From Mycobacterium dioxanotrophicus (GTDB lineage Bacteria > Actinomycetota > Actinomycetes > Mycobacteriales > Mycobacteriaceae): DNA of 64,000 bases. Location of the stretch: NCBI RefSeq assembly GCF_002157835.1, contig NZ_CP020809.1:3410001-3474000 (forward strand), given 5' to 3'. Position numbers and translations under genes: made by a program. A model generated the notes under the pieces. It did no database searches, had not been told where the DNA came from, and saw nothing but the letters and a program-made list of their open reading frames with translations. Positions 1-64,000 of the stretch are shown one piece after another (position 1 is the first letter of the stretch; each line of letters opens with the position of its first letter).

Positions 1-917
1 CCGAGTGCGTCGCGCCACCGGGCCAGCACATCGTCACGCGCACCGGCCGCGGTGTAGACGTGCCGGGCCCGCGCTTCACCGCCGATATCGGCTACGCCGT
101 CGTGCAGGTCCGTCCGCTCATCGAGGTCGACGACCGCGGTGGGGTCGACGGCGACCATGCCGTGGTCGGCGACGACGGCGAGCAGCGCGTCGGGCGGAAG
201 CGTCTCGACGATCGACTCGACCAGCTTGTCGACCTGGCGCAGGTGCATCCGCCAGGCCGGCGAGCCCGGCCCGTGCAAGTGACCGACGAGATCGAGTTCG
301 CCGTGATAGCCATAACAGAATCCGCCCCGCGCCACCGCGTCCGTGACACCGGCCGCGAGCTCGCCGAGGGCATGCACACCGACATAGCGGGCGCCCCGCA
401 GGACCGCCCGGGTCAGCCCCGACTCGGCGAACTCCGCACCGGAGACGACGCTGACCGCCACCCCGGCCGCAGCTGCCCGCTCGAACGTCGTGGGCAGTGG
501 CTGCAGCTCCTCGGGGCGCACCTGCTCGCGCAGGTCGTCGCCGCGGGGGTGCGGTCGCCACCGCAGGGCATTCATCACTCGAACATCGGGGGAGTCGGGC
601 ACCCGGAAGGACATGCCCACCAGGCCGTGCTCGCCGGACCGGCATCCCGTGCCGATCGCCGCGAGGCCGGCCACCGTCGTGGAGGGGAAGCCCACCTGCA
701 GTGTCTGGCCGCGCAAACCGGCCAGCACCGGGGCGTCGGCGGCATGGGAATCCAGCAGTTCCGCGCCGAGCCCGTCCACCAGCAGAACGCACGCACCGCG
801 CGCGGGGCCGGGCAGCTGGAGGCGGGATTCGAAGCCTGCCACCCCGAGCGTGCTCAGCACCGCCGGGACCACGTCGGCCAGCGCGGGAGCATCCGGATCA
901 AGGTGTGGCACATCCAC
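1..917 (-). CDS. Alkaline-phosphatase superfamily phosphodiesterase (3' end outside window)
   Basis: About 305 codons are visible; the 3' end runs off the left edge. The protein belongs to the type I phosphodiesterase/nucleotide pyrophosphatase branch of the alkaline phosphatase superfamily. Seen motifs are VLLVDGLGAELL (first metal-binding Asp), GFPSTTVAGLAAIGTG (the Thr-type nucleophile of this superfamily), LDLVGHLHGPGS and VVADHGMV (metal-binding Asp and His). No signal peptide is visible, so it is probably cytoplasmic. GTG at 917 was chosen because GGAAG lies 8 nt upstream; an in-frame GTG at 935 is the alternative. It is divergent from the secreted-protein gene at 1017. The substrate cannot be told from sequence. 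Confidence 0.82.
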   Translation of the reverse strand, partial: MDVPHLDPDAPALADVVPAVLSTLGVAGFESRLQLPGPARGACVLLVDGLGAELLDSHAADAPVLAGLRGQTLQVGFPSTTVAGLAAIGTGCRSGEHGLVGMSFRVPDSPDVRVMNALRWRPHPRGDDLREQVRPEELQPLPTTFERAAAAGVAVSVVSGAEFAESGLTRAVLRGARYVGVHALGELAAGVTDAVARGGFCYGYHGELDLVGHLHGPGSPAWRMHLRQVDKLVESIVETLPPDALLAVVADHGMVAVDPTAVVDLDERTDLHDGVADIGGEARARHVYTAAGARDDVLARWRDAL

Positions 918-1016
918 ATCGCGAGCTTCCCACACCTCTCGGCCGGCCCAGGTCGGCGCGGTGCGGGCGTGCGCGCACAGTGGGGCATGCCCGGGCAACC
1001 GGTACGCTGGCCTGCT

Positions 1017-1553
1017 ATGAGGCCGACGAGAGCAGCGATTCTCGCCGCGGCGCTTGTCGCGGCCGGGGTTGGAACCTTCAGCGGCGTAGCCACCGCTGAT
1101 CCCGACACGCCGGAGCCGACGCCCGCCGCGCCGGCGCCCGACCCGAACGCACCGCCGGCTCCCGCACCTGCGGCGCCGGCCGGCGCTCTGGCCACCAGCA
1201 TCGATCACGACGGCACCTTTGTGGTCGGCAAGGACATCGCGCCGGGCACGTACGCGTCGGCGGGCCCCGTCGGCAACGGTGCGTGCTACTGGAAGCGGAT
1301 CGGTGACGACCAGAACCCGATCATCGACAACGCGATGACCAAGAAGGCGCAGACGGTGGCGATCGAGCCCACCGACAAGGCGTTCAAGACCAGTGGCTGC
1401 CAGCCGTGGGCGCAGACCGATGCGCCGCCGGACGCGCAGGCGCAGGGCGGCCTGCTGCCTGCGCTGATCGCCGGGGGCCAGCTCCGCGGCATGCTCGGCA
1501 CCCTGAACAACGGCGCCCGCCAGTACGACGGATCGCAGGTACCGACGCCCTGA
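1017..1553 (+). CDS. Secreted protein with Pro/Ala-rich linker and an 'IAPGTY' domain
   Basis: A 178-aa protein with a classical signal peptide (residues 1-29, ending near ATADP) and a Pro/Ala/Thr-rich linker to about residue 60. The C-terminal domain contains GTFVVGKDIAPGTY followed by a Cys-Tyr-Trp and a second Cys. That pattern recurs in actinobacterial exported proteins and lipoproteins of unknown function; the two cysteines probably form a disulphide. There is no lipobox. The ATG at 1017 fits the signal peptide exactly, although the reading frame stays open far upstream. I assign no enzymatic role. Confidence 0.85.
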   Translation: MRPTRAAILAAALVAAGVGTFSGVATADPDTPEPTPAAPAPDPNAPPAPAPAAPAGALATSIDHDGTFVVGKDIAPGTYASAGPVGNGACYWKRIGDDQNPIIDNAMTKKAQTVAIEPTDKAFKTSGCQPWAQTDAPPDAQAQGGLLPALIAGGQLRGMLGTLNNGARQYDGSQVPTP

Positions 1554-1799
1554 CGGCCGCGCGGGCCCGACACGCCGAGCCTGCACCCCAAGATGCGTAC
1601 TGGTGGCGCCCGCGTGGCCTGATTGCCTTGCCGCGCAAGCAAAACCGGTGCGCACATCGCCCTGCGGTGGCCGGGGTTCAGCAAGTGCACAGCAGCGGCG
1701 ACGCGCGACCTGAGCGCTCCCGCTGTTAGTCTGCGAAGGCCGCCGGTCGCCAGGTCGAATCGGCGTGTGGACACGGAAATCGGCAAGGATACGTAAAAC

Positions 1800-3014
1800 G
1801 TGGCGCGCGGCGCAGAGATCAAAGCCCTGACCGGAGTGCGCATCGTCGCAGCCGTGTGGGTGGTGCTGTTCCACTTCCGCCCGCTGCTATATCAAGTCGC
1901 GCCCGACATCACCAAGGCGCTCGCGCCCGTGCTCAACTGCGGCGCGCAGGGCGTCGACCTGTTCTTCATCCTCAGCGGTTTCGTGCTGACGTGGAACTAC
2001 TTCGAGCGGATGGGCCCGTCCTGGTCCACCCGCGCCACTCTGCACTTCCTGTGGTTGCGACTATCCCGGGTCTGGCCGGTATACCTGGTCACCCTGCATC
2101 TGGCCGCGCTGTGGGTGATCTTCACCATCAACGTCGGTCACATCCCGCCGGAGGACGTCAGCCCCTTCAACGCGGTGAGCTACTTCCGGCAGCTCTTCCT
2201 GGTGCAGCTGTGGTTCCAGCCCTACTTCGACGGGTCCAGCTGGGACGGCCCGGCATGGTCGATCAGCGCCGAGTGGCTGGCCTACCTGTTGTTCGGTGCG
2301 TTGATCCTCGTCGTGTTCCGGGTCGCACGAGCCACCCGGGCGCGCAGCCTGGTCCTGCTTGCCATCGCGGCCTCGACGCCTCCCGTGGTGCTGATGCTGG
2401 TGAGCGGGCACATCTACACGCCGTGGAGCTGGTTGCCGAGAATCGTCATGCAGTTCACCGCGGGGGCGCTCGCCTGTGCCGCGGTGCGCAAATTGGATCT
2501 CAGCGATACGGCCTGCCGGCGCGCCGGCTACCTGTCCATCCCGCTGGTGGCGCTCGTCATCGGCGGCCTGTATTTCTTCGACGCCCATCCGCTGAACACC
2601 GTCGGCGACGCAGGCGGAATCGTCGATCTGCTGTTCGTGCCGCTGATCGTGCTGCTCGCCGTCGGCACCGGCAGCCTCCCGGCGTTCCTGTCCACCCGAT
2701 TGCTCGTCTATGGCGGGCAGATCTCCTTCGGCCTCTACATGGTGCACGAGCTGGTCCACACGGCATGGATATGGACGGTCAAGCAGTTCGAGATCACGCT
2801 GACGCCGACGCTGTCCGGTAAGGCGACCGTGTTCGGCCTCGTCGCGCTGTCGGTCCTCGGCGCCGTCCTGCTGTATCACGTCGTCGAGGAACCGGCCCGG
2901 CGCTGGATGCGCAGGATGGTCGACATCAAACCGGCGGACCCACCCAACAGACTGCACCGTATCGACGGCGAGCTCGAAGCCCGCCCGACCGGCGTTTCCG
3001 CACGCGCCGGATAG
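1800..3014 (+). CDS. Membrane acyltransferase, acyltransferase-3 (OafA/YrhL-like) family
   Basis: A 404-aa integral membrane protein of about ten predicted helices. Family marks are LTGVRIVAAVWVVLFHF near the N-terminus (the conserved His of acyltransferase-3 enzymes follows at residues 20-25) and ILSGFVLTW. Such proteins O-acylate cell-surface sugars or lipids. The GTG start at 1800 has AAGGA about 10 nt upstream. The next gene encodes an SGNH hydrolase. The same acyltransferase/SGNH order is found for Rv0517/Rv0518 in M. tuberculosis, and in other bacteria the two domains are often fused, so the pair probably works on one envelope substrate. Confidence 0.88.
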   Translation: MARGAEIKALTGVRIVAAVWVVLFHFRPLLYQVAPDITKALAPVLNCGAQGVDLFFILSGFVLTWNYFERMGPSWSTRATLHFLWLRLSRVWPVYLVTLHLAALWVIFTINVGHIPPEDVSPFNAVSYFRQLFLVQLWFQPYFDGSSWDGPAWSISAEWLAYLLFGALILVVFRVARATRARSLVLLAIAASTPPVVLMLVSGHIYTPWSWLPRIVMQFTAGALACAAVRKLDLSDTACRRAGYLSIPLVALVIGGLYFFDAHPLNTVGDAGGIVDLLFVPLIVLLAVGTGSLPAFLSTRLLVYGGQISFGLYMVHELVHTAWIWTVKQFEITLTPTLSGKATVFGLVALSVLGAVLLYHVVEEPARRWMRRMVDIKPADPPNRLHRIDGELEARPTGVSARAG

Positions 3015-3112
3015 ATGCGCGCGGCAGCGAAACAGCCTGTGCCACAGGTTGTAATGGGCTCGTTATCGGTGTGTCACCGTGGCTGGGGTAACCTGCCTCG
3101 GGGCCAAAGGCG

Positions 3113-3128
3113 CACCGTGATCACGGTG
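3113..3128. promoter_or_regulatory. 16-bp perfect palindrome upstream of the SGNH hydrolase gene
   Basis: CACCGTGATCACGGTG reads the same on both strands. It lies between the acyltransferase stop (3014) and the SGNH start (3164), about 36 nt before the start. A regulator-binding site or a small RNA hairpin are both possible; no poly-U tract follows it. Confidence 0.35.
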
Positions 3129-3163
3129 GGGGACACGTCGTCTCACCGGCAGTGGAGGTAGCA

Positions 3164-3850
3164 GTGAGTCGTGTGTTCACTTTCGTCATCTCACTTGGCC
3201 TTCTGGCGGGTGTGGTCACGCACGTTCCTGTGCAGCGGTACACGACATCCGGTCTGGATCCGCGGCTCAATCACATTGCCGTCATCGGCGACTCGTACAC
3301 CACCGGCAGCCTGGAGGGCGGCGAGGGTCCGCGGGGCTGGACCACCCTGGCGTGGGATCAGCTCGCCCATCGTGGCGTGCAGGTGAAGGCTGACGTGGTC
3401 GCCGAAGGCGGAGCGGGCTATGTGCAGCGCGGTAACCACGGCAGCATCTTCGGTGACCTGACGTCGCGCGCGGTGAAGCCCGACGACTCGCTGATCGTGT
3501 TCTTCGGGTCGCGCAACGACAAGGACATGGACCCTGCGGCGATCACGATGATGAGCCACAACGCGTTGACGCTCGCGCAGCACATCGCGCCGTCGGCCAA
3601 GCTGCTGGTCATCGCGCCGCCGTGGGTGTCGGCCGACGTGCCGCCCTCGATCCTGAACATCCGCGACATCCTCAAGGCCCAGGCCCGCGACGTGGGTGCG
3701 GCGTTCTACGATCCGATCGAAGACGGCTGGTTCTTCGACCGGCCCGACCTCATCGGTGGCGACGGTATCCACCCCACCGATGCCGGGCACGCGTACATGG
3801 CCGACCGGCTGGCCCCGCTCATCGGCAGGCAGCTGCCGCGCGCTCTCTGA
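3164..3850 (+). CDS. Exported SGNH/GDSL hydrolase (Rv0518-like)
   Basis: A 228-aa protein with an N-terminal signal or membrane anchor (residues 1-20) followed by an SGNH hydrolase fold. Block I is IAVIGDSYTTG with the nucleophile Ser, block III is FFGSRND with the oxyanion Asn, and block V is DGIHPTDAGH with the catalytic Asp and His. The family includes esterases and acyl-transfer partners of acyltransferase-3 proteins. GTG at 3164 was chosen because GGAGG sits 5 nt upstream; GTG at 3152 would place the ribosome site inside the gene. It is paired with the upstream acyltransferase and probably acts outside the membrane on acylated envelope sugars or lipids. Confidence 0.85.
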   Translation: MSRVFTFVISLGLLAGVVTHVPVQRYTTSGLDPRLNHIAVIGDSYTTGSLEGGEGPRGWTTLAWDQLAHRGVQVKADVVAEGGAGYVQRGNHGSIFGDLTSRAVKPDDSLIVFFGSRNDKDMDPAAITMMSHNALTLAQHIAPSAKLLVIAPPWVSADVPPSILNIRDILKAQARDVGAAFYDPIEDGWFFDRPDLIGGDGIHPTDAGHAYMADRLAPLIGRQLPRAL

Positions 3851-3853
3851 GTG

Positions 3854-4825
3854 TCAGTTCGGGGCCGAGGTGCGGAAGCGGTCGCGGTAGGCCTTCGGGG
3901 CTACGCCGAGCTGGCTGACGAACACCCGGCGTAGCGTCTCGGCACTGCCGAAACCGGCCAGCCGGGCGCTTTCCCCGACCGAATGCCCGGCGTCGAGCGC
4001 CGCTCGGGCGACGTCGGTGCGGACCCGCTCGACATACCGCGCCGGAGTGGTGCCCAGCTCGGCCTGAAACAGCCGCGTCAGCTGGCGGGTACTCAAAGAT
4101 GCTACGGCGGCAAGGCTTTTCACGCTGTGGTCGGCGGCGGGATCGGCGGCGACGGCATCGATGACGCGCCGTAACGCGGAAGGCTCGGAGGCCTCGACCT
4201 CCACCAGCGTGGAGAACTGCGACTGACCGCCTGCCCGCTTGAGATACACCACCAGCGACCGCGCCACCTCGCGGACCAGGTCGGCACCGTGATCCCGCTC
4301 GACCATCGCCAGCGCCAGGTCGATACCGGCCGACACCCCCGCCGAGGTGTAGATGTCGGCATCCTCGACGAAGATCGCGTCCGGCTCGACGATGGTGTCG
4401 GGATACGCGCGCCCGAGCAGGCGCGCGTGCCGCCAGTGCGTGGTGGCGCGCCGGCCTTTCAGCAGGCCCGCCTCGGCGAGGATGAACGCGCCGGTGCAGA
4501 TCGACGCCAGCCGACGAGTACGGCCCGGCACCTGCCGCAGCGCGGAGACCAGGGCGGGGTCGATCGGCCGCCCGACCAGGTTGTCGCCGCCGGCCACCAG
4601 CACGGTGTCGACGTCGTTGATGTCTGAAATACGTTCAGTGACAGGGAATTTCGTGCCGATCGAGGTGGTGACTTCACATCCGTCCAGTGACGCGATCCGG
4701 ATCAGGTACTGCGCGCCGAACCGATTCGCCTCGGCGAACACCTCGGCCGGGCCCGCCGCGTCGAGCAACTTCACGCCGTCGAAGACGACGATCACCACCA
4801 CGCGCGGACGGGCGTTGCCGGCCAT
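3854..4825 (-). CDS. GlxA-family transcriptional regulator (DJ-1/PfpI domain plus AraC domain)
   Basis: A 323-aa protein with two domains. Residues about 8-175 form a DJ-1/PfpI-type glutaminase-like domain with the nucleophile-elbow Cys in SICTGAFIL; residues about 215-320 are an AraC-type double helix-turn-helix (STRQLTRLFQAELG and SARLAGFGSAETLRRVF). This architecture is that of GlxA/FtrA regulators, where the N-terminal domain senses a ligand and is usually not enzymatic. Its ATG overlaps the stop of the upstream MOSC gene by one base (TGATG), so the two are translationally coupled and may share a substrate. Confidence 0.9.
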   Translation of the reverse strand: MAGNARPRVVVIVVFDGVKLLDAAGPAEVFAEANRFGAQYLIRIASLDGCEVTTSIGTKFPVTERISDINDVDTVLVAGGDNLVGRPIDPALVSALRQVPGRTRRLASICTGAFILAEAGLLKGRRATTHWRHARLLGRAYPDTIVEPDAIFVEDADIYTSAGVSAGIDLALAMVERDHGADLVREVARSLVVYLKRAGGQSQFSTLVEVEASEPSALRRVIDAVAADPAADHSVKSLAAVASLSTRQLTRLFQAELGTTPARYVERVRTDVARAALDAGHSVGESARLAGFGSAETLRRVFVSQLGVAPKAYRDRFRTSAPN

Positions 4826-5484
4826 CAGCCTGCGGTGCGGCGGTAGGCGAGTTCCTTGAGTTCGGTCGGCAGCGCCTCGGCCCGCAGGATTTCGCGCAGC
4901 AATTGGGGTTCGAGGGTGAGCGCGCGGAACACGATGCCCACGGTCACGTCGTGATCGGGCCGCTCGGTCACCACGATCTCGTCACCCGCGCGTACGGTGC
5001 CCGGTGTCACCAGCCGCAGGTAGGCGCCCGGAATCGCAGTCCTGGTAAAGGTTTTGATCCATCCGTTGATCTCAAGCCATGCGGCGAAGGTGCGGCAGGG
5101 GATGCGCGGCCGGGACACTTCGAGTTCCAGCCCGTCCGAGCCCACCCGCCACCGCTCGCCGATGACCGAGTTGGTGACGTCGACACCGGTCGTGGTGAGG
5201 TTCTCGCCGAACACCCCGTTGGCGATCTCGCGGTCCAGTTCGCTCTGCCAGTCGTCGAGGTCTTCGCGGGCGTAGGCGTAGACCGCCTGATCGTCGCCGC
5301 CGTGTACCAACTGGTTGCCGATGGTGTCGCCGACCAGACCGCTGCCGAGGCCGCCGTGCATGGGCCCGGGGGCACGGACCGCGACCGCCCCGTCGGCCGG
5401 GCGCTTGTCGATGCCCGTCACCGTGCGCTCATCGTCGGGATTGGGACGTGGATGAGCCACGTTGACGGTCAGAACATGTGCCAT
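4825..5484 (-). CDS. MOSC domain-containing protein
   Basis: A 219-aa MOSC-domain protein of the YiiM-like type. MOSC domains are sulphur-carrier or molybdenum-cofactor-binding folds; stand-alone members reduce N-hydroxylated compounds or remain uncharacterised. Visible family features are GDTIGNQLVHGGDDQAVYAY near residue 60, EIANGVFGENLTTTGVDV and the conserved Cys in SRPRIPCRTFAAWL. ATG at 5484 (MAHVLTVNVAH) fits the family N-terminus; the reading frame stays open upstream into the preceding gene's region. It lies between a small secreted protein gene and a GlxA-type regulator on the same strand. Confidence 0.87.
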   Translation of the reverse strand: MAHVLTVNVAHPRPNPDDERTVTGIDKRPADGAVAVRAPGPMHGGLGSGLVGDTIGNQLVHGGDDQAVYAYAREDLDDWQSELDREIANGVFGENLTTTGVDVTNSVIGERWRVGSDGLELEVSRPRIPCRTFAAWLEINGWIKTFTRTAIPGAYLRLVTPGTVRAGDEIVVTERPDHDVTVGIVFRALTLEPQLLREILRAEALPTELKELAYRRTAG

Positions 5485-5494
5485 GACGCTCAAG

Positions 5495-5743
5495 CTAGAC
5501 CATCGGTGTCGCAACACCATTCGGGGCTGCCGGCGGCGGAGGAACCGGCAGGCACAGCCCAGTCGCGGTGTCGAGCTGGCGGCCGGGCACGCAGAACGGC
5601 GCGCATCCGTAGATGACACCGGTTTCACCGTCCGGGCAGCCCGCCGTCACCGCGGGCGCCACGCTGCCGGCGAATCCCAGTGGCACCGCGGCGAACACCA
5701 CTGCTGCCAGCGTCGTGATGCTCCACCGCGTTCGGCTTCCCAT
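5495..5743 (-). CDS. Small secreted cysteine-containing protein
   Basis: An 82-aa protein with a signal peptide (residues 1-33, cleavage near APAVTA), a mature part with four cysteines (TAGCPDGETG, YGCAPFCVPG, GLCLPVPP) and a Pro-rich end. AGGAG precedes the ATG with about 7 nt spacing. The cysteine-rich PDG pattern resembles small exported mycobacterial proteins of unknown function. It ends 10 nt before the MOSC gene and may be the first gene of that operon. Confidence 0.7.
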   Translation of the reverse strand: MGSRTRWSITTLAAVVFAAVPLGFAGSVAPAVTAGCPDGETGVIYGCAPFCVPGRQLDTATGLCLPVPPPPAAPNGVATPMV

Positions 5744-5818
5744 GCCGCACTCCTGACGTGTTCGTGGCTCTCTGACCTGCTTGGAAGTTTAGGCTGCGAC
5801 GAGGGGAGGAGGTCCACA

Positions 5819-6337
5819 TTGCTCACCTCGATGCGTATCCCCACGGTGCTGATCGTGGGCGCGGCGCTGACGGCATGCGGCGGCGGGCAGCACGTCGCGG
5901 GCCCGTCGAGTGCGCAGCCGGCCACATCGACGCACTCCGCGACGCCGGCCGCACCGCCGAGTGCCGCTGCGCTGGGCAAGGAGCAGAGCACGGCATGGGT
6001 CGATCTGCAGGCCGGTGACTGCCTGGTCGACATGCCGCCGACCGATCCGAGCGTGGTGATGGTGACGACCGTCGACTGTGCCGCGCCGCATCGCGCCGAG
6101 GCGTTCTACCGCGGTGATGTGGCTGTCAACGACGCCGTCGCGGGCGTGGCCGACCAGGCCTGTGCCTCGGGATTCGCGTCCTACACCGGGCACCCCGCTG
6201 CCGGCAGCGGGTTGTCGGTGACCTATCTGATCGATTCCCGCCAGGACCGGACCTCGAACAATCCGGAACCGAGCTCGGTGATCTGTGTGCTGTATGCGGC
6301 CGACGGGACCGAGCTGACCCGGTCCGCGCGTCGGTGA
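5819..6337 (+). CDS. Lipoprotein with septum-formation-like (PF13845 type) domain
   Basis: A 172-aa putative lipoprotein. The lipobox LTAC ends a short hydrophobic signal, followed by a Ser/Thr/Pro/Ala-rich spacer. The mature domain has the pattern GDCLVDMPP, VVMVTTVDCAAPHRAEAF and a later ACASGF and SVICVLYA, which matches the 'septum formation' extracytoplasmic domain (four cysteines in two pairs). TTG at 5819 is preferred over ATG at 5831 because AGGAGG is 6 nt before the TTG; both keep the lipobox. It is divergent from the small secreted gene at 5743. Confidence 0.75.
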   Translation: MLTSMRIPTVLIVGAALTACGGGQHVAGPSSAQPATSTHSATPAAPPSAAALGKEQSTAWVDLQAGDCLVDMPPTDPSVVMVTTVDCAAPHRAEAFYRGDVAVNDAVAGVADQACASGFASYTGHPAAGSGLSVTYLIDSRQDRTSNNPEPSSVICVLYAADGTELTRSARR

Positions 6338-6369
6338 GGCGATCCGGCGTCGGCTAGCGTCACCTGATT

Positions 6370-7323
6370 GTGCAGACCCTGATCGACCTCGACAGCTCGC
6401 CGGTGTTCGCAATTCCCCTGCGCGATGGCACTACCGTCTACGAGGGCGTGCTGGTCGAGGGGCCGCAGGGTTGGGGCGAGTTCGGCCCGCCGTCCGATGC
6501 CGGTGACGCGGCGCTGGTCCGCTGGCTGACGGCGGCGACCGAGCCCGGCACGGTTGGCTGGCCCGATCCGGTGCGCGGCCGGATCCCCATCGCGGCCACT
6601 GTGCCCGCCGTCGACCCCTCGCGCGCCCACGACATCGCGGTCGCAGCGGGTTGCCGGTCGGCCACCGTCGAGGTCGGCACCACGTTGGCCGACGACGTCG
6701 CGCGGGTGGCGGCGGTGCGCGAGGCCCTCGGACCCGACGGCGCGATCCGCTGTGATGCCAAGGGGCGGTGGGGCGTCGACACCGCGGTGGCGGCGATCGC
6801 GGAGTTGCACCGGGTGGCCGGCGGCCTGGAGTTCGTCGTGCAACCCTGCCGTGACCTCGCCGACGGGGCCCGGGTGCGGGCACGGGTCGACGTGCGTATC
6901 GCGGCCGATGCGTCAGTGCTCGACGCGCACGAGCCGGTGACGCGCGCGACCGCCGACGTCGCCGTCGTGTCGTGCGGGCCGCTCGGCGGCGCACGCCGCG
7001 CATTGCAGGTGGCCGAGACGACGGGGCTGCCGTGCGTCGTCACCTCGACCGTGCAGACCAGCATCGGCCTCATGGCAGGGCTCGCGCTCGCGGGTGCGCT
7101 GCCCGAGTTGCCCTACGCCTGCGAACTCGGCGGCCGCGCGCTGCTGGCGGGCGACGTCGTCGCCCAATCCCGTTCGCTGACCGTCGCGGACGGCTTCCTG
7201 CCCGTCGCCCCGATGCCTCCCGCGCCGCAGCCGGAACTGATCGACCGCTACGCCGTCACCGACCCGCAGCGGATCGCGTGGTGGCGTGACCGCGTCCGCG
7301 CGGCCACTGTCGTGGGGCGCTGA
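6370..7323 (+). CDS. Degenerate MenC-like (o-succinylbenzoate synthase) paralogue, probable pseudoenzyme
   Basis: A 317-aa protein with the length and fold signature of actinobacterial MenC, an enolase-superfamily enzyme of menaquinone synthesis: GWGEFGP, IPIAATVPAVDP, GRWGVDTAV, VQPC, IAAD and GPLGGARRAL are all in order. The catalytic residues are mostly gone. The KxK motif reads TVE (99-101), the Glu of the LEQP motif is Val157, the Glu after the Asp of ADES is Ala181, and the second base Lys is Ser201. Asp129 and Asp180 remain. OSBS activity by the usual two-lysine chemistry is therefore unlikely. GTG start at 6370. It is monocistronic, with no men genes nearby. Confidence 0.8.
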   Translation: MQTLIDLDSSPVFAIPLRDGTTVYEGVLVEGPQGWGEFGPPSDAGDAALVRWLTAATEPGTVGWPDPVRGRIPIAATVPAVDPSRAHDIAVAAGCRSATVEVGTTLADDVARVAAVREALGPDGAIRCDAKGRWGVDTAVAAIAELHRVAGGLEFVVQPCRDLADGARVRARVDVRIAADASVLDAHEPVTRATADVAVVSCGPLGGARRALQVAETTGLPCVVTSTVQTSIGLMAGLALAGALPELPYACELGGRALLAGDVVAQSRSLTVADGFLPVAPMPPAPQPELIDRYAVTDPQRIAWWRDRVRAATVVGR

Positions 7324-7345
7324 GGTTGCGGGGCGCTGAGAGCGC

Positions 7346-8248
7346 TCAGTCCTGCACGGCCTTGGCGATGGTCACGCACATCGTCAGCCAGTCGGGGTCC
7401 GGTTCATCCTGCTCGGTGAGCTCCCACATCGCGTTGTGCATGGTTCGCACGATCACCCAGGCCCTGGCCCGGTCGATGTCGAGTTCGGCGGCATCGGCCA
7501 GGGTGTAGAAGCGCCGCCGCACGCCGTCGCGGACGTAGCCGGCGAGTTCGTCCCACCGGTTCCACAGCATCGGGGCGATCTCGTAGTGCGGGTCGCCGCT
7601 GATCGGTTTCGGGTCGATCACCAGCCACGGTTGTCGTTCGGCGGCCAGCACGTTCTCGTAGTGCAGGTCGCTGTGGATGAGTGTTGCCGAGCAGGTCGGG
7701 TCGGCGATGAGTTCGGTGCCCAGCGTGATGGCCTGCTCCACCAGGCGGCGCGGGACCGGCGCGTTGCGGGGGAGTGCTGTCAGGTCGGCGGTCCAGCGTT
7801 CGACGAGTGCGGGCAGCCGGCGAAGCTGGGGTAGTGCCGGGACATGGATCCGGCGGTACAGCGACGCGACGATCTCGCACGCCTCGATGTCCCACAGCCC
7901 CTTGAGATCTCGGGTCTGCAACCGCTCGAGCAGCAGCGCCCGGCGATGCGGCTCGGCGCGCAGCAACCGGACTGCACCGTCGCCGCCCCACCTGCGCAGC
8001 GCGAGGTGTTCGTGTTCGGACTCCTCGTCGGGCAGCGCGATCTTGAGCACCGCGGGCCCGGTGTCGCGGCTGCGCACCGGCACCACGATCGAGCAGAAGC
8101 CGTGCATGGGCGCCCCGTCCGGGGTGAGCGCCCAGTCGTCGAGCTGGGTCTGCAGCAGCCGTGGCAGCCGGTCCACCCAGTCCTGCCACTGTGGTCCACG
8201 CACGGCCATCGCGCGCACCGCGTCGGGCAGATCGATCATCGGCTCCAT
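7346..8248 (-). CDS. Small-molecule kinase of the APH(6)/hydroxyurea-resistance type
   Basis: A 300-aa protein of the aminoglycoside/hydroxyurea antibiotic resistance kinase family (PF04655 type). Kinase-fold marks are AVLKIALPDEESEHE (ATP-binding Lys and helix C Glu), ERLQTRDLKGLW, LIHSDLHYENVLA (catalytic loop with Asp and Asn) and WLVIDPKPISGDPHYE (metal-binding Asp). Family members phosphorylate streptomycin or related hydroxylated small molecules; the natural substrate here is unknown and sequence alone does not prove resistance. It converges on the MenC-like gene. Confidence 0.85.
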   Translation of the reverse strand: MEPMIDLPDAVRAMAVRGPQWQDWVDRLPRLLQTQLDDWALTPDGAPMHGFCSIVVPVRSRDTGPAVLKIALPDEESEHEHLALRRWGGDGAVRLLRAEPHRRALLLERLQTRDLKGLWDIEACEIVASLYRRIHVPALPQLRRLPALVERWTADLTALPRNAPVPRRLVEQAITLGTELIADPTCSATLIHSDLHYENVLAAERQPWLVIDPKPISGDPHYEIAPMLWNRWDELAGYVRDGVRRRFYTLADAAELDIDRARAWVIVRTMHNAMWELTEQDEPDPDWLTMCVTIAKAVQD

Positions 8249-8299
8249 GGTCGCACCCCGGCCTGTCTGACCCGGCGCCGGTTTTGACAGACTGTGCCT

Positions 8300-8794
8300 A
8301 TGGCACAGATAACCCTGCGTGGAAACCCCGTCAACACCGTGGGCGAGCTGCCCGCCGTCGGCTCGCCGGCGCCCAGCTTCGCGCTCACGGGCACCGATCT
8401 CGGCCCGGTCACCAACGAGCAGTTCCGTGGCAAGGCCGTGCTGCTGAACATCTTCCCGTCGGTGGACACCCCGACCTGTGCCACGAGCGTGCGCACCTTC
8501 AACGAGAAGGCCGCAGGCAGTGGCGCTGCCGTGCTGTGCGTGTCCAAGGACCTGCCGTTCGCGCAGGCCCGTTTCTGTGGCGCCGAGGGCATCGAGAACG
8601 TCACCACCGCGTCGGCTTTCCGCGACGGCTTCGGTGAGGACTACGGCATCACCATCGCCGATGGTCCGATGGCCGGGCTGTTCGGTCGTGCCGTCGTGGT
8701 GATCGGTGCCGACGGCAATGTCGCCTACACCGAGCTGGTGCCCGAGATCGCCGACGAGCCGAACTACGACGCCGCGCTGGCCGCGCTGCAGTAA
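8300..8794 (+). CDS. tpx: Thiol peroxidase Tpx
   Basis: A 164-aa atypical 2-Cys peroxiredoxin that reduces hydroperoxides with thioredoxin-derived electrons in the cytoplasm. The peroxidatic Cys60 is in SVDTPTCATSVRTF and the resolving Cys93 in QARFCGAEG; both positions match the family. ATG at 8300 (MAQITLRGNPVNT) is the usual start; a GTG lies two codons upstream. It is followed by a strong hairpin at 8806-8840 that separates it from the convergent tenA-like gene. Confidence 0.96.
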   Translation: MAQITLRGNPVNTVGELPAVGSPAPSFALTGTDLGPVTNEQFRGKAVLLNIFPSVDTPTCATSVRTFNEKAAGSGAAVLCVSKDLPFAQARFCGAEGIENVTTASAFRDGFGEDYGITIADGPMAGLFGRAVVVIGADGNVAYTELVPEIADEPNYDAALAALQ

Positions 8795-8805
8795 TCGTTC
8801 GACCG

Positions 8806-8840
8806 CGTGCTGCCCGCCTGCGGTTCAGGCGGGCAGCACG
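8806..8840. terminator. Bidirectional hairpin between tpx and the tenA-like gene
   Basis: CGTGCTGCCCGCCTG (8806-8820) and CAGGCGGGCAGCACG (8826-8840) form a perfect 15-bp stem with a 5-nt loop. It lies between two converging genes, so it can terminate both. There is no U-tract, as is common in mycobacteria. Confidence 0.8.
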
Positions 8841-8850
8841 TGTATCGGCC

Positions 8851-9534
8851 TCAGATGGGCCATTGCTCGCGCCGGTATCCGGCGTCGAAGAACATCCATT
8901 CGTATTGCGCGGTCTGCCGGAAATGTGCGCGCGCGACAGCCTCGTCGGCTTCGGTCAGGGTTGGCCCCACGCGGTCGGTCAGGGCCAGCACTTCCGCCAC
9001 GGTCGCGGCGAAGGCCTCGCCGCCGTAGCTGTCGATCCAGCGCTGGTAGCGCGAATCACTCGATCCTCGGGCGGCCAGATCGGTTCCCACCCGGGCGTAG
9101 ATCCAGTAACAGGGCAGCACTGCCGCCAAGCCGTCGGCGAAGCTGCCGCCGTACGCGGTGGCCAGCAGATAGCTGGTGTAGGCCCGGGTCGTGGGGGCCA
9201 CCGGCTCCGCATTCAACGTCACGGGGTCCAGTCCCAGTTCGGGCAGCAGCTGGGTGTGCAGTTCCAGCTCGACGTCGAACACCTCGGCGGCGTGCCGGGC
9301 GAACATCGCGGTATCGGTCAGCTCCGGGGCCTTCGCCGCGACGAGGGCCAACGCACGCGCATAGTCCCGCAGATAGTGGACGTCCTGGGCGACGTAGTGC
9401 GCGAAGGCCTTGTCGTCGAGGCTGCCGTCGGTGAGCCCCGTGATGAAGGGGTGGTCCAGTATCGCCGTGTAGGTGTCCTCGATGTCGGTCCACAACCGTT
9501 TCGACCAGCTTGTCGTCGCGTTCATGGTCGCCAT
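8851..9534 (-). CDS. TenA/thiaminase II family protein
   Basis: A 227-aa TenA-family protein. The family hydrolyses aminopyrimidine products of thiamine breakdown (salvage). Visible marks are HPFITGLTDGSLDDKAF at the N-terminus, YVAQDVHYLRDYARAL, the active-site cysteine in LPCYWIYARVG and the C-terminal YEWMFFDAGYRREQWPI with the conserved Glu. ATG at 9534 was chosen; ATG at 9525 also fits, and the upstream extension to 9585 lacks family similarity. No thi genes are adjacent, and no TPP-riboswitch elements were recognised upstream. Confidence 0.88.
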   Translation of the reverse strand: MATMNATTSWSKRLWTDIEDTYTAILDHPFITGLTDGSLDDKAFAHYVAQDVHYLRDYARALALVAAKAPELTDTAMFARHAAEVFDVELELHTQLLPELGLDPVTLNAEPVAPTTRAYTSYLLATAYGGSFADGLAAVLPCYWIYARVGTDLAARGSSDSRYQRWIDSYGGEAFAATVAEVLALTDRVGPTLTEADEAVARAHFRQTAQYEWMFFDAGYRREQWPI

Positions 9535-9787
9535 CTTGTCATGTCTGCCGGTGCCGCGGGAAAAGGCATTGCCGCACAACATCATTCACATACCCTGGGG
9601 CGGGTGGAGTCGGGCCCACCCGGCCTGGCGTGAGTCACCGTTCGGTCACGGTACTGCATCTCATTAGCGTTGTGCCGCAGAGAAATTGGGCAGAACGCCG
9701 ATCGGCCGGTACAAATAGTTGCGGTGACTGCTGTCGACGGGCGGTCAGCCTGAGATGACACTGGGTCGAAGAGAGTTGAAGTATCCG

Positions 9788-10408
9788 ATGAAGCGCACGT
9801 ATGCCCTGATGGTCAGCGTTGCTCTGCTGCTGGCGGCCCCCGGACTCGCGTCCGCAGATCCGTACCAGCGGCCGGCCGGCAACCAGAAGTTCATCGAACA
9901 GGTTATCTCCCGGGCACTTTCGCAACGCGGTGTGCCGTTCGTCTACGGTGGCGGGGACTCCAACGGGCCTACCCGTGGCGTCGTGCGTGACGCGGCCGTG
10001 GCTGCCGCCAATCCCGCTCTCCCCGGTGCCGCGGGGCCGGTCTTGGCGCCCGCCACACCGGCATCCCCGGGGCTGTTCCCCGGCCTGTTGGGTCTCGGTG
10101 CCACGCCCGCCGCGCCCGTCGCTCCCAACGTCGTCGGTTTCGACGCATCAGGTCTCATCGTGTATTCGTTCGCAGGCGTCGGGGTGAAGCTGCCGCGGTC
10201 TTCCGGTGAGCAGTACAAGGTCGGGCAGAAGGTCATGCCCGCGCAGGCGGCTCCCGGCGATCTGATCTTCTACGGCCCGGAGGGCACCCAGAGCGTCGCA
10301 CTGTTCGTCGGAAACGGTCAGATGGTCGAGACCACCGAGCGTGGCGTGGCGGTGTCGCCGGTGCGGACCAACGGCATGGCGCCGTACCTGGTCCGCATCA
10401 TCGCCTGA
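9788..10408 (+). CDS. ripD: RipD-like inactive NlpC/P60 peptidoglycan-binding protein
   Basis: A 206-aa exported protein with a signal peptide (residues 1-24) and an NlpC/P60 domain split by a Pro/Ala-rich segment (about 70-112). The domain keeps GVPFVYGGGDSNGPTRG and PGDLIFYG, but the catalytic Cys is Ala120 (GFDASGL) and the catalytic His position is Ser169 (GTQSVALFVG). Cys-to-Ala and His-to-Ser replacement is the known hallmark of mycobacterial RipD, which binds rather than cleaves peptidoglycan. The ATG at 9788 fits the signal peptide; the frame opens 11 codons earlier at 9755. Confidence 0.9.
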   Translation: MKRTYALMVSVALLLAAPGLASADPYQRPAGNQKFIEQVISRALSQRGVPFVYGGGDSNGPTRGVVRDAAVAAANPALPGAAGPVLAPATPASPGLFPGLLGLGATPAAPVAPNVVGFDASGLIVYSFAGVGVKLPRSSGEQYKVGQKVMPAQAAPGDLIFYGPEGTQSVALFVGNGQMVETTERGVAVSPVRTNGMAPYLVRIIA

Positions 10409-10417
10409 CGCCGGGCG

Positions 10418-10444
10418 GCGGCCCCGGATTGGTGTCGGGGCCGC
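10418..10444 (+). terminator. GC-rich hairpin after ripD
   Basis: GCGGCCCCG (10418-10426) and CGGGGCCGC (10436-10444) form a 9-bp stem with a 9-nt loop, just after the ripD stop codon. It has no U-tract. Confidence 0.6.
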
Positions 10445-10492
10445 GGTGCCACCCTCCGTAGTGTTGGGTCTGACACGACGAAGGGCACGCCG

Positions 10493-11551
10493 ATGGATCA
10501 GCCACCCGCGACCACACGGACCGTATTCCCCGGCATCAGTTCCCGGGCCTGGGAGCACCCTGCCGACCGCACGGCGCTGACCGCGCTGCGCCGGCTCAAG
10601 GGTTTCGACCAGATTCTCAAGATCCTGTCGGGGATGTTGCGCGAGCGGCAGCACCGGTTGGTGTATCTGGCCAATTCGGCGCGGGTGGGGACGCGTCAGT
10701 TCGCCGACCTCGATGCGTTGCTCGACGAGTGCGTGCAGGTGCTCGATGCACCTACCAAGCCCGAAATGTTCGTCATGCAGTCACCTTTCGCGAACGCATT
10801 CACCATCGGGATGGACGAGCCGTTCATCGTCATCACCTCTGGGATGTACGACCTGTTGACGCATGACGAGATGCGGTTCGTCATCGGGCATGAACTGGGT
10901 CATGCGCTCAGCGGGCACGCGGTGTACCGGACCATGCTCAATCACCTGATGCGCCTTGCGGCGTCGTTCGGTTTCATCCCGCTCGGAGGGTGGGCGTTGC
11001 GCGCCATCGTGGCGGCACTGCAGGAGTGGCAACGCAAATCCGAGCTTTCGGGGGATCGGGCAGGTCTGCTGTGCGGGCAGGATTTCGACACCGCCATCCG
11101 CGTCGAACTCAAGCTGGCCGCCGGTGCCCGCCTCGACAAGCTCGACACGCAGGCCTTCCTGGCGCAGGCCAGGGACTACGACGCGGCCGGTGACATGCGC
11201 GACGGTGTGCTCAAGTTGCTCAATCTCGAACTGCAGAGCCACCCGTTCTCGGTGCTGCGTGCGGCCGCCTTGACCCGATGGGTCGACACCGGCGGCTACG
11301 GTGCCATCATGGCCGGCGACTATCCGCTGCGGGCCGATGACGACAGCGTCCGCTGGTCCGACGACGTCACCGCCGCCGCCCGGCAGTACAAGGACGGTTT
11401 CGACCAGTCCAACGATCCGTTGATCCGGGGCATCCGCGACGGGCTGGGCGGGTTCGTCGACGGGGTCGGTCAGGCGGCCACCAGCGCGGCCGATTCGATG
11501 GGACGCAAAATCTCTGAGTGGCGCCGTAATTCGCGCTCCGAGGACGAATAG
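10493..11551 (+). CDS. M48 family (HtpX/Ste24-like) metallopeptidase
   Basis: A 352-aa M48 peptidase. The zinc site is IGHELGHALSGH (His133, Glu134, His137) with the downstream third ligand in SELSGDRAG. The part before the motif (SPFANAFTIGMDEPFIVIT) matches the M48 substrate-cleft strand. No signal peptide is evident; a hydrophobic stretch at about 150-170 may be a membrane segment. The C-terminal 80 residues are polar and end in an acidic tail. Bacterial M48 enzymes act in membrane or secreted-protein quality control. A hairpin at 11566 separates it from the next gene. Confidence 0.9.
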   Translation: MDQPPATTRTVFPGISSRAWEHPADRTALTALRRLKGFDQILKILSGMLRERQHRLVYLANSARVGTRQFADLDALLDECVQVLDAPTKPEMFVMQSPFANAFTIGMDEPFIVITSGMYDLLTHDEMRFVIGHELGHALSGHAVYRTMLNHLMRLAASFGFIPLGGWALRAIVAALQEWQRKSELSGDRAGLLCGQDFDTAIRVELKLAAGARLDKLDTQAFLAQARDYDAAGDMRDGVLKLLNLELQSHPFSVLRAAALTRWVDTGGYGAIMAGDYPLRADDDSVRWSDDVTAAARQYKDGFDQSNDPLIRGIRDGLGGFVDGVGQAATSAADSMGRKISEWRRNSRSEDE

Positions 11552-11565
11552 CCGACGTCCGCCGT

Positions 11566-11596
11566 GGGACTTGCCGTCGCGGCAACGGTAAGTCCC
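11566..11596 (+). terminator. Hairpin after the M48 peptidase gene
   Basis: GGGACTTGCCGT and ACGGTAAGTCCC form a 12-bp stem with one G-U pair around a 7-nt loop, ending 15 nt before the next gene's start. Confidence 0.7.
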
Positions 11597-11610
11597 TAGA
11601 CTGACCTGTC

Positions 11611-12393
11611 GTGGGCATCCTGTTTGGTTTCGCGCCGTGGATCATCTACTGGGTTCTCGTCGGCAACGTGCCGTTTCTCACCGCCGTGCTCGTCGCGCTG
11701 GCAGCCGCTGTCGCTACGTTCGTCATCAGCCGGATCGCGGGGACCTCGGGGCGCACCCTTGAGGTCGGCGCGCTGGGCACCTTCGTCGTGCTGACCATCC
11801 TCACGATGGTGTTGAGCCAGGATTTTCTGCAGAAATGGATCCAGGCGCTGAGCAACGCAGGCATCTTCCTGGTCGCGCTGACCGGGCTGTTGATCGGCAA
11901 GCCGTTCGTGCAGGAGTACGCGGCCGCGGGCCAACCTCCGGGGGTGGTGGAGAGCGACCTGTTCAAGCGGATCGTGACGATCCTGACGTGGATCTGGGTG
12001 GCCGCGTTCGGCGGTATGACGGTGTCGTCGGCGATCCCGCCGATCGTGCAGGGCGACGCCACGATCCTCGACACCAGAACGCCGCTGTCGTTCATCTGTT
12101 ACTGGGTGATTCCCGCCGTGCTGCTCGGGGTCGCCGCGCTGGCATCGCGGATCCTGCCGGACCGCATGACCGCGGGGATGAACGACATCGTCCGCAAGAC
12201 CACCTTCGTCGCCTACAGCGAAGCGGCCATCGACGAGCTGTACTACCTCGCGCAGGAGCACGCCAACCGCGAGGTGGGCGCCGGACAGGAGGCCTACGAC
12301 GTGCGCGTCGGCGGATCGGGCACCCCGTTGCTGGGCGACGACACCAGGATGTCCTGGCCCTCGACCTACAAGGTCCGCGACCGCAAACGCTGA
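11611..12393 (+). CDS. Integral membrane protein of unknown function
   Basis: A 260-aa protein with about six predicted membrane segments (residues 1-25, 30-45, 52-70, 80-100, 128-150, 165-185) and a hydrophilic C-terminal 65 residues ending in SWPSTYKVRDRKR. The start is GTG at 11611. I do not recognise a family; the membrane part resembles intracellular-septation-type small membrane proteins only in hydropathy. It converges on upp with a 10-bp gap. Confidence 0.75.
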   Translation: MGILFGFAPWIIYWVLVGNVPFLTAVLVALAAAVATFVISRIAGTSGRTLEVGALGTFVVLTILTMVLSQDFLQKWIQALSNAGIFLVALTGLLIGKPFVQEYAAAGQPPGVVESDLFKRIVTILTWIWVAAFGGMTVSSAIPPIVQGDATILDTRTPLSFICYWVIPAVLLGVAALASRILPDRMTAGMNDIVRKTTFVAYSEAAIDELYYLAQEHANREVGAGQEAYDVRVGGSGTPLLGDDTRMSWPSTYKVRDRKR

Positions 12394-12403
12394 CCCGTTC
12401 TGG

Positions 12404-13033
12404 TCATTTGGTCCCGAAGATGCGGTCGCCCGCGTCGCCCAGCCCCGGCACGATGTAGCCGTCGGCGTCGAGTTCACGGTCCAGGGCCGCGGTGTAGATC
12501 GCCACGTCGGGGTGGGCTGCCTGCATGGCGGCGACGCCTTCGGGACAGGTCAGCAGGCAGACGAACTTGATCGACTTCGGCTGGTACTCCTTGAGCCGGT
12601 CGATGGCCGCCACCGCCGAGTTGCCGGTCGCCAGCATCGGGTCGACCACCACCACATCACGTTCGTGCAGATCGCTCGGCATCTTGAAGTAGTACTCCAC
12701 GGCGACACGGGTTTTCGGGTCCCGGTACAGACCGATGTGACCGACGCGTGCGCTGGGGACGACATTGAGCATGCCGTCGAGGATGCCGCTGCCTGCCCGC
12801 AGGATGGATGCGAACACCAGCTTCTTGCCGTCGATCACCCTGCCCGTGGTGGACTCCAGGGGGGTGTCGATCTCGATCTCGTGCACCGGGACGTCGCGCA
12901 ACACCTCGTAGGCCATCAGCATCGAGATCTCGATCAGCAGCTGCCGAAATCCTTTGGTGGACACCTCTTTTTGCCGCATCATGGTGAGTTTGTGCTGGAC
13001 CAGCGGGTGGTCCACGATGTGCAGGTTGCCCAT
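12404..13033 (-). CDS. upp: Uracil phosphoribosyltransferase
   Basis: A 209-aa UPRTase making UMP from uracil and PRPP in the cytoplasm. Family marks are [21 protein letters not shown], the PRPP loop [17 protein letters not shown] and the C-terminal uracil-binding [19 protein letters not shown] at 13033 ([10 protein letters not shown]) is the natural start; the frame stays open far upstream. It follows the URC4-like gene by 8 nt on the same strand. In the URC pathway of yeast the equivalent enzyme (URC6) converts uracil to UMP as the entry step, so this copy is probably catabolic as well as salvage. Confidence 0.97.
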
Positions 13034-13041
13034 GGCGCCTC

Positions 13042-14268
13042 CTAGAAGACCGTGCCGTCGCTGCTGATGGTCAGCGGTGGGCTGCCTGCCCGCAGCCGCT
13101 CGGCCAGCCGGCGTCCGGCGGCCCAGGTGCCGCCTTCGAGCACACATGCCAGCGGCAGTCGCTCGGCGCCCGCACCGAGCCGGACCCGCACCAGGGCGGC
13201 GAGTTCGTCGAGCAGCGCAACGGTCAGGGCTCGCCACTCCACTACGAGTTCGTCGCCCACCGACCAGGCGCGTCGGGCCCACTCCGGCTTCCGCAGCTGC
13301 AACACCCCGGTGTCGAGCAGCAGGCCGCCGTTGCGGTATTCGGGCAGACCGGTCAACGCGTCGAGGCCGGTCACCTCGACACCGGCCCAGGTGAACGGTT
13401 CGAGCAGTGAGTACGTCAGCCATTGCGACAGCTTGTGAAACGGCATCCAGCCCCACGACGGTCCGTCGCCGGGCACTGCGGGGTGCGGCCAGCAGTCACC
13501 CAGGGGTTGACCGTCAATGGCGTTGTCGGCCGGCCAGATACCGGACAGCGAGGTCAACAGCCGGGTCAGGATGGTGTGGGCGGGGACGGTCGGGCCTGCC
13601 ACGGTGTCGAAGAGCCCGCCGGGGCGGCCGGGCTCACCGAAGACCGCGGGTTGGCCTGCCGTCGCGGCACCCAGCCGACGCAGCAGCTGTGCCCGCCCGT
13701 CGAGGCCGACGAGGGGATTGCGGGAGTCCACCTGGAATGCCCGGGCCAGCGCGTCGTCATCGAGAGCGCTGAGCCCCGCTGCGTCGACCTGCCAGGGTCG
13801 GCCCGGGTCGCTGGAGAACACGCCGTCGAAGAACGCGTGCCAGCTCGCGACGGCGAGACCTTCGGAACGGGCGAAGCTGCGCCCGGTGGTGGCTTCGCGG
13901 TACTGCCAGCCGGGGCCTGCCCCGGCGTCGAGCAGCACGCTGACGACGGTTAGATCGATCACGGTCCTGGCCCGTGCTGACGGGTCGAGATCGGCCAGCC
14001 GGGCGTCCAGTTCGGCCTTGCGGTCGACGCCGCCGGCTTCGAAGTGGCGCCACCGGCTGTGATAGGGGATGCGCAGATCCGGATAGCGCTCCCGGGTGAC
14101 CGCGGCGACTTCGGCGGCTGCGCGCGGCAACGCCTCGTCGTCGACCACGAACCAGGGTGAGCGCCCGGCCCTGGCCCGTTGCAGCAGGACGCCGGCCCGC
14201 TCCCGGATGGCGGCGGTGGTGCGCAGGGTGGCGACCGCGGCTGCGGCCTCGGTGTCGGCGGCGGTCAT
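13042..14268 (-). CDS. URC4/DUF1688 family protein
   Basis: A 408-aa DUF1688 protein, homologous to Lachancea kluyveri URC4, which is needed for uracil catabolism through ribosylated intermediates. The exact reaction is unknown. Recognisable parts are the [14 protein letters not shown] segment, the [19 protein letters not shown] segment, [13 protein letters not shown] and [22 protein letters not shown] at 14268 overlaps the stop of the URC1-like gene by 4 nt (ATGA), so the two are translationally coupled. Flanked by upp on the other side, it makes a compact three-gene uracil-degradation operon. Confidence 0.92.
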
Positions 14269-15545
14269 GGCAGGAGACCGCGCCCCTTGGCGATCCTGAG
14301 CTCCTCGGCGTCGGGTACCGGTCCTGGCGTGAAGTAGCCTGCGGCCATCTTCGCGTCGATCTCGACTCGAGCGTCCGGCGGGATCAGCTCGTCGGGGATG
14401 TTCACCCGTTCGCCGACTTCGATGCCGGATCCGGTGATGGCGTCGTACTTCATGTTGCTCATGGATACCAGGCGATGGATCTTGCGGATACCCAGCCAGT
14501 GCAATACGTCGGGCATCAGTTCTTGGAATCGCATATCCTGTACCCCGGCAACACATTCCGTGCGGGTGAAGTACGCCTCGGCGGTGTCGCCGCCTTCTTG
14601 GCGCTTGCGGGCGTTGTAGACCAGGAACTTGGTGACCTCGCCCAGGGCGCGCCCCTCCTTGCGGGAATAGGCCACCACCCCGACGCCGCCACCCTGCGCG
14701 CCCCGGATGCACTCTTCGATCGCGTGGGTGAGATATGGGCGGCAGGTACAGATGTCGGAACCGAAGACGTCCGATCCGTTGCATTCGTCGTGGACCCGCG
14801 CGGTGAGTTCGACGCCGGGATCGGCGAGATCGCGCGGGGTGCCGAAGATGTAGACGGTCTGGCCGCCGATCGGGGGCAGGAACACCTCGAGATCACCCCG
14901 GGTGACGAGTTCGGGGTACATGCCGCCGGTCTCCTCGAACAGCACCCGGCGTAGGTCGTTCTCGCTGCACCCGAAGCGCGCCGCGACGCCGGGCAGATGC
15001 CAGACGGGCTCGATCGCGGCCTTGGTGACCACGGCGGCACCGCTCGGCATCAGGATCTGGCCGTCGGGCTTGAGCCTGCCTTTGGCGACCGCTTCGGCGA
15101 TCTCCGGCAGGATCACGTGAGCCTTGGTCACCGCGATGGTGGGGCGGATGTCGTAGCCGGCGGCGAGTTCGGCCGTGAACGCCTCGGCGACCATGGCGCC
15201 CCACGGGTCCAGGCTCACGATCGTGGCCGGCTCGCACCATTGCGGGTAGGGCCCGATCACGTCGGTGGGGGCGGTGTTGGTCAGATCGGCGCGGTGGTCG
15301 CGCGACAGTGCTCCGGCTGCCACCGCCAGGGCGCGGTACACGCTGTAAGAGCCGCTGTGCGTGCCGATCACGTTGCGGTGGGCGCGCGTGATCGTCGTTC
15401 CGATGACGGGGCCCCGTTCGGCCGCGGTGGGCGCGCCCCAGTGGATGGTCAGGGCGTCGGCCGCACCGCTGTGTGAGGTCAGCCGGATGTGCCGAGCCGG
15501 GCCGTGACCCGGTGCCTGCGCGGCAGAGCCTGGATCCACAACCAT
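14265..15545 (-). CDS. URC1-like GTP cyclohydrolase II homologue
   Basis: A 426-aa protein with a roughly 200-residue N-terminal region and a C-terminal GTP cyclohydrolase II fold. The zinc-cysteine motif is altered to GSDVFGSDICTCRPYL and the usual QEGRGIGL stretch reads SRKEGRALGEVTKF, as in URC1 of the uracil-ribosylation pathway rather than riboflavin RibA. The likely role is opening the pyrimidine ring of a uracil ribonucleotide. ATG at 15545 was chosen because AAAGGGG lies about 8 nt upstream; ATG at 15551 is too close to it. First gene of the URC1-URC4-upp operon, divergent from the M15 peptidase. Confidence 0.92.
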   Translation of the reverse strand: MVVDPGSAAQAPGHGPARHIRLTSHSGAADALTIHWGAPTAAERGPVIGTTITRAHRNVIGTHSGSYSVYRALAVAAGALSRDHRADLTNTAPTDVIGPYPQWCEPATIVSLDPWGAMVAEAFTAELAAGYDIRPTIAVTKAHVILPEIAEAVAKGRLKPDGQILMPSGAAVVTKAAIEPVWHLPGVAARFGCSENDLRRVLFEETGGMYPELVTRGDLEVFLPPIGGQTVYIFGTPRDLADPGVELTARVHDECNGSDVFGSDICTCRPYLTHAIEECIRGAQGGGVGVVAYSRKEGRALGEVTKFLVYNARKRQEGGDTAEAYFTRTECVAGVQDMRFQELMPDVLHWLGIRKIHRLVSMSNMKYDAITGSGIEVGERVNIPDELIPPDARVEIDAKMAAGYFTPGPVPDAEELRIAKGRGLLP

Positions 15546-15648
15546 GGCCATGGCCCCTTTCTGTGGCGTGAGGCCTCCAGTCAACCTCGAATTCGGCGGG
15601 CGCGCAGCGGCGTCGCCACAGTGTGATGAGATCGCCGAGTACAAAGAG

Positions 15649-16335
15649 ATGGTGGACCAGACGCCGGCTCGGCGCGCGGTCGCCGTGGTGGCGGCCGCCG
15701 TCGCGCTGGTCCAGTGTTCTCCCGCGCCGCCGCCGCAGCGGCAGCCGTCGGCGAGCTCGTCGTCGTCGAGGTCTGTGCAGGCGCCGCCGACGGTCGATCG
15801 GGTCACGGCCGACGAGCTCGGCGCAACCTGGCATCCCGGCTGCCCGTTGGGCCCCGAGCAGTTGCGCCGTGTCGGGCTCGACTACCTCGGCTTCGACGGT
15901 CAGACCCGCCGCGGTGCGCTCGTCGTGCACGAAAGCCTTGTCCCGCAAGTGATTGCGATCTTCGACCAGCTCTATCGGATGCGCTACCCGATCGAGCGGA
16001 TGCGTACGGTGGATCACTACCTGCGGGCAGCGGACGAGTTGTCGATGGAGGACAACAACACCTCAGCGTTCAACTGCCGCGGTATCCCGGGCTCGGGCAA
16101 CTGGTCACTGCATGCCTACGGCCGGGCCATCGATCTCAACCCGCTGCTCAATCCGTACCTCGACGGCACGGATCTGGAACCGGCGAATGCCGCACGGTAT
16201 CTGGATCGCACGCGCACGGATCCCGGGTTGCTGCACGGCGACGATCCCGCGGTGCGGGCCTTCACTGATCGAGGCTGGCAGTGGGGTGGCGCGTGGCGAT
16301 CACCGATCGACTACCAGCATTTCGAGACGCGCTGA
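15649..16335 (+). CDS. Exported M15 (VanY-like) D-Ala-D-Ala carboxypeptidase
   Basis: A 228-aa protein with an N-terminal hydrophobic signal ending in LVQC, a possible but non-canonical lipobox, then a Ser/Pro-rich spacer. The C-terminal domain has the M15 zinc site SLHAYGRAIDLNPL (His and Asp ligands) and WRSPIDYQHFE (the catalytic Glu/His region near the end). Family members cleave D-alanyl-D-alanine in the cell wall. Start: ATG at 15649 or GTG at 15652; AAAGAGA is just upstream. It ends 6 nt before the convergent DUF899 gene. Confidence 0.87.
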   Translation: MVDQTPARRAVAVVAAAVALVQCSPAPPPQRQPSASSSSSRSVQAPPTVDRVTADELGATWHPGCPLGPEQLRRVGLDYLGFDGQTRRGALVVHESLVPQVIAIFDQLYRMRYPIERMRTVDHYLRAADELSMEDNNTSAFNCRGIPGSGNWSLHAYGRAIDLNPLLNPYLDGTDLEPANAARYLDRTRTDPGLLHGDDPAVRAFTDRGWQWGGAWRSPIDYQHFETR

Positions 16336-16341
16336 CCCGGT

Positions 16342-17049
16342 TCAGTGGCACGTCGCGGCCGGCCGTGTGTTGCCGTATTCGTCGTGCCAGTCCCACCATT
16401 CGTACGGTGCGGACTGGGGATAGCCCTCGGGCGAATCTTCCCAGTTCTCCTGACGTCCCAGGGCCGTCATGTCGAGGAAGCTCCAGGTGTTGACGAAGGC
16501 CTCGTCGCCACGGTTGTTGATGAAGTAGGTGCGGAAGACGCGGTCGCCGTCGCGGATGAAGGCGTTGGTGCCGTGCCATTGGTCCACGCCGAAATCCACA
16601 TCGAACGGCTGCCCGGCAGCCGGCTCTGTGTTGATGGTGTACCACGGGATGTGCCAGCCCATCCGGGCCTTGATCCTCGCGATGTCGGCCTGTGACCCGC
16701 GCGAGGCGTACACCAGCGTGGTGTCGCGGGCGTTCAGATGAGCGAGGTTGCCGATGTGGTCGGCCATCAAAGAGCAACCGACGCAACCGTGTTCGGGCCA
16801 GCCGTCCACGCCCGGCTCGACGAACGCGCGGTAGACGATGAGCTGGCGACGGCCGTCGAACAGGTCGAGCAGCGTGACAGTGCCGTCGGGACCGTCGAAT
16901 TCGTAGTCGGCGCGCACCGGGGTCCAGGGCATGCGGCGACGCTGCGCGGCCAGTTCGTCACGGGCCCGGGTGAATTCTTTTTCGCGGACCAGCATGTCGC
17001 GGTGGGCGGCGTCCCATTCCTGTGCCGTGACGATCGGTGGTGTCTTCAT
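16342..17049 (-). CDS. DUF899 family thioredoxin-like protein
   Basis: A 235-aa DUF899 protein. The family has a thioredoxin/AhpC-like fold. Visible marks are PPIVTAQEWDAAHRDML at the N-terminus, WPEHGCVGCSLMADHIGNL (the CxxC-type site), MGWHIPWYT and VFRTYF. It is usually found with ArsR/SRPBCC stress loci, as here, where it is divergent from an ArsR gene across an 81-bp region holding two operator-like palindromes. The reaction is not established; a thiol-dependent redox role is inferred. Confidence 0.9.
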   Translation of the reverse strand: MKTPPIVTAQEWDAAHRDMLVREKEFTRARDELAAQRRRMPWTPVRADYEFDGPDGTVTLLDLFDGRRQLIVYRAFVEPGVDGWPEHGCVGCSLMADHIGNLAHLNARDTTLVYASRGSQADIARIKARMGWHIPWYTINTEPAAGQPFDVDFGVDQWHGTNAFIRDGDRVFRTYFINNRGDEAFVNTWSFLDMTALGRQENWEDSPEGYPQSAPYEWWDWHDEYGNTRPAATCH

Positions 17050-17066
17050 GTGGGCTCCTCCTGTCG

Positions 17067-17084
17067 TTCAACAACACGGTTGAA
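17067..17084. promoter_or_regulatory. Candidate ArsR operator 1
   Basis: TTCAACAACACGGTTGAA, an 18-bp imperfect palindrome with TTCAAC/GTTGAA arms. It lies 18 bp upstream of the DUF899 start and shares TCAACAANNNGGTTGA with the site at 17123-17138. Two such copies between a divergent pair fit control by the ArsR protein encoded here. Confidence 0.65.
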
Positions 17085-17122
17085 TATCCGTTTCTTCAGG
17101 ACACCACGACATCCGGATATAG

Positions 17123-17138
17123 TCAACAATGTGGTTGA
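17123..17138. promoter_or_regulatory. Candidate ArsR operator 2, overlapping the arsR start
   Basis: TCAACAATGTGGTTGA, a second copy of the TCAACAANNNGGTTGA motif. It covers the GTG start codon at 17131, which fits autorepression and suggests a short or absent leader. Confidence 0.65.
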
Positions 17139-17463
17139 AGATCAGGTGTTGGACCGGGCGTACGCGGCGCTCGCCGATCCGACCCGTCGCCAGCTGCTGG
17201 AGGCGCTGCGCCGCGGCGACGCGCGGATCACCGATCTGGCTGCGCCGCTGCCCATGACCTTCGCCGGGGTGTCCCGCCACGTCGGAGTACTCGAATCGGC
17301 CGGGCTGGTCCGGCGCGAGGTGCGCGGCCGTGAACACTGGCTCTCGCTGCAACCAGACGGACTGGCGCTGGCCCAGCAGTGGATCAACGAGCAGACCGAA
17401 TTCTGGTCGGTGCGTACCGATGCGCTGGCCGAGCGGCTGCGGCGGAAGAAGGGTGGTCGATGA
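17131..17463 (+). CDS. ArsR-family transcriptional regulator
   Basis: A 110-aa winged-helix repressor. The pattern AYAALADPTRRQLLEALRRG, ITDLAAPLPMTFAGVSRHVGVL (recognition helix) and AGLVRREVRGREHWLSL is typical of the ArsR subfamily encoded beside SRPBCC proteins; no metal-binding cysteines are present. The GTG at 17131 fits this N-terminus (VVEDQVLDRAY); GTG at 17146 is possible. Its stop overlaps the next gene by 4 nt (ATGA). It probably represses itself, the SRPBCC gene and the divergent DUF899 gene through the two palindromes. Confidence 0.9.
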   Translation: MVEDQVLDRAYAALADPTRRQLLEALRRGDARITDLAAPLPMTFAGVSRHVGVLESAGLVRREVRGREHWLSLQPDGLALAQQWINEQTEFWSVRTDALAERLRRKKGGR

Positions 17464-17900
17464 GCACCGATACGGTGGTGGTCCGGGTGCAGCGGGTCAT
17501 GCCCGCCACGCCCGAGGAGGTCTTCGACGAATGGCTCGATCCGGAGGCCCTGCGGGACTGGATGTGCCCACGCCCGGTGCGATGCGTGACGGTGCAGGTC
17601 GAACCCCGTGTCGGCGGCCTGGTCCGCTTCGACGTCGACGACCTGGGCTCCCGCGTGTTGATCACCGGGCAATTCCTGACCATCGACCGGCCGCATCTGC
17701 TCAGGTTCACGTGGTCCAACTCGGACTGGTCTGACCCGACCGCATCCAGCATCGTCAACGTCACGTTCACCGCGCAACCCGACGATCAAACGCTCATGGC
17801 CATCGAGCATTCCCTGCTGCCGTCCGAGGAATTCGAGAACTTCCACAACGGCTGGATCCTCACGCTGGATCAGCTGGCGGCGGTACTGGCGCGGCGCTGA
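17460..17900 (+). CDS. SRPBCC (AHSA1-like) domain protein
   Basis: A 146-aa single-domain START/SRPBCC protein of the activator of Hsp90 ATPase homologue type: TPEEVFDEWLDPEALRDWM, VGGLVRFDVDD, FLTIDRPHLLRFTW and the C-terminal helix EFENFHNGWILTLDQLAAVL. Such proteins bind hydrophobic ligands, and the ArsR/SRPBCC coupling is common and poorly understood. Translation is coupled to arsR (ATGA overlap). Confidence 0.9.
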   Translation: MSTDTVVVRVQRVMPATPEEVFDEWLDPEALRDWMCPRPVRCVTVQVEPRVGGLVRFDVDDLGSRVLITGQFLTIDRPHLLRFTWSNSDWSDPTASSIVNVTFTAQPDDQTLMAIEHSLLPSEEFENFHNGWILTLDQLAAVLARR

Positions 17901-18113
17901 CACGGCCCGGACCGGCGCGCCGCACGCTCGCCGGGGGCCGTTGAGTCTGCGCTCAGGGCGCGGTCTTCGCGGTATTTGGTGCCCTGGACGCAGGGTCGAT
18001 GGTTGTGGGGTCCTTGCTAGTCGACTGCACAGCACGATGTCCGTGCCACCCGGCGACCCGGGGTTCTCAGCCAACACCCAGCCCCTCGGAACGGATTGGG
18101 GCATATTGACACC

Positions 18114-19046
18114 ATGCGGCTCGCCTTCGGACGTATCGGCCCGATGATTGCCACTGCCGTCGTGATGGTTGCGGCGCTTGCCCCGGGGGCGACGGCGTAC
18201 GCCTCTCCTGCGCCCTGGGCGGCGGCCCAGATCGACGTCGGCGGATTGGCCCGCAGCTACGAGCTGCACGTCCCGGCCGGGGTCGATCACCCTTCCGGCC
18301 TGGTGGTGAATCTGCACGCCGCGGGGGCGACGGGCCGTGACCAGGCGGCGCTGACCCACTACGACGCGGTCGCCGACGCCCACGGTTTCATCGTGGTGTA
18401 TCCCGACGGCATCGACATGAGCTGGGCCGACGGGCGCGGGGCCTCGGTGCCCGACCGGCAAGGCGTCGACGACGTCGGATTCATCTCCGCCCTGGTCGAC
18501 CAACTGGTCGCCGAGTATCACGTGGACCGGGGCCGGGTGTTCGCGACCGGTTTGTCGGCCGGTGGCTTCATGGCCAACCGGCTGGCATGTGACCGCCCGG
18601 ACTTGTTCGCCGCGATCGCCCCGGTCGCAGGCACCCTCGGCGTCAACGCGGGCTGCAGCCCGTCGCGGCCGGTGTCGGTGCTGGGCACGTACGGAACCGC
18701 GGATCCGATCGTGCCGTTCGACGGCGGCACGATGACCGGTCGCGGCGGACCGAGCGACATCCTGTCCGCACCGGCGCTGATCGACCGGTGGCGCCAGGTG
18801 AACGGCTGCCCGGCCGCGTCCGCGCCGGACGAGCTTCCTTCGACCGGCGACGGCACGGGCACGCAACGCATCACTTACGCGCCGTGCGCCCAGGGCACGG
18901 CCGTGGTGTTCATGCGGGTCGACGGCGGCGGCCACACCTGGCCCGGCGCCCCGGAGATCCTGCCCGCGCAGGCGGTCGGGCCGGCCACCCACGGGTTCGA
19001 CGCCTCCGAGGAGTCGTGGCAGTTCTTCGACAGCCACGCGAGGTAG
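18114..19046 (+). CDS. Exported PHB-depolymerase-family esterase (LpqC-like)
   Basis: A 310-aa secreted serine esterase. A signal peptide (residues 1-30) precedes an alpha/beta hydrolase of the polyhydroxybutyrate depolymerase/feruloyl esterase type. The nucleophile Ser is in ATGLSAGGFMANRLAC, GTADPIVPFDGG holds the acidic residue region and GGGHTWPG holds the catalytic His. LpqC of M. tuberculosis belongs to the same family but carries a lipobox, absent here. Whether it acts on the polyester implied by the phaEC genes in this window, or on plant esters, is open. Confidence 0.85.
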   Translation: MRLAFGRIGPMIATAVVMVAALAPGATAYASPAPWAAAQIDVGGLARSYELHVPAGVDHPSGLVVNLHAAGATGRDQAALTHYDAVADAHGFIVVYPDGIDMSWADGRGASVPDRQGVDDVGFISALVDQLVAEYHVDRGRVFATGLSAGGFMANRLACDRPDLFAAIAPVAGTLGVNAGCSPSRPVSVLGTYGTADPIVPFDGGTMTGRGGPSDILSAPALIDRWRQVNGCPAASAPDELPSTGDGTGTQRITYAPCAQGTAVVFMRVDGGGHTWPGAPEILPAQAVGPATHGFDASEESWQFFDSHAR

Positions 19047-19096
19047 CGGCCTCGCAGCTCAGCGGGCCGGTCCGCGGTGCGCTTTAGACTGCCAGC

Positions 19097-20920
19097 ATGG
19101 CTTTTGAGGCACCGGAAGGTCTGTTGCGGATCGAGGATTGCCTCGACGCTCACGGCGATGTCGTCCTGCCTCCGGGGGTACACCTGATCTCCCTGATCGA
19201 ACGCAACATCGCCAATGTCGGCGACACCGTCGCCTACCGGTACCTCGACCACGGCCGTTCGGACGGCGAGACCACCGAGCTGACCTGGACCCAACTCGGT
19301 GTCCGGTTGCGTGCCATCGGAGCGCAGCTGCAACAGATCACGGCCCGCGGTGAGCGCGTCGCGATCCTCGCGCCGCAGGGCCTCGAGTACATCGCCGGGT
19401 TCTTCGCCGCGATCAAGGCGGGCATGATCGCGGTCCCATTGTTCGCCCCGGAACTGCAAGGCCACGCCGAACGACTGGAGACCGCGTTGCTCGACGCGCG
19501 GCCCGCGGTGATCCTGACGACGACGGCCGCATACGCCGCGGTCGCCGAGTTCCTCGGGACGCTGCAGCCCGAGCGGCGTCCGCATGTCGTGTGCATCGAC
19601 GAGATTCCCGACGCGGCAGGGGAGACGTTCCAATCGGTGGTGATCGACGCCGACGACGTTTCGCATCTGCAGTACACCTCGGGATCGACGCGACCGCCGG
19701 TCGGCATCGAGATCACGCACCGCGCGGTCGGCACCAATCTGCTGCAGATGATCCTGTCGATCGATCTGCTCGATCGAAACACCCACGGCGTCAGCTGGTT
19801 ACCGCTCTATCACGATATGGGACTGTCGATGATCGGCTTTCCCGCCGTCTACGGCGGGCATTCCACGTTGATGTCGCCGACCGCGTTCATCCGGCGGCCG
19901 CAGCGGTGGATCCGCGCGCTGTCCGACGAATCGCGGAACAGTCGGGTGATCACCGCGGCACCCAACTTCGCCTATGAGTGGACGGCGCAACGGGGTCTGC
20001 CCGCGCCGGGCGACGACATCGATCTGAGCAACGTGGTGTTGATCATCGGCTCCGAACCGGTGAGCATCGGCGCCATCACCACCTTCAACAAGGCGTTCGC
20101 GCCATATGGGTTGCCCGCCACGGCCTTCAAGCCCTCGTACGGGATCGCCGAGGCGACCCTGTTCGTGTCGACCATCGCCCCGCAGGAGCAAGCCGCCGCC
20201 ACTTACTTCGACCGCGAGCAGCTCGCGGCCGGCCGTGCCGTGCGCGTCGCGGCCGATGCGGTCGGCGCGGTTGCGCACGTGGCGTGCGGCCAGATCGCGC
20301 GCAGCCTGCAGGCCGCGATCGTCGACCCGGCGACCGCCGCGGAATTGCCTGATGGCTCGGTCGGTGAGATCTGGTTGCAGGGCAACAACATCGGGCGCGG
20401 CTACTGGGGGCTGCCGGAGGAATCACGGCAGACGTTCGGTGCCGAACTGCGGACGCGTCTTGCGAGCGGTCACACCGACGGTGCGGACCCGGCACGTCCG
20501 TGGCTGCGCACCGGCGACCTCGGGGTGTACCTCGACGGCGAACTCTATGTCACCGGCCGGATGGCCGATCTCATCGTCATCGCCGCCGGTCAGCACTACC
20601 CGCAGGACATCGAGGCGACCGTAGCCGACGCCTCGCCGATCGTCCGGCGTGGGCACGTCACCGCATTCGCCATACCCGGCACCGAAAACTCTTCGGAGGA
20701 CACTGAACTGGTGATCATCGCCGAACGTGCCACCGGAACCGGGCGCAGCGACCCGCAGCCCGCGGTCGAGGCGATCCGGGCCGCGGTGAGCAACCGGCAC
20801 GGACTGTCGGCCGCCGATGTGAAGTTCGTCCCGGCCGGTGCGATCCCGCGCACCACCAGTGGCAAGCTCGCCCGCCGCGCCTGCCGCGCGCAGTATCTGG
20901 CGGGCGAGCTCGCCGGATAG
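19097..20920 (+). CDS. Fatty-acyl-AMP ligase (FAAL-type FadD)
   Basis: A 607-aa ANL-superfamily adenylating enzyme of the FAAL class, which makes acyl-AMP for transfer to a carrier protein instead of CoA. The A3 motif is LQYTSGSTRPPVG, followed by SWLPLYHDMGLSMIGF, SYGIAEATLF and WLRTGDLGVYLDGELYVTGR, with the C-terminal lysine region IPRTTSGKLARRACR. The STR (not STG) form of the A3 motif and the HDMGL segment separate FAALs from acyl-CoA ligases. Its carrier partner is not in the window. It converges on car with a 2-bp gap. Confidence 0.9.
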   Translation: MAFEAPEGLLRIEDCLDAHGDVVLPPGVHLISLIERNIANVGDTVAYRYLDHGRSDGETTELTWTQLGVRLRAIGAQLQQITARGERVAILAPQGLEYIAGFFAAIKAGMIAVPLFAPELQGHAERLETALLDARPAVILTTTAAYAAVAEFLGTLQPERRPHVVCIDEIPDAAGETFQSVVIDADDVSHLQYTSGSTRPPVGIEITHRAVGTNLLQMILSIDLLDRNTHGVSWLPLYHDMGLSMIGFPAVYGGHSTLMSPTAFIRRPQRWIRALSDESRNSRVITAAPNFAYEWTAQRGLPAPGDDIDLSNVVLIIGSEPVSIGAITTFNKAFAPYGLPATAFKPSYGIAEATLFVSTIAPQEQAAATYFDREQLAAGRAVRVAADAVGAVAHVACGQIARSLQAAIVDPATAAELPDGSVGEIWLQGNNIGRGYWGLPEESRQTFGAELRTRLASGHTDGADPARPWLRTGDLGVYLDGELYVTGRMADLIVIAAGQHYPQDIEATVADASPIVRRGHVTAFAIPGTENSSEDTELVIIAERATGTGRSDPQPAVEAIRAAVSNRHGLSAADVKFVPAGAIPRTTSGKLARRACRAQYLAGELAG

Positions 20921-20922
20921 CG

Positions 20923-23900
20923 CTACCCCGCGTCGTGCAACAGGCCGAGCTGGCGCAGATCGGCGATGTACTTGGCGATCAGCTCCTCGGACAGGTGGGG
21001 GACATCGCGGCCGGCCCCGATGCCGGCGGATTGCACTGCCGCGCGGAACTTTTCGGCCGGCATCGCAACCCCGCCGGTCGGTGGCGCCGGGTGCGCGTAC
21101 GCGCTCATCAAGGGCAGCACCGAGTTCTTGCGCTGGTCCTCGGGCAGCGCCTTCATGGCCTCCTCGAATCGCTCGCGCCACTCGTCGTAGTCGTCGATGC
21201 GTTCGATGGGAAGTCCCTGCGCGATGAGCCAGTCGACGAATTCGTCGAGGGAGATCCCGTCGTCGTGGGTGTTGAGCACGTTGTAGGTGTGGTAGCCGGT
21301 GGTGCTCGCGGCCCCAAGTGCGGTGATGGCCGCCGAGGTGAAATCCGCGGGCAGCCCGTCGTAATGGGCCCGCTGCCGGTTGCCCGCAGCGTCGAGGGTG
21401 TAGAACGACTTGGGCGCCAGGCCGGTCGCGACGATGCTGAAGATCAGCCGGGTGAACATGTCGGTGACATTGACCTGACCCGAATATGTGCTGTGCGCCA
21501 GGATCATGTCCGAGCGGAACACCGTGACGGGTAGCCCGCAGAGATCGTTCGCCTCGCGCAGCAGGACTTCGCCGGCCCACTTGCTCGTCGCGTAACCACC
21601 GGCGTACGCCGCGCCCAGGGACCGGGCCGGGCTGGCTGCCCGCACATCGACATCCTCGCCGACATAGGTGCCGTCGGGCAGGGCGGTCACCGCGACTGTG
21701 GAGATGTAGTTCACTCCTTTGAGCCGGTCGGTGATCGCGAGCTTGATGATCTCGGCGGTGCCGACGGCATTCGGCCCGAACAATTGGCTATACGGCAGAA
21801 CGTGATTGACCAGCGCAGCGGAATGCACGATCAGGTCGACCGAGTCCGCCAGCCGCTTCCATGTCGCCGTGTCGACGCCGAGATTGGCCGCACCCACGTC
21901 GCCGACCAGGACCTCGAGATGTTTGTCGGCCAGTTCGCGGAAGCGTTTGGACAACGTCTCGTCGCCGGAGTCGATGGCCGCCTCGATGCGTTGCCGCGCG
22001 GCGATCGGATCCGCGCCCCGCGCCAGGCAGATCAGCCGGCCGCCGGTGGGGGCGAGGCGTTCCAGCCAGTCCAGGCACAGAAATCGGCCGAGATAGCCGT
22101 TCGCACCCGTCATCAGCACCGTGTTCACGGTGGCACTCGGGGCGGGCAGAGTCGGTGCGGCGGCGAGGGTGGCCGCGTCGATGAACTTGTCCAGGGTCAG
22201 ATCTGTCGCCTTGGCCACCTCGGCATCGCGACCGTGCACCGACGCGAAAGTGGGCCGGGTAGAGGCGGATTGGCGTTCACCATCGACATACTCGGCCGTG
22301 GTGGTCAGCGTCGCGGTGGGGCTCACGATGGTCTGCACCGGCACATCGATGCTGAAGATCCCCTCCAGCAGCGTCGCGAACGAGAACGCCGACAGCGAAT
22401 CACCGCCCAGGTCGATGAATTTGGCGTCGGCAGGCAGGTCCAGTCCGCCGGTTTCCAGGCCGAGCGTCGCGGCGGCCGCACCTCGCACGGTCTCGATGGT
22501 GGGTTGATGACGGCTCGCGGCGCGTAGCGCGTCGAGCTGATTGTCCTGCCCGGCGGTGATTTCCGCGTATATCGCGTCCAAGCGGTCCTGGTAGTGGCGC
22601 TTCAGTGCCGGGCGCAGCAGTTTGCCCACCCCGGAGAGCAGACCGTTGTCGCGCGTGAAGGGCTCGGGTTCCAGCAGGAAATCCCGAGGAATCTCATAGG
22701 GATTGAGGTGATTCTCGGCGGCGATGTGCTGCAGTGAGTTGGTGATCAGCGACCGGGCGTCACCCGCTCCCACACCGTCGGCGTTCGGCACGATCACGGC
22801 GAGCAGGAACGGTTGATCGCTGCTGCCGTAGATGTAGATCTGCCGGATGTAAGGGCTGGTCGAGTAGCTCGCCTCCAGGTTGGAGACCGCCACGAACTCG
22901 CCCTGTGACAGCTTGATGACGTTGTTGCGGCGGTCCAGGTACACAAGGTGATCCGGGCCGATCTCGGCCATCACGTCCCCGGTCTTGTAGAAGCCGTCGG
23001 CATCGAAGATATCGGCGGACAGTTCGGGGTGCTTGTAATAGCCGGGAATCAGGGTGGTGGTCTTGAGGTACAGCTCGCCGCGCGGGTGCGGCTTGTCGGT
23101 GGTGGCGTAGCCGAGTTCGGGTACGTCGACGAGTTTGTATTCGGTGACCGGTGGGCGCTGCACCACGCCGTTGCGCATGATGCCGCCGCCGTTCTCGGTG
23201 GACCCGTAGCCATCGCTGACGGCGGTGTCCAGTAGCGATTCGACGAACGCGTGCATGTCTTTCGACAGCGGTGCGCTGCCGCACATCGCCGAGATCACCC
23301 GGCCGCCGAGAAAGTCCTCGCGCAGTTCGGCCTTGACGGTCTCCTCCAGATCCGCCGCGGTGGGTTCGGCCGCGGTGCGCTGGTCGAGTTCCTTGCGGTA
23401 GCGGCGGAAGAACATGTCACACACCCGCGGCACCAGGTTCAGCGCGGTGGGCCGTACCAGCGTGATGTCGTCGAACAGGGTCGACATGTCGCTCTTGGCC
23501 GCGAAATAGCCGATGCCGCCCGAGGTCAACGTCGAGATCAGCCAGGCCATCCCGTACACATGGCTCAGGGGCATGTACTGCAGGTGGATCGCGGGGATCT
23601 CGATACCGATGTCCAGCGATGGGCTGCGCGGCCGCTGCCACAGCCGCGTCATCAGATCGGTGGTGTACATGGCCCCTTTCGGGGCGCCGGTGCTGCCCGA
23701 CGTGTAGACGAGCGTGGCCAGCGGGTTCTCACCGGGCGCAGGCAAGAACGGTGCGGCCTCGGCCATCGACCGCCCCGCGTCCATGTCGGCCACCAGCGGC
23801 ACCACCTCGACCGCGCGGCCTGCGGCGGCCAGGCGGGCGGTCGCCGCCTCGACATGCTCACGCTGGTCGTCGTCGGCCTCGGAGTAGTCGAAGACCACCA

Positions 23901-24456
23901 AACGCTGCACCGACGGGGCCTCGATGATCAACTCGACGGCGGTGTCGAGGGACTCCACGCTCGCGGCGAAGATCCGCGGTGTGGTCTCGGCGATGATCGG
24001 TGCGAGCTGCCGTGCTGATGAACTCGTCTGCAGGGGAACGAAAACGGCCCCGAGGCGGGCACAGGCCAGCTGGATCACGGTGTAGCCGATGCTTGTGAAA
24101 CCGAGCACCGCGATGAAGTCGCCGGGCTTGAACCCACTGGCGTGCCAGGTGTTGGTCAGTGCCACGACGTTGTCCCGCAGGCGCCCGTAGGTGATGGTGT
24201 CGAAGCCGGCCAGCAGGCTGGTGGTGGTGCGCCCGGTGGCCGGGTCGCGGACCACCTCACGGGATCGCAGGCCGAGTGCGGGGCGGTCGGCGTAGCCGGT
24301 CAGGCACGCGTCGATCGCCTGCCACAGTCGCAGCTCCGGATCCTGGATGCGGAGGCTGACATCGGGATCCGGGGCGGCGGCCCGGAACTGGGGGTCTGTC
24401 GCGTGCAACTGTTGGATGCGCTGGACGAGTCGTTGCTGTCGGGCGTCGTCGGTCAT
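20923..24456 (-). CDS. car: Carboxylic acid reductase (CAR; FadD9-like)
   Basis: A 1177-aa three-domain enzyme that reduces carboxylic acids to aldehydes with ATP and NADPH. The adenylation domain (about 1-640) has VYTSGSTGAPKGAMYT and DGYGSTENGG; the carrier domain carries the phosphopantetheine Ser near residue 686 in DLGGDSLSAFSF; the reductase domain has MTGANGYLGRFL near 782 and the YATSKWAGEVL catalytic Tyr/Lys near 955. The length matches FadD9/CAR of mycobacteria. Activity needs a phosphopantetheinyl transferase, not seen here. It lies 165 bp downstream of the M6/ATP-grasp operon on the same strand. Confidence 0.96.
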   Translation of the reverse strand: MTDDARQQRLVQRIQQLHATDPQFRAAAPDPDVSLRIQDPELRLWQAIDACLTGYADRPALGLRSREVVRDPATGRTTTSLLAGFDTITYGRLRDNVVALTNTWHASGFKPGDFIAVLGFTSIGYTVIQLACARLGAVFVPLQTSSSARQLAPIIAETTPRIFAASVESLDTAVELIIEAPSVQRLVVFDYSEADDDQREHVEAATARLAAAGRAVEVVPLVADMDAGRSMAEAAPFLPAPGENPLATLVYTSGSTGAPKGAMYTTDLMTRLWQRPRSPSLDIGIEIPAIHLQYMPLSHVYGMAWLISTLTSGGIGYFAAKSDMSTLFDDITLVRPTALNLVPRVCDMFFRRYRKELDQRTAAEPTAADLEETVKAELREDFLGGRVISAMCGSAPLSKDMHAFVESLLDTAVSDGYGSTENGGGIMRNGVVQRPPVTEYKLVDVPELGYATTDKPHPRGELYLKTTTLIPGYYKHPELSADIFDADGFYKTGDVMAEIGPDHLVYLDRRNNVIKLSQGEFVAVSNLEASYSTSPYIRQIYIYGSSDQPFLLAVIVPNADGVGAGDARSLITNSLQHIAAENHLNPYEIPRDFLLEPEPFTRDNGLLSGVGKLLRPALKRHYQDRLDAIYAEITAGQDNQLDALRAASRHQPTIETVRGAAAATLGLETGGLDLPADAKFIDLGGDSLSAFSFATLLEGIFSIDVPVQTIVSPTATLTTTAEYVDGERQSASTRPTFASVHGRDAEVAKATDLTLDKFIDAATLAAAPTLPAPSATVNTVLMTGANGYLGRFLCLDWLERLAPTGGRLICLARGADPIAARQRIEAAIDSGDETLSKRFRELADKHLEVLVGDVGAANLGVDTATWKRLADSVDLIVHSAALVNHVLPYSQLFGPNAVGTAEIIKLAITDRLKGVNYISTVAVTALPDGTYVGEDVDVRAASPARSLGAAYAGGYATSKWAGEVLLREANDLCGLPVTVFRSDMILAHSTYSGQVNVTDMFTRLIFSIVATGLAPKSFYTLDAAGNRQRAHYDGLPADFTSAAITALGAASTTGYHTYNVLNTHDDGISLDEFVDWLIAQGLPIERIDDYDEWRERFEEAMKALPEDQRKNSVLPLMSAYAHPAPPTGGVAMPAEKFRAAVQSAGIGAGRDVPHLSEELIAKYIADLRQLGLLHDAG

Positions 24457-24621
24457 CGTGGTGTCGTCCCCCCGTCGTACCGGATACGCATCTACCCACT
24501 ACACCACTTGGCGACGGAGGTTTCCACGCGTTCAGGCAACACACAGACATGGCTGCGGCGGCGTGCACCGCTCACCCGTGGGAGCAAAACCGTTCGGCCA
24601 CAGCGCCTTTCTGCCGTCCGG

Positions 24622-24930
24622 TCACGGGCGGCTGACGGTGCAGCGGTCGGCCTCGGCTTCGGCGAATACCTCGCCGGGCCCGCCCATGTACGCGCGACAC
24701 TTGATGCGCCAACCACCGATGTCGTCGTCGGGCAGCAGGGACCGCTTGACGTTGAGGTCGAGTACCGATCCGACCCGGGCCGACAACAGATCGGCGTAGC
24801 CCTCGACGGGCCACGCATCGTCCACCGCCACTGCCAGCACGTCGTAGGAATTCAGGGACGGATGCGGCGCGCGGGAGCGGATCCCGCCCTCGATGTCGGT
24901 TCGGTTCTCGACGACCTGGACCATGATCAC
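24622..24930 (-). CDS. Small protein of unknown function, last gene of the M6/ATP-grasp operon
   Basis: A 102-aa protein that I do not recognise. It begins with VQVVENRTDIEGG, has a central YDVLAVAVDDAWPVEGYADLL and a likely beta-rich end (VGSVLDLNVKRSLLPD, GGWRIKCRAYMGGPGEVFAE). No signal peptide or membrane segment is present. The GTG at 24930 overlaps the ATP-grasp stop by 4 nt (GTGA); ATG at 24924 is an alternative. The strict coupling says it works with the ligase: a substrate-binding accessory subunit or a modified peptide are both possible. Confidence 0.7.
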   Translation of the reverse strand: MIMVQVVENRTDIEGGIRSRAPHPSLNSYDVLAVAVDDAWPVEGYADLLSARVGSVLDLNVKRSLLPDDDIGGWRIKCRAYMGGPGEVFAEAEADRCTVSRP

Positions 24931-25832
24931 GCGGCCTTCCCGGCGAGGAACTCGACCAGCGCGGTGCTGATGGGTTGACCTGCCTCGGCTTCAAAATAGC
25001 TGTATCCGGGCATGGGATTGACCTCGAAGCACACATACTCTCCGTCGGGGCGCCGGCGCAGGTCGATCCCGGCGAACGGCAGGTCCAGTCGTGCGCTGAG
25101 CGCGACGCACCGGGCCGCGACGTCCGGCGGTAGGTCGACGGGCCTGAGCACCGCATCGGCACCGTCGCGGTGCGCGTAGCGGTAGTCGACCACCGGGCTG
25201 CTGATCTCGGTGGCGAAGACCCGCTGCCCGACGACATGGACCCGCACGTCGACGCCCTCGACCAGTTCCTGGAACTGGGTCGGCAGATCGCGCACCCGGT
25301 CCAACCCGGCGGCACGCTGCTCGTCGAGTGGCCGCACGATCGACCGGATGCCGCTGATCGACTTGAACACCACACTGCCGTGCCGAGCCCAGAACTCGCG
25401 GACGTGGTCGGGGTCGGTGCTCACCAAGGTGTCGGGCACCGCGAATCCACAGGCGGCAATCTCCTGGGCCTGGAATGGTTTTGACGCGTTCGAATGCATG
25501 GCCGCCGGTCGGCTGACGACCAGGCAGTCGGCGACGTCGAGCCATTCGATGAACACGTCGTCAAAGACGCGGGCCCGTTCGTGGTCGCGCTGATCGCCGC
25601 GCATCGGTGTGGTCAGCGGCCTGGCGTAGACGGCCTCGATCTCATCGATGCGAATACTGCTGCCGCTCACCACCAGTCGCCCCCGCACGTCGCCGTCGCG
25701 GACCTCGAGGCACATGTCGCTGTGCGCGGCGTGCCGCTGGTCGATCACCAGATAGTCGAGCCCGAGATCGGCGGCCGCGTCGATGGCACGCTCCAATGGC
25801 CGGTCGTCGGGATACCCGTAGAAGACGATCAT
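24927..25832 (-). CDS. ATP-grasp ligase (RimK/graspetide-ligase-like)
   Basis: A 301-aa ATP-grasp enzyme with an apparently complete active site. The pre-ATP-grasp domain covers about 1-115. The ATP-binding Lys157 is in VVFKSISGIRS, FQELVEGVDVRVHVVG gives the Glu and Arg of the nucleotide pocket, and the magnesium residues Glu270 and Asn272 are in VCFEVNPMPGY. The family joins a carboxylate to an amine or hydroxyl through an acyl-phosphate; relatives include RimK and the graspetide macrocyclases. ATG at 25832 overlaps the upstream gene's stop by 4 nt. With a Lys/Asp-repeat tail encoded two genes upstream, side-chain ligation is an attractive but unproven role. Confidence 0.88.
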   Translation of the reverse strand: MIVFYGYPDDRPLERAIDAAADLGLDYLVIDQRHAAHSDMCLEVRDGDVRGRLVVSGSSIRIDEIEAVYARPLTTPMRGDQRDHERARVFDDVFIEWLDVADCLVVSRPAAMHSNASKPFQAQEIAACGFAVPDTLVSTDPDHVREFWARHGSVVFKSISGIRSIVRPLDEQRAAGLDRVRDLPTQFQELVEGVDVRVHVVGQRVFATEISSPVVDYRYAHRDGADAVLRPVDLPPDVAARCVALSARLDLPFAGIDLRRRPDGEYVCFEVNPMPGYSYFEAEAGQPISTALVEFLAGKAA

Positions 25833-26617
25833 GCTGGTACTCCGGCAGTCGTGAGGGCCACGCGCGCCACCAGGGCAGCGACCGCGTTCACCGCCCTCGG
25901 ATGGGTGACGGTCCGGAACGGCACCGGCTGTACCGCGACGACGTGCGCGCCGGCGAGCTCGACCTCCAGCACGCGACACCGTGCGGCGGCGGCCAACGCG
26001 AGGTACGGCACGGGATCGAGGCCGCGCCGGTCGGCTGCGACGACATCCCCAGCGATGACGGCGATTTCGTTGGTGGAGCCCACCTGGGTGCCGGTGGCCA
26101 GGTAGGGGCGGCGGGCATCGTAGGGCGATCCCCGCCAGCCCTCGACAATGCGGGCCGAGCTGGACCGGGCGGAGTCCGCGACCGGCAGCCCGGCCCGGCC
26201 CGCCTCGACGAGCCATCGCTGCGGGCTCCAGGACGGCCCGCTCAGACCCATGCCGTCGACACCGTTGATCACGCGCGATCCGAGGCTATGTAGCCAACTG
26301 ACCATGAGCGCCCGGAACTCACCCGCCGCGTAATTACGGTCAGCGGTACTCGATTTCGCGAACCGGGGGACCGGCGCCGCCTCACTGCGCACCAGGACCG
26401 CGGCAAGCTCGGTGCTGTCGATCCGTCGCCCTCCGGGCAGGACGATCGTCGTCGTGGTGGCTCCGCCCCGGTCGACCGTATGTGTCCATGCGGCACCGGA
26501 CAGGCTCGCGGGCGTCACGACGGTCACCCACAGATCGGCGTGGAGTGCGGCGATGGCCGACGCCACCGCCGCAGCACCTGCGTCGCCGGGGTCGGCGACG
26601 ATCACTATGTCGGCCAC
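25829..26617 (-). CDS. ATP-grasp-like protein lacking catalytic residues
   Basis: A 262-aa protein whose layout follows that of the downstream ATP-grasp ligase: a Rossmann-like start (VADIVIVADPGD), a loop with RSEAAPVPRFAKSSTADRNY, a helix FRALMVSWLHSLGSRVING and PQRWLVEAGRAGLPV match the ligase's pre-ATP-grasp segment by position and pattern. At the end the ligase's EVNPMP is replaced by AVQPVP, and no ATP-binding lysine segment is evident. It therefore looks like a pseudo-ATP-grasp partner. GTG at 26617 lies 2 nt after the M6 stop; GTG at 26653, overlapping M6 by 35 nt, is the alternative. Neither has a clear ribosome site. Confidence 0.75.
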   Translation of the reverse strand: MADIVIVADPGDAGAAAVASAIAALHADLWVTVVTPASLSGAAWTHTVDRGGATTTTIVLPGGRRIDSTELAAVLVRSEAAPVPRFAKSSTADRNYAAGEFRALMVSWLHSLGSRVINGVDGMGLSGPSWSPQRWLVEAGRAGLPVADSARSSSARIVEGWRGSPYDARRPYLATGTQVGSTNEIAVIAGDVVAADRRGLDPVPYLALAAAARCRVLEVELAGAHVVAVQPVPFRTVTHPRAVNAVAALVARVALTTAGVPA

Positions 26618-26618
26618 G

Positions 26619-28607
26619 TCAGCACGGCGCGGTGTCGAACTCTCGCTTGGCACTCGGGTCTGCCGAGGCCATGCGACCGGTCAGGTTGCCCTGGTCGGCG
26701 GCGGGTCCACCGATCAGGTCGGGACGCAGATCGCTGCCGATGAACGGCTGGGCCGCTCCGGCGGCGACAGTGGCCTCCAGGGCCGCCACGCGCGCTTCCA
26801 GTTCGCCGATCCGGTCGTATCCCGCACCGGAATCGGCGTCGTAGTAATCGGCACCGGCTCCGAAGCCGCCACCGCCGAGGTCACCGCCACCGGGCCGATC
26901 GAACGGCTTGTCGCCGGCACCCTCTTTGAGGTCCTTGCCTTCCTTCGCGGCGTCCTTGCTGTCCTTGAGGCTCTCCTTGATGTCCTTGCGGAGGTCTTTG
27001 ACGTCCTTGGGGCCGTCCTTGAGATCTTTGCGGCCGTCTTTGAGGTCTTTGGCCAGCTCCTTGGTGTCCTTGCGGAGGTCCTTGACGTCCTTGGGCCCGT
27101 CTTTCAGATCCTTCGGACCGTCTTTCAGATCCTTCACCAGGGTCTTGCCGCAGTGAACGCTGATCGTCGCTGTCATCGTCGGCCCGGAAGGCGAGATGCT
27201 GGTGATCGAAACACAGGTGTCCTGGCCGGCGTACGACTTCGTGTTCGGCGTGGAGCCAGCCGTCAGCGACGTGTTGTTGCTACTGCCCGGGTAGGGGTCG
27301 CCGGCGTCGCCGCGATTGTGGTTCAACTCCAGGTCACGGTTGCCGTCGGCTTGCAGCAGGGCGACCTTGTAGTGGTTCTCGTCGGTGTTGCCGGGCTGGT
27401 TCTCGTCGATGTGCCAGGCGAGCAGACCGTCGCCGGGCAGGTCGGCGTCGAAGCCGGTGCGTTGGCGGTTTTCGACGAGGAAGTACTCCGGTCCCGCGGT
27501 GCCGTCCTTCCACAGCCGCAGGAGATTGTGGCTCGTCTTGACGTCGGGGATGCTCACCGAGCCATTGGCGGTGATGCTGGTTACCGAGGCCCATCCCTGG
27601 TTCGCTTTGCACCACGCAGACGGGTGAGCCGGTACATCACCGCCGCCGTTCCAACTGCCACCGGCCATCAGGCACCAGTTACCGATGCCTTCCGAGGTGT
27701 AGTCGGTGTCATAGAGGTCGGGGAATCCGAACAGCAGGTGGCCCAGCTCGTGGGCGCACACCCCGATCTTGGCGTCCTCCGGAATGGTCAGGTAGCCATA
27801 GATTTTGGTGTTGTCAGTGCTGTAGGCGGTGGACAGCGTCGACTTGTGTGACCAGATGTCACCCGCGTTGCCGGTGACCTCCGCGCCCTGTCCCGCATGC
27901 ACGACGATGAAAGCGTCGACAAAGCCGTTGCCGTCGTTGTCGTACGGCCCGAAGTTCACGTCGGGATCGGCTGCCACCGCCGCGTCGTGCGCGAGCTGCG
28001 GCGAGCGAAAGGCACCGCCGCCCTTGCCGATTCCGTAGTTGTTGTTGGCGTACCACGCGAGCGTCTGCGGCATCTGGTACGGACCGACGACGTCACCCGA
28101 CAGTGACACCAGGCCGTTGGTGACCTCGTTGTAGTACTCCTTGACGCTGCCGTGCGGCAGCACGCCGGTGGAGAAGAACAGATCGCGGAAGTGGTTTGCG
28201 TCGTTGCCCATCGCTTTGTCGGAGAACTGGACGAGCACGACGATCACCCGGACGGTGCCGCGCAGCGGAGCCCGGTCGGCAGCCGCGCGGCTGATGACGC
28301 TGACCGGCGTGCCGAGCGGGAACTCCTCCGGAGGGATGATCACGCCGTCGTCGAAACCGAGGCGGCGTGGTTTTCGTTCCAGGCCCAGGGCATTGGTCTC
28401 GGCACGCGTCCCGCGTTTCTTGACGCGTTGAAGCTCGGCGGCCCAGCGGTCGCGAAGTTCTGGGCTCGGACCGACGGCACAGAAGTCGCTGTAGCGGGCG
28501 ATGACGGAGTGCTCGTTGTGGTTGGGTCGGACGTCGCCGGTGGCGATCGCGTCGACAGCGCGGTGATGGGTGGCCTCGGAGGGCTCCCGAAACGGTTTGG
28601 TAGTCAT
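26619..28607 (-). CDS. M6-family metalloprotease with Lys-Asp repeat tail
   Basis: A 662-aa protein with an M6 (immune-inhibitor-A-like) peptidase domain. The zinc site near residue 285 is CAHELGHLLFGFPDLYD, with the Met-turn CLMAGGSWNG behind it. Residues about 492-565 are a low-complexity tail of KDLKDGPKD- and KDVKDLRKD-type units, followed by a Gly-rich stretch, a short coiled coil (IGELEARVAALEATV) and a C-terminal cysteine. Secreted M6 enzymes carry signal peptides; none is visible here. ATG at 28607 was chosen. TACTGT 8 nt upstream fits a leaderless -10 element, and no Shine-Dalgarno is seen. First gene of a four-gene coupled operon. Confidence 0.87.
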   Translation of the reverse strand: MTTKPFREPSEATHHRAVDAIATGDVRPNHNEHSVIARYSDFCAVGPSPELRDRWAAELQRVKKRGTRAETNALGLERKPRRLGFDDGVIIPPEEFPLGTPVSVISRAAADRAPLRGTVRVIVVLVQFSDKAMGNDANHFRDLFFSTGVLPHGSVKEYYNEVTNGLVSLSGDVVGPYQMPQTLAWYANNNYGIGKGGGAFRSPQLAHDAAVAADPDVNFGPYDNDGNGFVDAFIVVHAGQGAEVTGNAGDIWSHKSTLSTAYSTDNTKIYGYLTIPEDAKIGVCAHELGHLLFGFPDLYDTDYTSEGIGNWCLMAGGSWNGGGDVPAHPSAWCKANQGWASVTSITANGSVSIPDVKTSHNLLRLWKDGTAGPEYFLVENRQRTGFDADLPGDGLLAWHIDENQPGNTDENHYKVALLQADGNRDLELNHNRGDAGDPYPGSSNNTSLTAGSTPNTKSYAGQDTCVSITSISPSGPTMTATISVHCGKTLVKDLKDGPKDLKDGPKDVKDLRKDTKELAKDLKDGRKDLKDGPKDVKDLRKDIKESLKDSKDAAKEGKDLKEGAGDKPFDRPGGGDLGGGGFGAGADYYDADSGAGYDRIGELEARVAALEATVAAGAAQPFIGSDLRPDLIGGPAADQGNLTGRMASADPSAKREFDTAPC
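26913..27134 (-). repeat. Lys-Asp repeat region inside the M6 protein gene
   Basis: About 74 codons encode imperfect repeats of KDLKDGPKD, KDVKDLRKD and KDLKDGRKD units, with only occasional Glu, Thr, Ser or Ile interruptions. On the plus strand this appears as recurring CTTGAGGTC, CTTGACGTCCTTG and GGGCCGTC words. Alternating Lys and Asp could form a salt-bridged single helix or be the substrate of the neighbouring ATP-grasp ligase. Confidence 0.9.
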
Positions 28608-28645
28608 GGATCGGGACAGTATTGAATATCCGCACAGGTATCCCG

Positions 28646-28659
28646 AGTAGTCGACTACT
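28646..28659. promoter_or_regulatory. 14-bp perfect palindrome upstream of the M6/ATP-grasp operon
   Basis: AGTAGTCGACTACT, 39 bp upstream of the M6 start codon, in the position of a -35 or upstream operator. A one-base variant lies 300 bp away at 28957-28970. A dimeric regulator is suggested; none is encoded next to it. Confidence 0.5.
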
Positions 28660-28956
28660 TCATTTGCATCCCTCGTGATGCCCAATAACGGTGGTGCATG
28701 GTGGTATTCGCGAGTATCCGGCTGCGGCGCCGGGTCGGCGGCGGGGACCGTGCGCCCGCGCTCTGAGCGCAGTGGCGCGTGAATGTCGTTGTGTACCAGT
28801 AATTCAACCTATCGACATGGCTCACCTGCGACGCCGGAATTGTTTGCGTCCGCAAGTACGACCACGACCGCATCGCACGGCGTCGCGGTCGGACCGGCGG
28901 TTTGCACTGCCCGAGAGGGCATTTGAGGCATCTCCGGCGCGCCGTCGGAAGGAATG

Positions 28957-28970
28957 AGTACTCGACTACT
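28957..28970. promoter_or_regulatory. Second copy of the AGTA(C/G)TCGACTACT palindrome
   Basis: AGTACTCGACTACT, 55 bp upstream of the threonine aldolase GTG start. It differs from the site at 28646 at one position. The pair may couple expression of the two divergent units. Confidence 0.45.
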
Positions 28971-29024
28971 CGCCGGGGTGCTGCCCGGGTCGGGCAGGTG
29001 GTTCGCCGGTGCGAAGATGGACAC

Positions 29025-30107
29025 GTGGCGATCTCTTCAATCCATGACGTGCAGTGGCGTGGCTTTGCCAGCGACAACTATGCCGGAGTGCACCCGGAGG
29101 TTCTCGCGGCGATCGCCGCGGCGAACGGTGGTCACCAGGTGGCCTACGGAGGCGATCGATACACGGCCCGGCTGCAGGAGGTCATTCGCGAGCAGTTCGG
29201 TGAGCGCGCCGAGGCGTTTCCGGTTTTCAACGGCACCGGCGCCAACGTCGTCGCGCTCACCAGCCTGCTCCCACGGTGGGGTGCGGTGGTAACCGCGACC
29301 ACGGCACACATCAACACCGATGAGGCAGGCGCCCCCGAGCGCATGACCGGCATCAAACTCCTCGCCGTGCCGACTCCGGACGGCAAGCTGACGCCGGAGT
29401 TGGTGGCTCGCGAGGCGTGGGGGTGGGGCGATGAGCATCGGGCTCAGCCGCTGGCTGTCAGCATCACCCAGAGCACCGAGCTGGGCACCGTCTACACGCC
29501 CGCAGAGGTACGCGCGATCGCGGACTTCGCCCACGAGCACGGCATGGCGGTGCACATGGACGGCTCGCGGCTCTGGAACGCCGCGGCGGCCCTCGGGGTG
29601 CCGTTTCGGGAGTTCACCGTCGATGCCGGGGTCGACATCGTGAGCCTCGGCGGCACCAAGAACGGTCTGCTCGGGGCGGAGGCGGTCGTCGTGCTGGCCG
29701 CCACCCCCGACGCGGGCCTCGTCTACCTGAGGAAGCTGACGATGCAACTGGCGAGCAAGATGCGCTTCGCGTCTGCACAGCTGCTCGCTCTGTTCGACGA
29801 CGATCTGGGCTTGCGCAGCGCCGCGCACGCCAACGCCATGGCGGCCCGGCTGCGGTCGGCGCTGGAGGCGGGCGTCGCAGACGGGGCGCTTCCCGGGTTG
29901 GCGTTCACCCAACCCAGCCAAGCGAATGCGATCTTCGCGACGCTACCGACCGCCGTCGCGGACCGGATCCACGAACGTGTGCGGTTCTACGATTGGGACC
30001 GCGCCCGTGGCGAGGTGCGCTGGATGGCGGCGTGGGACACCACCGAAGCCGACGTCGACCGGTTCGTCGCCATCATCGGCGAGGAGTTCGGCCGCGGGCA
30101 GAGTTAG
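29025..30107 (+). CDS. Threonine-aldolase-family PLP enzyme
   Basis: A 360-aa fold-type I PLP enzyme of the beta-eliminating lyase/low-specificity threonine aldolase family, which cleaves threonine or allo-threonine to glycine and acetaldehyde. Marks are FASDNYAGVHPEVL at the N-terminus, FNGTGANVVAL, the cofactor Asp in VHMDGSRLWNAA (Asp179) and the PLP Lys212 in SLGGTKNGLLGAEAVV. GTG at 29025 was chosen to give the usual N-terminus. Its two downstream neighbours include a ThrE-type exporter, which could link both to threonine or glycine balance. A hairpin follows at 30227. Confidence 0.9.
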   Translation: MAISSIHDVQWRGFASDNYAGVHPEVLAAIAAANGGHQVAYGGDRYTARLQEVIREQFGERAEAFPVFNGTGANVVALTSLLPRWGAVVTATTAHINTDEAGAPERMTGIKLLAVPTPDGKLTPELVAREAWGWGDEHRAQPLAVSITQSTELGTVYTPAEVRAIADFAHEHGMAVHMDGSRLWNAAAALGVPFREFTVDAGVDIVSLGGTKNGLLGAEAVVVLAATPDAGLVYLRKLTMQLASKMRFASAQLLALFDDDLGLRSAAHANAMAARLRSALEAGVADGALPGLAFTQPSQANAIFATLPTAVADRIHERVRFYDWDRARGEVRWMAAWDTTEADVDRFVAIIGEEFGRGQS

Positions 30108-30226
30108 CTCCAAAACCTCGCGGCAACAATGCATTTCGATTCAACCTGACGAACAGCTCGCGGTTCCGGTTCCAACGAAGGGGCCCGCGTCCAAGAACTT
30201 TCCCCCTCACTTTCAACGTATAGCGC

Positions 30227-30255
30227 ACCGGGGGGCTTGCGGCAAGACCCCCGGT
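30227..30255 (+). terminator. Hairpin downstream of the threonine aldolase gene
   Basis: ACCGGGGG (30227-30234) pairs with CCCCCGGT (30248-30255); inside it CTTG pairs with CAAG. It lies about 120 nt after the stop codon and 55 nt before the next gene, and could terminate or act as a leader element. Confidence 0.5.
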
Positions 30256-30309
30256 ATGCCGCAAAATCGCTGGCCGAAGCGCGAACTCGCTGAACAGGGG
30301 AGGTTTCAT

Positions 30310-31818
30310 ATGCGGGTGTCATCGATTCCGGTAGCCGAGCACGCGGTCGTCGTCGTCGGGGGAGGGCCGACAGGCCTGGTGCTGGCGGCTGAGTTGGCGT
30401 TGGCGGGCGTCGACGTCGTGGTCATCGAGCGGCGCACCGATCAGAACCTGGTCGGACAGCGGGCCGGCGGACTGCATGCCCGCACCATCGAGATCTTCGA
30501 TCAGCGCGGGATCGCCGATCGGTTCCTCCAGCAGGGCCGCCCGGCCCAGGTGAGCGGATTCGCCCAGATTCGCTTGGACATCAGCGACTTTCCCACCCGG
30601 CATCCGTACGGGCTGGCGCTGTGGCAGAACCACATCGAGCGCATCCTGGCCGACTGGGTCGACGAGTTGCAGGTGCCGATCCGTCGCGGCCGAGAGGTGG
30701 CGGGCATCGCCGCGGACGATGACGGTGTCGACATCGAACTGACGGGCGGGCAGTTCTTGCGTGCCCGGTACGTCGTCGGCTGCGATGGGGGACGCAGCGT
30801 GGTGCGCAAGGCTGTCGGCATCGACTTCGTCGGGTGGGATCCGACGACGAGTTATCTGATCGCCCAGGTCGACATGGCGTCGGACGCCGAGCCCGAATGG
30901 GGCATCCGGCGCGACGCCGTCGGTGTGCACGCCCTCGCGATGCCCGAGCAGGACGGTGAGCCGCTGCGGGTCATGGTGACTGAGCAGCAGCTCGGTGGGG
31001 CCGGCGCACCGACCCTCGCCGATCTGAGTCGGGCACTCATCGCGGTGTACGGAACCGACTACGGAGTCCAAAGTCCCACTTCGATTTCCAGGTTCACCGA
31101 TGCCGCACGGCAGGCCGTGTCGTATCGCGCTGGTCGGGTCCTGCTCGCCGGCGATGCCGCGCACGTGCACCACCCGATCGGAGGGCAGGGACTCAACACC
31201 GGTGTGCAGGACGCGGTGAACCTGGGTTGGAAACTGGCCCAGGTGGTCCACGGGCTGTCGCCGGAGAGCCTGCTGGACACCTATCACGCCGAACGGCATC
31301 CGGTCGGGGCGCGGGTACTGCACAACGCGCTGGCCCAGCTCGCCCTGCTGCGCCAGGACGACCGGACAAAAGCGTTGCACGACAGCGTGTCCGAGCTGCT
31401 GGGCATGCAAGAACCGCGTACACGCTTCGGTGCGATGATGTCGGGACTCGACATCCACTACCCGCTTACGTGCCACGGTGAGCAGCATCCGTTGCTCGGG
31501 CACCGGATGCCCGACCTCGATCTCGTCACCGCGGACGGCCCCGCGCGGGTGTTCGGCCTGCTCCACGCCGCTAGACCGGTGCTGCTCAACTTCGCTGAGC
31601 CCGGTGTGTTCGACATTGCCCCGTGGTCCGGCAGGGTTCAGTCGGTCGACGCGAAACACGTTGGTGCATGGGAGCTTCCAGTTCTAGGCGTGGTGCCCAC
31701 ACCGGAAGCCGTGTTGATCCGGCCCGACGGTCATGTCGCCTGGGTCGGCGACGCGCGCGGGGCTGGGCTCACCGATGCGCTCACCACCTGGTTCGGTCCA
31801 CCGGCGACGGCCGCGTAG
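30310..31818 (+). CDS. FAD-dependent aromatic-ring-hydroxylase-like monooxygenase
   Basis: A 502-aa class A flavoprotein monooxygenase of the PheA/TfdB/MhpA type. It has the FAD dinucleotide motif VVVVGGGPTGLVLAAELA, the DG motif YVVGCDGGRSVVRKA, and the GD motif VLLAGDAAHVHHPIGGQGLNTG. The C-terminal ~130 residues form the thioredoxin-like extension seen in the family (PVLLNFAEPG, VLIRPDGHVAWVG). GGGAGG lies 7 nt before ATG 30310, which fixes the start although the frame is open upstream. The substrate, probably a phenolic or polyketide-like aromatic, is unknown. Confidence 0.9.
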   Translation: MRVSSIPVAEHAVVVVGGGPTGLVLAAELALAGVDVVVIERRTDQNLVGQRAGGLHARTIEIFDQRGIADRFLQQGRPAQVSGFAQIRLDISDFPTRHPYGLALWQNHIERILADWVDELQVPIRRGREVAGIAADDDGVDIELTGGQFLRARYVVGCDGGRSVVRKAVGIDFVGWDPTTSYLIAQVDMASDAEPEWGIRRDAVGVHALAMPEQDGEPLRVMVTEQQLGGAGAPTLADLSRALIAVYGTDYGVQSPTSISRFTDAARQAVSYRAGRVLLAGDAAHVHHPIGGQGLNTGVQDAVNLGWKLAQVVHGLSPESLLDTYHAERHPVGARVLHNALAQLALLRQDDRTKALHDSVSELLGMQEPRTRFGAMMSGLDIHYPLTCHGEQHPLLGHRMPDLDLVTADGPARVFGLLHAARPVLLNFAEPGVFDIAPWSGRVQSVDAKHVGAWELPVLGVVPTPEAVLIRPDGHVAWVGDARGAGLTDALTTWFGPPATAA

Positions 31819-31890
31819 CGGCGACCGGTGACCGCTCTGCAACGAGAGCCGTGGCGCGCCTGGGCCGGCCGCTCAGTATCGTTTCGGGTG

Positions 31891-33465
31891 ATGGCACGAG
31901 ATCGATCAGGCGGCCTGCCCCGCTTCCGCAGCGGGGCGTGGATTGCGCTACCCGGACGCCGTGACCCGGCACCCCTTGCAGGCCAACGCAGCCGGACTCC
32001 CAGCGAGATCGGTGAGGTACACACCCGGAAGGTGCTGGACCTCACCATCCGGCTCGCCGAGGTCATGCTGTCGTCGGGGTCGGGCACCGCTGACGTCGTG
32101 GCCACGGCCAAGGATGTGGCACAGGCGTACCAGCTCACGGATTGCGTCGTCGACATCGCGTTCACCACCATCTTCGTGTCGGCTCCGCCGACGGTGGATG
32201 GCGCGCCCGTGACGATCGTGCGATCGGTGCGGACCCGGGCAACCGACTACACCCGGATGGCGGACCTGGACCGACTGGTCCAGCAGATCACTTCCGGCGA
32301 GGTCACGCTGGATCATGCCCACGAGGCCATGGACAGGCTCACCGAACGTCCCCATCCCTACCCGCGGTGGCTGGCGACGGCCGGCTGGGCGGGCTTTGCC
32401 CTCGGCGTTGCGATGTTGCTCGGCGGTACCTGGTTCACCTGCCTGCTGGCTGCGCTGACCGCCGCCGCCATCGATCGGCTGGGGCGTGTGCTCAACCGGA
32501 TGGGCACGCCGTTCTTCTTCCAGAACGTCGTCGGCGCGGCCGTGGCGACGCTCGTTGCGATCGGGGCGTACCTGGCCACCGGCGAGGGACTCACGGCGCT
32601 GGTCGCCACCGGAATCGTCATGCTGCTATCAGGATTGACGCTGGTCGGCGCGACGCAGGACGCGCTCACCGGTCACATGATCACCGCGGTGGCCCGGCTC
32701 AGCGAGGCGCTGTTCCTCACCGCCGGGATAGTCGTCGGCATCATCGCGGGCCTGCAGGTCGTCACCGTCGCCGGCATCGAGATCCGATTGCATGTCGATA
32801 CGACGCTGACGTTCGTCCCAGTGGACCGGCCGCTGCCCATCTTTCTGGCGGTTGCCGGCGCCGCGCTGGCCAGCGTGTGCTTCACGATCGCGAGCTATGC
32901 ACCACTGCGTTCGGCCGCACCGGCCGGGCTCGCAGCCGCGCTGGCCGAATTGGTGCTGATCGGCCTGGGCCTGGCCGGATTCGGCCAACTGGTGGCGACG
33001 GGTATCGCGGCCACCGGCGTCGGCCTGTTCGCCACGCTGGTGTCGGTCCGGCGGCGGGCACCCGCCCTGGTGACCTCGACGGCGGGCATCATGCCGATGC
33101 TGCCGGGCATGGCGGTGTTCCGTGCGGTCTTCTTCTTCGCCGTCGAGGACCGATTCACCGATGGCGTCGCGCAGATGGTGGCGGCCGGCGCCACAGCATT
33201 GGCGCTGGGCGCGGGTGTGGTGATGGGTGAGCTGTTCGGGTCCCCGCTGCGACACGGCACCGGACGGATTCGTGATTTCTTCCGGATCGAAGGGCCGCCG
33301 GGCCTGCGGCGGGTGGTGGGCCGCGTCGCGCGGCTACGCCCGGCCGTGACGCCACCGTCGGAGCCCAGCCCGCGACGCCAACGGAACTTCGCGCTCAAAC
33401 CGAAGCCCGCCACGGAGCCCGGCGACGCGGAGGACGCCAACGGCCAGGACGACACGTCGGATTGA
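31891..33465 (+). CDS. thrE: ThrE-family threonine/serine exporter
   Basis: A 524-aa membrane protein of the ThrE family (homologue of Rv3737). The N-terminal soluble part carries HTRKVLDLTIRLAEVMLSSG and RSVRTRATDYTRMADLDRLV; about ten membrane helices follow (residues about 165-420), including the conserved STAGIMPMLPGMAVFRA. The last 80 residues are a basic cytoplasmic tail. ThrE exports threonine and serine by proton motive force. ATG at 31891 fits the family; the frame extends upstream to 31828. A threonine aldolase gene lies two genes upstream. Confidence 0.92.
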   Translation: MARDRSGGLPRFRSGAWIALPGRRDPAPLAGQRSRTPSEIGEVHTRKVLDLTIRLAEVMLSSGSGTADVVATAKDVAQAYQLTDCVVDIAFTTIFVSAPPTVDGAPVTIVRSVRTRATDYTRMADLDRLVQQITSGEVTLDHAHEAMDRLTERPHPYPRWLATAGWAGFALGVAMLLGGTWFTCLLAALTAAAIDRLGRVLNRMGTPFFFQNVVGAAVATLVAIGAYLATGEGLTALVATGIVMLLSGLTLVGATQDALTGHMITAVARLSEALFLTAGIVVGIIAGLQVVTVAGIEIRLHVDTTLTFVPVDRPLPIFLAVAGAALASVCFTIASYAPLRSAAPAGLAAALAELVLIGLGLAGFGQLVATGIAATGVGLFATLVSVRRRAPALVTSTAGIMPMLPGMAVFRAVFFFAVEDRFTDGVAQMVAAGATALALGAGVVMGELFGSPLRHGTGRIRDFFRIEGPPGLRRVVGRVARLRPAVTPPSEPSPRRQRNFALKPKPATEPGDAEDANGQDDTSD

Positions 33466-33531
33466 CCTCAGCGGGTTGGCAGTTGCCGAGCCCAACCACG
33501 CGACTGGCACTACGCCGCAGGCGGACGCGGA

Positions 33532-33783
33532 TCAGGTGAGCGGGATGAACCCGTCGTTGATCCACACGCCCCAGTGACCGCCCGAACCCCAGTCCCACCA
33601 CACGACCGGCTGGCCCTGCCACGTCTGCGCCGGTTTGCGCGGCGCCGAGGCCGGTGCCTCGAGCGATGGCGGCGGTGCAGCAGGGTCGGCGCTCGCGGTG
33701 GCGGCGCCCAGACCGACTGCTGAGCCGGCGATCGCGCCGGCGACCGCGACGGCCGCCAGAGCGCTCTTGCTGGTGAGGATCAT
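33532..33783 (-). CDS. Small secreted Trp-rich protein
   Basis: An 83-aa protein with a signal peptide (residues 1-33) ending before DPAAPPPSLEAPASAP, then a short Trp-rich domain: TWQGQPVVWWDWGSGGHWGVW. A possible GAGGT lies about 9 nt upstream of the ATG. No family is recognised; similar small exported proteins occur in mycobacteria. Converges on thrE. Confidence 0.65.
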   Translation of the reverse strand: MILTSKSALAAVAVAGAIAGSAVGLGAATASADPAAPPPSLEAPASAPRKPAQTWQGQPVVWWDWGSGGHWGVWINDGFIPLT

Positions 33784-33983
33784 GTTTGCGTACCTCGGCG
33801 GTTGGGACTGAAGTCGGACACGTGAAGCTTAACCAATCTAAGCGATCGCGTGTCAGTCGAGTCGCCTTGGTAGCGGCGCGAAAAAAGATGACGAGAGATG
33901 TCGAGAACGTTGTCGCGGCTCCGTCCCAGACGTGAACAACCAACTAGGGTCGCTCACCGAGCGGACCAGAAACGGAGAATGTC

Positions 33984-34391
33984 ATGGCCAAGTACCTGCT
34001 GCTCAAGCACTATCGCGGCGCGCCTGCTGCCGTCAACGATGTGCCGATGGATCAGTGGACGCCCGCCGAGATCGAGGCGCACATCGGCTATATGAACGAT
34101 TTTGCGGCTCGGCTGCAGGAAAGCGGCGAATACGTCGACAGCCAGGCCCTCGCACCCGAGGGCGCCTGGGTGCAATACGGCGGCCAGGGCAAGCCGCCGG
34201 TGACCGACGGCCCGTTCGCCGAGACCAAGGACCTGATCGCGGGCTGGATGATCATCGACGTCGATTCGTATGACCGCGCAGTGGAGCTGGCCGGCGAGTT
34301 GTCCGCAGCGCCCGGCGCCGGAGGTGCGCCGATCCACGAATGGCTTGAGGTGCGGCCGTTTTTGACCCACACGCCGACCGTCACCGAGTAG
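33984..34391 (+). CDS. YCII/DGPF domain protein paired with ECF42 sigma factor
   Basis: A 135-aa protein of the YCII-related (DGPF) family. The name-giving motif is in VTDGPFAETKDLIAGWMIIDVDSYDRAVE, followed by IHEWLEVRPF. DGPF proteins are typically encoded beside ECF42-group sigma factors, as here, 18 bp upstream. Their role is unsettled. ATG at 33984 has GGAGA about 7 nt upstream. Confidence 0.93.
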   Translation: MAKYLLLKHYRGAPAAVNDVPMDQWTPAEIEAHIGYMNDFAARLQESGEYVDSQALAPEGAWVQYGGQGKPPVTDGPFAETKDLIAGWMIIDVDSYDRAVELAGELSAAPGAGGAPIHEWLEVRPFLTHTPTVTE

Positions 34392-34409
34392 CGGTCGGAC
34401 GGCTTTGCG

Positions 34410-35564
34410 GTGGACGAGGCACAGCTCCGGGATCTGATCCCCGGTGTGCTCGCGGCGCTCGTCCACCGCGGCGCCGACTTCATCACAGCCGAGGACGCCG
34501 TCCAAGAGGCGCTCGTCAAAGCCGTTGAGACATGGCCGAATACGCCGCCGGACGATCCCAAGGGCTGGCTGATCACCACGGCGTGGCACCGTTTCCTCGA
34601 TCTCGTCAGATCCGACACGGCACGACGCAACCGCGAGGACCGGCTGTCGGCCGAGCCGCCGCCTGGGCCCAGCAGCTCGACGGATGACACGCTGCAGTTG
34701 TATTTCCTGTGCGCGCACCCCAGTCTGACGCCGTCCTCGGCCGTCGCGCTCACACTGCGCGCGGTCGGTGGCCTGACCACCCGCCAGATCGCCCAGGCGT
34801 ATTTCGTACCCGAAGCGACGATGGCTCAGCGGATCAGCCGCGCGAAGCGGACCGTGGGTGCCGCGCGATTCGACCGTCCCGGCGATCTGCACACGGTGTT
34901 GCGGGTGCTGTACCTGGTCTTCAACGAGGGGTACACCGGCGACGTCGATCTCGCCGTCGAGGCCATTCGACTGACGCGGCAGCTGACAGCGGCGACGGAT
35001 GACCCCGAGGTCTCCGGCCTGCTCGCGCTGTTCCTGCTCCACCATGCACGACGCACGGCCAGGACCCGCCCGGACGGCAGCCTGGTGTCGCTGTCCGAGC
35101 AGGACCGCGGCCTGTGGGAGCGTGACCTCATCGCCGAGGGGGTCGCGGTGCTGCAGGCTGCGTTGGCGCGTGACCGACTGGGGGAGTACCAGGCGCAGGC
35201 GGCCATCGCGGCGCTGCATGCCGACGCGCAGACCGTCGAGGAGACCGACTGGGTGCAGATCGTCGAGTGGTACGACGAACTCGTCCGGCTCACCGACAGC
35301 CCGATCGTCCGGCTCAACCGCGCTGTCGCCGTCGGTGAGGCCGACGGACCACAGGCGGGTCTTGCGGCGCTGGCACAGCTCGATCCGACGTTGCCGAGGT
35401 ACCCCGCGGCAGCCGCGTACCTGCACGAAAGATCCGGTGATATCGCCACGGCCGCAAGGCTTTACACCGAGGCTGCGACCCACGCGCAGAATCTGGCCGA
35501 GCGCAACCACCTCACGCTGCAGGCGGCAGTCTTGCGCCAGCGGCTCTCGTCCGGTGCCTGCTGA
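34410..35564 (+). CDS. ECF42-type RNA polymerase sigma factor with C-terminal TPR-like domain
   Basis: A 384-aa sigma factor. Region 2 lies in about residues 5-75 (ITAEDAVQEALVKAVETWP, PKGWLITTAWHRFLDLVRSD) and region 4 in about 100-160 (LRAVGGLTTRQIAQAYFVPEATMAQRISRAKR). The C-terminal 200 residues (FNEGYTGDVDLAVEAIRLTR, LNRAVAVGEADGPQAGL) are the tetratricopeptide-like extension that defines ECF42, which replaces an anti-sigma factor as regulator. GTG at 34410. It follows the DGPF gene and is very likely co-transcribed with it. Confidence 0.94.
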   Translation: MDEAQLRDLIPGVLAALVHRGADFITAEDAVQEALVKAVETWPNTPPDDPKGWLITTAWHRFLDLVRSDTARRNREDRLSAEPPPGPSSSTDDTLQLYFLCAHPSLTPSSAVALTLRAVGGLTTRQIAQAYFVPEATMAQRISRAKRTVGAARFDRPGDLHTVLRVLYLVFNEGYTGDVDLAVEAIRLTRQLTAATDDPEVSGLLALFLLHHARRTARTRPDGSLVSLSEQDRGLWERDLIAEGVAVLQAALARDRLGEYQAQAAIAALHADAQTVEETDWVQIVEWYDELVRLTDSPIVRLNRAVAVGEADGPQAGLAALAQLDPTLPRYPAAAAYLHERSGDIATAARLYTEAATHAQNLAERNHLTLQAAVLRQRLSSGAC

Positions 35565-35745
35565 GGCTCCGATGAACGGCTGATCGAGTACGGAACGACG
35601 GCGAGCAGCGGGCCGGGCACATTCGCCGTGCGATAGGTGCGCCGCTCCGATGTGTGCGACGATGCCTTCTACGCTCGGCTCGTTCGTCATGAACTCCGGG
35701 GCCGCAACAGACTCCCACGGGGCAACAGAGAGGACCGCCGGATCG

Positions 35746-36357
35746 ATGACCCAGCGCCGTGCCACGCTCTCCACCAGCACTGTGAAGTTCGCGATCGCAG
35801 GCGTGGCCGCGGTCGGTGCCGTTCTTGCCCCCGCCGCCCCGGCGTTGGCCGATCCGCCCGCTCCAGCTCCCACACCGGCTCCGGCCGATCCGGCCGCCGC
35901 GGCTCCCGGCCAGGTTGTCGTGACGAACGACGGCCCGGCGGGTCCGCCTGCCGCGCCGCCGGTCGGCCCGCCTCAGGTCCCTGAGATCGCGAATCCGGTC
36001 TATGGCTCCGGCCAGTACGGTTCGGGCCCGATCGGGTCGTTGCGAGATCTGTGGCACCAGGCTCGCGACCCGTACGCGTTCCAGGATCCCGACGTGGCCG
36101 GCGGCGTCGCGCCCCCGCCCGGCGCGGGGCCCGCACCGAAACTGCCGCCGGGATACGTGTCGATCAATGCGCCGGGCTCTGAGACCCCGGTGACCGCGCC
36201 TGCCCCGGGCAGTGCGCCTGCCGGTCCGGCCCTGCCGCCCGGGTACTACCCGTTGAACGGCCCGCCGCCGCCCGGATACCAGTTCAACAACGCACCGGGT
36301 GGTCAACCACAGCCGCCCGCGCCCGGGGAGCCTGTGACCCCCGCTCCGGCATCCTGA
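35746..36357 (+). CDS. Secreted Pro/Gly/Ala-rich protein
   Basis: A 203-aa exported protein with a signal peptide (about residues 1-38) and a mature chain rich in Pro, Ala and Gly. Repeated LPPGY motifs (KLPPGYVSIN, ALPPGYYPLN, PPPGYQFNN) suggest a flexible surface protein. ATG at 35746 (MTQRRATLSTSTV) gives the best signal peptide; earlier starts at 35650 would bury it. No domain is recognised. Confidence 0.78.
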   Translation: MTQRRATLSTSTVKFAIAGVAAVGAVLAPAAPALADPPAPAPTPAPADPAAAAPGQVVVTNDGPAGPPAAPPVGPPQVPEIANPVYGSGQYGSGPIGSLRDLWHQARDPYAFQDPDVAGGVAPPPGAGPAPKLPPGYVSINAPGSETPVTAPAPGSAPAGPALPPGYYPLNGPPPPGYQFNNAPGGQPQPPAPGEPVTPAPAS

Positions 36358-36459
36358 CAAACACCTCATCGACGTTTTTTGCGCAGTGTCGGGCCGAGGG
36401 CCGTCGCGCCGCCGCTGCGGAGCCTGCTCGCCGGCCACGGGCGGCCGATGGCAAGTGTC

Positions 36460-36738
36460 CGGCGCTGTGTGTAACCCCTGGTTGAAGTTCACCGGCGTGA
36501 ATCCGTTGGCGTCGGTGTAGGTCGGCGGCAACCAGCCCGGCTCGTTCGGGAGCACCGTGTCAGGCCGAACCGGGGGCCGCCCAGGCTTCGGATCTATGCG
36601 CAATGCGTGCCATCCCGCACTAGAACTGGGGCCGGAAGCGGGGGGCATGCCGCTCATCGGGTTGTTGCCATTGCTCAAGTAGGGAGCGAGCGGATCGTCA
36701 TCGAACGGTTCGGGAACCGGGCTGCGGTTGAACCACAA
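36460..36738 (-). pseudogene. Protein-like fragment, probable gene remnant
   Basis: About 93 codons from TTG at 36738 read as a plausible protein segment: PVPEPFDDDPLAPYLSNG, PGRPPVRPDTVLPNEPGW and LPPTYTDANGFTPVNFNQ. After that the frame becomes an implausible Arg/Pro-rich shadow of the neighbouring gene, and upstream it meets a stop in AT-rich DNA. I do not recognise a family. Truncation at both ends suggests a remnant rather than a gene. Confidence 0.4.
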
Positions 36739-37080
36739 TAACCACAGCTACCTCACATATCACACCAGTAACACTATTCATTATTGCCACTATGGCAACT
36801 TTGAGACAATGCGTATCAAATCCACCATTTGTCACAGCTATTCGGTCAAATTGTGTGAGCGCGGATGGGTGCCGCCGCTGGTGTTGTCGATGTAGGTGAC
36901 TTTCTGACCTGCGACGATGGGGTGAATCAGCTCTCACCAGTCCCATTTGGCACATAACTATTAAATAAACTCAAAGAAGACAATTAGACTCTCTAGCACG
37001 CCTGATTAACTTCTGCCCCGTTGGTAAACTCCGTATCACGATGGAGGGTGGGAAAAGCGTCTCGCCCTTGCCTTTAACGG

Positions 37081-37098
37081 CGTGCGCCTTGGCGCACG
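37081..37098. promoter_or_regulatory. Inverted repeat in the rpf leader
   Basis: CGTGCGCCTTGGCGCACG, 8-bp arms around two bases, 20 nt before the rpf start. The loop is too short for a stable RNA hairpin without opening the closing pairs, so a DNA-binding site is as likely. Confidence 0.4.
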
Positions 37099-37117
37099 GC
37101 CCAATGAAGGGATCGAC

Positions 37118-37528
37118 ATGCTCGTGCGAAAGATCGTCACGGTGCTCGCGATCATCGGTGCGATGGCCGTGGCCCAAACCACCCTGCAAGTCCCGGCTGC
37201 CGACGCTGAACCCAACTGGGACGCGATGGCTCAATGCGAATCGGGCGGGAACTGGTCGGCTGACACCGGTAATGGCTTCTACGGAGGGTTGCAGTTCACC
37301 CCGGCCACATGGGCGGCCAACGGCGGGACGGGTTCGCCGGCTGCCGCCCCTCGCGCCGAGCAGATCCGGGTGGCGCGCAATGTGCTGCAGACGCAGGGAC
37401 TCGGTGCCTGGCCGGTCTGTGGTGGACCGGTCGGGATGGCCTCGGGGACGTGCCGCTCGATGATGGCCTGGATACCCATCGGGCGTCTGCCGCGGTTGTG
37501 CACGCTGCTGCTCAACCCGTTCGGCTGA
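37118..37528 (+). CDS. Resuscitation-promoting factor (Rpf), short form
   Basis: A 136-aa secreted muralytic enzyme. A signal peptide (residues 1-31, ending near PAADA) is followed directly by the Rpf lysozyme-like domain: [15 protein letters not shown] (catalytic Glu), [18 protein letters not shown] and [10 protein letters not shown]. It lacks the LysM, G5 or Pro-rich parts of RpfA/RpfB and is closest in layout to RpfC-E. The 34 residues after VCG are unusual ([16 protein letters not shown]) and may be a strain-specific tail. The start at 37118 has AAGGGA about 7 nt upstream. Confidence 0.92.
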
Positions 37529-37536
37529 GCCCGCAC

Positions 37537-38373
37537 CTACCCGGCGGGCTTGCGGGCCCGCAGGGTGTAGCTGAGCGGTGCCACGCCGGACCGCGTGGCG
37601 AGTGCCCATTCCCCGTTGGGGCGCAATGTCATCTGGCCCGGCAGTGCTTCCCAGGGCACGCTGTCGTGTTCGACGAACATCTCCAGCCGCAAGCCGGCAT
37701 CCAGTACGGCGGTGATGATGTCACCGACTGAGTGGTTCCACTCGTAGGTCTTGGTCGCATGCAGCGTGGTGCTGGTCGGCACGTAGGTCGACGCGTCGTC
37801 CCATTCCATGGGGGTCTCGTGCTCGAAGTACGGAAACCGCAGATGCAGGTCATCATCCAGGGATTCGTCCATCGACCACAGGATCGGGTGCCCCTCGCGG
37901 ATGTGGACGACCCCTTCCGGAGCGAGCAGCGAGGCCACTACATTCGCCCATTGGCCGACGTCGGGCAGCCAGCACAGCGCGCCCACGCCCGTGTAGACCA
38001 GATCGAAGCTTCCGGCAGGCAGGACGGACGTGGCATCGCGGACGTCTGCCTGGACGAAGTCGACGGTGTCGCCGGTCTCGGCCACGAGTCGTCGCGCCTC
38101 CTCGACCGAGCGCCCGGAGAAGTCCAGACCCGTCACCCTTGCGCCGAGCCGGGCGAGCGAGAGAGTGTCGGTGCCGATGTGGCACTGCAGATGTACCGCC
38201 CGGACGCCGTTGATGTCGCCGAGCCGGGGGAGATCGAACCGTACGACGTGGGACAGCGCTGACCGGTCTTCGATGAACTGCTGGACGCGGTATCCGGAAC
38301 CGTCACGGGCAGCGTGCAGCCCGGCACGATCGTCCCAATTGGCACGGTTCGCGTCGAAGAAGTCGGTCATCAT
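37537..38373 (-). CDS. Class I SAM-dependent methyltransferase
   Basis: A 278-aa methyltransferase. Motif I-like VRAVHLQCHIGTDTLSLARLGA, followed by VTGLDFSGRSVEEARRL (acidic loop) and VQADVRDA, forms the SAM pocket; FDLVYTGVGALCWLPD is motif IV. The substrate is unknown. The start is one of two adjacent ATG codons (38373 or 38370), immediately after the peptidase E stop, so the two genes are probably translated from one message. Confidence 0.9.
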   Translation of the reverse strand: MMTDFFDANRANWDDRAGLHAARDGSGYRVQQFIEDRSALSHVVRFDLPRLGDINGVRAVHLQCHIGTDTLSLARLGARVTGLDFSGRSVEEARRLVAETGDTVDFVQADVRDATSVLPAGSFDLVYTGVGALCWLPDVGQWANVVASLLAPEGVVHIREGHPILWSMDESLDDDLHLRFPYFEHETPMEWDDASTYVPTSTTLHATKTYEWNHSVGDIITAVLDAGLRLEMFVEHDSVPWEALPGQMTLRPNGEWALATRSGVAPLSYTLRARKPAG

Positions 38374-38375
38374 CC

Positions 38376-39101
38376 TCACAGCCGTCGGACATCGAGCGCG
38401 GTCTCGGTCACCGCGCGGTCGGATGCGTCAACGAAATATGCACCTGCCGAGGAGTTTTCGGCGACTGCTTCGGTGAGTTCGGTGCCGCGGTAGAGCAAGC
38501 CCGCACCGTCGTCGGTGGCGTACGCCGCCGGCAACACGTTGTCGCCGACGAGCTTGTGCAGCAAGGGGCGACGTTGATCCTCTGAGTCGTAATGCACGCC
38601 GTTGGCATACGGGACGAAGCCAAGGCCGTTGCCGAGAGGTTGTAGTTGCGGCCCGAACGAGTCTGTCGTGCCGCCGGTGTGCCAGCAGATCGAACCGGCC
38701 GATATGCCGGTCAGAACGACACCGGCCTGCCATGCGGTGTGTAGGGCGACGTCGACGCCGTGCAGTCGCCACATCGCGAGGAGCCCGGCGACGCTGCCAC
38801 CGAACACCCACACGACATCGTGGGCAAGGAGATGTTCGGTGATGTCCTCGACATTGGGCATGGGGAACAGCGACACGTGTGAGGGGGTGAAGCCGCGAGC
38901 CTGTGCTGCCTCGGTGAGGTAGTGCAGGACAGCCTTGTCATCACCCATTGCCGTCGCCAAGAGGCAGAGGCGCGGGGAGCGACCGGTCACGCCGGACAAT
39001 TCGACAGCGAAGTCGGTGAGGGCGGTGAAGGCGAACCGAGTTCGGCGGCCCGCTCCGATACCACCGCTCGTCGCCAGAATCGTCGGCACGTCTGCGGGCA
39101 T
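38376..39101 (-). CDS. Peptidase E-like (S51) protein
   Basis: A 241-aa S51-family protein with the glutaminase-like fold. The nucleophile is Ser134 in TGISAGSICWH; other marks are GGIGAGRR near the N-terminus, VWVFGGSVAGLLAMW and GFVPYANGVHYD with the conserved His. Peptidase E of enterobacteria cleaves N-terminal aspartyl dipeptides; cyanophycinases are the other branch. ATG at 39101 was chosen; the upstream open frame is a shadow. Upstream gene of a pair with the methyltransferase. Confidence 0.87.
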   Translation of the reverse strand: MPADVPTILATSGGIGAGRRTRFAFTALTDFAVELSGVTGRSPRLCLLATAMGDDKAVLHYLTEAAQARGFTPSHVSLFPMPNVEDITEHLLAHDVVWVFGGSVAGLLAMWRLHGVDVALHTAWQAGVVLTGISAGSICWHTGGTTDSFGPQLQPLGNGLGFVPYANGVHYDSEDQRRPLLHKLVGDNVLPAAYATDDGAGLLYRGTELTEAVAENSSAGAYFVDASDRAVTETALDVRRL

Positions 39102-39202
39102 AGCCCGACCGTAGGCGTTGTCTTCTCGTGTCGACAACCGCTTTTCCGTGCGCCTGATTTTTCGCTGAGAGTTTGGATTAGATAGCCCACCTCGACAAGT
39201 TA

Positions 39203-39214
39203 ACGATATATCGT
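39203..39214. promoter_or_regulatory. ATATATCG-type palindrome upstream of the PadR-like gene
   Basis: ACGATATATCGT is a perfect 12-bp palindrome 62 bp upstream of the PadR-like start and between two divergent genes. AT-rich GATATATC palindromes are the usual targets of actinobacterial PadR-like repressors. Confidence 0.6.
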
Positions 39215-39275
39215 GATATTGACGCGATGCAGCGTTGAATCGAACAGGTGAAGACCTCACGAGAGGGAGGCAGAC

Positions 39276-39887
39276 ATGTTTCACGGTGGATTCCCCGGTG
39301 GATTCGGCTTCGGGGGAGCGGGTTTCGGGCCCTTCGGTGGAAGTTTCGGTGGGCCCGGCTTCGGTGAGCCCGGTTTCGGTGGCGGCTTCGGCGGGCCGGG
39401 ATGGGGCGGCCCAGGTTTCGGCGGCCACGGGTTCGGCCGCGGCAAGTTCGCGGCGGCAGCGACGGCGGCTCTGCTGCTCGACGGTCCCGCCGACGCAGCG
39501 GAGATCACAAGGCGGGTTACCGAGGCGACCGACGGCGCTTTCACGCCGCCCGAAGGGGCCGCGGAGGTGGGCATCGGCTTGTTGGCGGGGCGGGGCGTGG
39601 TGACCGTCGACGACGGTGTCGCGACCCTGACTGAGTTCGGCGAGAACATCCTGGCCTGGCGAGGCATCAACAGCGATACCGCGCACGCGTTCCTGGCGCA
39701 GGCCTCGAAGTTCGCCGGTGTTCTCAAGCTGCGCAAGGAGTTGTTCGAGGTCGCCGGTCTGGCCCGAACGATCATGTGGACCGGGACGGACGAGCAGAGG
39801 GAGAAGCTTCAGGAGGCGAGGAACACGATCCTGGCCGCCGTCACCGACGCCAAGCGGTCGCTCTACGCGGCTCTCGCGCAGGGCTGA
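39276..39887 (+). CDS. PadR-like regulator with Gly/Phe-rich N-terminus
   Basis: A 203-aa protein. Residues 1-60 are low-complexity Gly/Phe/Pro (FGGPGFGEPGFGG type). Residues about 62-130 read as a winged-helix domain of PadR type (ATAALLLDGPADAAEITRRV, ELEAR-free wing GVVTVDDGVATLTEFGENIL), and the C-terminal 75 residues are helical, as in PadR dimerisation arms. PadR-like proteins with a Gly-rich N-terminal extension are common in actinobacteria. It probably represses itself through the palindrome at 39203. Confidence 0.78.
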   Translation: MFHGGFPGGFGFGGAGFGPFGGSFGGPGFGEPGFGGGFGGPGWGGPGFGGHGFGRGKFAAAATAALLLDGPADAAEITRRVTEATDGAFTPPEGAAEVGIGLLAGRGVVTVDDGVATLTEFGENILAWRGINSDTAHAFLAQASKFAGVLKLRKELFEVAGLARTIMWTGTDEQREKLQEARNTILAAVTDAKRSLYAALAQG

Positions 39888-39978
39888 ACTGACCCTGTTT
39901 CGGCGCGGTCGCCTTCTGCGTGGCCGAGCCGAATCCGGTTCTGTGGCTTAATGTTTGCGTCGCCGTGGAGGCGCTCGA

Positions 39979-40842
39979 TCAGGTCCACTGGTCCCATGGC
40001 ACGCTCCAGTCGCCGTTCTGCCACAGCTGCAACGGTTTTCCGCCGGTGTTCTTGACCTCGACGACATCGCCGGGCACCGAGAAGTTGTAGAACCAGGCGG
40101 CGTTGTCGTGGTTGAGGTTCAGGCAGCCGTGGCTGGTGTCGGTCTTTCCTTGTGCCCAGACCGTGGCTTCGAGCTCATGCAGGTACACGCCGTCCGAGCT
40201 GATCCGCACGGCGTAGTTGATCGACTCCTTGTACCCGAGGTGTGAGTTGATCGGCAGTCCGTAAGTGGACGAATCCATCACCACTGGGTTGCTCTTGTCC
40301 ATGACGGTGTAAACCCCGGGCTGGGTCCAGAAGCTCAGCGTCTTGTCGCCCACCTTCTCGGTGCCGCCGCGTCCCATGGAGGTCGGCATGGTGCGCACCA
40401 GGGTGCCGCCGTCGTAGACGCTGACCTGCTTGGTCGCATCGTCGGCGATGGACACGTGCGACGCCCCGATGGTGAACGTCAACGGCGCGTCCTGACCCAC
40501 GGTGACCACGGTGCCGGGTGCGTAGTACTGCGGCGGGCGCCAATGCGCGGTGTGGTCGTCCACCCAGTGCCACGCCCCGGCCACCGGCGGGTCCGTGGTC
40601 ACCGCGAGTTGCCGTTCGGCTGCGCCGCGGTCGTCGACGGGGCCGGCGAAGTGTGCGACCACGACCATCCCGACGCCGTAGGTCGCGCCTGCTTGCAGAG
40701 GCGCACCCGACGTCCCGGTCAGCGACGGCGGAGGCAGGCCGGGATCGTCGGCATGCGACACCCCCGCCGGTGCGCACAGCAGTGCAGTCAGCGCTGTCGC
40801 CACCGAACCGAGCAGCATCGACGTCCGCACTGCACTCACCAT
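39979..40842 (-). CDS. L,D-transpeptidase (Ldt)
   Basis: A 287-aa exported enzyme that forms 3-3 cross-links in peptidoglycan. A signal peptide (residues 1-31) is followed by an Ig-like domain (about 45-125; ERQLAVTTDPPVAGAWHW) and a YkuD catalytic domain. The catalytic Cys240 is in TDTSHGCLNLNHDNAAWFY, with the upstream His in DGVYLHELE; PTSMGRGG marks the start of the domain. The C-terminal WSVPWDQWT is shared by mycobacterial Ldts. Which of Ldt1-5 it matches cannot be settled by eye, although the length and layout suit the shorter paralogues. Confidence 0.93.
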   Translation of the reverse strand: MVSAVRTSMLLGSVATALTALLCAPAGVSHADDPGLPPPSLTGTSGAPLQAGATYGVGMVVVAHFAGPVDDRGAAERQLAVTTDPPVAGAWHWVDDHTAHWRPPQYYAPGTVVTVGQDAPLTFTIGASHVSIADDATKQVSVYDGGTLVRTMPTSMGRGGTEKVGDKTLSFWTQPGVYTVMDKSNPVVMDSSTYGLPINSHLGYKESINYAVRISSDGVYLHELEATVWAQGKTDTSHGCLNLNHDNAAWFYNFSVPGDVVEVKNTGGKPLQLWQNGDWSVPWDQWT

Positions 40843-40997
40843 TGGCCATACTCCGATTCACGAATGCGGATCCGGTTCGGACCCAGTCGTTAGGCATCCT
40901 AGCCATCGACGCTGTCAGCGAAGCTGTGACGCGGCGCGCACAGAAACCGCTTCGGCGCGGTGTCAGGACCTACGGCGTATGTGTGTGGGCGGGGCGC

Positions 40998-41318
40998 TTA
41001 TCGGCAGCCGTTGGCGCTGACCCACCGACCGTTGTAGCCGACGCAGCCGGTGATGGCCGGCGGCGGAGGGGGTGGCGGTGGTGGAACGTCCTCTGGCAAC
41101 GGCGCGTAGTACGTGGGCGGAGGGACATATGGCGCGATGGCGTCGGCGATGTTCGCGCAGCCGCTGACATTGATCCGGCGGCCCGCGCCGACGCACACGT
41201 CGGCCGCGGCGGTGCCCGCAGGCGTGATGAACACGAGCGCGCCCGGTACGGCAGCGGTCGCCAACGCGGCCGCGATCCAGGACCGGCGTGACCGGGACGG
41301 GGTCGATGTATTCAACAT
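40998..41318 (-). CDS. Small secreted Pro/Cys-rich protein
   Basis: A 106-aa exported protein: a signal peptide (about 1-39), two cysteine pairs (VCVGAGRRINVSGCANI and GCVGYNGRWVSANGC) around a run of prolines. Its ATG overlaps the stop of the haem-binding protein gene by one base (TGATG), so the two are co-translated. GTG at 41321 is one codon earlier. Function unknown; coupling suggests a periplasmic partner of the haem-binding protein. Confidence 0.78.
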   Translation of the reverse strand: MLNTSTPSRSRRSWIAAALATAAVPGALVFITPAGTAAADVCVGAGRRINVSGCANIADAIAPYVPPPTYYAPLPEDVPPPPPPPPPAITGCVGYNGRWVSANGCR

Positions 41319-41701
41319 CACTGTCCTAGCAGTGGCTGGTCGGGTTCGGACATGCCGCAGCGGTTGCGGAAGTCGACGAGCGGTTGGCGGATACCGAGAA
41401 GATCTGTATGCGCCTGCGGGTTGCCGTCGAAGTAGGTGCGCACCGCATCCGCCATCTGGTCGCGCGGCTGGCCGCGCAGGCTGGTGTAGAAGTCGTTGAC
41501 GTCCGGATGGGTGAACAGATAGGCCGATACCGATGCTGCGACACCGGCGGAGACACCGGCCAGGTCTGCCGCCGTGCAGTTGGGCGCGTCAACGGGCTCG
41601 GCTGCCGCGGTCGGCGACATGAACAGGCAGGCCATGAGCGCGGCGGCAGCGCCCGCCATGGGCAGTCCTGCTCGTCGTGCAATCGAAGAAGTCACTGGCA
41701 T
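41318..41701 (-). CDS. Haemophore haem-binding (MHB) domain protein
   Basis: A 127-aa exported protein with a signal peptide (residues 1-34) and an all-helical domain of the mycobacterial haemophore type (Rv0203-like, PF16525): NCTAADLAGVSAGVAASV, YLFTHPDVNDFYTSL and VDFRNRCGM with the two framing cysteines. Family members bind haem in the periplasm for uptake; many paralogues are uncharacterised. Followed by, and overlapping with, a small secreted protein gene. Confidence 0.87.
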   Translation of the reverse strand: MPVTSSIARRAGLPMAGAAAALMACLFMSPTAAAEPVDAPNCTAADLAGVSAGVAASVSAYLFTHPDVNDFYTSLRGQPRDQMADAVRTYFDGNPQAHTDLLGIRQPLVDFRNRCGMSEPDQPLLGQ

Positions 41702-41860
41702 GGCAGGGCGATCCTTCCCGGTTGTGGCACCGACATCGAGCTGCGGCGCAGCGCAGCAGGATTATAGCGGGTCCCATACCGCGCGGGTTGCCGAATTCCC
41801 CTGGTATTCCGGCGTCTTCGTAGTCCTCGTCCGTCTTCGTGGGCGAGCAGTTGCGCCGTC

Positions 41861-42679
41861 CTAAGCGCACACCACGGCTCGGACGATGTCGTTGACCACA
41901 TCGTCTTGCTCGATCCAACACAGGTGGCCCGCGTCGTGGAGCGTGACGACTTTTGCGTGTGGCAATCGCCGTGCCAGGTGGGCCGCGTTCTCGTAGGGCA
42001 CCACCCGGTCGGCTGTTCCGTGCACGATCACGGTCGGTTGTGTCACTTCCCCGCGGGGTAGGCCACGGCGCAGAAAGGTGGCCGCAGCGGTGTACTGCAA
42101 CCGCCAGCACGCCGTCGGCGTCGGCGAACGCAACCGCAGTGCCAGTAACTTCTCGAACTCTTCGGGATGGTCTTGTGCCCATCCTGGAGCGAAGGACAGC
42201 GGCATGGTCGCTCGGGCGAACCCCGCAGAGCCGAGGGGAACCGCTGCGGCCCAGGCCCTTTGGGTCTCCATCGGAACGGGCCGCGATCCGGGCCCTCCAC
42301 TTGTCGTGGCGATCAGCACCAGCGACTTCACTGCGTCGGGATGACGTAACGCCAGGCTCTGTGCGATGTAACCGCCCATCGAGGCGCCGACGACGTGGGC
42401 CGGCCCGTTTCCGCGTTGACGAAGCACTTCGTAAGCGTCGTCTGCCATTTGGGCGATCGAGTAGGGTGCGGTCGGCTTGCCCGACAGTCCGGTGCCCCGG
42501 TTGTCCATGAGAAGCACACGGGCGACGTCGGAGACGGGTTTGATCTGGCGGTGCCAGCACCACGACGCGTACCCGAGAGCGGGAATGAACAGCACGTCTT
42601 CGCCGCTGCCGCTCTCGGACACGTGCAGCCGGGTGTCGTCGGAGGCGATCACGCAGTCAGTGCTGTAATCGGTGGTCAC
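41861..42679 (-). CDS. Alpha/beta hydrolase
   Basis: A 272-aa alpha/beta hydrolase. The nucleophile elbow is HVVGASMGGYIAQSL, the oxyanion region is LFIPALGYASW, VIVHGTADRVVPYE carries the acidic residue and LHDAGHLCWIEQ the His. It is the last gene of the same-strand run from 53667 and follows the CoA transferase by 9 nt. Given the polyester genes upstream it could be a depolymerase or lactonase, but the family is too broad to say. Confidence 0.88.
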   Translation of the reverse strand: MTTDYSTDCVIASDDTRLHVSESGSGEDVLFIPALGYASWCWHRQIKPVSDVARVLLMDNRGTGLSGKPTAPYSIAQMADDAYEVLRQRGNGPAHVVGASMGGYIAQSLALRHPDAVKSLVLIATTSGGPGSRPVPMETQRAWAAAVPLGSAGFARATMPLSFAPGWAQDHPEEFEKLLALRLRSPTPTACWRLQYTAAATFLRRGLPRGEVTQPTVIVHGTADRVVPYENAAHLARRLPHAKVVTLHDAGHLCWIEQDDVVNDIVRAVVCA

Positions 42680-42688
42680 GGCACCCCA

Positions 42689-43972
42689 TCAGATCAGGGC
42701 CAGCTGTTTGGCCGCGGCGGTCAGTTCGTCACGGAATTTGGGATCTGCGATGGAGATCAATGCTGTTGCGCGCTCGCGGAGGGTCTTGCCTCGCATCTCG
42801 GCGACACCGTATTCGGTCACGATCTTGTCGACGGTGTTCTTGGAGGTGGTCACGACAGAACCGGGGGACAGGGTGGGACGGATCTTCGATATGGAGCCGT
42901 CGCGCGTCGTCGACTGCAGGACGATGAAGCCCTGGCCGCCTTCGGAATACATTGCACCCCGGGCGAAGTCGTACTGGCCGCCGCTTGAGGAGAAGTACCG
43001 GCCGCCGACGGTCTCCGATGCGCATTGGCCGAAGAAATCGACCTCGGTGGTTGCGTTGATGGAAACGAAATTCGGTTCTTGCGCAATGACTCTGGGGTTG
43101 TTCACCCAGTCGACAGGGGCAAAGTCCACAGCGGAGTTCTCATGCAGGAAGTCGTAGAGCCGCTGGGAGCCCAGTGCCAGCGTCGTCACGATTTTCCCGC
43201 GTCGGTAGTGCTTGTGCGTACCCGTGACCACACCGGACTCGACCAGATCGATGACACCGTCAGACAGCAATTCGGTATGCACCCCAAGGTCTTTGTGGTC
43301 CTTGAGCATCGCCAGCAGGGCGTTGGGCATCCCACCGATTCCCGCCTGCAGAGTCGCACGGTCGGGGATGCGCTCGGCCACCATCGCCGCAATAGCCCGG
43401 TCCTTGTCGGTCGGCACGACGGTGTGGGCTTCGACCAGGGGATAGTCGACCTCGGTCCAGCCCGCGATCTGGCTGACATGAACCTGGTTGCCCCCGAACG
43501 TCCGCGGCATCTGCCGGTTGGCCTCGAGGAAGAAGGGCACTCGCCCGATGAGAGAAGCCGTGTAGTCACAGTTCGTTCCGAGCGAGAAGTACCCGTGCCG
43601 GTTCGGCGGCGAGGCCGCGGCGATCACCAACGAGCAATTGGTGGACCGCCGAATCAGGTCGGGCACTTCGCTGAAATGATTGGGCACCAGATCGCATTTG
43701 CCCTCGGCATACGCCTTGCGCGTCGCAGGCGCCAGGAAGTACGACACGTGCCGAAGGTGATCACCGAACTCCCCGTTGATGTACCGGCGCTCCCGCAACG
43801 CGTGCATCTGATGGATTCGGACACCGTCGAGCTGGTCTGCGTGTTCCTCCAGCGTGTCGACGAGCGTGACGGCTTCCCCGTTCGCGTTCGGCATCACAAT
43901 GTCGGCGCCAGGCTTGATGTGCTCCAGAACGGCTTCCGGCGGTACCGCTTTGGGGAGAACAGATGAGGTCAT
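42689..43972 (-). CDS. 4-Hydroxybutyrate-type CoA transferase/acetyl-CoA hydrolase
   Basis: A 427-aa CoA transferase of the Cat1/Cat2 family. Recognisable parts are the GIGGMPNALL loop, LSDGVIDLVESGVVTG and FGQCASETVGGRYFSSSGGQ, where the catalytic Glu forms the CoA thioester. Relatives use acetyl-CoA to activate 4-hydroxybutyrate, succinate or propionate. Downstream of phaE, phaC and the phasin-like gene, a role in making hydroxyacyl-CoA for polymerisation is likely. Of the activities in the family, 4-hydroxybutyrate fits the neighbouring dehydrogenases best, but this is inference. Confidence 0.9.
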   Translation of the reverse strand: MTSSVLPKAVPPEAVLEHIKPGADIVMPNANGEAVTLVDTLEEHADQLDGVRIHQMHALRERRYINGEFGDHLRHVSYFLAPATRKAYAEGKCDLVPNHFSEVPDLIRRSTNCSLVIAAASPPNRHGYFSLGTNCDYTASLIGRVPFFLEANRQMPRTFGGNQVHVSQIAGWTEVDYPLVEAHTVVPTDKDRAIAAMVAERIPDRATLQAGIGGMPNALLAMLKDHKDLGVHTELLSDGVIDLVESGVVTGTHKHYRRGKIVTTLALGSQRLYDFLHENSAVDFAPVDWVNNPRVIAQEPNFVSINATTEVDFFGQCASETVGGRYFSSSGGQYDFARGAMYSEGGQGFIVLQSTTRDGSISKIRPTLSPGSVVTTSKNTVDKIVTEYGVAEMRGKTLRERATALISIADPKFRDELTAAAKQLALI

Positions 43973-43983
43973 GGCGTCGGTCC

Positions 43984-44271
43984 CTATTTGAGCGCCTCGC
44001 GCGTCGCCTTGATGTAGGCGGCACTGAGGTCCTGGATGAACTGTGCGTGCGCGGTCGCCAAGGCCGACAGCCAGTCCAGCTGGGTGCCGCCGGCCGATTT
44101 CTTCGAGAAGTCGACCATGCTCTTCAAGGTGGCCTCGTAGGCGTCGAGGGACGCACGGCCCGCGGTCTTCGAGGTTTCGATCAGACGCTCATTCATTTCG
44201 CGAATTCGGGAAATGGTTTCGTCGATGCTCGCGTTGTCGAATTGAGGCGATTTGAATGCACCGAAATCCAT
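43984..44271 (-). CDS. Phasin-like protein
   Basis: A 95-aa protein, entirely helical and amphipathic in appearance: IDETISRIREMNERLIETSK, LDAYEATLKSMVDFSKKS and LATAHAQFIQDLSAAYIKAT. This matches the phasin/PHA-granule-protein pattern, and it sits between phaC and the CoA transferase. Phasins coat polyhydroxyalkanoate granules and limit coalescence. It is shorter than most phasins. Confidence 0.82.
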   Translation of the reverse strand: MDFGAFKSPQFDNASIDETISRIREMNERLIETSKTAGRASLDAYEATLKSMVDFSKKSAGGTQLDWLSALATAHAQFIQDLSAAYIKATREALK

Positions 44272-44316
44272 GGTGGTTTTCTCCTTTTATTGATGGCGGG
44301 CCAGGTGTAGAAATGG

Positions 44317-45420
44317 TCACACGTCGCGCTTGGACAGCCAATCGACGATGCCCTCGCCGACGATTCCCTGAGATTTGGTGGATACGAACAATCCGATGTG
44401 GCCGCCCGGCAGTCCCAACTCGGTGTAATCGTCGGTGCCCAGCTTTCCGCTGAGGGCCCGCGACGTCGCCGGCGGAATGATGTGGTCGGCCAGTGCGTAA
44501 ATGTTGAGTACCGGCATGGTGACAGCTCGCAGGTCGACGTCGCGACCGCCCAGCTGCCAGGAATTATTGATCAGCCGGTTCTCCTGGTAGAGATCTTGCA
44601 GCCATTCTTTGGCAGCCTGGCCGGCATGATCGGGCCGGTCCGAGAGCCACTTTTCCATGCGGAGGAAGTTGAGGAATTTCTTCTCGTCGTCGATCACGTC
44701 GGGCATGTCGAGATTGTATTTCGTGGCTGACCTCACGGGCGTCAGCATTGCGAAAAGCGCCCCCATGAATTCGCCGGGCAGCACACCCCAAACTTCGATC
44801 ATCTTGTCGATGTCTTCTTTCGACAGATTACGGGTCCAGAGGTTGATGAACCCTTTTCCCGGGTCATCCTCCTGTTCGTCGGCATGAAAATCGAGCGGCG
44901 TGATCGCCATGATCAGATTCTGGACTTTGTCAGGTTCGAGCGCGGCGTACGCGAGCGTGAACACGCCGCCCTCGCAGATGCCGAGCAGGTTGACCTTGTC
45001 CGCCCCGGTTGTCTCACACATCGCAGCGACGCACTCGTCGATATACCCGGAGACGTAGTCGTCGATACCGACCCATCGGTCGGCCCGTGACGCGTTGCCC
45101 CAATCCACCACCCATAGATCGATTCCCAGATTGAGGAGGTTGCGCACCAGGGAGCGGTCCTCTTGGAGGTCGGTCATCGTGTAGCGGCCGATGAGGCTGT
45201 ACACGACAAGCACCGGGGTGCTGACCGTGCGCTCGCTCAGGGGACGATATCGATACAGCGTCACCTTGTCGGTCCGCAGGATTTCATCCTTTGGCGTCGT
45301 GGCGATCTCGACGTCGTCGTCGCGGATGGTGCGCAGCTTCTCCACGCCGGCGGCGACTTTGGTGTTGAGCGCGGCCACCTCGCGCGCCAGCTCGGTCGCG
45401 TTGGGGATCGGCAACGACAT
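44317..45420 (-). CDS. phaC: Class III PHA synthase subunit PhaC
   Basis: A 367-aa catalytic subunit polymerising hydroxyacyl-CoA. The lipase-like box has Cys149 in LLGICEGGVFTLAY; the catalytic Asp is 312 (ALADHIIPP) and the general-base His 341 (GGHIGLF). Length and spacing match class III PhaC (about 355 aa), which needs PhaE, rather than class I/II enzymes (about 560-600 aa). phaE lies 18 bp upstream on the same strand and the phasin-like gene downstream. Confidence 0.95.
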   Translation of the reverse strand: MSLPIPNATELAREVAALNTKVAAGVEKLRTIRDDDVEIATTPKDEILRTDKVTLYRYRPLSERTVSTPVLVVYSLIGRYTMTDLQEDRSLVRNLLNLGIDLWVVDWGNASRADRWVGIDDYVSGYIDECVAAMCETTGADKVNLLGICEGGVFTLAYAALEPDKVQNLIMAITPLDFHADEQEDDPGKGFINLWTRNLSKEDIDKMIEVWGVLPGEFMGALFAMLTPVRSATKYNLDMPDVIDDEKKFLNFLRMEKWLSDRPDHAGQAAKEWLQDLYQENRLINNSWQLGGRDVDLRAVTMPVLNIYALADHIIPPATSRALSGKLGTDDYTELGLPGGHIGLFVSTKSQGIVGEGIVDWLSKRDV

Positions 45421-45438
45421 TGGCTCAGTCCTCCGGTG

Positions 45439-46242
45439 CTAGTCGGATGCTGCAGGTGACGGTGATGTCCGCGTGGGTGACGAGCGCTTCTCGAGGGCAC
45501 GGATCCGTTGCTTGAGTTGATGCACGGTTTGATGGATCTCGTCGATCTCCGATCGGGTCGGTAGGCCGATCGGGCCCGTGAGCGCCTCGAGGAACTCGCG
45601 TTGCACCAGCATGAAATCGAGTCCATCGCGCATGAGCTGACGCTGCGCGGCCAGGAAACCCTCCGAGCGTTGGGTTTCCAGCAGGACATCGTTGGAGATG
45701 TCCAGCCAGGTTTTGAGCGCCGCACGGCCGGTCGGCACTTCTTCACCGGTGCGGCGGCGTTCCGAAAGATACGCGGCGAAGCGCGTATTGGCTTCCGCCC
45801 AGGCTCCCGCGAGCACGCTTTCGTACGTGCGCGACGACGCCTGGACCGACAGCCACTTCTCCATCACCTGGGCCGTCAGCCGCTCAGATGTCCCGACGTC
45901 GGCGAATCGTGGGCCTTCCGCCATGCGCCGCAACATGTCGGTCACCGCGCCACCGCTGGCCATCGAGAGCGAGATGGCCTCGGGCGACATACCGCCGAAC
46001 GTGCCCATGGTCGGCGCGCTGGAACCCGCAGCGCTCCAGGACGAGTCGCCCAAGGCCAGCCATGAGCGCCACAACTCGGTGAGTGCGGCCGCTCCGGCGT
46101 CGTCATCGGTCTTCGGTGTTCCGGCGAGCGCTGCGTTCAGGTGCCGTTGACCGTCAAGCCAGGCTTGCTGGGCTCGAGCGGTCTGCGCTTCGTACATCTC
46201 GCGCCACCGCGTCGTCATCTCGTCCCACGGTTTGGCGGTCAC
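45439..46242 (-). CDS. phaE: Class III PHA synthase subunit PhaE
   Basis: A 267-aa protein, mainly helical, of the PhaE family. The conserved C-terminal part is ERRRTGEEVPTGRAALKTWL, AAQRQLMRDGLDFMLVQREF and GLPTRSEIDEIHQTVHQLKQ, ending in a short coiled coil and a Ser/Pro tail. PhaE has no catalytic residues and is required for PhaC activity. Its ATG overlaps the alcohol dehydrogenase stop by 4 nt. Confidence 0.92.
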   Translation of the reverse strand: MTAKPWDEMTTRWREMYEAQTARAQQAWLDGQRHLNAALAGTPKTDDDAGAAALTELWRSWLALGDSSWSAAGSSAPTMGTFGGMSPEAISLSMASGGAVTDMLRRMAEGPRFADVGTSERLTAQVMEKWLSVQASSRTYESVLAGAWAEANTRFAAYLSERRRTGEEVPTGRAALKTWLDISNDVLLETQRSEGFLAAQRQLMRDGLDFMLVQREFLEALTGPIGLPTRSEIDEIHQTVHQLKQRIRALEKRSSPTRTSPSPAASD

Positions 46243-47381
46243 AGCGTGATGACCTGCCGGATTGCCTGCCCGTCGTGGAGCCGGTCGAATCCATCGTTGA
46301 TGTCGTCGAGGTCGAGGGTCCCGGTGAGCAGGCGATCGACCGGGAGTCTGCCTCGTTGATACAGCGTGATGTAGCGCGGTATGTCGCGGGTGGGGACGGC
46401 GGTGCCGATGTAGCTGCCTCTGAGGCAGCGTTCTTCGGCGACCAGGGTGACCGGTGCCAGCGGCATGGTCGCGTTCGGCGCCGGCAGGCCTGCGGTCACC
46501 GTGGTTCCGCCCCTACGGGTGATCTGGTACCCGAGATCGAGCGCCCGGGTGGAACCGGTGAAGTCGAACGCGAATTCGACGCCTCCGCCGGTGGCCGCAC
46601 GAACCTTCGTCGCGGCGTCGGGGTCTGCGGCGTTGACGGTGTCGGTGGCACCGAGCTCCGCGGCGAATGCCAGCTTGTCGTCGGAGAGGTCGATCGCCAC
46701 GATCGTGCGAGCGCCGGCAACGACGGCACCGAGCAGCGCCGCCAAACCGACGCCGCCGAGCCCGATCACGGCACACGACGCACCGGCAGGCATGTGCGCG
46801 GTGTTGATCACCGCGCCGACGCCGGTGAGTACGGCACAGCCGAACAGCGCCGCCTCCACCAGCGGCAGTTCGGGATCGACCTTGACCAGGGAGCGGCGCG
46901 ACACCGTCGCGTACTCGGCGAAACCGGATACGCCGAGGTGATGATTGACCGGCGTCCCGTCCAGGCGCTGCAGCCGACGGGCTCCGGAGAGCAAGGTTCC
47001 CGCACCGTTGGCCGCCGCGCCCGGCTCGCACAGCGCCGGCCGGCCCTCGGTACAGGGTTCGCAATGACCGCACGACGGGACGAAGACGAAAACGACGTGG
47101 TCGCCGGGCTTGAGATCGTCTCCGCCGGCCCCGCCGGCAGTAGGGCCGACCTCTTCCACGATGCCGGCGGCTTCGTGTCCCAATGCCATCGGCATCGGCC
47201 GTGGCCGGTTTCCGTTGATGACAGACAGATCTGAGTGACACAGCCCGGCGGCTTTGATGCGCACGAGCACCTCACCGGGGCCGGGCGCCTGCAGCTCAAG
47301 GGTTTCGACCGTCAACGGCTTCGATGACGCGTACGGCGCGCTGGCACCCATGGCATCGAGGACAGCTGCTCTGATCTCCAT
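46239..47381 (-). CDS. Zinc-dependent alcohol dehydrogenase
   Basis: A 380-aa class III-like medium-chain dehydrogenase. Catalytic zinc ligands are in AAGLCHSDLS and ALGHEAAGIVEEVG; the structural zinc cysteines are in CGHCEPCTEGRPALC; the NAD(P) motif is VIGLGGVGLAALLG. ATG at 47381 was chosen; the longer frame is a shadow. Its stop overlaps the phaE start. In a PHA gene cluster it may interconvert a semialdehyde and a hydroxyacid, for example succinate semialdehyde and 4-hydroxybutyrate, or act on a diol. Confidence 0.9.
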   Translation of the reverse strand: MEIRAAVLDAMGASAPYASSKPLTVETLELQAPGPGEVLVRIKAAGLCHSDLSVINGNRPRPMPMALGHEAAGIVEEVGPTAGGAGGDDLKPGDHVVFVFVPSCGHCEPCTEGRPALCEPGAAANGAGTLLSGARRLQRLDGTPVNHHLGVSGFAEYATVSRRSLVKVDPELPLVEAALFGCAVLTGVGAVINTAHMPAGASCAVIGLGGVGLAALLGAVVAGARTIVAIDLSDDKLAFAAELGATDTVNAADPDAATKVRAATGGGVEFAFDFTGSTRALDLGYQITRRGGTTVTAGLPAPNATMPLAPVTLVAEERCLRGSYIGTAVPTRDIPRYITLYQRGRLPVDRLLTGTLDLDDINDGFDRLHDGQAIRQVITL

Positions 47382-47425
47382 GACTTGCGTTACCTTCCTG
47401 AAGCTTTGCCGGCGGGGCGGGTTCG

Positions 47426-48898
47426 CTAGGAGCTTTCGGCAGCGCCCGATGCCGGGGCCGCCAGGTGCTCGTCGCGGAAGACCGGAGTGTCTCGGTGCCA
47501 CAGCGGAGGGAAGCGGTTCAGCACGACGAATGCGAGCCCACCGACCACGAATCCGATGACGTACGAAAGGTCGCCCCACTCAGGGTGTTTGGCGGCGATG
47601 GGGCCGGTGAAGAACGCCAACTGCCAGAACGGCATGGACGCGGCGACACCGATGAGCCATGCGACGAAGCCCCACTCGAGAATCCGGCGTGAGTCGTAGA
47701 GTTCGGCGATCTTGGACCGGTCGTGACGGTGGTTGAGGACGTAGTCCAGCAGCAGCAGGGCGCCGAACGGGGCGATCATGTAGGAGCCCATGAACAGGAA
47801 GGTCTTGAACTTGCTCTCGAATCCTTCGTCGGCCCACAGGCTGATGGCGTAGGCGACCACGCAGATGAAAACGACTCCGGTGGTGCGGCTGACCGGTATC
47901 CGCAAGGTCTGGATGGAGATGGCACCGCCGTAGACGTTGAGAAAGTTCTGCGAGAAGGACGACAACAGCACGGTCAGCAGTGCGATCGCGGCGAAGGGGC
48001 CCGCGGTGAGGCGGTGCAGTGCCTCGATCGGGCTCTCGCCCGCGGCGGCGAAGTTCCCAAGGATGGCGCCGGTGATACCCAGCCAGGACAGTGAGAGGAA
48101 GTTGCCTGCGAAGGTCCAGAATCCGCTGGCACGGTTGACGTGATCCTCATCCGGGAGATAGCGCGAGTAGTCCGAGGCGAACGGCCACCAGGCGATGAGG
48201 AAGGACAGGAAGAATCCGCAGAAGGTGATCCAACCGCCGACGCCGCCGACCCATCCCTTGGCGCTCGGGTTGGAGGGGAAGGCGCCGGTCCATCCGCGCG
48301 ACAGCGACACGACGGTGATCAGCACGAACCCGGCGCACAACACCACGGTGAGGATGCGTTCGAGGAAATGGATCATGTTGTACCCGTAGACAGCAACCGT
48401 GAGCTGCAGGCTGACCAGCACCAGGGCGGTGAGCCAGAACGGGATGAACGGCATCAGGGCGTGTGCTGCCTGCGCACCGAGGATGACGGTGACAGCGGCC
48501 CACCCGATGCCCGCGAAGACGTTGACGTAGGCGACCGGGACGAAGTTGCCGAAGAACCCCAGCGGCCCACGTGCTTGGATCTGTTGGGGGACACCGAGTC
48601 TGCCGCCCATCCGGGACATGATGCCCATGACGAGCGCCCCGAGGAACGAGCCCGCGAGGATCGCGGTGACCGCCGAGACCAGCGACAGTCCCATCCCCAC
48701 TGCGGCGAACCCGAGCACCATGATCGGGAAGTTCATACCCGCGGCGAACCAGATGAAGAACTGGGATACGGCCTTGCCGTGCCGCTCGGAATCGGGTATC
48801 GCGTCGGTGCTGTAGGGCTCGACAGCGGCGATCTTGTTCCGATAGTGGAGATCGGCTGTCACCTCACCGGTGGATGCGAGCGAAACGTCTTCACTCAT
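47426..48898 (-). CDS. NCS1-family permease (purine/pyrimidine/hydantoin type)
   Basis: A 490-aa transporter with about twelve membrane helices. Marks include HGKAVSQFFIWFAAGMNFPI near the N-terminus (helix 1), GVPQQIQARGPLGFFGN and WWPFASDYSRYLP. The family imports nucleobases, allantoin, hydantoins, thiamine precursors or pyridoxine-like compounds. It precedes the alcohol dehydrogenase by 44 bp on the same strand and the LLM gene lies upstream of it. Presence in a catabolic cluster with a flavin monooxygenase suggests import of a heterocyclic nitrogen compound. Confidence 0.9.
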   Translation of the reverse strand: MSEDVSLASTGEVTADLHYRNKIAAVEPYSTDAIPDSERHGKAVSQFFIWFAAGMNFPIMVLGFAAVGMGLSLVSAVTAILAGSFLGALVMGIMSRMGGRLGVPQQIQARGPLGFFGNFVPVAYVNVFAGIGWAAVTVILGAQAAHALMPFIPFWLTALVLVSLQLTVAVYGYNMIHFLERILTVVLCAGFVLITVVSLSRGWTGAFPSNPSAKGWVGGVGGWITFCGFFLSFLIAWWPFASDYSRYLPDEDHVNRASGFWTFAGNFLSLSWLGITGAILGNFAAAGESPIEALHRLTAGPFAAIALLTVLLSSFSQNFLNVYGGAISIQTLRIPVSRTTGVVFICVVAYAISLWADEGFESKFKTFLFMGSYMIAPFGALLLLDYVLNHRHDRSKIAELYDSRRILEWGFVAWLIGVAASMPFWQLAFFTGPIAAKHPEWGDLSYVIGFVVGGLAFVVLNRFPPLWHRDTPVFRDEHLAAPASGAAESS

Positions 48899-49017
48899 TG
48901 GTCTGCCTTTCGGTCCTGCTTCTCACGGTCGGTCGATGGGTAGGGGGAGCCGACCGACTGCCACGACGGTGGCGCGAGTCAGCGAAGATGCGTTATGAAC
49001 TTGCAGTACAACGCATG

Positions 49018-50061
49018 TCAGGTGAAGGCGGGAACCACTTCCTTGATGAAGAGTTCGAGGGACTTGCGCTTCTCTTCGTGCGGCATGCTGTTGTCGATCC
49101 AGAAGCTGAACTCGTCGACCCCGAGTTCGGAGTAGAAGCGCAGCCGCTCGATGACCTCTTCGGGCGTACCGATCATCGCGGTGCGGTGCAGCGACTCGAG
49201 CTCGAATTCGGGGCGCTGGGCGAACTTCTCCTCGGGGCTCGGTTCGAGGAAGCCGTTGACGGGCGTGGTCTTGTTCCCGAACCAGGCGTCGAACGTGCGG
49301 TAGAACTTGGAGATCGCCGCGGCTGCCGGGCGCCAGCCGTCGGGGTCGTCGGCGGAATGAACATGGGTGTGGCGCAACACCATCAGTTCGGGGCGCGGAA
49401 CTTCGGGGTGGTTGCCGACGGCGGTGTCGAACTTGCGTTTGAGGTCGACGACTTCCTCATCGCCCTTCATGAGCGGGGTGACCATCACATTGCAGCCGTT
49501 CGCCACGGCGAAGTCATGGGAATCGGGATCGCGCGCGGCGATCCACATCGGCGGGGTCGGCTGCTGCAGCGGCTTAGGGACGCTGGTCGAGGTGGGGAAC
49601 TGCCAGATCTCGCCGTCGTGGGCGTAGTCACCCTGCCAGAGCTTGCGTACCGCAGGCACCAGTTCCCGCAGGTACTTACCGCCGTCGGAGGCGGGCAGGC
49701 CGGGCAGCATGCGGTCGAACTCGAACTGATAGGCGCCCCGGGCCAGTCCGACCTCCATGCGGCCGTTGCTGATCACGTCGAGCAGCGAGCATTCGCCGGC
49801 GACCCGGATCGGGTTCCAGAACGGGGCGATGATGGTGCCGGCCCCCAGGCGGATCGTGCTGGTCTGACCGGCGAGGTAAGCCAGCAACGGCATCGGGCTG
49901 GGCGAGATCGTGTACTCCATGGCGTGGTGTTCCCCGATCCACACCGTGCCGAATCCGCCTGCCTCGGCCATCAGGGACAGCTCGGCGAGATTCTCGAAGA
50001 GTTGCCGGTGGCTGACCGACTCGTCCCATCGTTCCATGTGGACGAACAAGGAGAATCTCAT
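49018..50061 (-). CDS. Luciferase-like (LLM) flavin-dependent monooxygenase
   Basis: A 347-aa TIM-barrel monooxygenase of the bacterial luciferase class. Marks are WIGEHHAMEYTISPSP, IRLGAGTIIAPFWNPIRVA, SNGRMEVGLARGAYQFEF and the C-terminal GTPEEVIERLRFYSELGVDEF. Such enzymes use reduced flavin from a partner reductase; one is encoded at 54432. The start ATG overlaps the tautomerase stop by one base (TGATG). Relatives include RutA and pyridine-ring-cleaving oxygenases, which suggests a ring-opening or oxygen-insertion step. Confidence 0.9.
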   Translation of the reverse strand: MRFSLFVHMERWDESVSHRQLFENLAELSLMAEAGGFGTVWIGEHHAMEYTISPSPMPLLAYLAGQTSTIRLGAGTIIAPFWNPIRVAGECSLLDVISNGRMEVGLARGAYQFEFDRMLPGLPASDGGKYLRELVPAVRKLWQGDYAHDGEIWQFPTSTSVPKPLQQPTPPMWIAARDPDSHDFAVANGCNVMVTPLMKGDEEVVDLKRKFDTAVGNHPEVPRPELMVLRHTHVHSADDPDGWRPAAAAISKFYRTFDAWFGNKTTPVNGFLEPSPEEKFAQRPEFELESLHRTAMIGTPEEVIERLRFYSELGVDEFSFWIDNSMPHEEKRKSLELFIKEVVPAFT

Positions 50062-50267
50062 CACGCACTACCTTTCTTGCGGTCCATCTCGGCGATGGTG
50101 GTATCACCTGTGGCCCAATGTGTTCGGGGGACTTCGCGGACGATGACCCGAATGTGCTCGGGTTGGGTGTTCACGGTCCGCAGCACAGCCTCGTGGACTT
50201 CGTGGATCATGGTGCGGATCTGGTCGTCCGACCGACCAGCCGCGAGGGTGACCTCGACGAGTGGCAT
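50061..50267 (-). CDS. 4-Oxalocrotonate tautomerase family protein
   Basis: A 68-aa tautomerase with the catalytic N-terminal Pro after Met (PLVEVTLAAGRS) and the helix/strand pattern IHEVHEAVLRTVN, HIRVIVREVPRTHW. 4-OT enzymes isomerise unsaturated oxo-acids in aromatic catabolism. Located 1 nt from the aldehyde dehydrogenase and overlapping the LLM gene. Confidence 0.9.
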   Translation of the reverse strand: MPLVEVTLAAGRSDDQIRTMIHEVHEAVLRTVNTQPEHIRVIVREVPRTHWATGDTTIAEMDRKKGSA

Positions 50268-50268
50268 G

Positions 50269-51756
50269 TCAGCTCCGCATCACGAACGGGTCGGGCACCG
50301 GGCCCTCGTTGGTGTTGATCCACACGCTCTTGAGGCGGGTGTACTCCTTCATGGTTTCGGTGCCGTGTTCGACGCCGACGCCGCTGCTCTTGAACCCCTG
50401 CCGGGGCGACATCGGTGACATGGCCCGGTAGGTGTTGACCCAGATGGTGCCTGCGTCCAGCCGCGAGGCCATGCGGTGGGCGCGCGCGAGGTTGGTGGTC
50501 CAGACGCCGGCGGCGAGGCCGTACTCCGTGTCGTTGGCCAGCTGCACGACCTCATCTTCGGTGTCGAACGGCATGATTGCCGCGACCGGCCCGAAGATCT
50601 CTTCGCGCACCACCCGCATCTGGTTGTTGACGTCGACCAGAACCGTTGGTTCGTAGAAGAACCCGCCCAGTCCGGCATCGGTGGCGCGCCCGCCGGTGAG
50701 CACCCGGGCCCCTTCGTCACGGCCCAGGTCGACGTAGGACGCCACCTTGTCGCGCTGGTCTTCGAATGCCAGTGGACCGATCTCGGTGTCCTCGTCGAGC
50801 GGGTTGCCCATCCGGATGCTGCTCGCCCGGTCGGCGACCAGTTGCAGCAGTTCGTCGTAGATCGCCCGCTGTGCGAAGACGCGGCTGCCGGCGATGCAGG
50901 TCTGTCCGGCGGCGGCGAAAATCCCTGCCACCACACCCATTGCCGCGTTGGCGACGTTGGCGTCGTCGAAGACGATGTTGGGCGATTTGCCGCCGAGTTC
51001 CAGGGTGGATCCGATGAACCGGCCCGCCGCCGAGGCGGCGATCCGTGACCCGGTCGCGGTGCTGCCTGTGAACGAGATCTTCGCCAGCCCTGGGTGATCC
51101 ACCAACGGCTGGCCGGCCTCGGCGCCGAATCCGGTGACGACGTTGACCGCGCCGGGCGGAAAGCCGGCCTCGATGACCAGTTCGGCCAGTTTCAGTACGG
51201 TGGCCGAGGTGTATTCGGACGGCTTGATCACCACGGTGTTCCCGGCGCACAGCGCGGGCGCGAGCTTGCTGGTGGTCAGTGTCAGCGGCGAGTTCCACGG
51301 CGTGATCGCGCCGACCACGCCGAGCGGCTCACGCATGGTGTAGTTGAGCACCTGCCGGTCCGAGGTGGGGACCACGGCACCGTGGATCTTGTCGGCCAAA
51401 CCCGCGTAGTAGTAGTAATACTCGGGCAGCGTCGCCATCTGGCCGCGCATCTCGCGCAGCAGTTTGCCGTTGTCGAGCGACTCCGAACGGGCCAGTTCCT
51501 CGGCGTTCTCGCCGATGAGATCCGCGAGCCGACGCAGCAGGTGACCACGTTTGGTCTGGCTCAGGTCCCGCCACCGCGGATCGAGGAACGTCTCGGCCGC
51601 TGATTGCACTGCGGCGTCGATGTCGACCGCATCGCCGCGGGCGGCCAGGTACAGAACCTCGCGGGTGGCGGGGTTGGTGCTCGGGAAGTATTCACCGGAG
51701 TTGGGCTCCACCGGTTTTCCGCCGATGAAGTGCTGGAGCTTTCGCGGTTCAGACAC
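50269..51756 (-). CDS. Aldehyde dehydrogenase
   Basis: A 495-aa NAD(P)-dependent ALDH. It has the cofactor helix PWNSPLTLTTSKLAPALCAG, the catalytic Glu in TLELGGKSPNIV and the catalytic Cys in FAAAGQTCIAGSR, followed by EEIFGPVAAIMPF and the C-terminal SGVGVEHG. GTG at 51756 was chosen because GGAGG lies about 7 nt upstream; it overlaps the downstream end of the hydrolase gene by 8 nt. The context suggests a linear semialdehyde as substrate, such as succinate semialdehyde, though the family is too diverse for certainty. Confidence 0.93.
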   Translation of the reverse strand: MSEPRKLQHFIGGKPVEPNSGEYFPSTNPATREVLYLAARGDAVDIDAAVQSAAETFLDPRWRDLSQTKRGHLLRRLADLIGENAEELARSESLDNGKLLREMRGQMATLPEYYYYYAGLADKIHGAVVPTSDRQVLNYTMREPLGVVGAITPWNSPLTLTTSKLAPALCAGNTVVIKPSEYTSATVLKLAELVIEAGFPPGAVNVVTGFGAEAGQPLVDHPGLAKISFTGSTATGSRIAASAAGRFIGSTLELGGKSPNIVFDDANVANAAMGVVAGIFAAAGQTCIAGSRVFAQRAIYDELLQLVADRASSIRMGNPLDEDTEIGPLAFEDQRDKVASYVDLGRDEGARVLTGGRATDAGLGGFFYEPTVLVDVNNQMRVVREEIFGPVAAIMPFDTEDEVVQLANDTEYGLAAGVWTTNLARAHRMASRLDAGTIWVNTYRAMSPMSPRQGFKSSGVGVEHGTETMKEYTRLKSVWINTNEGPVPDPFVMRS

Positions 51757-52492
51757 GTGGGTAACCTCCGATGAATTTTCCGAAGAATGCGGACAGTGCC
51801 TCGGCCAGTTCGTGCGGGCATTGCACCGGGAGCATGTGCCGCGCGCCGGGGATGATGACTGCCTCGCAGCCGGGGATGGCGGCGGCAAGGCGGGTCGTCA
51901 TCGCCGGGGTGGAACCGGGATCGAGCTCACCGGTGACCGCGAGGGCCGGTGCGGTGATGCGATGGAGTTCAGGGCCGATCTCGGCATCGCCGGTGGCGAA
52001 CACTCGGTAGCAGTTCACAAAGCTGTCCGGGTCGTTGGCCAGCAGCGTGGCCTTGGTTCGGGCGATCTGTTCGTCGTCGACGTCGGTACCGTCATACCAA
52101 CGATGCAGGGACGCTTCTGAACTCGCCGCCACGTCGGCGGCGGCGGTATCGAGCCGGGCCAGCACCGCGGCCCGCTCCTGCGGTGTGCGTTGGCACACCG
52201 AGGAGACGGAGGTCAGCGACGCGACCAACTCCGGCCGGTGCACCGCCAGATACTGGGCGACGAGTGCGCCGAGGGAGAATCCGACCAGGTGCGCCCCGGC
52301 AGGAATCTCGTCGGCGACTCCATCAGCCAAATCGGCCAACGTAATTCCTGCCGGGGCCGGTGGCCGGCTGCCGTGCCCGGGCAGGTCCGGAGCCAGGACC
52401 GTGAACCGGTCGGACAGCAGCGCGGTCACCGGCTCCCACACGGTGTGGTCAAGGCCCACGCCGTGTAGCAGGACAAGTGTCGGCCCGGTCAT
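51749..52492 (-). CDS. Alpha/beta hydrolase (PcaD/RutD-like)
   Basis: A 247-aa alpha/beta hydrolase: LVLLHGVGLDHTVWEPV, the nucleophile in HLVGFSLGALVAQYLA, the acid region ALAVTGELDPGSTPAM and the His in IPGARHMLPVQ. The size and pattern are those of enol-lactone or ester hydrolases such as PcaD, and also of RutD. It overlaps the aldehyde dehydrogenase by 8 nt in a same-strand catabolic run. Confidence 0.88.
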   Translation of the reverse strand: MTGPTLVLLHGVGLDHTVWEPVTALLSDRFTVLAPDLPGHGSRPPAPAGITLADLADGVADEIPAGAHLVGFSLGALVAQYLAVHRPELVASLTSVSSVCQRTPQERAAVLARLDTAAADVAASSEASLHRWYDGTDVDDEQIARTKATLLANDPDSFVNCYRVFATGDAEIGPELHRITAPALAVTGELDPGSTPAMTTRLAAAIPGCEAVIIPGARHMLPVQCPHELAEALSAFFGKFIGGYPRV

Positions 52493-52498
52493 CGACGA

Positions 52499-53050
52499 TT
52501 ACTTCTCGCTGCTCAGCGGGGCGAGACGCTGCTGCGGCCGGCCCCGCGTGGCCGCTGCGAGCGCGATGACGATCTCGTCGGCGTGGGGAGCATCGGCGAT
52601 TCGCACCTCGATGGTCTGGTGGTGCGATCGGATGGTGGCGTCGGTGATGTGCTTGAGCGGGATGTCGAAGACGACGCCGGCCGGCGCGCGCTTCTCGACC
52701 GCGGGCAGCAGCGTGGTGGCGTTGGCGGCCTTGCGGAAGTGATCACCGAACTTCAGGGTGTGGATCAGCCCGGAGCCATGCTCGATCTCGCCGTTGAGGC
52801 CGACGATCGCGGCCTTGCCGTAGGCCTCCGCGGTCCCTTCGAGAGCTTCGAGCACCAGAGGTGCCAACAGCGCTCCCACATCGGACGCGGTCGCATCGAT
52901 GCCGGGTGCCAGGTCATCGACAAAACCCTGTCCAGCCCAAGGGTTTTCGATCACTGCGGCGACGACGGCGACGCGGGCCGGTGGGTTGACCTCGCGGCCG
53001 CCCTCGGTTCGGATCTCTTCGACGACGGTGACGATCTTGCGCAGCTTCAT
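52499..53050 (-). CDS. AA_synth (PF06684) family protein, copy 1
   Basis: A 183-aa member of the AA_synth/DUF1185 family, of unknown reaction. It shares with its neighbour the core pattern AYGKAAIVGLNGEIEHGSGLIHT, and RSHHQTIEVRIADAPHADEIVI. Start at 53050 overlaps the stop of copy 2 by 4 nt. The family occurs in catabolic clusters with LLM oxygenases and hydrolases; a hydrolytic or isomerising role on a ring-opened intermediate is a guess. Confidence 0.88.
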   Translation of the reverse strand: MKLRKIVTVVEEIRTEGGREVNPPARVAVVAAVIENPWAGQGFVDDLAPGIDATASDVGALLAPLVLEALEGTAEAYGKAAIVGLNGEIEHGSGLIHTLKFGDHFRKAANATTLLPAVEKRAPAGVVFDIPLKHITDATIRSHHQTIEVRIADAPHADEIVIALAAATRGRPQQRLAPLSSEK

Positions 53051-53667
53051 GGCAGGGCACTCTCCAGGTTCTTGACGGTGACAGCAGGGTCGGTGGTGCG
53101 ATCCCCGATGCGGGGGTGGGGCCGTGGACCGGTTGATCCGGCGGCGATGATGACGATCTCGTCGGGGCGGGGTGCGTCGGACACCCTGGCGGTGACGGTC
53201 TGGTAATGGCTGCGGGTCGCGGCGTGGGTCTTGTGCCAGAGCGGAACAACCAGTGCCGCACCGGCTTCGGACCGAGTATCGGCGAAGCAGATGATCGATT
53301 CGCCCTCCAGGAACTCGCGCATGAGGTTGCCGAAGTACGGGGTGTGGATCAGCGCGCCGCCGTGCTCAATCTCTCCGCTATTACCGACGATGGCGGCCTT
53401 GCCGAACGCCTCGACCGCATCGACCCCACCTAGCACCGCTATCAGGCGATCGCTGAGCAGCTGGGCGAGCACCGGAGCGATCCGGGTGACCTCCGGCGAA
53501 AGGTCGCGTGACGGACCGGTTCCCAACCATGGATTGGTGATCACCGCGGCGACAGTGGCCTGTAGCGCCGGATCGGCCGGTTGCTCACCGGCCTCGGTCA
53601 CCACCGTCTCGCGATAGAGAACCAGCTTCCGCAGTCCGATGCTGTCTTCCCGTCTACTCTCTTGCAT
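53047..53667 (-). CDS. AA_synth (PF06684) family protein, copy 2
   Basis: A 206-aa paralogue of the gene just downstream, sharing EAFGKAAIVGNSGEIEHGGALIHT and RSHYQTVTARVSDAPRPDEIVI. The first gene of the same-strand run. The two copies are only moderately alike outside the core, so a heteromer or two different substrates are possible. ATG at 53667 is used; a start at the GLRKLVLYRETVV segment would also fit copy 1's N-terminus. Confidence 0.88.
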   Translation of the reverse strand: MQESRREDSIGLRKLVLYRETVVTEAGEQPADPALQATVAAVITNPWLGTGPSRDLSPEVTRIAPVLAQLLSDRLIAVLGGVDAVEAFGKAAIVGNSGEIEHGGALIHTPYFGNLMREFLEGESIICFADTRSEAGAALVVPLWHKTHAATRSHYQTVTARVSDAPRPDEIVIIAAGSTGPRPHPRIGDRTTDPAVTVKNLESALP

Positions 53668-54006
53668 GCCACAGCACAGTAGACCTCAACCTGGCCGTGG
53701 TCAATAGTCTGTGCGCCGCAGGCCTTGAGTGCCGATCCGAACTCCGGTCGGACGCCGACGCGCATCACTAAAAAGCCTTTAGTACAGCAAGATTCATCGT
53801 CACTGCCATCCGTCGGTCCGTGGTCGTAGGTGTCTGCCGAGTGCAGCGGCGCCCCGCTGGTCGCAGTCACATTGACATGGAACTATGAGCCACGTTACAT
53901 TCTGTTGTATGCAAGCCCATGGCTTTTCTTGTGTGGCCAGGCTCCTCGGCCATCGCGCAGCCGCATGCACAGACCGGTAGGTGCACAGTGAAAGGAAAGT
54001 TTGGAT
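53668..54006. other. Divergent promoter region of the catabolic island
   Basis: 339 bp between the AA_synth gene (minus) and the SnoaL-like gene (plus), without a gene. It holds the GntR-type site at 53896-53915 and AAAGGAAAG just before the SnoaL-like start. AT-rich hexamers suitable for promoters occur around 53765-53795. Confidence 0.6.
53896..53915. promoter_or_regulatory. Candidate GntR operator
   Basis: TACATTCTGTTGTATGCAAG. Its first 17 bases match the reverse complement of 57255-57271 at 15 positions (TACATTCTGTTGYATRC), and its end contains the near-palindrome TTGTATGCAA expected for FCD-type GntR proteins. It lies between the divergent catabolic transcripts. Confidence 0.6.
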
Positions 54007-54435
54007 ATGTCTGATGTCGATGAGCGGCGTGTTCGGATCCAGCAGGTGTGGGAGGCCGCCTGGGACCGCGGGGAAGTCGATGATCTCGACAAGCTGTTGA
54101 GTCCGGCCTACCTGCGCTTCGGAACATCCAGTAGCGGCCAGAGTTTGGCGGATTTCAAGGCTTCGATCGTCAGCACCCGTGCCGCATTCCCGGATCTTCT
54201 GACCGTGATCGACGAAGTCGTCATCGAGGGCGACCGCGCCGCGATCCGCTGGCACAGCACGGGAACCCACCAGCATCCCTTCATGGGGGTACCGGCCACC
54301 CGGCGCACCGTCAGCATCAGTGGTTCGACGTTCGCGCGATTCGCCGACGATCGTGTTGTTGAAGAATTCGTCACCTGGGACCCCAGAGCGCTTCTCACGG
54401 CCCTTGGGATCATCACTGTCGGCCAGGACCAGTGA
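54007..54435 (+). CDS. SnoaL-like/ester-cyclase domain protein
   Basis: A 142-aa SnoaL-like (NTF2-fold) protein: RRVRIQQVWEAAWDRGEVD, TVIDEVVIEGDRAAIRWHSTG, GVPATRRTVSISGS and ADDRVVEEFVTWD. The fold binds small ligands and includes polyketide cyclases, isomerases and hydrolases. Start at ATG 54007 rather than TTG 54001. The GTG of the flavin reductase gene overlaps its stop by 4 nt. Confidence 0.85.
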   Translation: MSDVDERRVRIQQVWEAAWDRGEVDDLDKLLSPAYLRFGTSSSGQSLADFKASIVSTRAAFPDLLTVIDEVVIEGDRAAIRWHSTGTHQHPFMGVPATRRTVSISGSTFARFADDRVVEEFVTWDPRALLTALGIITVGQDQ

Positions 54436-54959
54436 TCGAGATGTCCAACGACGAAGGCACGACGGCCCAGATCGAGCCCGACCTGAATGTGATGAAGCAG
54501 GTCAATCGACAGTTCATCAGCGGGGTGACCGTCGTTACCGCGCTCGACGACCAGACCCCCCGTGGTTTGGCGGTCAACGCTTTTTCGAGCATCTCCCTGG
54601 AGCCTCCAACGGTCATGGTCGCCGTACAGCGGACGTCATCCACACACGACTGCCTTTACCGCGCCAGGCATCTGGCAATCAACATCCTGTCGACCGATCA
54701 ATTGGACGTCGTCAGTGTCTTTGCCACGAAAGCACCGGACAAGTTTTCGGGTCTGGACTGGGCGCCGGGACCGTTCGGGAGCCCTCTGATCAACCGCAGC
54801 GGCGCCCAGATGGAAGTGGAGATCCGCGAACGATTGCAGGCCAGTACCCACACGGTATTCATCTGCCGTGTGGTCCATGCCGCGGTCAGCGACCGGCCAC
54901 CGATGGTTTACAGTGCCGGTAAGTTCTTCGATGGCGGCGCACTGTCGCCCCTGGGTTGA
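54432..54959 (+). CDS. Flavin reductase (FMN-binding split barrel)
   Basis: A 175-aa flavin reductase-like protein: RQFISGVTVVTALDDQTPRG, VNAFSSISLEPPTVMVAVQR and VVHAAVSDRPPMVYSAGKFF. This family supplies reduced FMN or FAD to partner monooxygenases. The LLM enzyme at 49018 is the obvious partner across the divergent promoter. The GTG start overlaps the preceding gene. Confidence 0.9.
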   Translation: MIEMSNDEGTTAQIEPDLNVMKQVNRQFISGVTVVTALDDQTPRGLAVNAFSSISLEPPTVMVAVQRTSSTHDCLYRARHLAINILSTDQLDVVSVFATKAPDKFSGLDWAPGPFGSPLINRSGAQMEVEIRERLQASTHTVFICRVVHAAVSDRPPMVYSAGKFFDGGALSPLG

Positions 54960-54992
54960 ACCAGGCTGGGAGCGACATCGGAGGGGCCCACG

Positions 54993-55691
54993 GTGAAAAG
55001 CGGCGAATCCAGCAATGGCTCTATCCAGAGCAGGCTGATTGCCGAGGTGCGTCGTCGCATCATCTCCGGCGAGATCCCTCCCGGGGTGAACATCTCCGAA
55101 CTCGCACTGGCCGAGGAGTTCGGGGTCTCACGCACCCCGGTGCGCGAGACGTTCAAGCAGCTCCAGACCGAGGGCCTGATCGAGATCCGGCCGCGCGTCG
55201 GCACTTTTGTCACCACGCCGTCGCGCCGCGAGATCCTGGAACTGTTCGAGATGAAGGAGCTGCTCGAAGGCGCCGCGGCACGTTTGCTCGCCCAGCGCGG
55301 CCGGGTACCCGAAGTCGATCAGCTCGAGGAGAACCTGCGCCAGTTCGACAAGGCCGTCGCGTCGGATGATCGAGACCGGTACGTCGAGCTGGTCGATGAG
55401 TTTCACAACCTGCTCATCGTCGGTGCGGACAACGCCAAGTTGGAGAGTCACTACCGGACGTTGATGAACCAACTTGCGTACTCACGCCTGGTGACCACGT
55501 CGCTCAGCCAGCCCGGCCGGCCGATTCAATCCGATCGCGAGCACCACCTGGTGCTGGATCTGATCATCGCCAAGGACGGCGACACCGCCGAGCGGGTGAT
55601 GCGCGAACACGTCCGTGCCAGCCGTCAGGCTCTGCTGGCTGGTCTCGAGCCGGGACCGACCGGCGATCACGGCCGGCGCCACGCCGGCTAG
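54993..55691 (+). CDS. GntR-family (FCD) transcriptional regulator, copy 1
   Basis: A 232-aa repressor with an N-terminal winged helix (LALAEEFGVSRTPVRETFKQ) and a C-terminal FCD ligand-binding domain (LVDEFHNLLIVGADNAKLES, ERVMREHVRASRQALLAG) with the metal-site His/Asp pattern. It lies at the end of the SnoaL/flavin reductase unit and is about 85% alike, by eye, to the copy at 56454. It probably controls the divergent catabolic transcripts through the site at 53896. Confidence 0.93.
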   Translation: MKSGESSNGSIQSRLIAEVRRRIISGEIPPGVNISELALAEEFGVSRTPVRETFKQLQTEGLIEIRPRVGTFVTTPSRREILELFEMKELLEGAAARLLAQRGRVPEVDQLEENLRQFDKAVASDDRDRYVELVDEFHNLLIVGADNAKLESHYRTLMNQLAYSRLVTTSLSQPGRPIQSDREHHLVLDLIIAKDGDTAERVMREHVRASRQALLAGLEPGPTGDHGRRHAG

Positions 55692-55798
55692 CAGACAGTC
55701 GTCCACCCATCAGGAGCGGACGGTCCCTCCGGCGTCAATCCTGTTGGTATTGACTGCAATTGACGGCTGATGCGGCTGCGCGGGGCTGGTCAGTTCGG

Positions 55799-56416
55799 TC
55801 ACACTGCCTGGACATCGGCGCAGAGTGCCAGCTGATGCTTGAGCGCGAACAATGATGCGCTCAGTCCGTCGAGGACTTCGCCGGCGTCATCGACGAGTCG
55901 GCACATCACGGCGACCGGCGGATGCCCGGCTGCTCTGGTCAGATCGACGGCGTATTCCCACGACCGCGCTCGCTCTGCGAAACCGCCGTCTGCGCAGCGG
56001 ACCGGCAGGACGTGACCCGGGCGGGTCAGGTCGTCGACGCCGGTGGTGGGATCGGCGAGCACTCGCACGGTATGTGCGCGATCCCGTGCGGAAATGCCTG
56101 TGCCGATACCCGATACGGCGTCGACCGCCACCGTGAACGACGTGCCGCTGTCTTCTGAGGCGAGTACCGGCTGGTCCGGTATCCGCAACGTGTCCAGCAA
56201 TGAACTCGGCATCGCGGCGTGCACGATCCCGGACGAGTGACTGATGGCGAAATGCAGTTGTGCCGTGGTGGCGGTGGCTGCCGGGAATGCGAGCAGGGCG
56301 CCGTCCCCGTCGAGAAACACGCCCGGCAGTCCCGCGGCGAACGCCTCCCGGACCTCGGCCCGAAAGCCGTCGGCCCAGTTGGCATCTGTCGCGAACGGGA
56401 TGAGTGTGCTGGTCAT
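55799..56416 (-). CDS. RibB-like protein lacking catalytic residues
   Basis: A 205-aa protein with the 3,4-dihydroxy-2-butanone-4-phosphate synthase fold of riboflavin synthesis: SHSSGIVHAAMP, FTVAVDAVSGIGTGISARDR, DLTRPGHVLPVRC and AAGHPPVAVMCRL line up in order. The acidic DDEDRENEGD active-site loop is shortened to LDGDGALL, the HTEA histidine is replaced in ARSWEYAVDL, and the late catalytic Glu (usually CE) is Arg in MCRL. It cannot make riboflavin precursors by the known mechanism and may bind a sugar phosphate or act as a new enzyme. It is flanked by two GntR paralogues and shares a strand with copy 2. Confidence 0.82.
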   Translation of the reverse strand: MTSTLIPFATDANWADGFRAEVREAFAAGLPGVFLDGDGALLAFPAATATTAQLHFAISHSSGIVHAAMPSSLLDTLRIPDQPVLASEDSGTSFTVAVDAVSGIGTGISARDRAHTVRVLADPTTGVDDLTRPGHVLPVRCADGGFAERARSWEYAVDLTRAAGHPPVAVMCRLVDDAGEVLDGLSASLFALKHQLALCADVQAV

Positions 56417-56453
56417 CGATCGGCTCCTGTCTGTTGGTTCGTCGGGGGAGTGC

Positions 56454-57098
56454 TCAGAACTGCATGCCGGCCATCAGGGCCTGCCGGCTGGCGCGGACGT
56501 GTTCACGCATCACCCGTTCGGCGTTGGCGCCGTCCCCGGCGACGATCAGCTCGAACACGTGGCGATGCTCGCGGTCACATTCGGCGAGCCTGCCGGGTTG
56601 ACTCAGTGAGGTAGTGACCAGGCGTGCGTAGGCGAGTTGGTTCATCAAGGTCCGGTAGTGGCCTTCCAACTTGGCGTTGTCGGCACCAGCCATGAGCACG
56701 TTGTGAAATTCGTGCACCAGCTCGGCGTAACGAGCGCGGTCGTCGTCGGCCACTGCGCGACTGGCTCGGCGAAGGTTGTCTTCCAGCTGATCGATCGCCG
56801 GCACCCGTCCGCGTTGGGCGAGCAGGCGGGCGCCGGCGCCTTCGAGTAGTTCCTTCATCTCGAACAGCTCGACGATCTCGCGTCGCGAGGGCGTGGTGAC
56901 GAATGTGCCGACGCGCGGCCGGATCTCGACCAGTCCTTCGGTCTGCAGCTGCTTGAACGTCTCGCGCACCGGGGTGCGTGAGACCCCGAACTCCTCGGCC
57001 AGTGCGAGTTCTGAGATGTTCACTCCCGGTCGGATCTCACCGGCGATGATGCGACGGCGGATCTCGGCGATCAGCCGGTCGGGTTTCGGACGGCTCAC
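56454..57098 (-). CDS. GntR-family (FCD) transcriptional regulator, copy 2
   Basis: A 214-aa paralogue of the regulator at 54993, in opposite orientation. The DNA-binding region is nearly identical (LALAEEFGVSRTPVRETFKQ) and the FCD domain has the same pattern (LVHEFHNVLMAGADNAKLEG). Both probably bind the same operator words; one candidate, at 57255-57271, lies upstream of this gene. It may control the RibB-like gene downstream (38 bp) and cross-regulate copy 1. Confidence 0.93.
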   Translation of the reverse strand: MSRPKPDRLIAEIRRRIIAGEIRPGVNISELALAEEFGVSRTPVRETFKQLQTEGLVEIRPRVGTFVTTPSRREIVELFEMKELLEGAGARLLAQRGRVPAIDQLEDNLRRASRAVADDDRARYAELVHEFHNVLMAGADNAKLEGHYRTLMNQLAYARLVTTSLSQPGRLAECDREHRHVFELIVAGDGANAERVMREHVRASRQALMAGMQF

Positions 57099-57526
57099 GG
57101 CGTGTCACAGCTGCGGGTATTGCTGCGGCAGACGGCAGGCACTGGGTTTACCTCTTTCGGGGATGACTGGTGTCGATGCGTCAACGGGGCCGAACAATTG
57201 CTGCGGCGAGACCACGGTCACGTGATGGGCTGGCTGCCTCACCAGATGGCTGTGGTATGCAACAGAATGTAGCGGTCGGCACAAATGCATGTCAATGTGA
57301 TGCGCGGCCTAAATTTGTTATTCAGCAGATTCCGGCTGTACCGCGCGGCCGTTAGCGCCAAAGAGCCAGGTTCTACGCATTTATCTCGCCCACATCTGAT
57401 GAGCGACGGTGCTGTGAGCGGATGGGAGCGCCCACGCTCCACGGTCGCTACTGGCATGCAACAAATAAACGGGAGGAACGGACTCGGAGCGCTCAACGGT
57501 GTGGTGTCATGCACCATTAGTGCGCT
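57099..57526. other. Divergent intergenic region with GntR- and XRE-type sites
   Basis: 428 bp without a convincing gene between the GntR gene and the XRE-cupin gene. Contains the GntR-like site 57255-57271, a weaker relative GGCATGCAACAAA at about 57453, a hairpin GGGAGCG/CGCTCC near 57424-57440, and the XRE-type inverted repeat at 57510. Open frames there are shadows. Confidence 0.6.
57255..57271. promoter_or_regulatory. Candidate GntR operator, matching the site at 53896
   Basis: GTATGCAACAGAATGTA; its reverse complement TACATTCTGTTGCATAC agrees with 53896-53912 at 15 of 17 positions. It lies about 160 bp upstream of GntR copy 2. Confidence 0.6.
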
Positions 57527-57534
57527 ATGGTGCA
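57510..57534. promoter_or_regulatory. Inverted repeat covering the XRE-cupin start
   Basis: TGCACCAT (57510-57517) and ATGGTGCA (57527-57534) with a 9-bp spacer. The right arm contains the start codon, which fits negative autoregulation. Confidence 0.6.
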
Positions 57535-58144
57535 CTTCGTGGATTCGGTGGCCAAACTCGCTACAGCGATCGGTGCGCGGGTCAAGCAGGAGCGTCAGGC
57601 CCGCGGCTGGACCTTGGATCATCTCGCCGAGGTCGCGTCGGTCAGTCGCCGCATGGTGGTCAGCGTCGAGCAAGGTGCCGTCAATCCCAGCGTGGGCACG
57701 CTGCTCCGGCTCAGCGACGCACTCGGTGTGGGGCTTCCGGTGCTCGTGGAGCCACCGGAACCCAAGTCGGTCAAGGTGGTTCGCTACGGTGAGGGCGCGG
57801 AATTGTGGACCGGTGCGGCAGGCGGGCGCGGTGTTTTGGTCGCCGGTACAAACCCTCCCGACGTGATGGAGCTGTGGGACTGGTCGTTGGGACCGGGAGA
57901 CCGGCACGCCAGCGAGGCGCACGCCGCCGATACCAAGGAACTGGTGCACGTCCTGGAGGGGGCGATCACGGTCGAGGTCGCCGATGAGGTGATCGCACTG
58001 GAAACCGGGGATGCCATCGCCTTTCCCGGCGATGTCGACCACGCCTATGCCAATCCGCACACCGTCCCCGCGCGGTTCTCGCTGGCTGTGTTCGAACCCG
58101 GCGTGGGCGGCGCATCTGCGCCTTCGGAGCCGCTCCATGGCTGA
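57527..58144 (+). CDS. XRE-family regulator with C-terminal cupin domain
   Basis: A 205-aa regulator: an N-terminal helix-turn-helix (LDHLAEVASVSRRMVVSVEQ, VNPSVGTLLRLSDALGV) and a cupin domain from about 85 (KELVHVLEGAITVEVADEVI, GDAIAFPGDVDHAYAN). HTH-cupin proteins often control amino-acid or polyamine catabolism. Its end overlaps the next gene by 8 nt. Confidence 0.92.
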   Translation: MVHFVDSVAKLATAIGARVKQERQARGWTLDHLAEVASVSRRMVVSVEQGAVNPSVGTLLRLSDALGVGLPVLVEPPEPKSVKVVRYGEGAELWTGAAGGRGVLVAGTNPPDVMELWDWSLGPGDRHASEAHAADTKELVHVLEGAITVEVADEVIALETGDAIAFPGDVDHAYANPHTVPARFSLAVFEPGVGGASAPSEPLHG

Positions 58145-58862
58145 AACTCTCGGGGCGTTCCTCGACGCCGCGCGCATCGACGACGCTGTTTTCGCCTTGC
58201 GGCCCGATTACCGCGCCGTGCTGCTGGCGGTCGACGGCTTCGTGCCCGGGCCCAGCGACCACGCGGGTGAACTGCTCCTGCGCCAGGCCGAATCTGTTGC
58301 CGCGCAATCGGTCAGTGAGGTTCCCGTCGATAAGCTCCCACACATCGCGGATTGGCGCGAGGCGTACCGGGCGTTCGGGGCGAAGCCGCAACGCACCCGC
58401 AACAGCGTGGAAGCGCTGACGCGTCGGGCCGGCTCGGGTCTGCCGCGGGTCAACCGGCTCACCGACATCTACAACGCGATCTCTGTGTTGCACCAGGTGC
58501 CGGTGGGCGGTGAAGACCTGTCCCGGTACGAGGGGGCACCACAGTTGATCCGCGCGACCGGCGACGAGTGTTTCGACACCACGGCCGACGGTCTGGAGGT
58601 CGTCGAGCATCCCGAGCCCGGTGAAGTCGTGTGGTGCGACGACGCCGGAGTGACATGCCGGCGGTGGAATTGGCGTCAGGCCCGCCGTACCCAGCTTCGG
58701 GAGGACACGAGTTCGGCGCTGTTCATCCTCGACGCGCTCGGTGCGATGACGGACGCGCAACTGCATGCCGCCGCCGATGACCTCGCCGCCCGGTTGCGTG
58801 GTCTGGGAACCAACGTCCTTATCGCACAACGCTTTATGTCCAGTAGCTCACCGACAACCTAG
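58137..58862 (+). CDS. B3/B4 tRNA-binding-domain protein
   Basis: A 241-aa stand-alone B3/B4 domain, as in the phenylalanyl-tRNA synthetase beta subunit editing region: WREAYRAFGAKPQRTRNSVE, LPRVNRLTDIYNAISVLHQVP and the C-terminal TQLREDTSSALFILDALG. Such proteins are thought to deacylate mischarged tRNA or act on small molecules. ATG at 58137 overlaps the XRE gene, so the two are coupled. Possibly the regulator senses an amino acid that the B3/B4 protein proofreads. Confidence 0.87.
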   Translation: MAETLGAFLDAARIDDAVFALRPDYRAVLLAVDGFVPGPSDHAGELLLRQAESVAAQSVSEVPVDKLPHIADWREAYRAFGAKPQRTRNSVEALTRRAGSGLPRVNRLTDIYNAISVLHQVPVGGEDLSRYEGAPQLIRATGDECFDTTADGLEVVEHPEPGEVVWCDDAGVTCRRWNWRQARRTQLREDTSSALFILDALGAMTDAQLHAAADDLAARLRGLGTNVLIAQRFMSSSSPTT

Positions 58863-58872
58863 GAGACCGAAC

Positions 58873-59538
58873 ATGCTGATCCACCCCTGGGACGCCGCAC
58901 TGGAGACCGCCGAATGGCAGGACTGGTTGGCCAACACCGATCGGTTCGGGATGTTGGCGGTCAACAACGTCGACCCCACCCAGGCGCCGGTGGTCGTGCC
59001 CACTCATTTCACCGTCGCCGGCGAGGAACTGTTGGTCCATCTGGCACGGCCCAATCCGGCGTGGCCACACATGGAGGCGGCCGGCGAGGTTCGGCTGGTG
59101 GTGATCGGTGACTACGCGTACATCCCGACGTATTGGCGCGCGAAGGCAGGCGGCCCCGACGAGGACGGCGTGCCCACCAGCTACTACACCTCAGTGCAGT
59201 TCGTGTGCCGGCCCACGGTGGTCGACGATGCGGAGGGCAAGGTGTCGATTCTGGCTGCTCAGCTGGGGGACTTCCAGCCCGAGGGCGGGCATGCCGAGGT
59301 GGCCGTCGCCGACGGCCCGTACGGGCGCATGCTCCCGGGCATCCGCGGCCTGCGACTGTCCGTTGTGCGCGTCGAGGCGAAGTTCAAGTACGACGACCAC
59401 AATCCGGTCGAGCACCGCGAGCGCGTCATCGGCAATCTTGAGGACCGCAACCATGGTCTCGACAGCGGCGCCGCAGCCCAACAGCGCCGGCGACTGGCCG
59501 CCATCGGCGACTGGAAGACGTTCCGTAACAAGCGATGA
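58873..59538 (+). CDS. PaiB-like FMN-binding protein
   Basis: A 221-aa PaiB-family protein ('FMN-binding negative transcriptional regulator', split-barrel fold): MLIHPWDAALETAEWQDWL, VVVPTHFTVAGEELLVHLAR, RLVVIGDYAYIPTYW and LPGIRGLRLSVVRVEAKFKY. In Bacillus the pai operon limits sporulation and polyamine effects. AGGAGA precedes the ATG. It follows the B3/B4 gene by 10 nt. Confidence 0.9.
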   Translation: MLIHPWDAALETAEWQDWLANTDRFGMLAVNNVDPTQAPVVVPTHFTVAGEELLVHLARPNPAWPHMEAAGEVRLVVIGDYAYIPTYWRAKAGGPDEDGVPTSYYTSVQFVCRPTVVDDAEGKVSILAAQLGDFQPEGGHAEVAVADGPYGRMLPGIRGLRLSVVRVEAKFKYDDHNPVEHRERVIGNLEDRNHGLDSGAAAQQRRRLAAIGDWKTFRNKR

Positions 59539-59616
59539 CGAAGACTCACGCGTCCCGCAGCACGATCCTGCCACCGTGGAACCTGGCGGTGGCGGCTCCG
59601 GCGGGGGCGGCGTGGC

Positions 59617-60273
59617 TCAGGTGGTGGCGTCGAGGATCTTGATCGCGAAGACCAGCGTGTCGCCCTTCTGGATCCCGGCCCGGGGCTCACCTTCGGGGTA
59701 ACCGTCTGCCGGGGTCATGGCGACCGCCACGGTGGAACCGATCTTCTGTCCTGCGATGGCCTTCTTGAAACCGCTCACCACTCCGTCGAGCGGGAATTGA
59801 ACCGGTTCGCCGCGCTGGTAGCTGCTGTCGAACACATTGCCGTCACGTCCGTTGACGCCCATGTAGCAGACGGACACTGTCGCGGTGTCCGCGACGACCG
59901 GTCCGTCGCCGGGAACCAGGGTGTGCACCTGGGTCTCGGTCACGCTGAACGGTGCACCCACCTTGACGTCCGGCGCCGCGGTATCTGTCGAACCCGTGAC
60001 GGCGACGTTTCCGGTGGCGCCCGCCAGCGTCCACTCGGGCGTGCCGCCGGTGTTCGGTGCCGCCGTCGGGCAGGTGCTGGCGATGGGTGCCGTCGTGCTG
60101 ACGGGCGACGGCGCTGTTTCGACAGCCGACGTGTGCGTCTCCGCAGCGCTTGACGTGCTCGCCGACGGGTTGCCCGCCTCCGACCCGCACGCGGCGAGCG
60201 TCATGGCGATCGATGCGGCGCAGGCCGCGAACGCGACGGAACGAGACACACGAGACGAGTTCACGGCCGCCAC
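59617..60273 (-). CDS. FKBP-type peptidyl-prolyl isomerase lipoprotein
   Basis: A 218-aa exported lipoprotein: a signal peptide ending in the lipobox LAAC, a Ser/Thr/Ala-rich spacer to about residue 75, and a C-terminal FKBP domain. The domain shows ADTATVSVCYMGVNGRDGNVFDSSY, VSGFKKAIAGQKIGSTVAVA and PADGYPEGEPRAGIQKGDTL. FKBP proteins catalyse proline isomerisation of exported proteins; this one acts outside the membrane. The start is GTG at 60273 or the in-frame GTG at 60264. Confidence 0.9.
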   Translation of the reverse strand: MAAVNSSRVSRSVAFAACAASIAMTLAACGSEAGNPSASTSSAAETHTSAVETAPSPVSTTAPIASTCPTAAPNTGGTPEWTLAGATGNVAVTGSTDTAAPDVKVGAPFSVTETQVHTLVPGDGPVVADTATVSVCYMGVNGRDGNVFDSSYQRGEPVQFPLDGVVSGFKKAIAGQKIGSTVAVAMTPADGYPEGEPRAGIQKGDTLVFAIKILDATT

Positions 60274-60493
60274 GCTACAGCCCTGCCAGCGGCTCGATGG
60301 TCATCAGGTTATGCCGAGGTGTTGTAGTACGCCACGTCAGTTGGTTCGCAGAATCACCCGTCTGGGAGGCGCGAAAAGTCTTGGCCGGCATTGAACTCAT
60401 TCTCAGCAAAGCCTCAGTCGGCGCAGGCAACCTACCTTCAGGCGCCGGTACGGCGCATGGGTACCGGCGTCTGGAGAAAGAGAAATCTACGCA

Positions 60494-62014
60494 ATGAGTG
60501 ACTGGTCGAGGAATTCGTCACAGCCAAGCCACGATGAGTGGCGCCCGAAACAGCAGTCTGATCACCATCATCCGGAGCAGTGGAGCCAGTCCGGCTACCA
60601 CTATCCCCCCACCTCCTCCGGTGTCACCGGCGCGTACCCGCCGCCGTACGTGGCGCATCCCGACGCGGGTACCGCGGTCCTAGAACCACCAGCCCAGCAA
60701 AACTTGCACCCGCGGACGCGTTCTCGTGTCGGGGTCCTCGTCGTCGGCACGGCCGCGATGGCGATGGCTGCGGGTGCCGCGACGGCCGTCGCCGTGGTGG
60801 ACCATGCGGGGCACGCGACACCCAGCGCGCAGGCGCCCGCCCCGGTGAACATCGGAAAGCCCGCGCCGGCAAAGGGTTCCGCGCCTGTGCAGCCGGGAAG
60901 CGGCGCGCCCACGGGATCGGTCGAGCAGGTGTCGGCCAAGGTTTTGCCCAGCGTGGTGAAACTGCAGATCGAAACCGGGCAGGGGCGTGAGGAGGGCTCC
61001 GGCATCGTCCTCAGCGCCGACGGGCTCATCTTGACCAACAATCACGTGGTGGCCGCCGTCGCCCAGGATGCCGGTAATCAGGGCCCGATGACTTCCGACA
61101 GCGGACCCCGCCTGCGGATCCCCGGCCTGCCGGGCGGAATGTTCCCTGGTGGGCAGTACCCAGGGGACAGCCAGGATGGACCTGACGCCCAGGATCCGTC
61201 GGACGGGCCGTCCGCCAGGCCGTCCGGCCGGGTCTCCGGGGCTGCGCAGGCGACGGTGACCATGTCCGATGGCCGCACGGTGCCGTTCACCGTCGTCGGA
61301 ACCGACCCCGCCGACGACATCGCCGTGGTGCGGGCCCAGAACGTCTCCGGGCTCACGCCGATCACGATCGGTTCTTCGAAGGATCTGAAGGTGGGGCAGA
61401 ACGTCGTGGCGGTCGGGTCACCGCTGGGCCTGCAGGGCACCGTGACAACCGGCATCATCAGCGCACTCGACCGCCCCGTCGCGACCGGCGACGAGCAGAC
61501 CGGTCAGCACTCGGTGATGAGCGCCATCCAGACTGACGCCGCGATCAATCCGGGCAACTCCGGCGGGGCGTTGGTGGACATGAACGGCGACCTCATCGGG
61601 GTCAACTCGGCGATCGCCTCACTGGGCGGTGGCCAAGGCTCGCAGGGTGGCGGGCAGAGCGGGTCGATCGGCCTCGGCTTCGCGATACCTGTGGATCAGG
61701 CCAAACGCATTGCGGATGAACTGGTTTCGACAGGAACCGTCCAGCACGCCTCCCTGGGTGTCCAGCTCGCGGCTGCCGAGGACACGCACGGCGCGGCCGT
61801 CGCCGGAGTCGTCGACGGTGGCCCGGCGGCCCAGGCCGGTCTGCCCAGGGGCGCGGTGATCACCAAGCTCGACAACCAGGCGATCGACGGTCCGGACGCG
61901 CTGGTCGCGGCGGTTCGTTCAAAGGCACCGGGGGACAGCGTCGCGTTGACGTACGACGACCCGTCGGGCGCCTCCCGAACCGTTCAGGTCACCCTGGGCC
62001 AGCTGCAGTCGTAG
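60494..62014 (+). CDS. HtrA/DegP-type membrane-anchored serine protease
   Basis: A 506-aa trypsin-fold protease with a PDZ domain. A cytoplasmic His/Gln/Pro-rich tail (1-78) precedes a membrane helix (about 79-102). The catalytic triad is His184 (TNNHVVA), Asp275 (DPADDIAVV) and Ser356 (INPGNSGGALV). A Gly/Pro/Asp-rich loop (about 191-250) sits between His and Asp. The PDZ domain covers about 405-500 (GVVDGGPAAQAGLPRGAVI). Mycobacterial relatives are PepD and HtrA; which one this is cannot be told, and mprAB is not next to it. Confidence 0.94.
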   Translation: MSDWSRNSSQPSHDEWRPKQQSDHHHPEQWSQSGYHYPPTSSGVTGAYPPPYVAHPDAGTAVLEPPAQQNLHPRTRSRVGVLVVGTAAMAMAAGAATAVAVVDHAGHATPSAQAPAPVNIGKPAPAKGSAPVQPGSGAPTGSVEQVSAKVLPSVVKLQIETGQGREEGSGIVLSADGLILTNNHVVAAVAQDAGNQGPMTSDSGPRLRIPGLPGGMFPGGQYPGDSQDGPDAQDPSDGPSARPSGRVSGAAQATVTMSDGRTVPFTVVGTDPADDIAVVRAQNVSGLTPITIGSSKDLKVGQNVVAVGSPLGLQGTVTTGIISALDRPVATGDEQTGQHSVMSAIQTDAAINPGNSGGALVDMNGDLIGVNSAIASLGGGQGSQGGGQSGSIGLGFAIPVDQAKRIADELVSTGTVQHASLGVQLAAAEDTHGAAVAGVVDGGPAAQAGLPRGAVITKLDNQAIDGPDALVAAVRSKAPGDSVALTYDDPSGASRTVQVTLGQLQS

Positions 62015-62018
62015 CTGC

Positions 62019-62444
62019 CTAGTGCTTCTTGCTGCTCTGGTCGGCAGCAGCCTGTGCCTGATCCTGGGCGGCCTGCTGTTGTGCGGCCGCAATCGCCGCC
62101 CGTCCCTCGGGGCTGGCCGCGGAGTTGCCGGCCTGAGTGGCGGAGGCCACCGTGGCGCTGCAGTTCAGATTGAGCAGCACGGTGTCGGTGACCGCGGCGA
62201 ACTTGTCGCCCTTGATCCAGGGTGCCTTTTCCGAGCTGGTCACCACACACTTGTCGTCGGGCAGCGTATCGCCCGAGCGGGTGGCGATGACGCCCTTCAT
62301 GCTCGCGGCGGAGAGCGCTGACTGAGCGTCGGCGTAGGTCTTACCTGCGTAGTCGTCCGCCGATGCCACGCCGGTCGCCAAGATTCCCACCGGAATGGCT
62401 GCTGCGCCGATTGCTACGGCGGCTTTGCCGACCAGCTTGCTCAT
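62019..62444 (-). CDS. Secreted PASTA-like protein
   Basis: A 141-aa exported protein with a signal peptide (residues 1-29) and a domain reading DYAGKTYADAQSALSAASMK, with a Cys later, which resembles a single PASTA/PknB-like repeat; the end is Ala/Gln-rich. Similar small exported proteins are common in mycobacteria. It converges on the HtrA gene. Confidence 0.75.
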   Translation of the reverse strand: MSKLVGKAAVAIGAAAIPVGILATGVASADDYAGKTYADAQSALSAASMKGVIATRSGDTLPDDKCVVTSSEKAPWIKGDKFAAVTDTVLLNLNCSATVASATQAGNSAASPEGRAAIAAAQQQAAQDQAQAAADQSSKKH

Positions 62445-62575
62445 CGTCCTCCGATCAGATTGCCTTCGTGTCGCGCGAACGACGTTATGATCGGCGCACT
62501 GTTAGGACGCTGAGATGGATCTGGCAGCTCTTTGGGCTTTCGCTGCAAAATCGGTTGGCCGGCTGAACCGCCCCG

Positions 62576-63628
62576 TCAGGAACGAAGACTGGCGACGCGT
62601 GCCTCGTTGATTCGGTGGACGCGAACGCTGACCTCCAACTGGAACCGGTCGGCCGGATTCTTCAGCGACAGGCCGGTGAGCTCCTCGATGAGCTTGATCC
62701 GATACATGAGGGAGTGCCGGTTCAAGAACAGCGCGCGGGCGGCCGCGCTGATGTTCGTGGCTTCATCGAGGAGGATCTCCAACGTGTGCACGAGTTGGCC
62801 GCGGCGGGTTTTGTCGTACTCGACCAATGGCTGCAAGGTTTGCAGGATGGTGGCCATACATCTCGGATGCTGACGCAGCACTTCGGCGAATTGCCATGAG
62901 CCGGCTGGTTTTTCGTTCACCGGTGCCGCCACCGACGGCGCGACGGTGACGGCCTGTCCTTGCAGGGCGGGCAGCAGGACCCAATTGACGAGGTCCTCCG
63001 GCAGCGCACTGAGCTGCTGGGCGGACGCGACCAACGCCGAGACCGTCGCGGCCGGCTGGGCCGACGAGAACTGACACATCACGAGGTCTTCGGTCACCGA
63101 TGACCTCACCGACAGGCCTGCCGCGCCCGCCGAGTCGTGCAGGGCTTGCGCGAAGGCGCCCGCGATCTCGATCCAGGACGCGTGCTCGTGTTCCCGGCGG
63201 CCGATGGCCATTTCGATCTGGGCGTCGGACGATGACGGGCTGACCAAGGGCAGCAGGTTTCGCTGTACCTGGGAGAAAGCGACTTCCCAGGGCAGCAGCA
63301 CCACAGGAAACTCGTGGTGATCCGCGAGCGGCACCAGTGAGGCCAGGAGTTCGTGGACTGCGACGTCGGGCGGAGGGTTCACCACCACCCCGGCTGCCCG
63401 GGAGGACACGACGTAGGTGAGGAATTCCCGCACCCCCGGCTGATGGATGTCGGCGCCGGTGGTCAGCACGAGATCGCCTGCGCGGACGAAAGACTCGGCC
63501 GGAGCGTGCTTGATGTCCACCCAGTGGACTTCGCGCGTCAACCCGCGATGCCCGGCGACGACCGACCCCTGGTCCAACGGCGGAACGGTCAAGGCCGCCG
63601 CGACGCTCAGCGGCGTGTCCCGCGACAT
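62576..63628 (-). CDS. PucR-family transcriptional regulator
   Basis: A 350-aa PucR-type regulator. The N-terminal PucR domain (about 1-130) has GLTREVHWVDIKHAPAESFV, DLVLTTGADIHQPGVREFL and DHHEFPVVLLPWEVAFSQV. The C-terminal helix-turn-helix has NISAAARALFLNRHSLMYRI and LIEELTGLSL. PucR proteins activate purine or pyrimidine catabolism, and some regulate amino acid or polyamine use. ATG at 63628 has AAGGGA upstream. No target operon is adjacent; the NCS1/LLM island nearby would suit a nucleobase regulator, but the GntR pair is closer. Confidence 0.92.
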   Translation of the reverse strand: MSRDTPLSVAAALTVPPLDQGSVVAGHRGLTREVHWVDIKHAPAESFVRAGDLVLTTGADIHQPGVREFLTYVVSSRAAGVVVNPPPDVAVHELLASLVPLADHHEFPVVLLPWEVAFSQVQRNLLPLVSPSSSDAQIEMAIGRREHEHASWIEIAGAFAQALHDSAGAAGLSVRSSVTEDLVMCQFSSAQPAATVSALVASAQQLSALPEDLVNWVLLPALQGQAVTVAPSVAAPVNEKPAGSWQFAEVLRQHPRCMATILQTLQPLVEYDKTRRGQLVHTLEILLDEATNISAAARALFLNRHSLMYRIKLIEELTGLSLKNPADRFQLEVSVRVHRINEARVASLRS

Positions 63629-63776
63629 GTCGTCCCTTCTACTGATCGACCGTATTCGGCCCGGTTGTTCGGCACCGGCGCCGGCGAGACTGCCGCAGGG
63701 CGCCGACACCGGATCCGACGGTATCAGCGCCCTGCCAGGCAGTGGAATCAGGAGATCGGTCGGTGGGTGACGGCAG

Positions 63777-64000
63777 TCACGGAGCCGCCGAGAGCTCCGC
63801 GGTCGCCCGCCGGCTCAACAGCATTCCGACGCCGAAGAACACCAGCGGCATCACGCCGAAGATCGCGGCAAGGGTCGCTGTCCCGCCGACCACGAGGGTC
63901 AGGTTCGACACCACCAGCACCAGTGCCGCGGCCAGCACGAGGGTGGCGGCCGATGCGAGCACCACGGTGCCGGTGGACCCTCCGCGGCGGCGGAAGAAGA
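63777..64000 (-). CDS. Membrane protein, C-terminal end (5' end outside window)
   Basis: The last ~74 codons of a gene whose start lies off the right edge. The visible part is hydrophobic with two membrane segments (ASAATLVLAAALVLVVS and AAIFGVMPLVFFGVGML) and ends in RRATAELSAAP. A run of Arg/Gly codons precedes it. The family cannot be identified from this piece. Confidence 0.55.
   Translation of the reverse strand, partial: FFRRRGGSTGTVVLASAATLVLAAALVLVVSNLTLVVGGTATLAAIFGVMPLVFFGVGMLLSRRATAELSAAP

Follow-up and report, generated by a model that had tools for sequence, protein, structure and literature searches.

What does a graspetide-type ATP-grasp ligase act on when its gene is coupled to that of a peptidase? 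The question is raised by a minus-strand locus in the window, by which we mean the whole 64,000-nucleotide stretch of DNA analyzed here. Four genes follow one another in the order M6 carrier, G2, G3 and G4 (Table 1). Their coupling, pointed out in the first-pass annotation, agrees with the coordinates: a single nucleotide separates the carrier from G2 (TGA-c-GTG), G2 and G3 overlap in ATGA, and G3 and G4 overlap in GTGA. Of the two possible starts of G4, the ATG is the better fit to its relatives.

Table 1. Features of the locus at positions 24622–28607 of the window
Feature	Position	Strand	Residues	Remarks
M6 metallopeptidase with C-terminal module (carrier gene)	26619..28607	-	662 aa + stop	
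M6 domain	27411..28241	-	aa 123-399	TIGR03296, 251.1 bits
Zinc site HELGH	27738..27752	-	aa 286-290	identical in all M6 carriers listed
Lys-Asp/Glu tail, proposed multi-core substrate	26922..27134	-	aa 492-562	ten heptads K[DE]xK[DE]xx + one residue
Short coiled-coil-like segment ELEARVAALEATVAA	26760..26804	-	aa 602-616	judged by eye
PFIGSDLRPDL, proposed ligase recognition motif (follower)	26715..26747	-	aa 621-631	column conservation
KREFD, KxxhD motif C-terminal of the recognition motif	26634..26648	-	aa 654-658	conservation
G2, catalytically dead ATP-grasp-like partner	25829..26617	-		GTG start
G3, intact graspetide-type ATP-grasp ligase	24927..25832	-		sequence comparison
G4, small OB-fold protein	24622..24930	-		start GTG 24930 or ATG 24924

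The carrier has the HExxH zinc site that had been noted before, and its M6 domain scores well above the TIGR03296 cut-off of 110.8 bits. The earlier statement that the protein lacks a signal peptide also holds: no N-terminal hydrophobic stretch of that kind was found in it, its 15-residue mean hydropathy peaking at 0.54. By the same measure, the 32 carriers collected below reach at most 1.30, and none has a stretch of the signal-peptide kind.

Sequence comparison places G3 with the ATP-grasp ligases of the MvdD/MdnC/PsnB kind, that is, with the graspetide type. Its best match among solved structures is PsnB (7drm, E 4.9e-42), and MdnC (5ig9) matches at E 1.9e-27. The residues K157, E270 and N272, which had been proposed as an intact active site, are invariant in 26 homologues, as is the DxR segment D216-Y217-R218, which aligns with the DFR of PsnB and reads DYR rather than DFR. 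G3 scores 133.5 bits and four of its relatives 117.7–144.2 bits against the NCBIfam model TIGR04187 (GRASP_SAV_5884), below its cut-off of 350 bits. G2 had been taken for a degenerate relative of G3, and profile comparison supports this kinship (hhalign 97.7%, E 2.2e-12, 238 columns). The alignment reaches both ends of G3, and G2 is without the K157 segment, the DYR segment and E270/N272.

The first-pass annotation had asked whether this gene order is conserved. Starting from the ligase G3 alone, we collected 38 loci from bacteria and archaea, and in 32 of them a tailed carrier lies directly upstream of the dead and the live ATP-grasp, so that the order carrier-G2-G3 is kept. In two further cases a contig end or gap interrupts the locus, and a tailed M6 protein is found elsewhere in the assembly. 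The carriers of the 32 loci belong to five peptidase families with at least four folds, namely M6 (25 loci), S1/NAL1 (4), and C13, S8 and M43, each known from a single locus. This interchangeability of the peptidase had escaped the first-pass annotation. G4 was seen only in M6-type loci and in L039, a locus whose contig does not include the carrier gene.

A tail profile gives a single strong match in 31 of the 33 collected genomes. In a search of 396 genomes from the window's phylum, with no more than 15 candidates scored in each, it matches strongly only in the two that have the operon. The M6 domain as such is often tail-free, with 27 tailed and 30 untailed among 57 domains in 28 genomes. 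The 32 loci have 1137 small ORFs in their vicinity, and among these no alternative small precursor ORF was common to at least three groups. ATP-grasp neighbors without a KD-type tail, which the first-pass annotation had held to be fatal to its idea, do occur at three of the 37 assessable loci (L039, cut by a contig end, was left out). Two of these, L075 and L135, consist of the ligase and a remnant of G2, with no carrier; their genomes gave no match to the tail profile, which can miss divergent tails. The third, L160, encodes a DUF6519 protein, not a peptidase, that ends in AFIRADERP and thus has the FI....RP end without the K/D repeat. These three loci, together with the tail of L044, which is too sparse for the density criterion used for K/D-E repeats, are counted against a precursor fused to the peptidase.

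The tail of the window had been described as about 74 residues of alternating Lys and Asp. The repeat is present; its length is 71 residues and its acid is either Asp or Glu. An acidic residue follows all 21 Lys residues, versus 6.2 ± 1.7 in shuffled sequences, a test that overstates the significance of the tail because repeats grow by duplication, and the reverse order [DE]K does not occur. The Lys-acid pattern is maintained across divergent relatives. The tails carry, sparsely in L044, the repeated donor and acceptor residues of a graspetide precursor. Enrichment of Asp/Glu at K+4 is seen in the M6 (z 11.6), C13 (5.0), M43 (3.5) and S8 (2.2) tails, and at K+5 in the M6 (8.5), M43 (2.8) and S8 (2.2) tails. 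The S1 tails favor K+5 (z 7.1) and not K+4 (0.8), and in the M6 tails the K+1 and K+8 spacings are enriched as well. That K+4 is not the sole enriched spacing also counts against the fused precursor.

Between the tail and the C-terminus, the first-pass annotation had overlooked two further elements. Across the carriers, the K/D-E repeat is often followed by a short coiled coil and then by (P)FIxxxxRP, mostly with RPD, at or near the C-terminus. In an alignment of 27 tails, F, I, R, P and L are invariant and the next most conserved residues are L, K and D; several of these tails have a weak coiled-coil-like segment or none. The leading P is missing in the S1 and S8 carriers, in L021 and in L165. 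The S8 tail (L158) scores only E 0.23 with the tail profile and was therefore recognized by eye; this, and the single locus behind each of the C13, S8 and M43 families, also weigh against the fused precursor. The S8 protein terminates at RPDLD, which leaves the K/D-E repeat as the sole plausible cis substrate there.

We judge it somewhat better than even that these loci encode a modification system of the graspetide type in which a peptidase carries the precursor as a C-terminal fusion. We infer a scheme that covers docking, bond formation, connectivity, the function of the product and roles for G2 and G4. The K/D-E repeat would be the core and (P)FIxxxxRP a C-terminal recognition follower on which G3 docks, probably paired with its dead paralogue G2. 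With ATP, G3 would activate Asp/Glu side chains of the repeat for bonding to those of Lys, the likeliest partner of K(i) being D/E(i+4) or D/E(i+5). Each isopeptide bond would cost 18 Da, and the tail of the window could take about ten. The product would be a peptidase that ends in a succession of lactam rings, with a stiff terminus that bears less charge and withstands the enzyme's own activity; this product would act to anchor the tail, to assemble it or to release it. Cross-linking of the tail by the ligase, as suggested in the first-pass annotation, is the best reading at present because the K/D-E tail is conserved beside the ligase on five peptidase families; the graspetide type of G3 adds to it, and the three loci of 37 without a KD-type tail detract from it. 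The protease might, as the annotation also suggested, process itself or its partners.

The same module can be read in the opposite direction, with FIxxxxRP as a leader of the N-terminal type, the C-terminal KxxhD as a core for one lactam and the K/D repeat as a mere spacer. A KxxhD sequence follows the motif in 31 of 31 M6 and S1 carriers examined, 29–43 residues from FI, its K and D belong to the columns that rank next in conservation, and 14 of 27 tails have a GG after the motif, a feature of many known precursors. We nevertheless regard this arrangement as unlikely, since the C13 (L134), S8 (L158) and M43 (L165) carriers lack KxxhD and retain the repeat. With the repeat as the core, KREFD is possibly an extra lactam site. 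A charged linker or helix that is never modified, with the ATP-grasp pair acting on peptides released from other proteins by the peptidase as hypothesized by Makarova et al. (2022), seems to us rather improbable. In its favor, low-complexity linkers with many charges are frequent, no product has been described, and L075 and L135 have the ligase and no tailed carrier; against it, peptidases of five families carry this tail and motif beside the ligase, strong tail matches elsewhere in the genomes tested are lacking, and the 8–19% Gly/Pro content of the repeats speaks against a plain single helix.

If the tail is modified, the bonds could also run between chains. G3 would then link the tails of separate subunits that the coiled coil brings together, and the outcome would be covalent peptidase oligomers, not intra-tail rings. 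The coiled-coil-like segment adjoins the motif, and ThfB is able to join two chains that an engineered coiled coil keeps together (PMC12291112), but the uneven presence of the segment in the alignment makes this, too, a rather doubtful proposal. Addition of amino acids to tail side chains or to the C-terminus in the manner of RimK is very improbable: G3 has a weak similarity to RimK-type ligases, and its best ribosomal-S6 ligase match (E 7.7e-13) falls far behind that of PsnB.

The first-pass annotation knew of no described system with this gene set. In part there is one: Makarova et al. (2022; PMC8939145) report that two graspetide ATP-grasp branches, 7 and 8, are accompanied by peptidases of several unrelated families, and that branch 8 also comes with an ATP-grasp that is truncated and inactive; precursors were sought there and none found. 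Our loci likewise combine unrelated peptidase families, a dead ATP-grasp and no separate precursor in the locus, and we infer that their ligases belong to branch 8. Unlike those authors, for whom the peptidases cut other proteins, we propose the peptidase's own tail as the precursor. In the corallotide system, the large precursor CorA contains repeated KxxxD and CorB, an ATP-grasp annotated TIGR04187, makes a Lys(i)-Asp(i+4) isopeptide (PMC13097080), a chemical precedent for the bond proposed for the tails. Both systems pair a repeated Lys/acid sequence with an ATP-grasp, the bond being proven for corallotide and only proposed here; corallotide has a stand-alone precursor, an oxygenase and a β-lactamase homologue, and no peptidase fusion is described for it. 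Diverse neighboring protease families, as here, are also reported for graspetide group 32 (Carter et al. 2026; PMC13097080) and are read there as maturation or resistance genes.

MdnC, PsnB and ThfB, the microviridin, plesiocin and fuscimiditide synthetases, share sequence kinship and catalytic residues with G3. Microviridin leaders carry a P-h-h motif, and the carrier motif PFIxxxL resembles PFFARFL, with a spacing of three residues (Phhx(3)h) instead of the one or two of the published leader motif Phhx(1,2)h. The natural leaders of these synthetases are N-terminal and their precursors are not fused to peptidases, whereas the carrier motif lies C-terminal of the K/D repeat, a position that, like the wider spacing, is counted against the fused precursor. 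ThfB accepts a leader placed C-terminally, that is, as a follower (PMC13003496), and this engineered swap is the only C-terminal graspetide follower met in the literature searched. ThfB also cyclizes and cross-links whole proteins (PMC12291112).

A precursor fused to the peptidase predicts a natural C-terminal follower and cross-linked tails on whole enzymes. If it is correct, the missing substrates of graspetide-type ligases beside unrelated peptidases, a stated open question (PMC8939145), are the tails of those peptidases. We give an even chance to a more general protein stapling, in which one ligase pair reads the modular C-terminal handle FIxxxxRP and, on full-size enzymes with several unrelated folds, converts the adjoining K/D-E repeat into a chain of lactam rings. 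Handle and repeat would then form a portable tag with which chosen proteins could be stapled, and what these loci make in bacteria and archaea would be a post-translational modification of whole peptidases, not a small natural product.

The first-pass annotation had described a coupled four-gene operon, and this gene layout was borne out, junctions included (see table). The start of G4, a small OB-fold protein, may alternatively lie at ATG 24924. The window's genome measures 8.08 Mb. Judged by identity of the ligase G3, the named relatives nearest to it are Mycobacterium aquaticum RW6 (L020, 95%) and Mycobacterium sp. 852013 (L019, 92%). In the tail of the window carrier, an acid directly follows 21 of 21 lysines, and Lys directly follows an acid in 0 cases. 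The tails of the two relatives are 85 aa long, 14 residues (two heptads) more than the window tail. The gene directly downstream of the operon encodes what we take to be a carboxylic acid reductase, from the look of its adenylation, carrier and reductase parts.

Operon genes, carrier tail and downstream gene in the window
Feature	Position	Strand	Remarks
M6 peptidase (carrier)	26619-28607	minus	
G2 (dead ATP-grasp-like partner)	25829-26617	minus	1-nt gap to M6 gene
G3 (ATP-grasp ligase)	24927-25832	minus	ATGA overlap with G2
G4	24622-24930	minus	GTGA overlap with G3
Carrier tail	aa 492-562		ten heptads K[DE]xK[DE]xx plus one residue
1177-aa gene	20923-24456	minus	

Loci were gathered via G3, never via the tail, and the sample is therefore not selected for them. 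The searches covered 61 related genomes (strong matches only in G000 and G056), a genome collection (29 loci), viral contigs (scanned twice), and genomes from the phyla of the window (296), the Synechococcus locus (292), Algibacter (247), Rhodoferax (299), the archaeal loci (148) and the Acidobacteria locus (169). No G3 match was found outside the centre genome in the Algibacter phylum at E 1e-30, nor in the Rhodoferax and archaeal phyla at E 1e-40; the Acidobacteria phylum gave one strong and two weaker matches outside it. The tail-ligase system is rare. Strong relatives, defined by tblastn E ≤3e-71 in the genome collection or profile E ≤4e-72 in the other scans, comprise 38 loci: the window, L018, L019-L047, L075, L076, L134, L135, L158, L160 and L165. 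Among other ATP-grasp loci, cyanobacterial L137 (G749:C65, 3016-5975) encodes a small, apparently secreted protein that contains QPFIQDTF as well as clusters of K/D. The locus also has a second gene that looks ATP-grasp-like by eye, and an ATP-grasp carrying a fused, weakly WelO5-like domain (21.5 bits, below the cut-off of 27). L167 (G1524:C159, 4342-11002) has a run of three ATP-grasps of graspetide type, and after them a gene resembling a peptidase-ABC transporter (transporter by eye).

Conservation of gene order, the homologue check proposed with the first-pass annotation, was found: a tailed peptidase directly precedes G2 and G3 in 32 of the 38 loci. The independent cases number fewer than 32, because some rows nearly duplicate one another (window/L019/L020; L040/L043; L031/L034; three archaeal loci). 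The operon is split in two further loci, by a contig end (L028) and a run of N (L034), with the tailed M6 gene lying elsewhere in the assembly, on a separate contig or some 560 kb off. The latter split, in Phycicoccus elongatus Lp2 (L034 and L111, G366), is probably a scaffolding error. A near-identical ligase (tree branches 0.0067 and 0.0094) occurs in a MAG named Burkholderiaceae (L031), a doubtful label. L039 starts at a contig end. No carrier accompanies the ligase in L075 and L135, where G2 is present only as a remnant (L075, E 1.1e-13 in a 124-aa frame; L135, 7e-13 in a 71-aa frame). In Streptomyces purpureus (L026, 5146-6004), G2 is spread over two frames, through a frameshift or sequencing error. 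The carrier position of L160 (2307-5270, on a contig filed as viral) holds a DUF6519 protein with the C-terminal end AFIRADERPMIAPPG and, read by eye, no K/D repeat; the tail system may extend beyond peptidases.

The contiguous carriers are M6 peptidases at 25 loci, S1 peptidases of the NAL1/trypsin kind at L040, L043, L045 and L076, and single C13 (L134, score 26.9 vs cut-off 22.8), S8 (L158, 145.6 vs 21.8) and M43 (L165, 52.5 vs 23) peptidases. Pfam matches were weak in the three S1 carriers run, and only L076 passed the cut-off (Trypsin, 22.2 vs 20.6). The HELGH zinc site is present in every listed M6 carrier, and each of the four S1 carriers has GDSGS. As M6 and M43 share the HExxH zinc-peptidase type, the number of folds among the five families is four or more. 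The G3 tree requires five carrier changes, the minimum that six kinds of carrier allow. A modestly supported branch (81/79) has the M6 rows on one side, whereas the S1 rows are not a group of their own. A conserved small gene (79-104 aa), similar by eye to the carrier's N-terminal part, lies upstream of the S1 carrier in L040, L043 and L045.

Across 27 aligned tails of M6 and S1 carriers, F, I, R, P and L are invariant, L, K and D are nearly so, and RP is followed by D (24), T (2) or E (1). The downstream KxxhD motif occurs in 31 of 32 carriers tested (every M6 and S1, not C13), L158 and L165 being left out. The L158 protein ends at SFITPDSRPDLD, and L165 has no Asp between RPD and its C-terminal end. 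Since KxxhD is absent from C13, L158 and L165, what all five families share is a K/D-E-rich repeat before FIxxxxRP. In L044 this repeat is sparse and below the density criterion. Successive K[DE] units are spaced by 3 residues in 204 and 4 residues in 185 of 424 cases (M6 and S1 pooled, near copies included). Against shuffles, in a set without L044 and near copies (22 M6, 3 S1 and one each of the other tails), D/E at K+4 was enriched in M6 (z 11.6), C13 (5.0), M43 (3.5) and S8 (2.2), and not in S1 (0.8); K+5 was enriched in S1 (7.1), M6 (8.5), M43 (2.8) and S8 (2.2). Comparison with shuffles exaggerates significance where repeats expand by duplication. Repeat units are KKxEPD in M43 and KxxxEP in C13. 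The tails' combined Gly and Pro content of 8-19% speaks against a plain charged helix.

Of the 33 collected genomes, 31 had exactly one strong match to the tail profile; the exceptions were G282 (no carrier) and G371 (noise-level match only, 0.037), and four other collected genomes had a second, weak match (E 0.004-0.03). In the window's phylum, 396 genomes were scanned with no more than 15 candidates scored in each; strong matches came only from the two that bear the operon, with two weak matches (0.002-0.004). The profile is weak on other carriers (C13 genome, E 0.0011; within their own loci, M43 0.0002 and S8 0.23). With TIGR03296, 28 of 32 genomes yielded a total of 57 M6 domains, of which 27 adjoin a tail detected by the profile. 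The other 30 do not; one of these is in G377, where the tailed carrier is an S1 peptidase.

Earlier papers describe peptidases of unrelated families with ATP-grasp branches 7 and 8, a truncated ATP-grasp in branch 8, and a failure to find precursors (Makarova 2022, PMC8939145); proof that the KxxxD units of corallotide carry Lys-Asp isopeptides, and diverse proteases neighbouring group 32 (Carter 2026, PMC13097080); activity retained with the leader shifted to the C-terminus (Johnson 2026, PMC13003496); and cyclised and cross-linked proteins (Choi 2025, PMC12291112). Titles and abstract parts of open-licence PMC papers yielded no report of a peptidase tail as graspetide precursor. We lean toward the tail being the substrate of G3, and hold any assignment of its exact bonds with less confidence. 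As read from sequence, the system would be a graspetide variant, carrier-fused and recognized from the C-terminal side, in which the carrier tail is probably multi-core.
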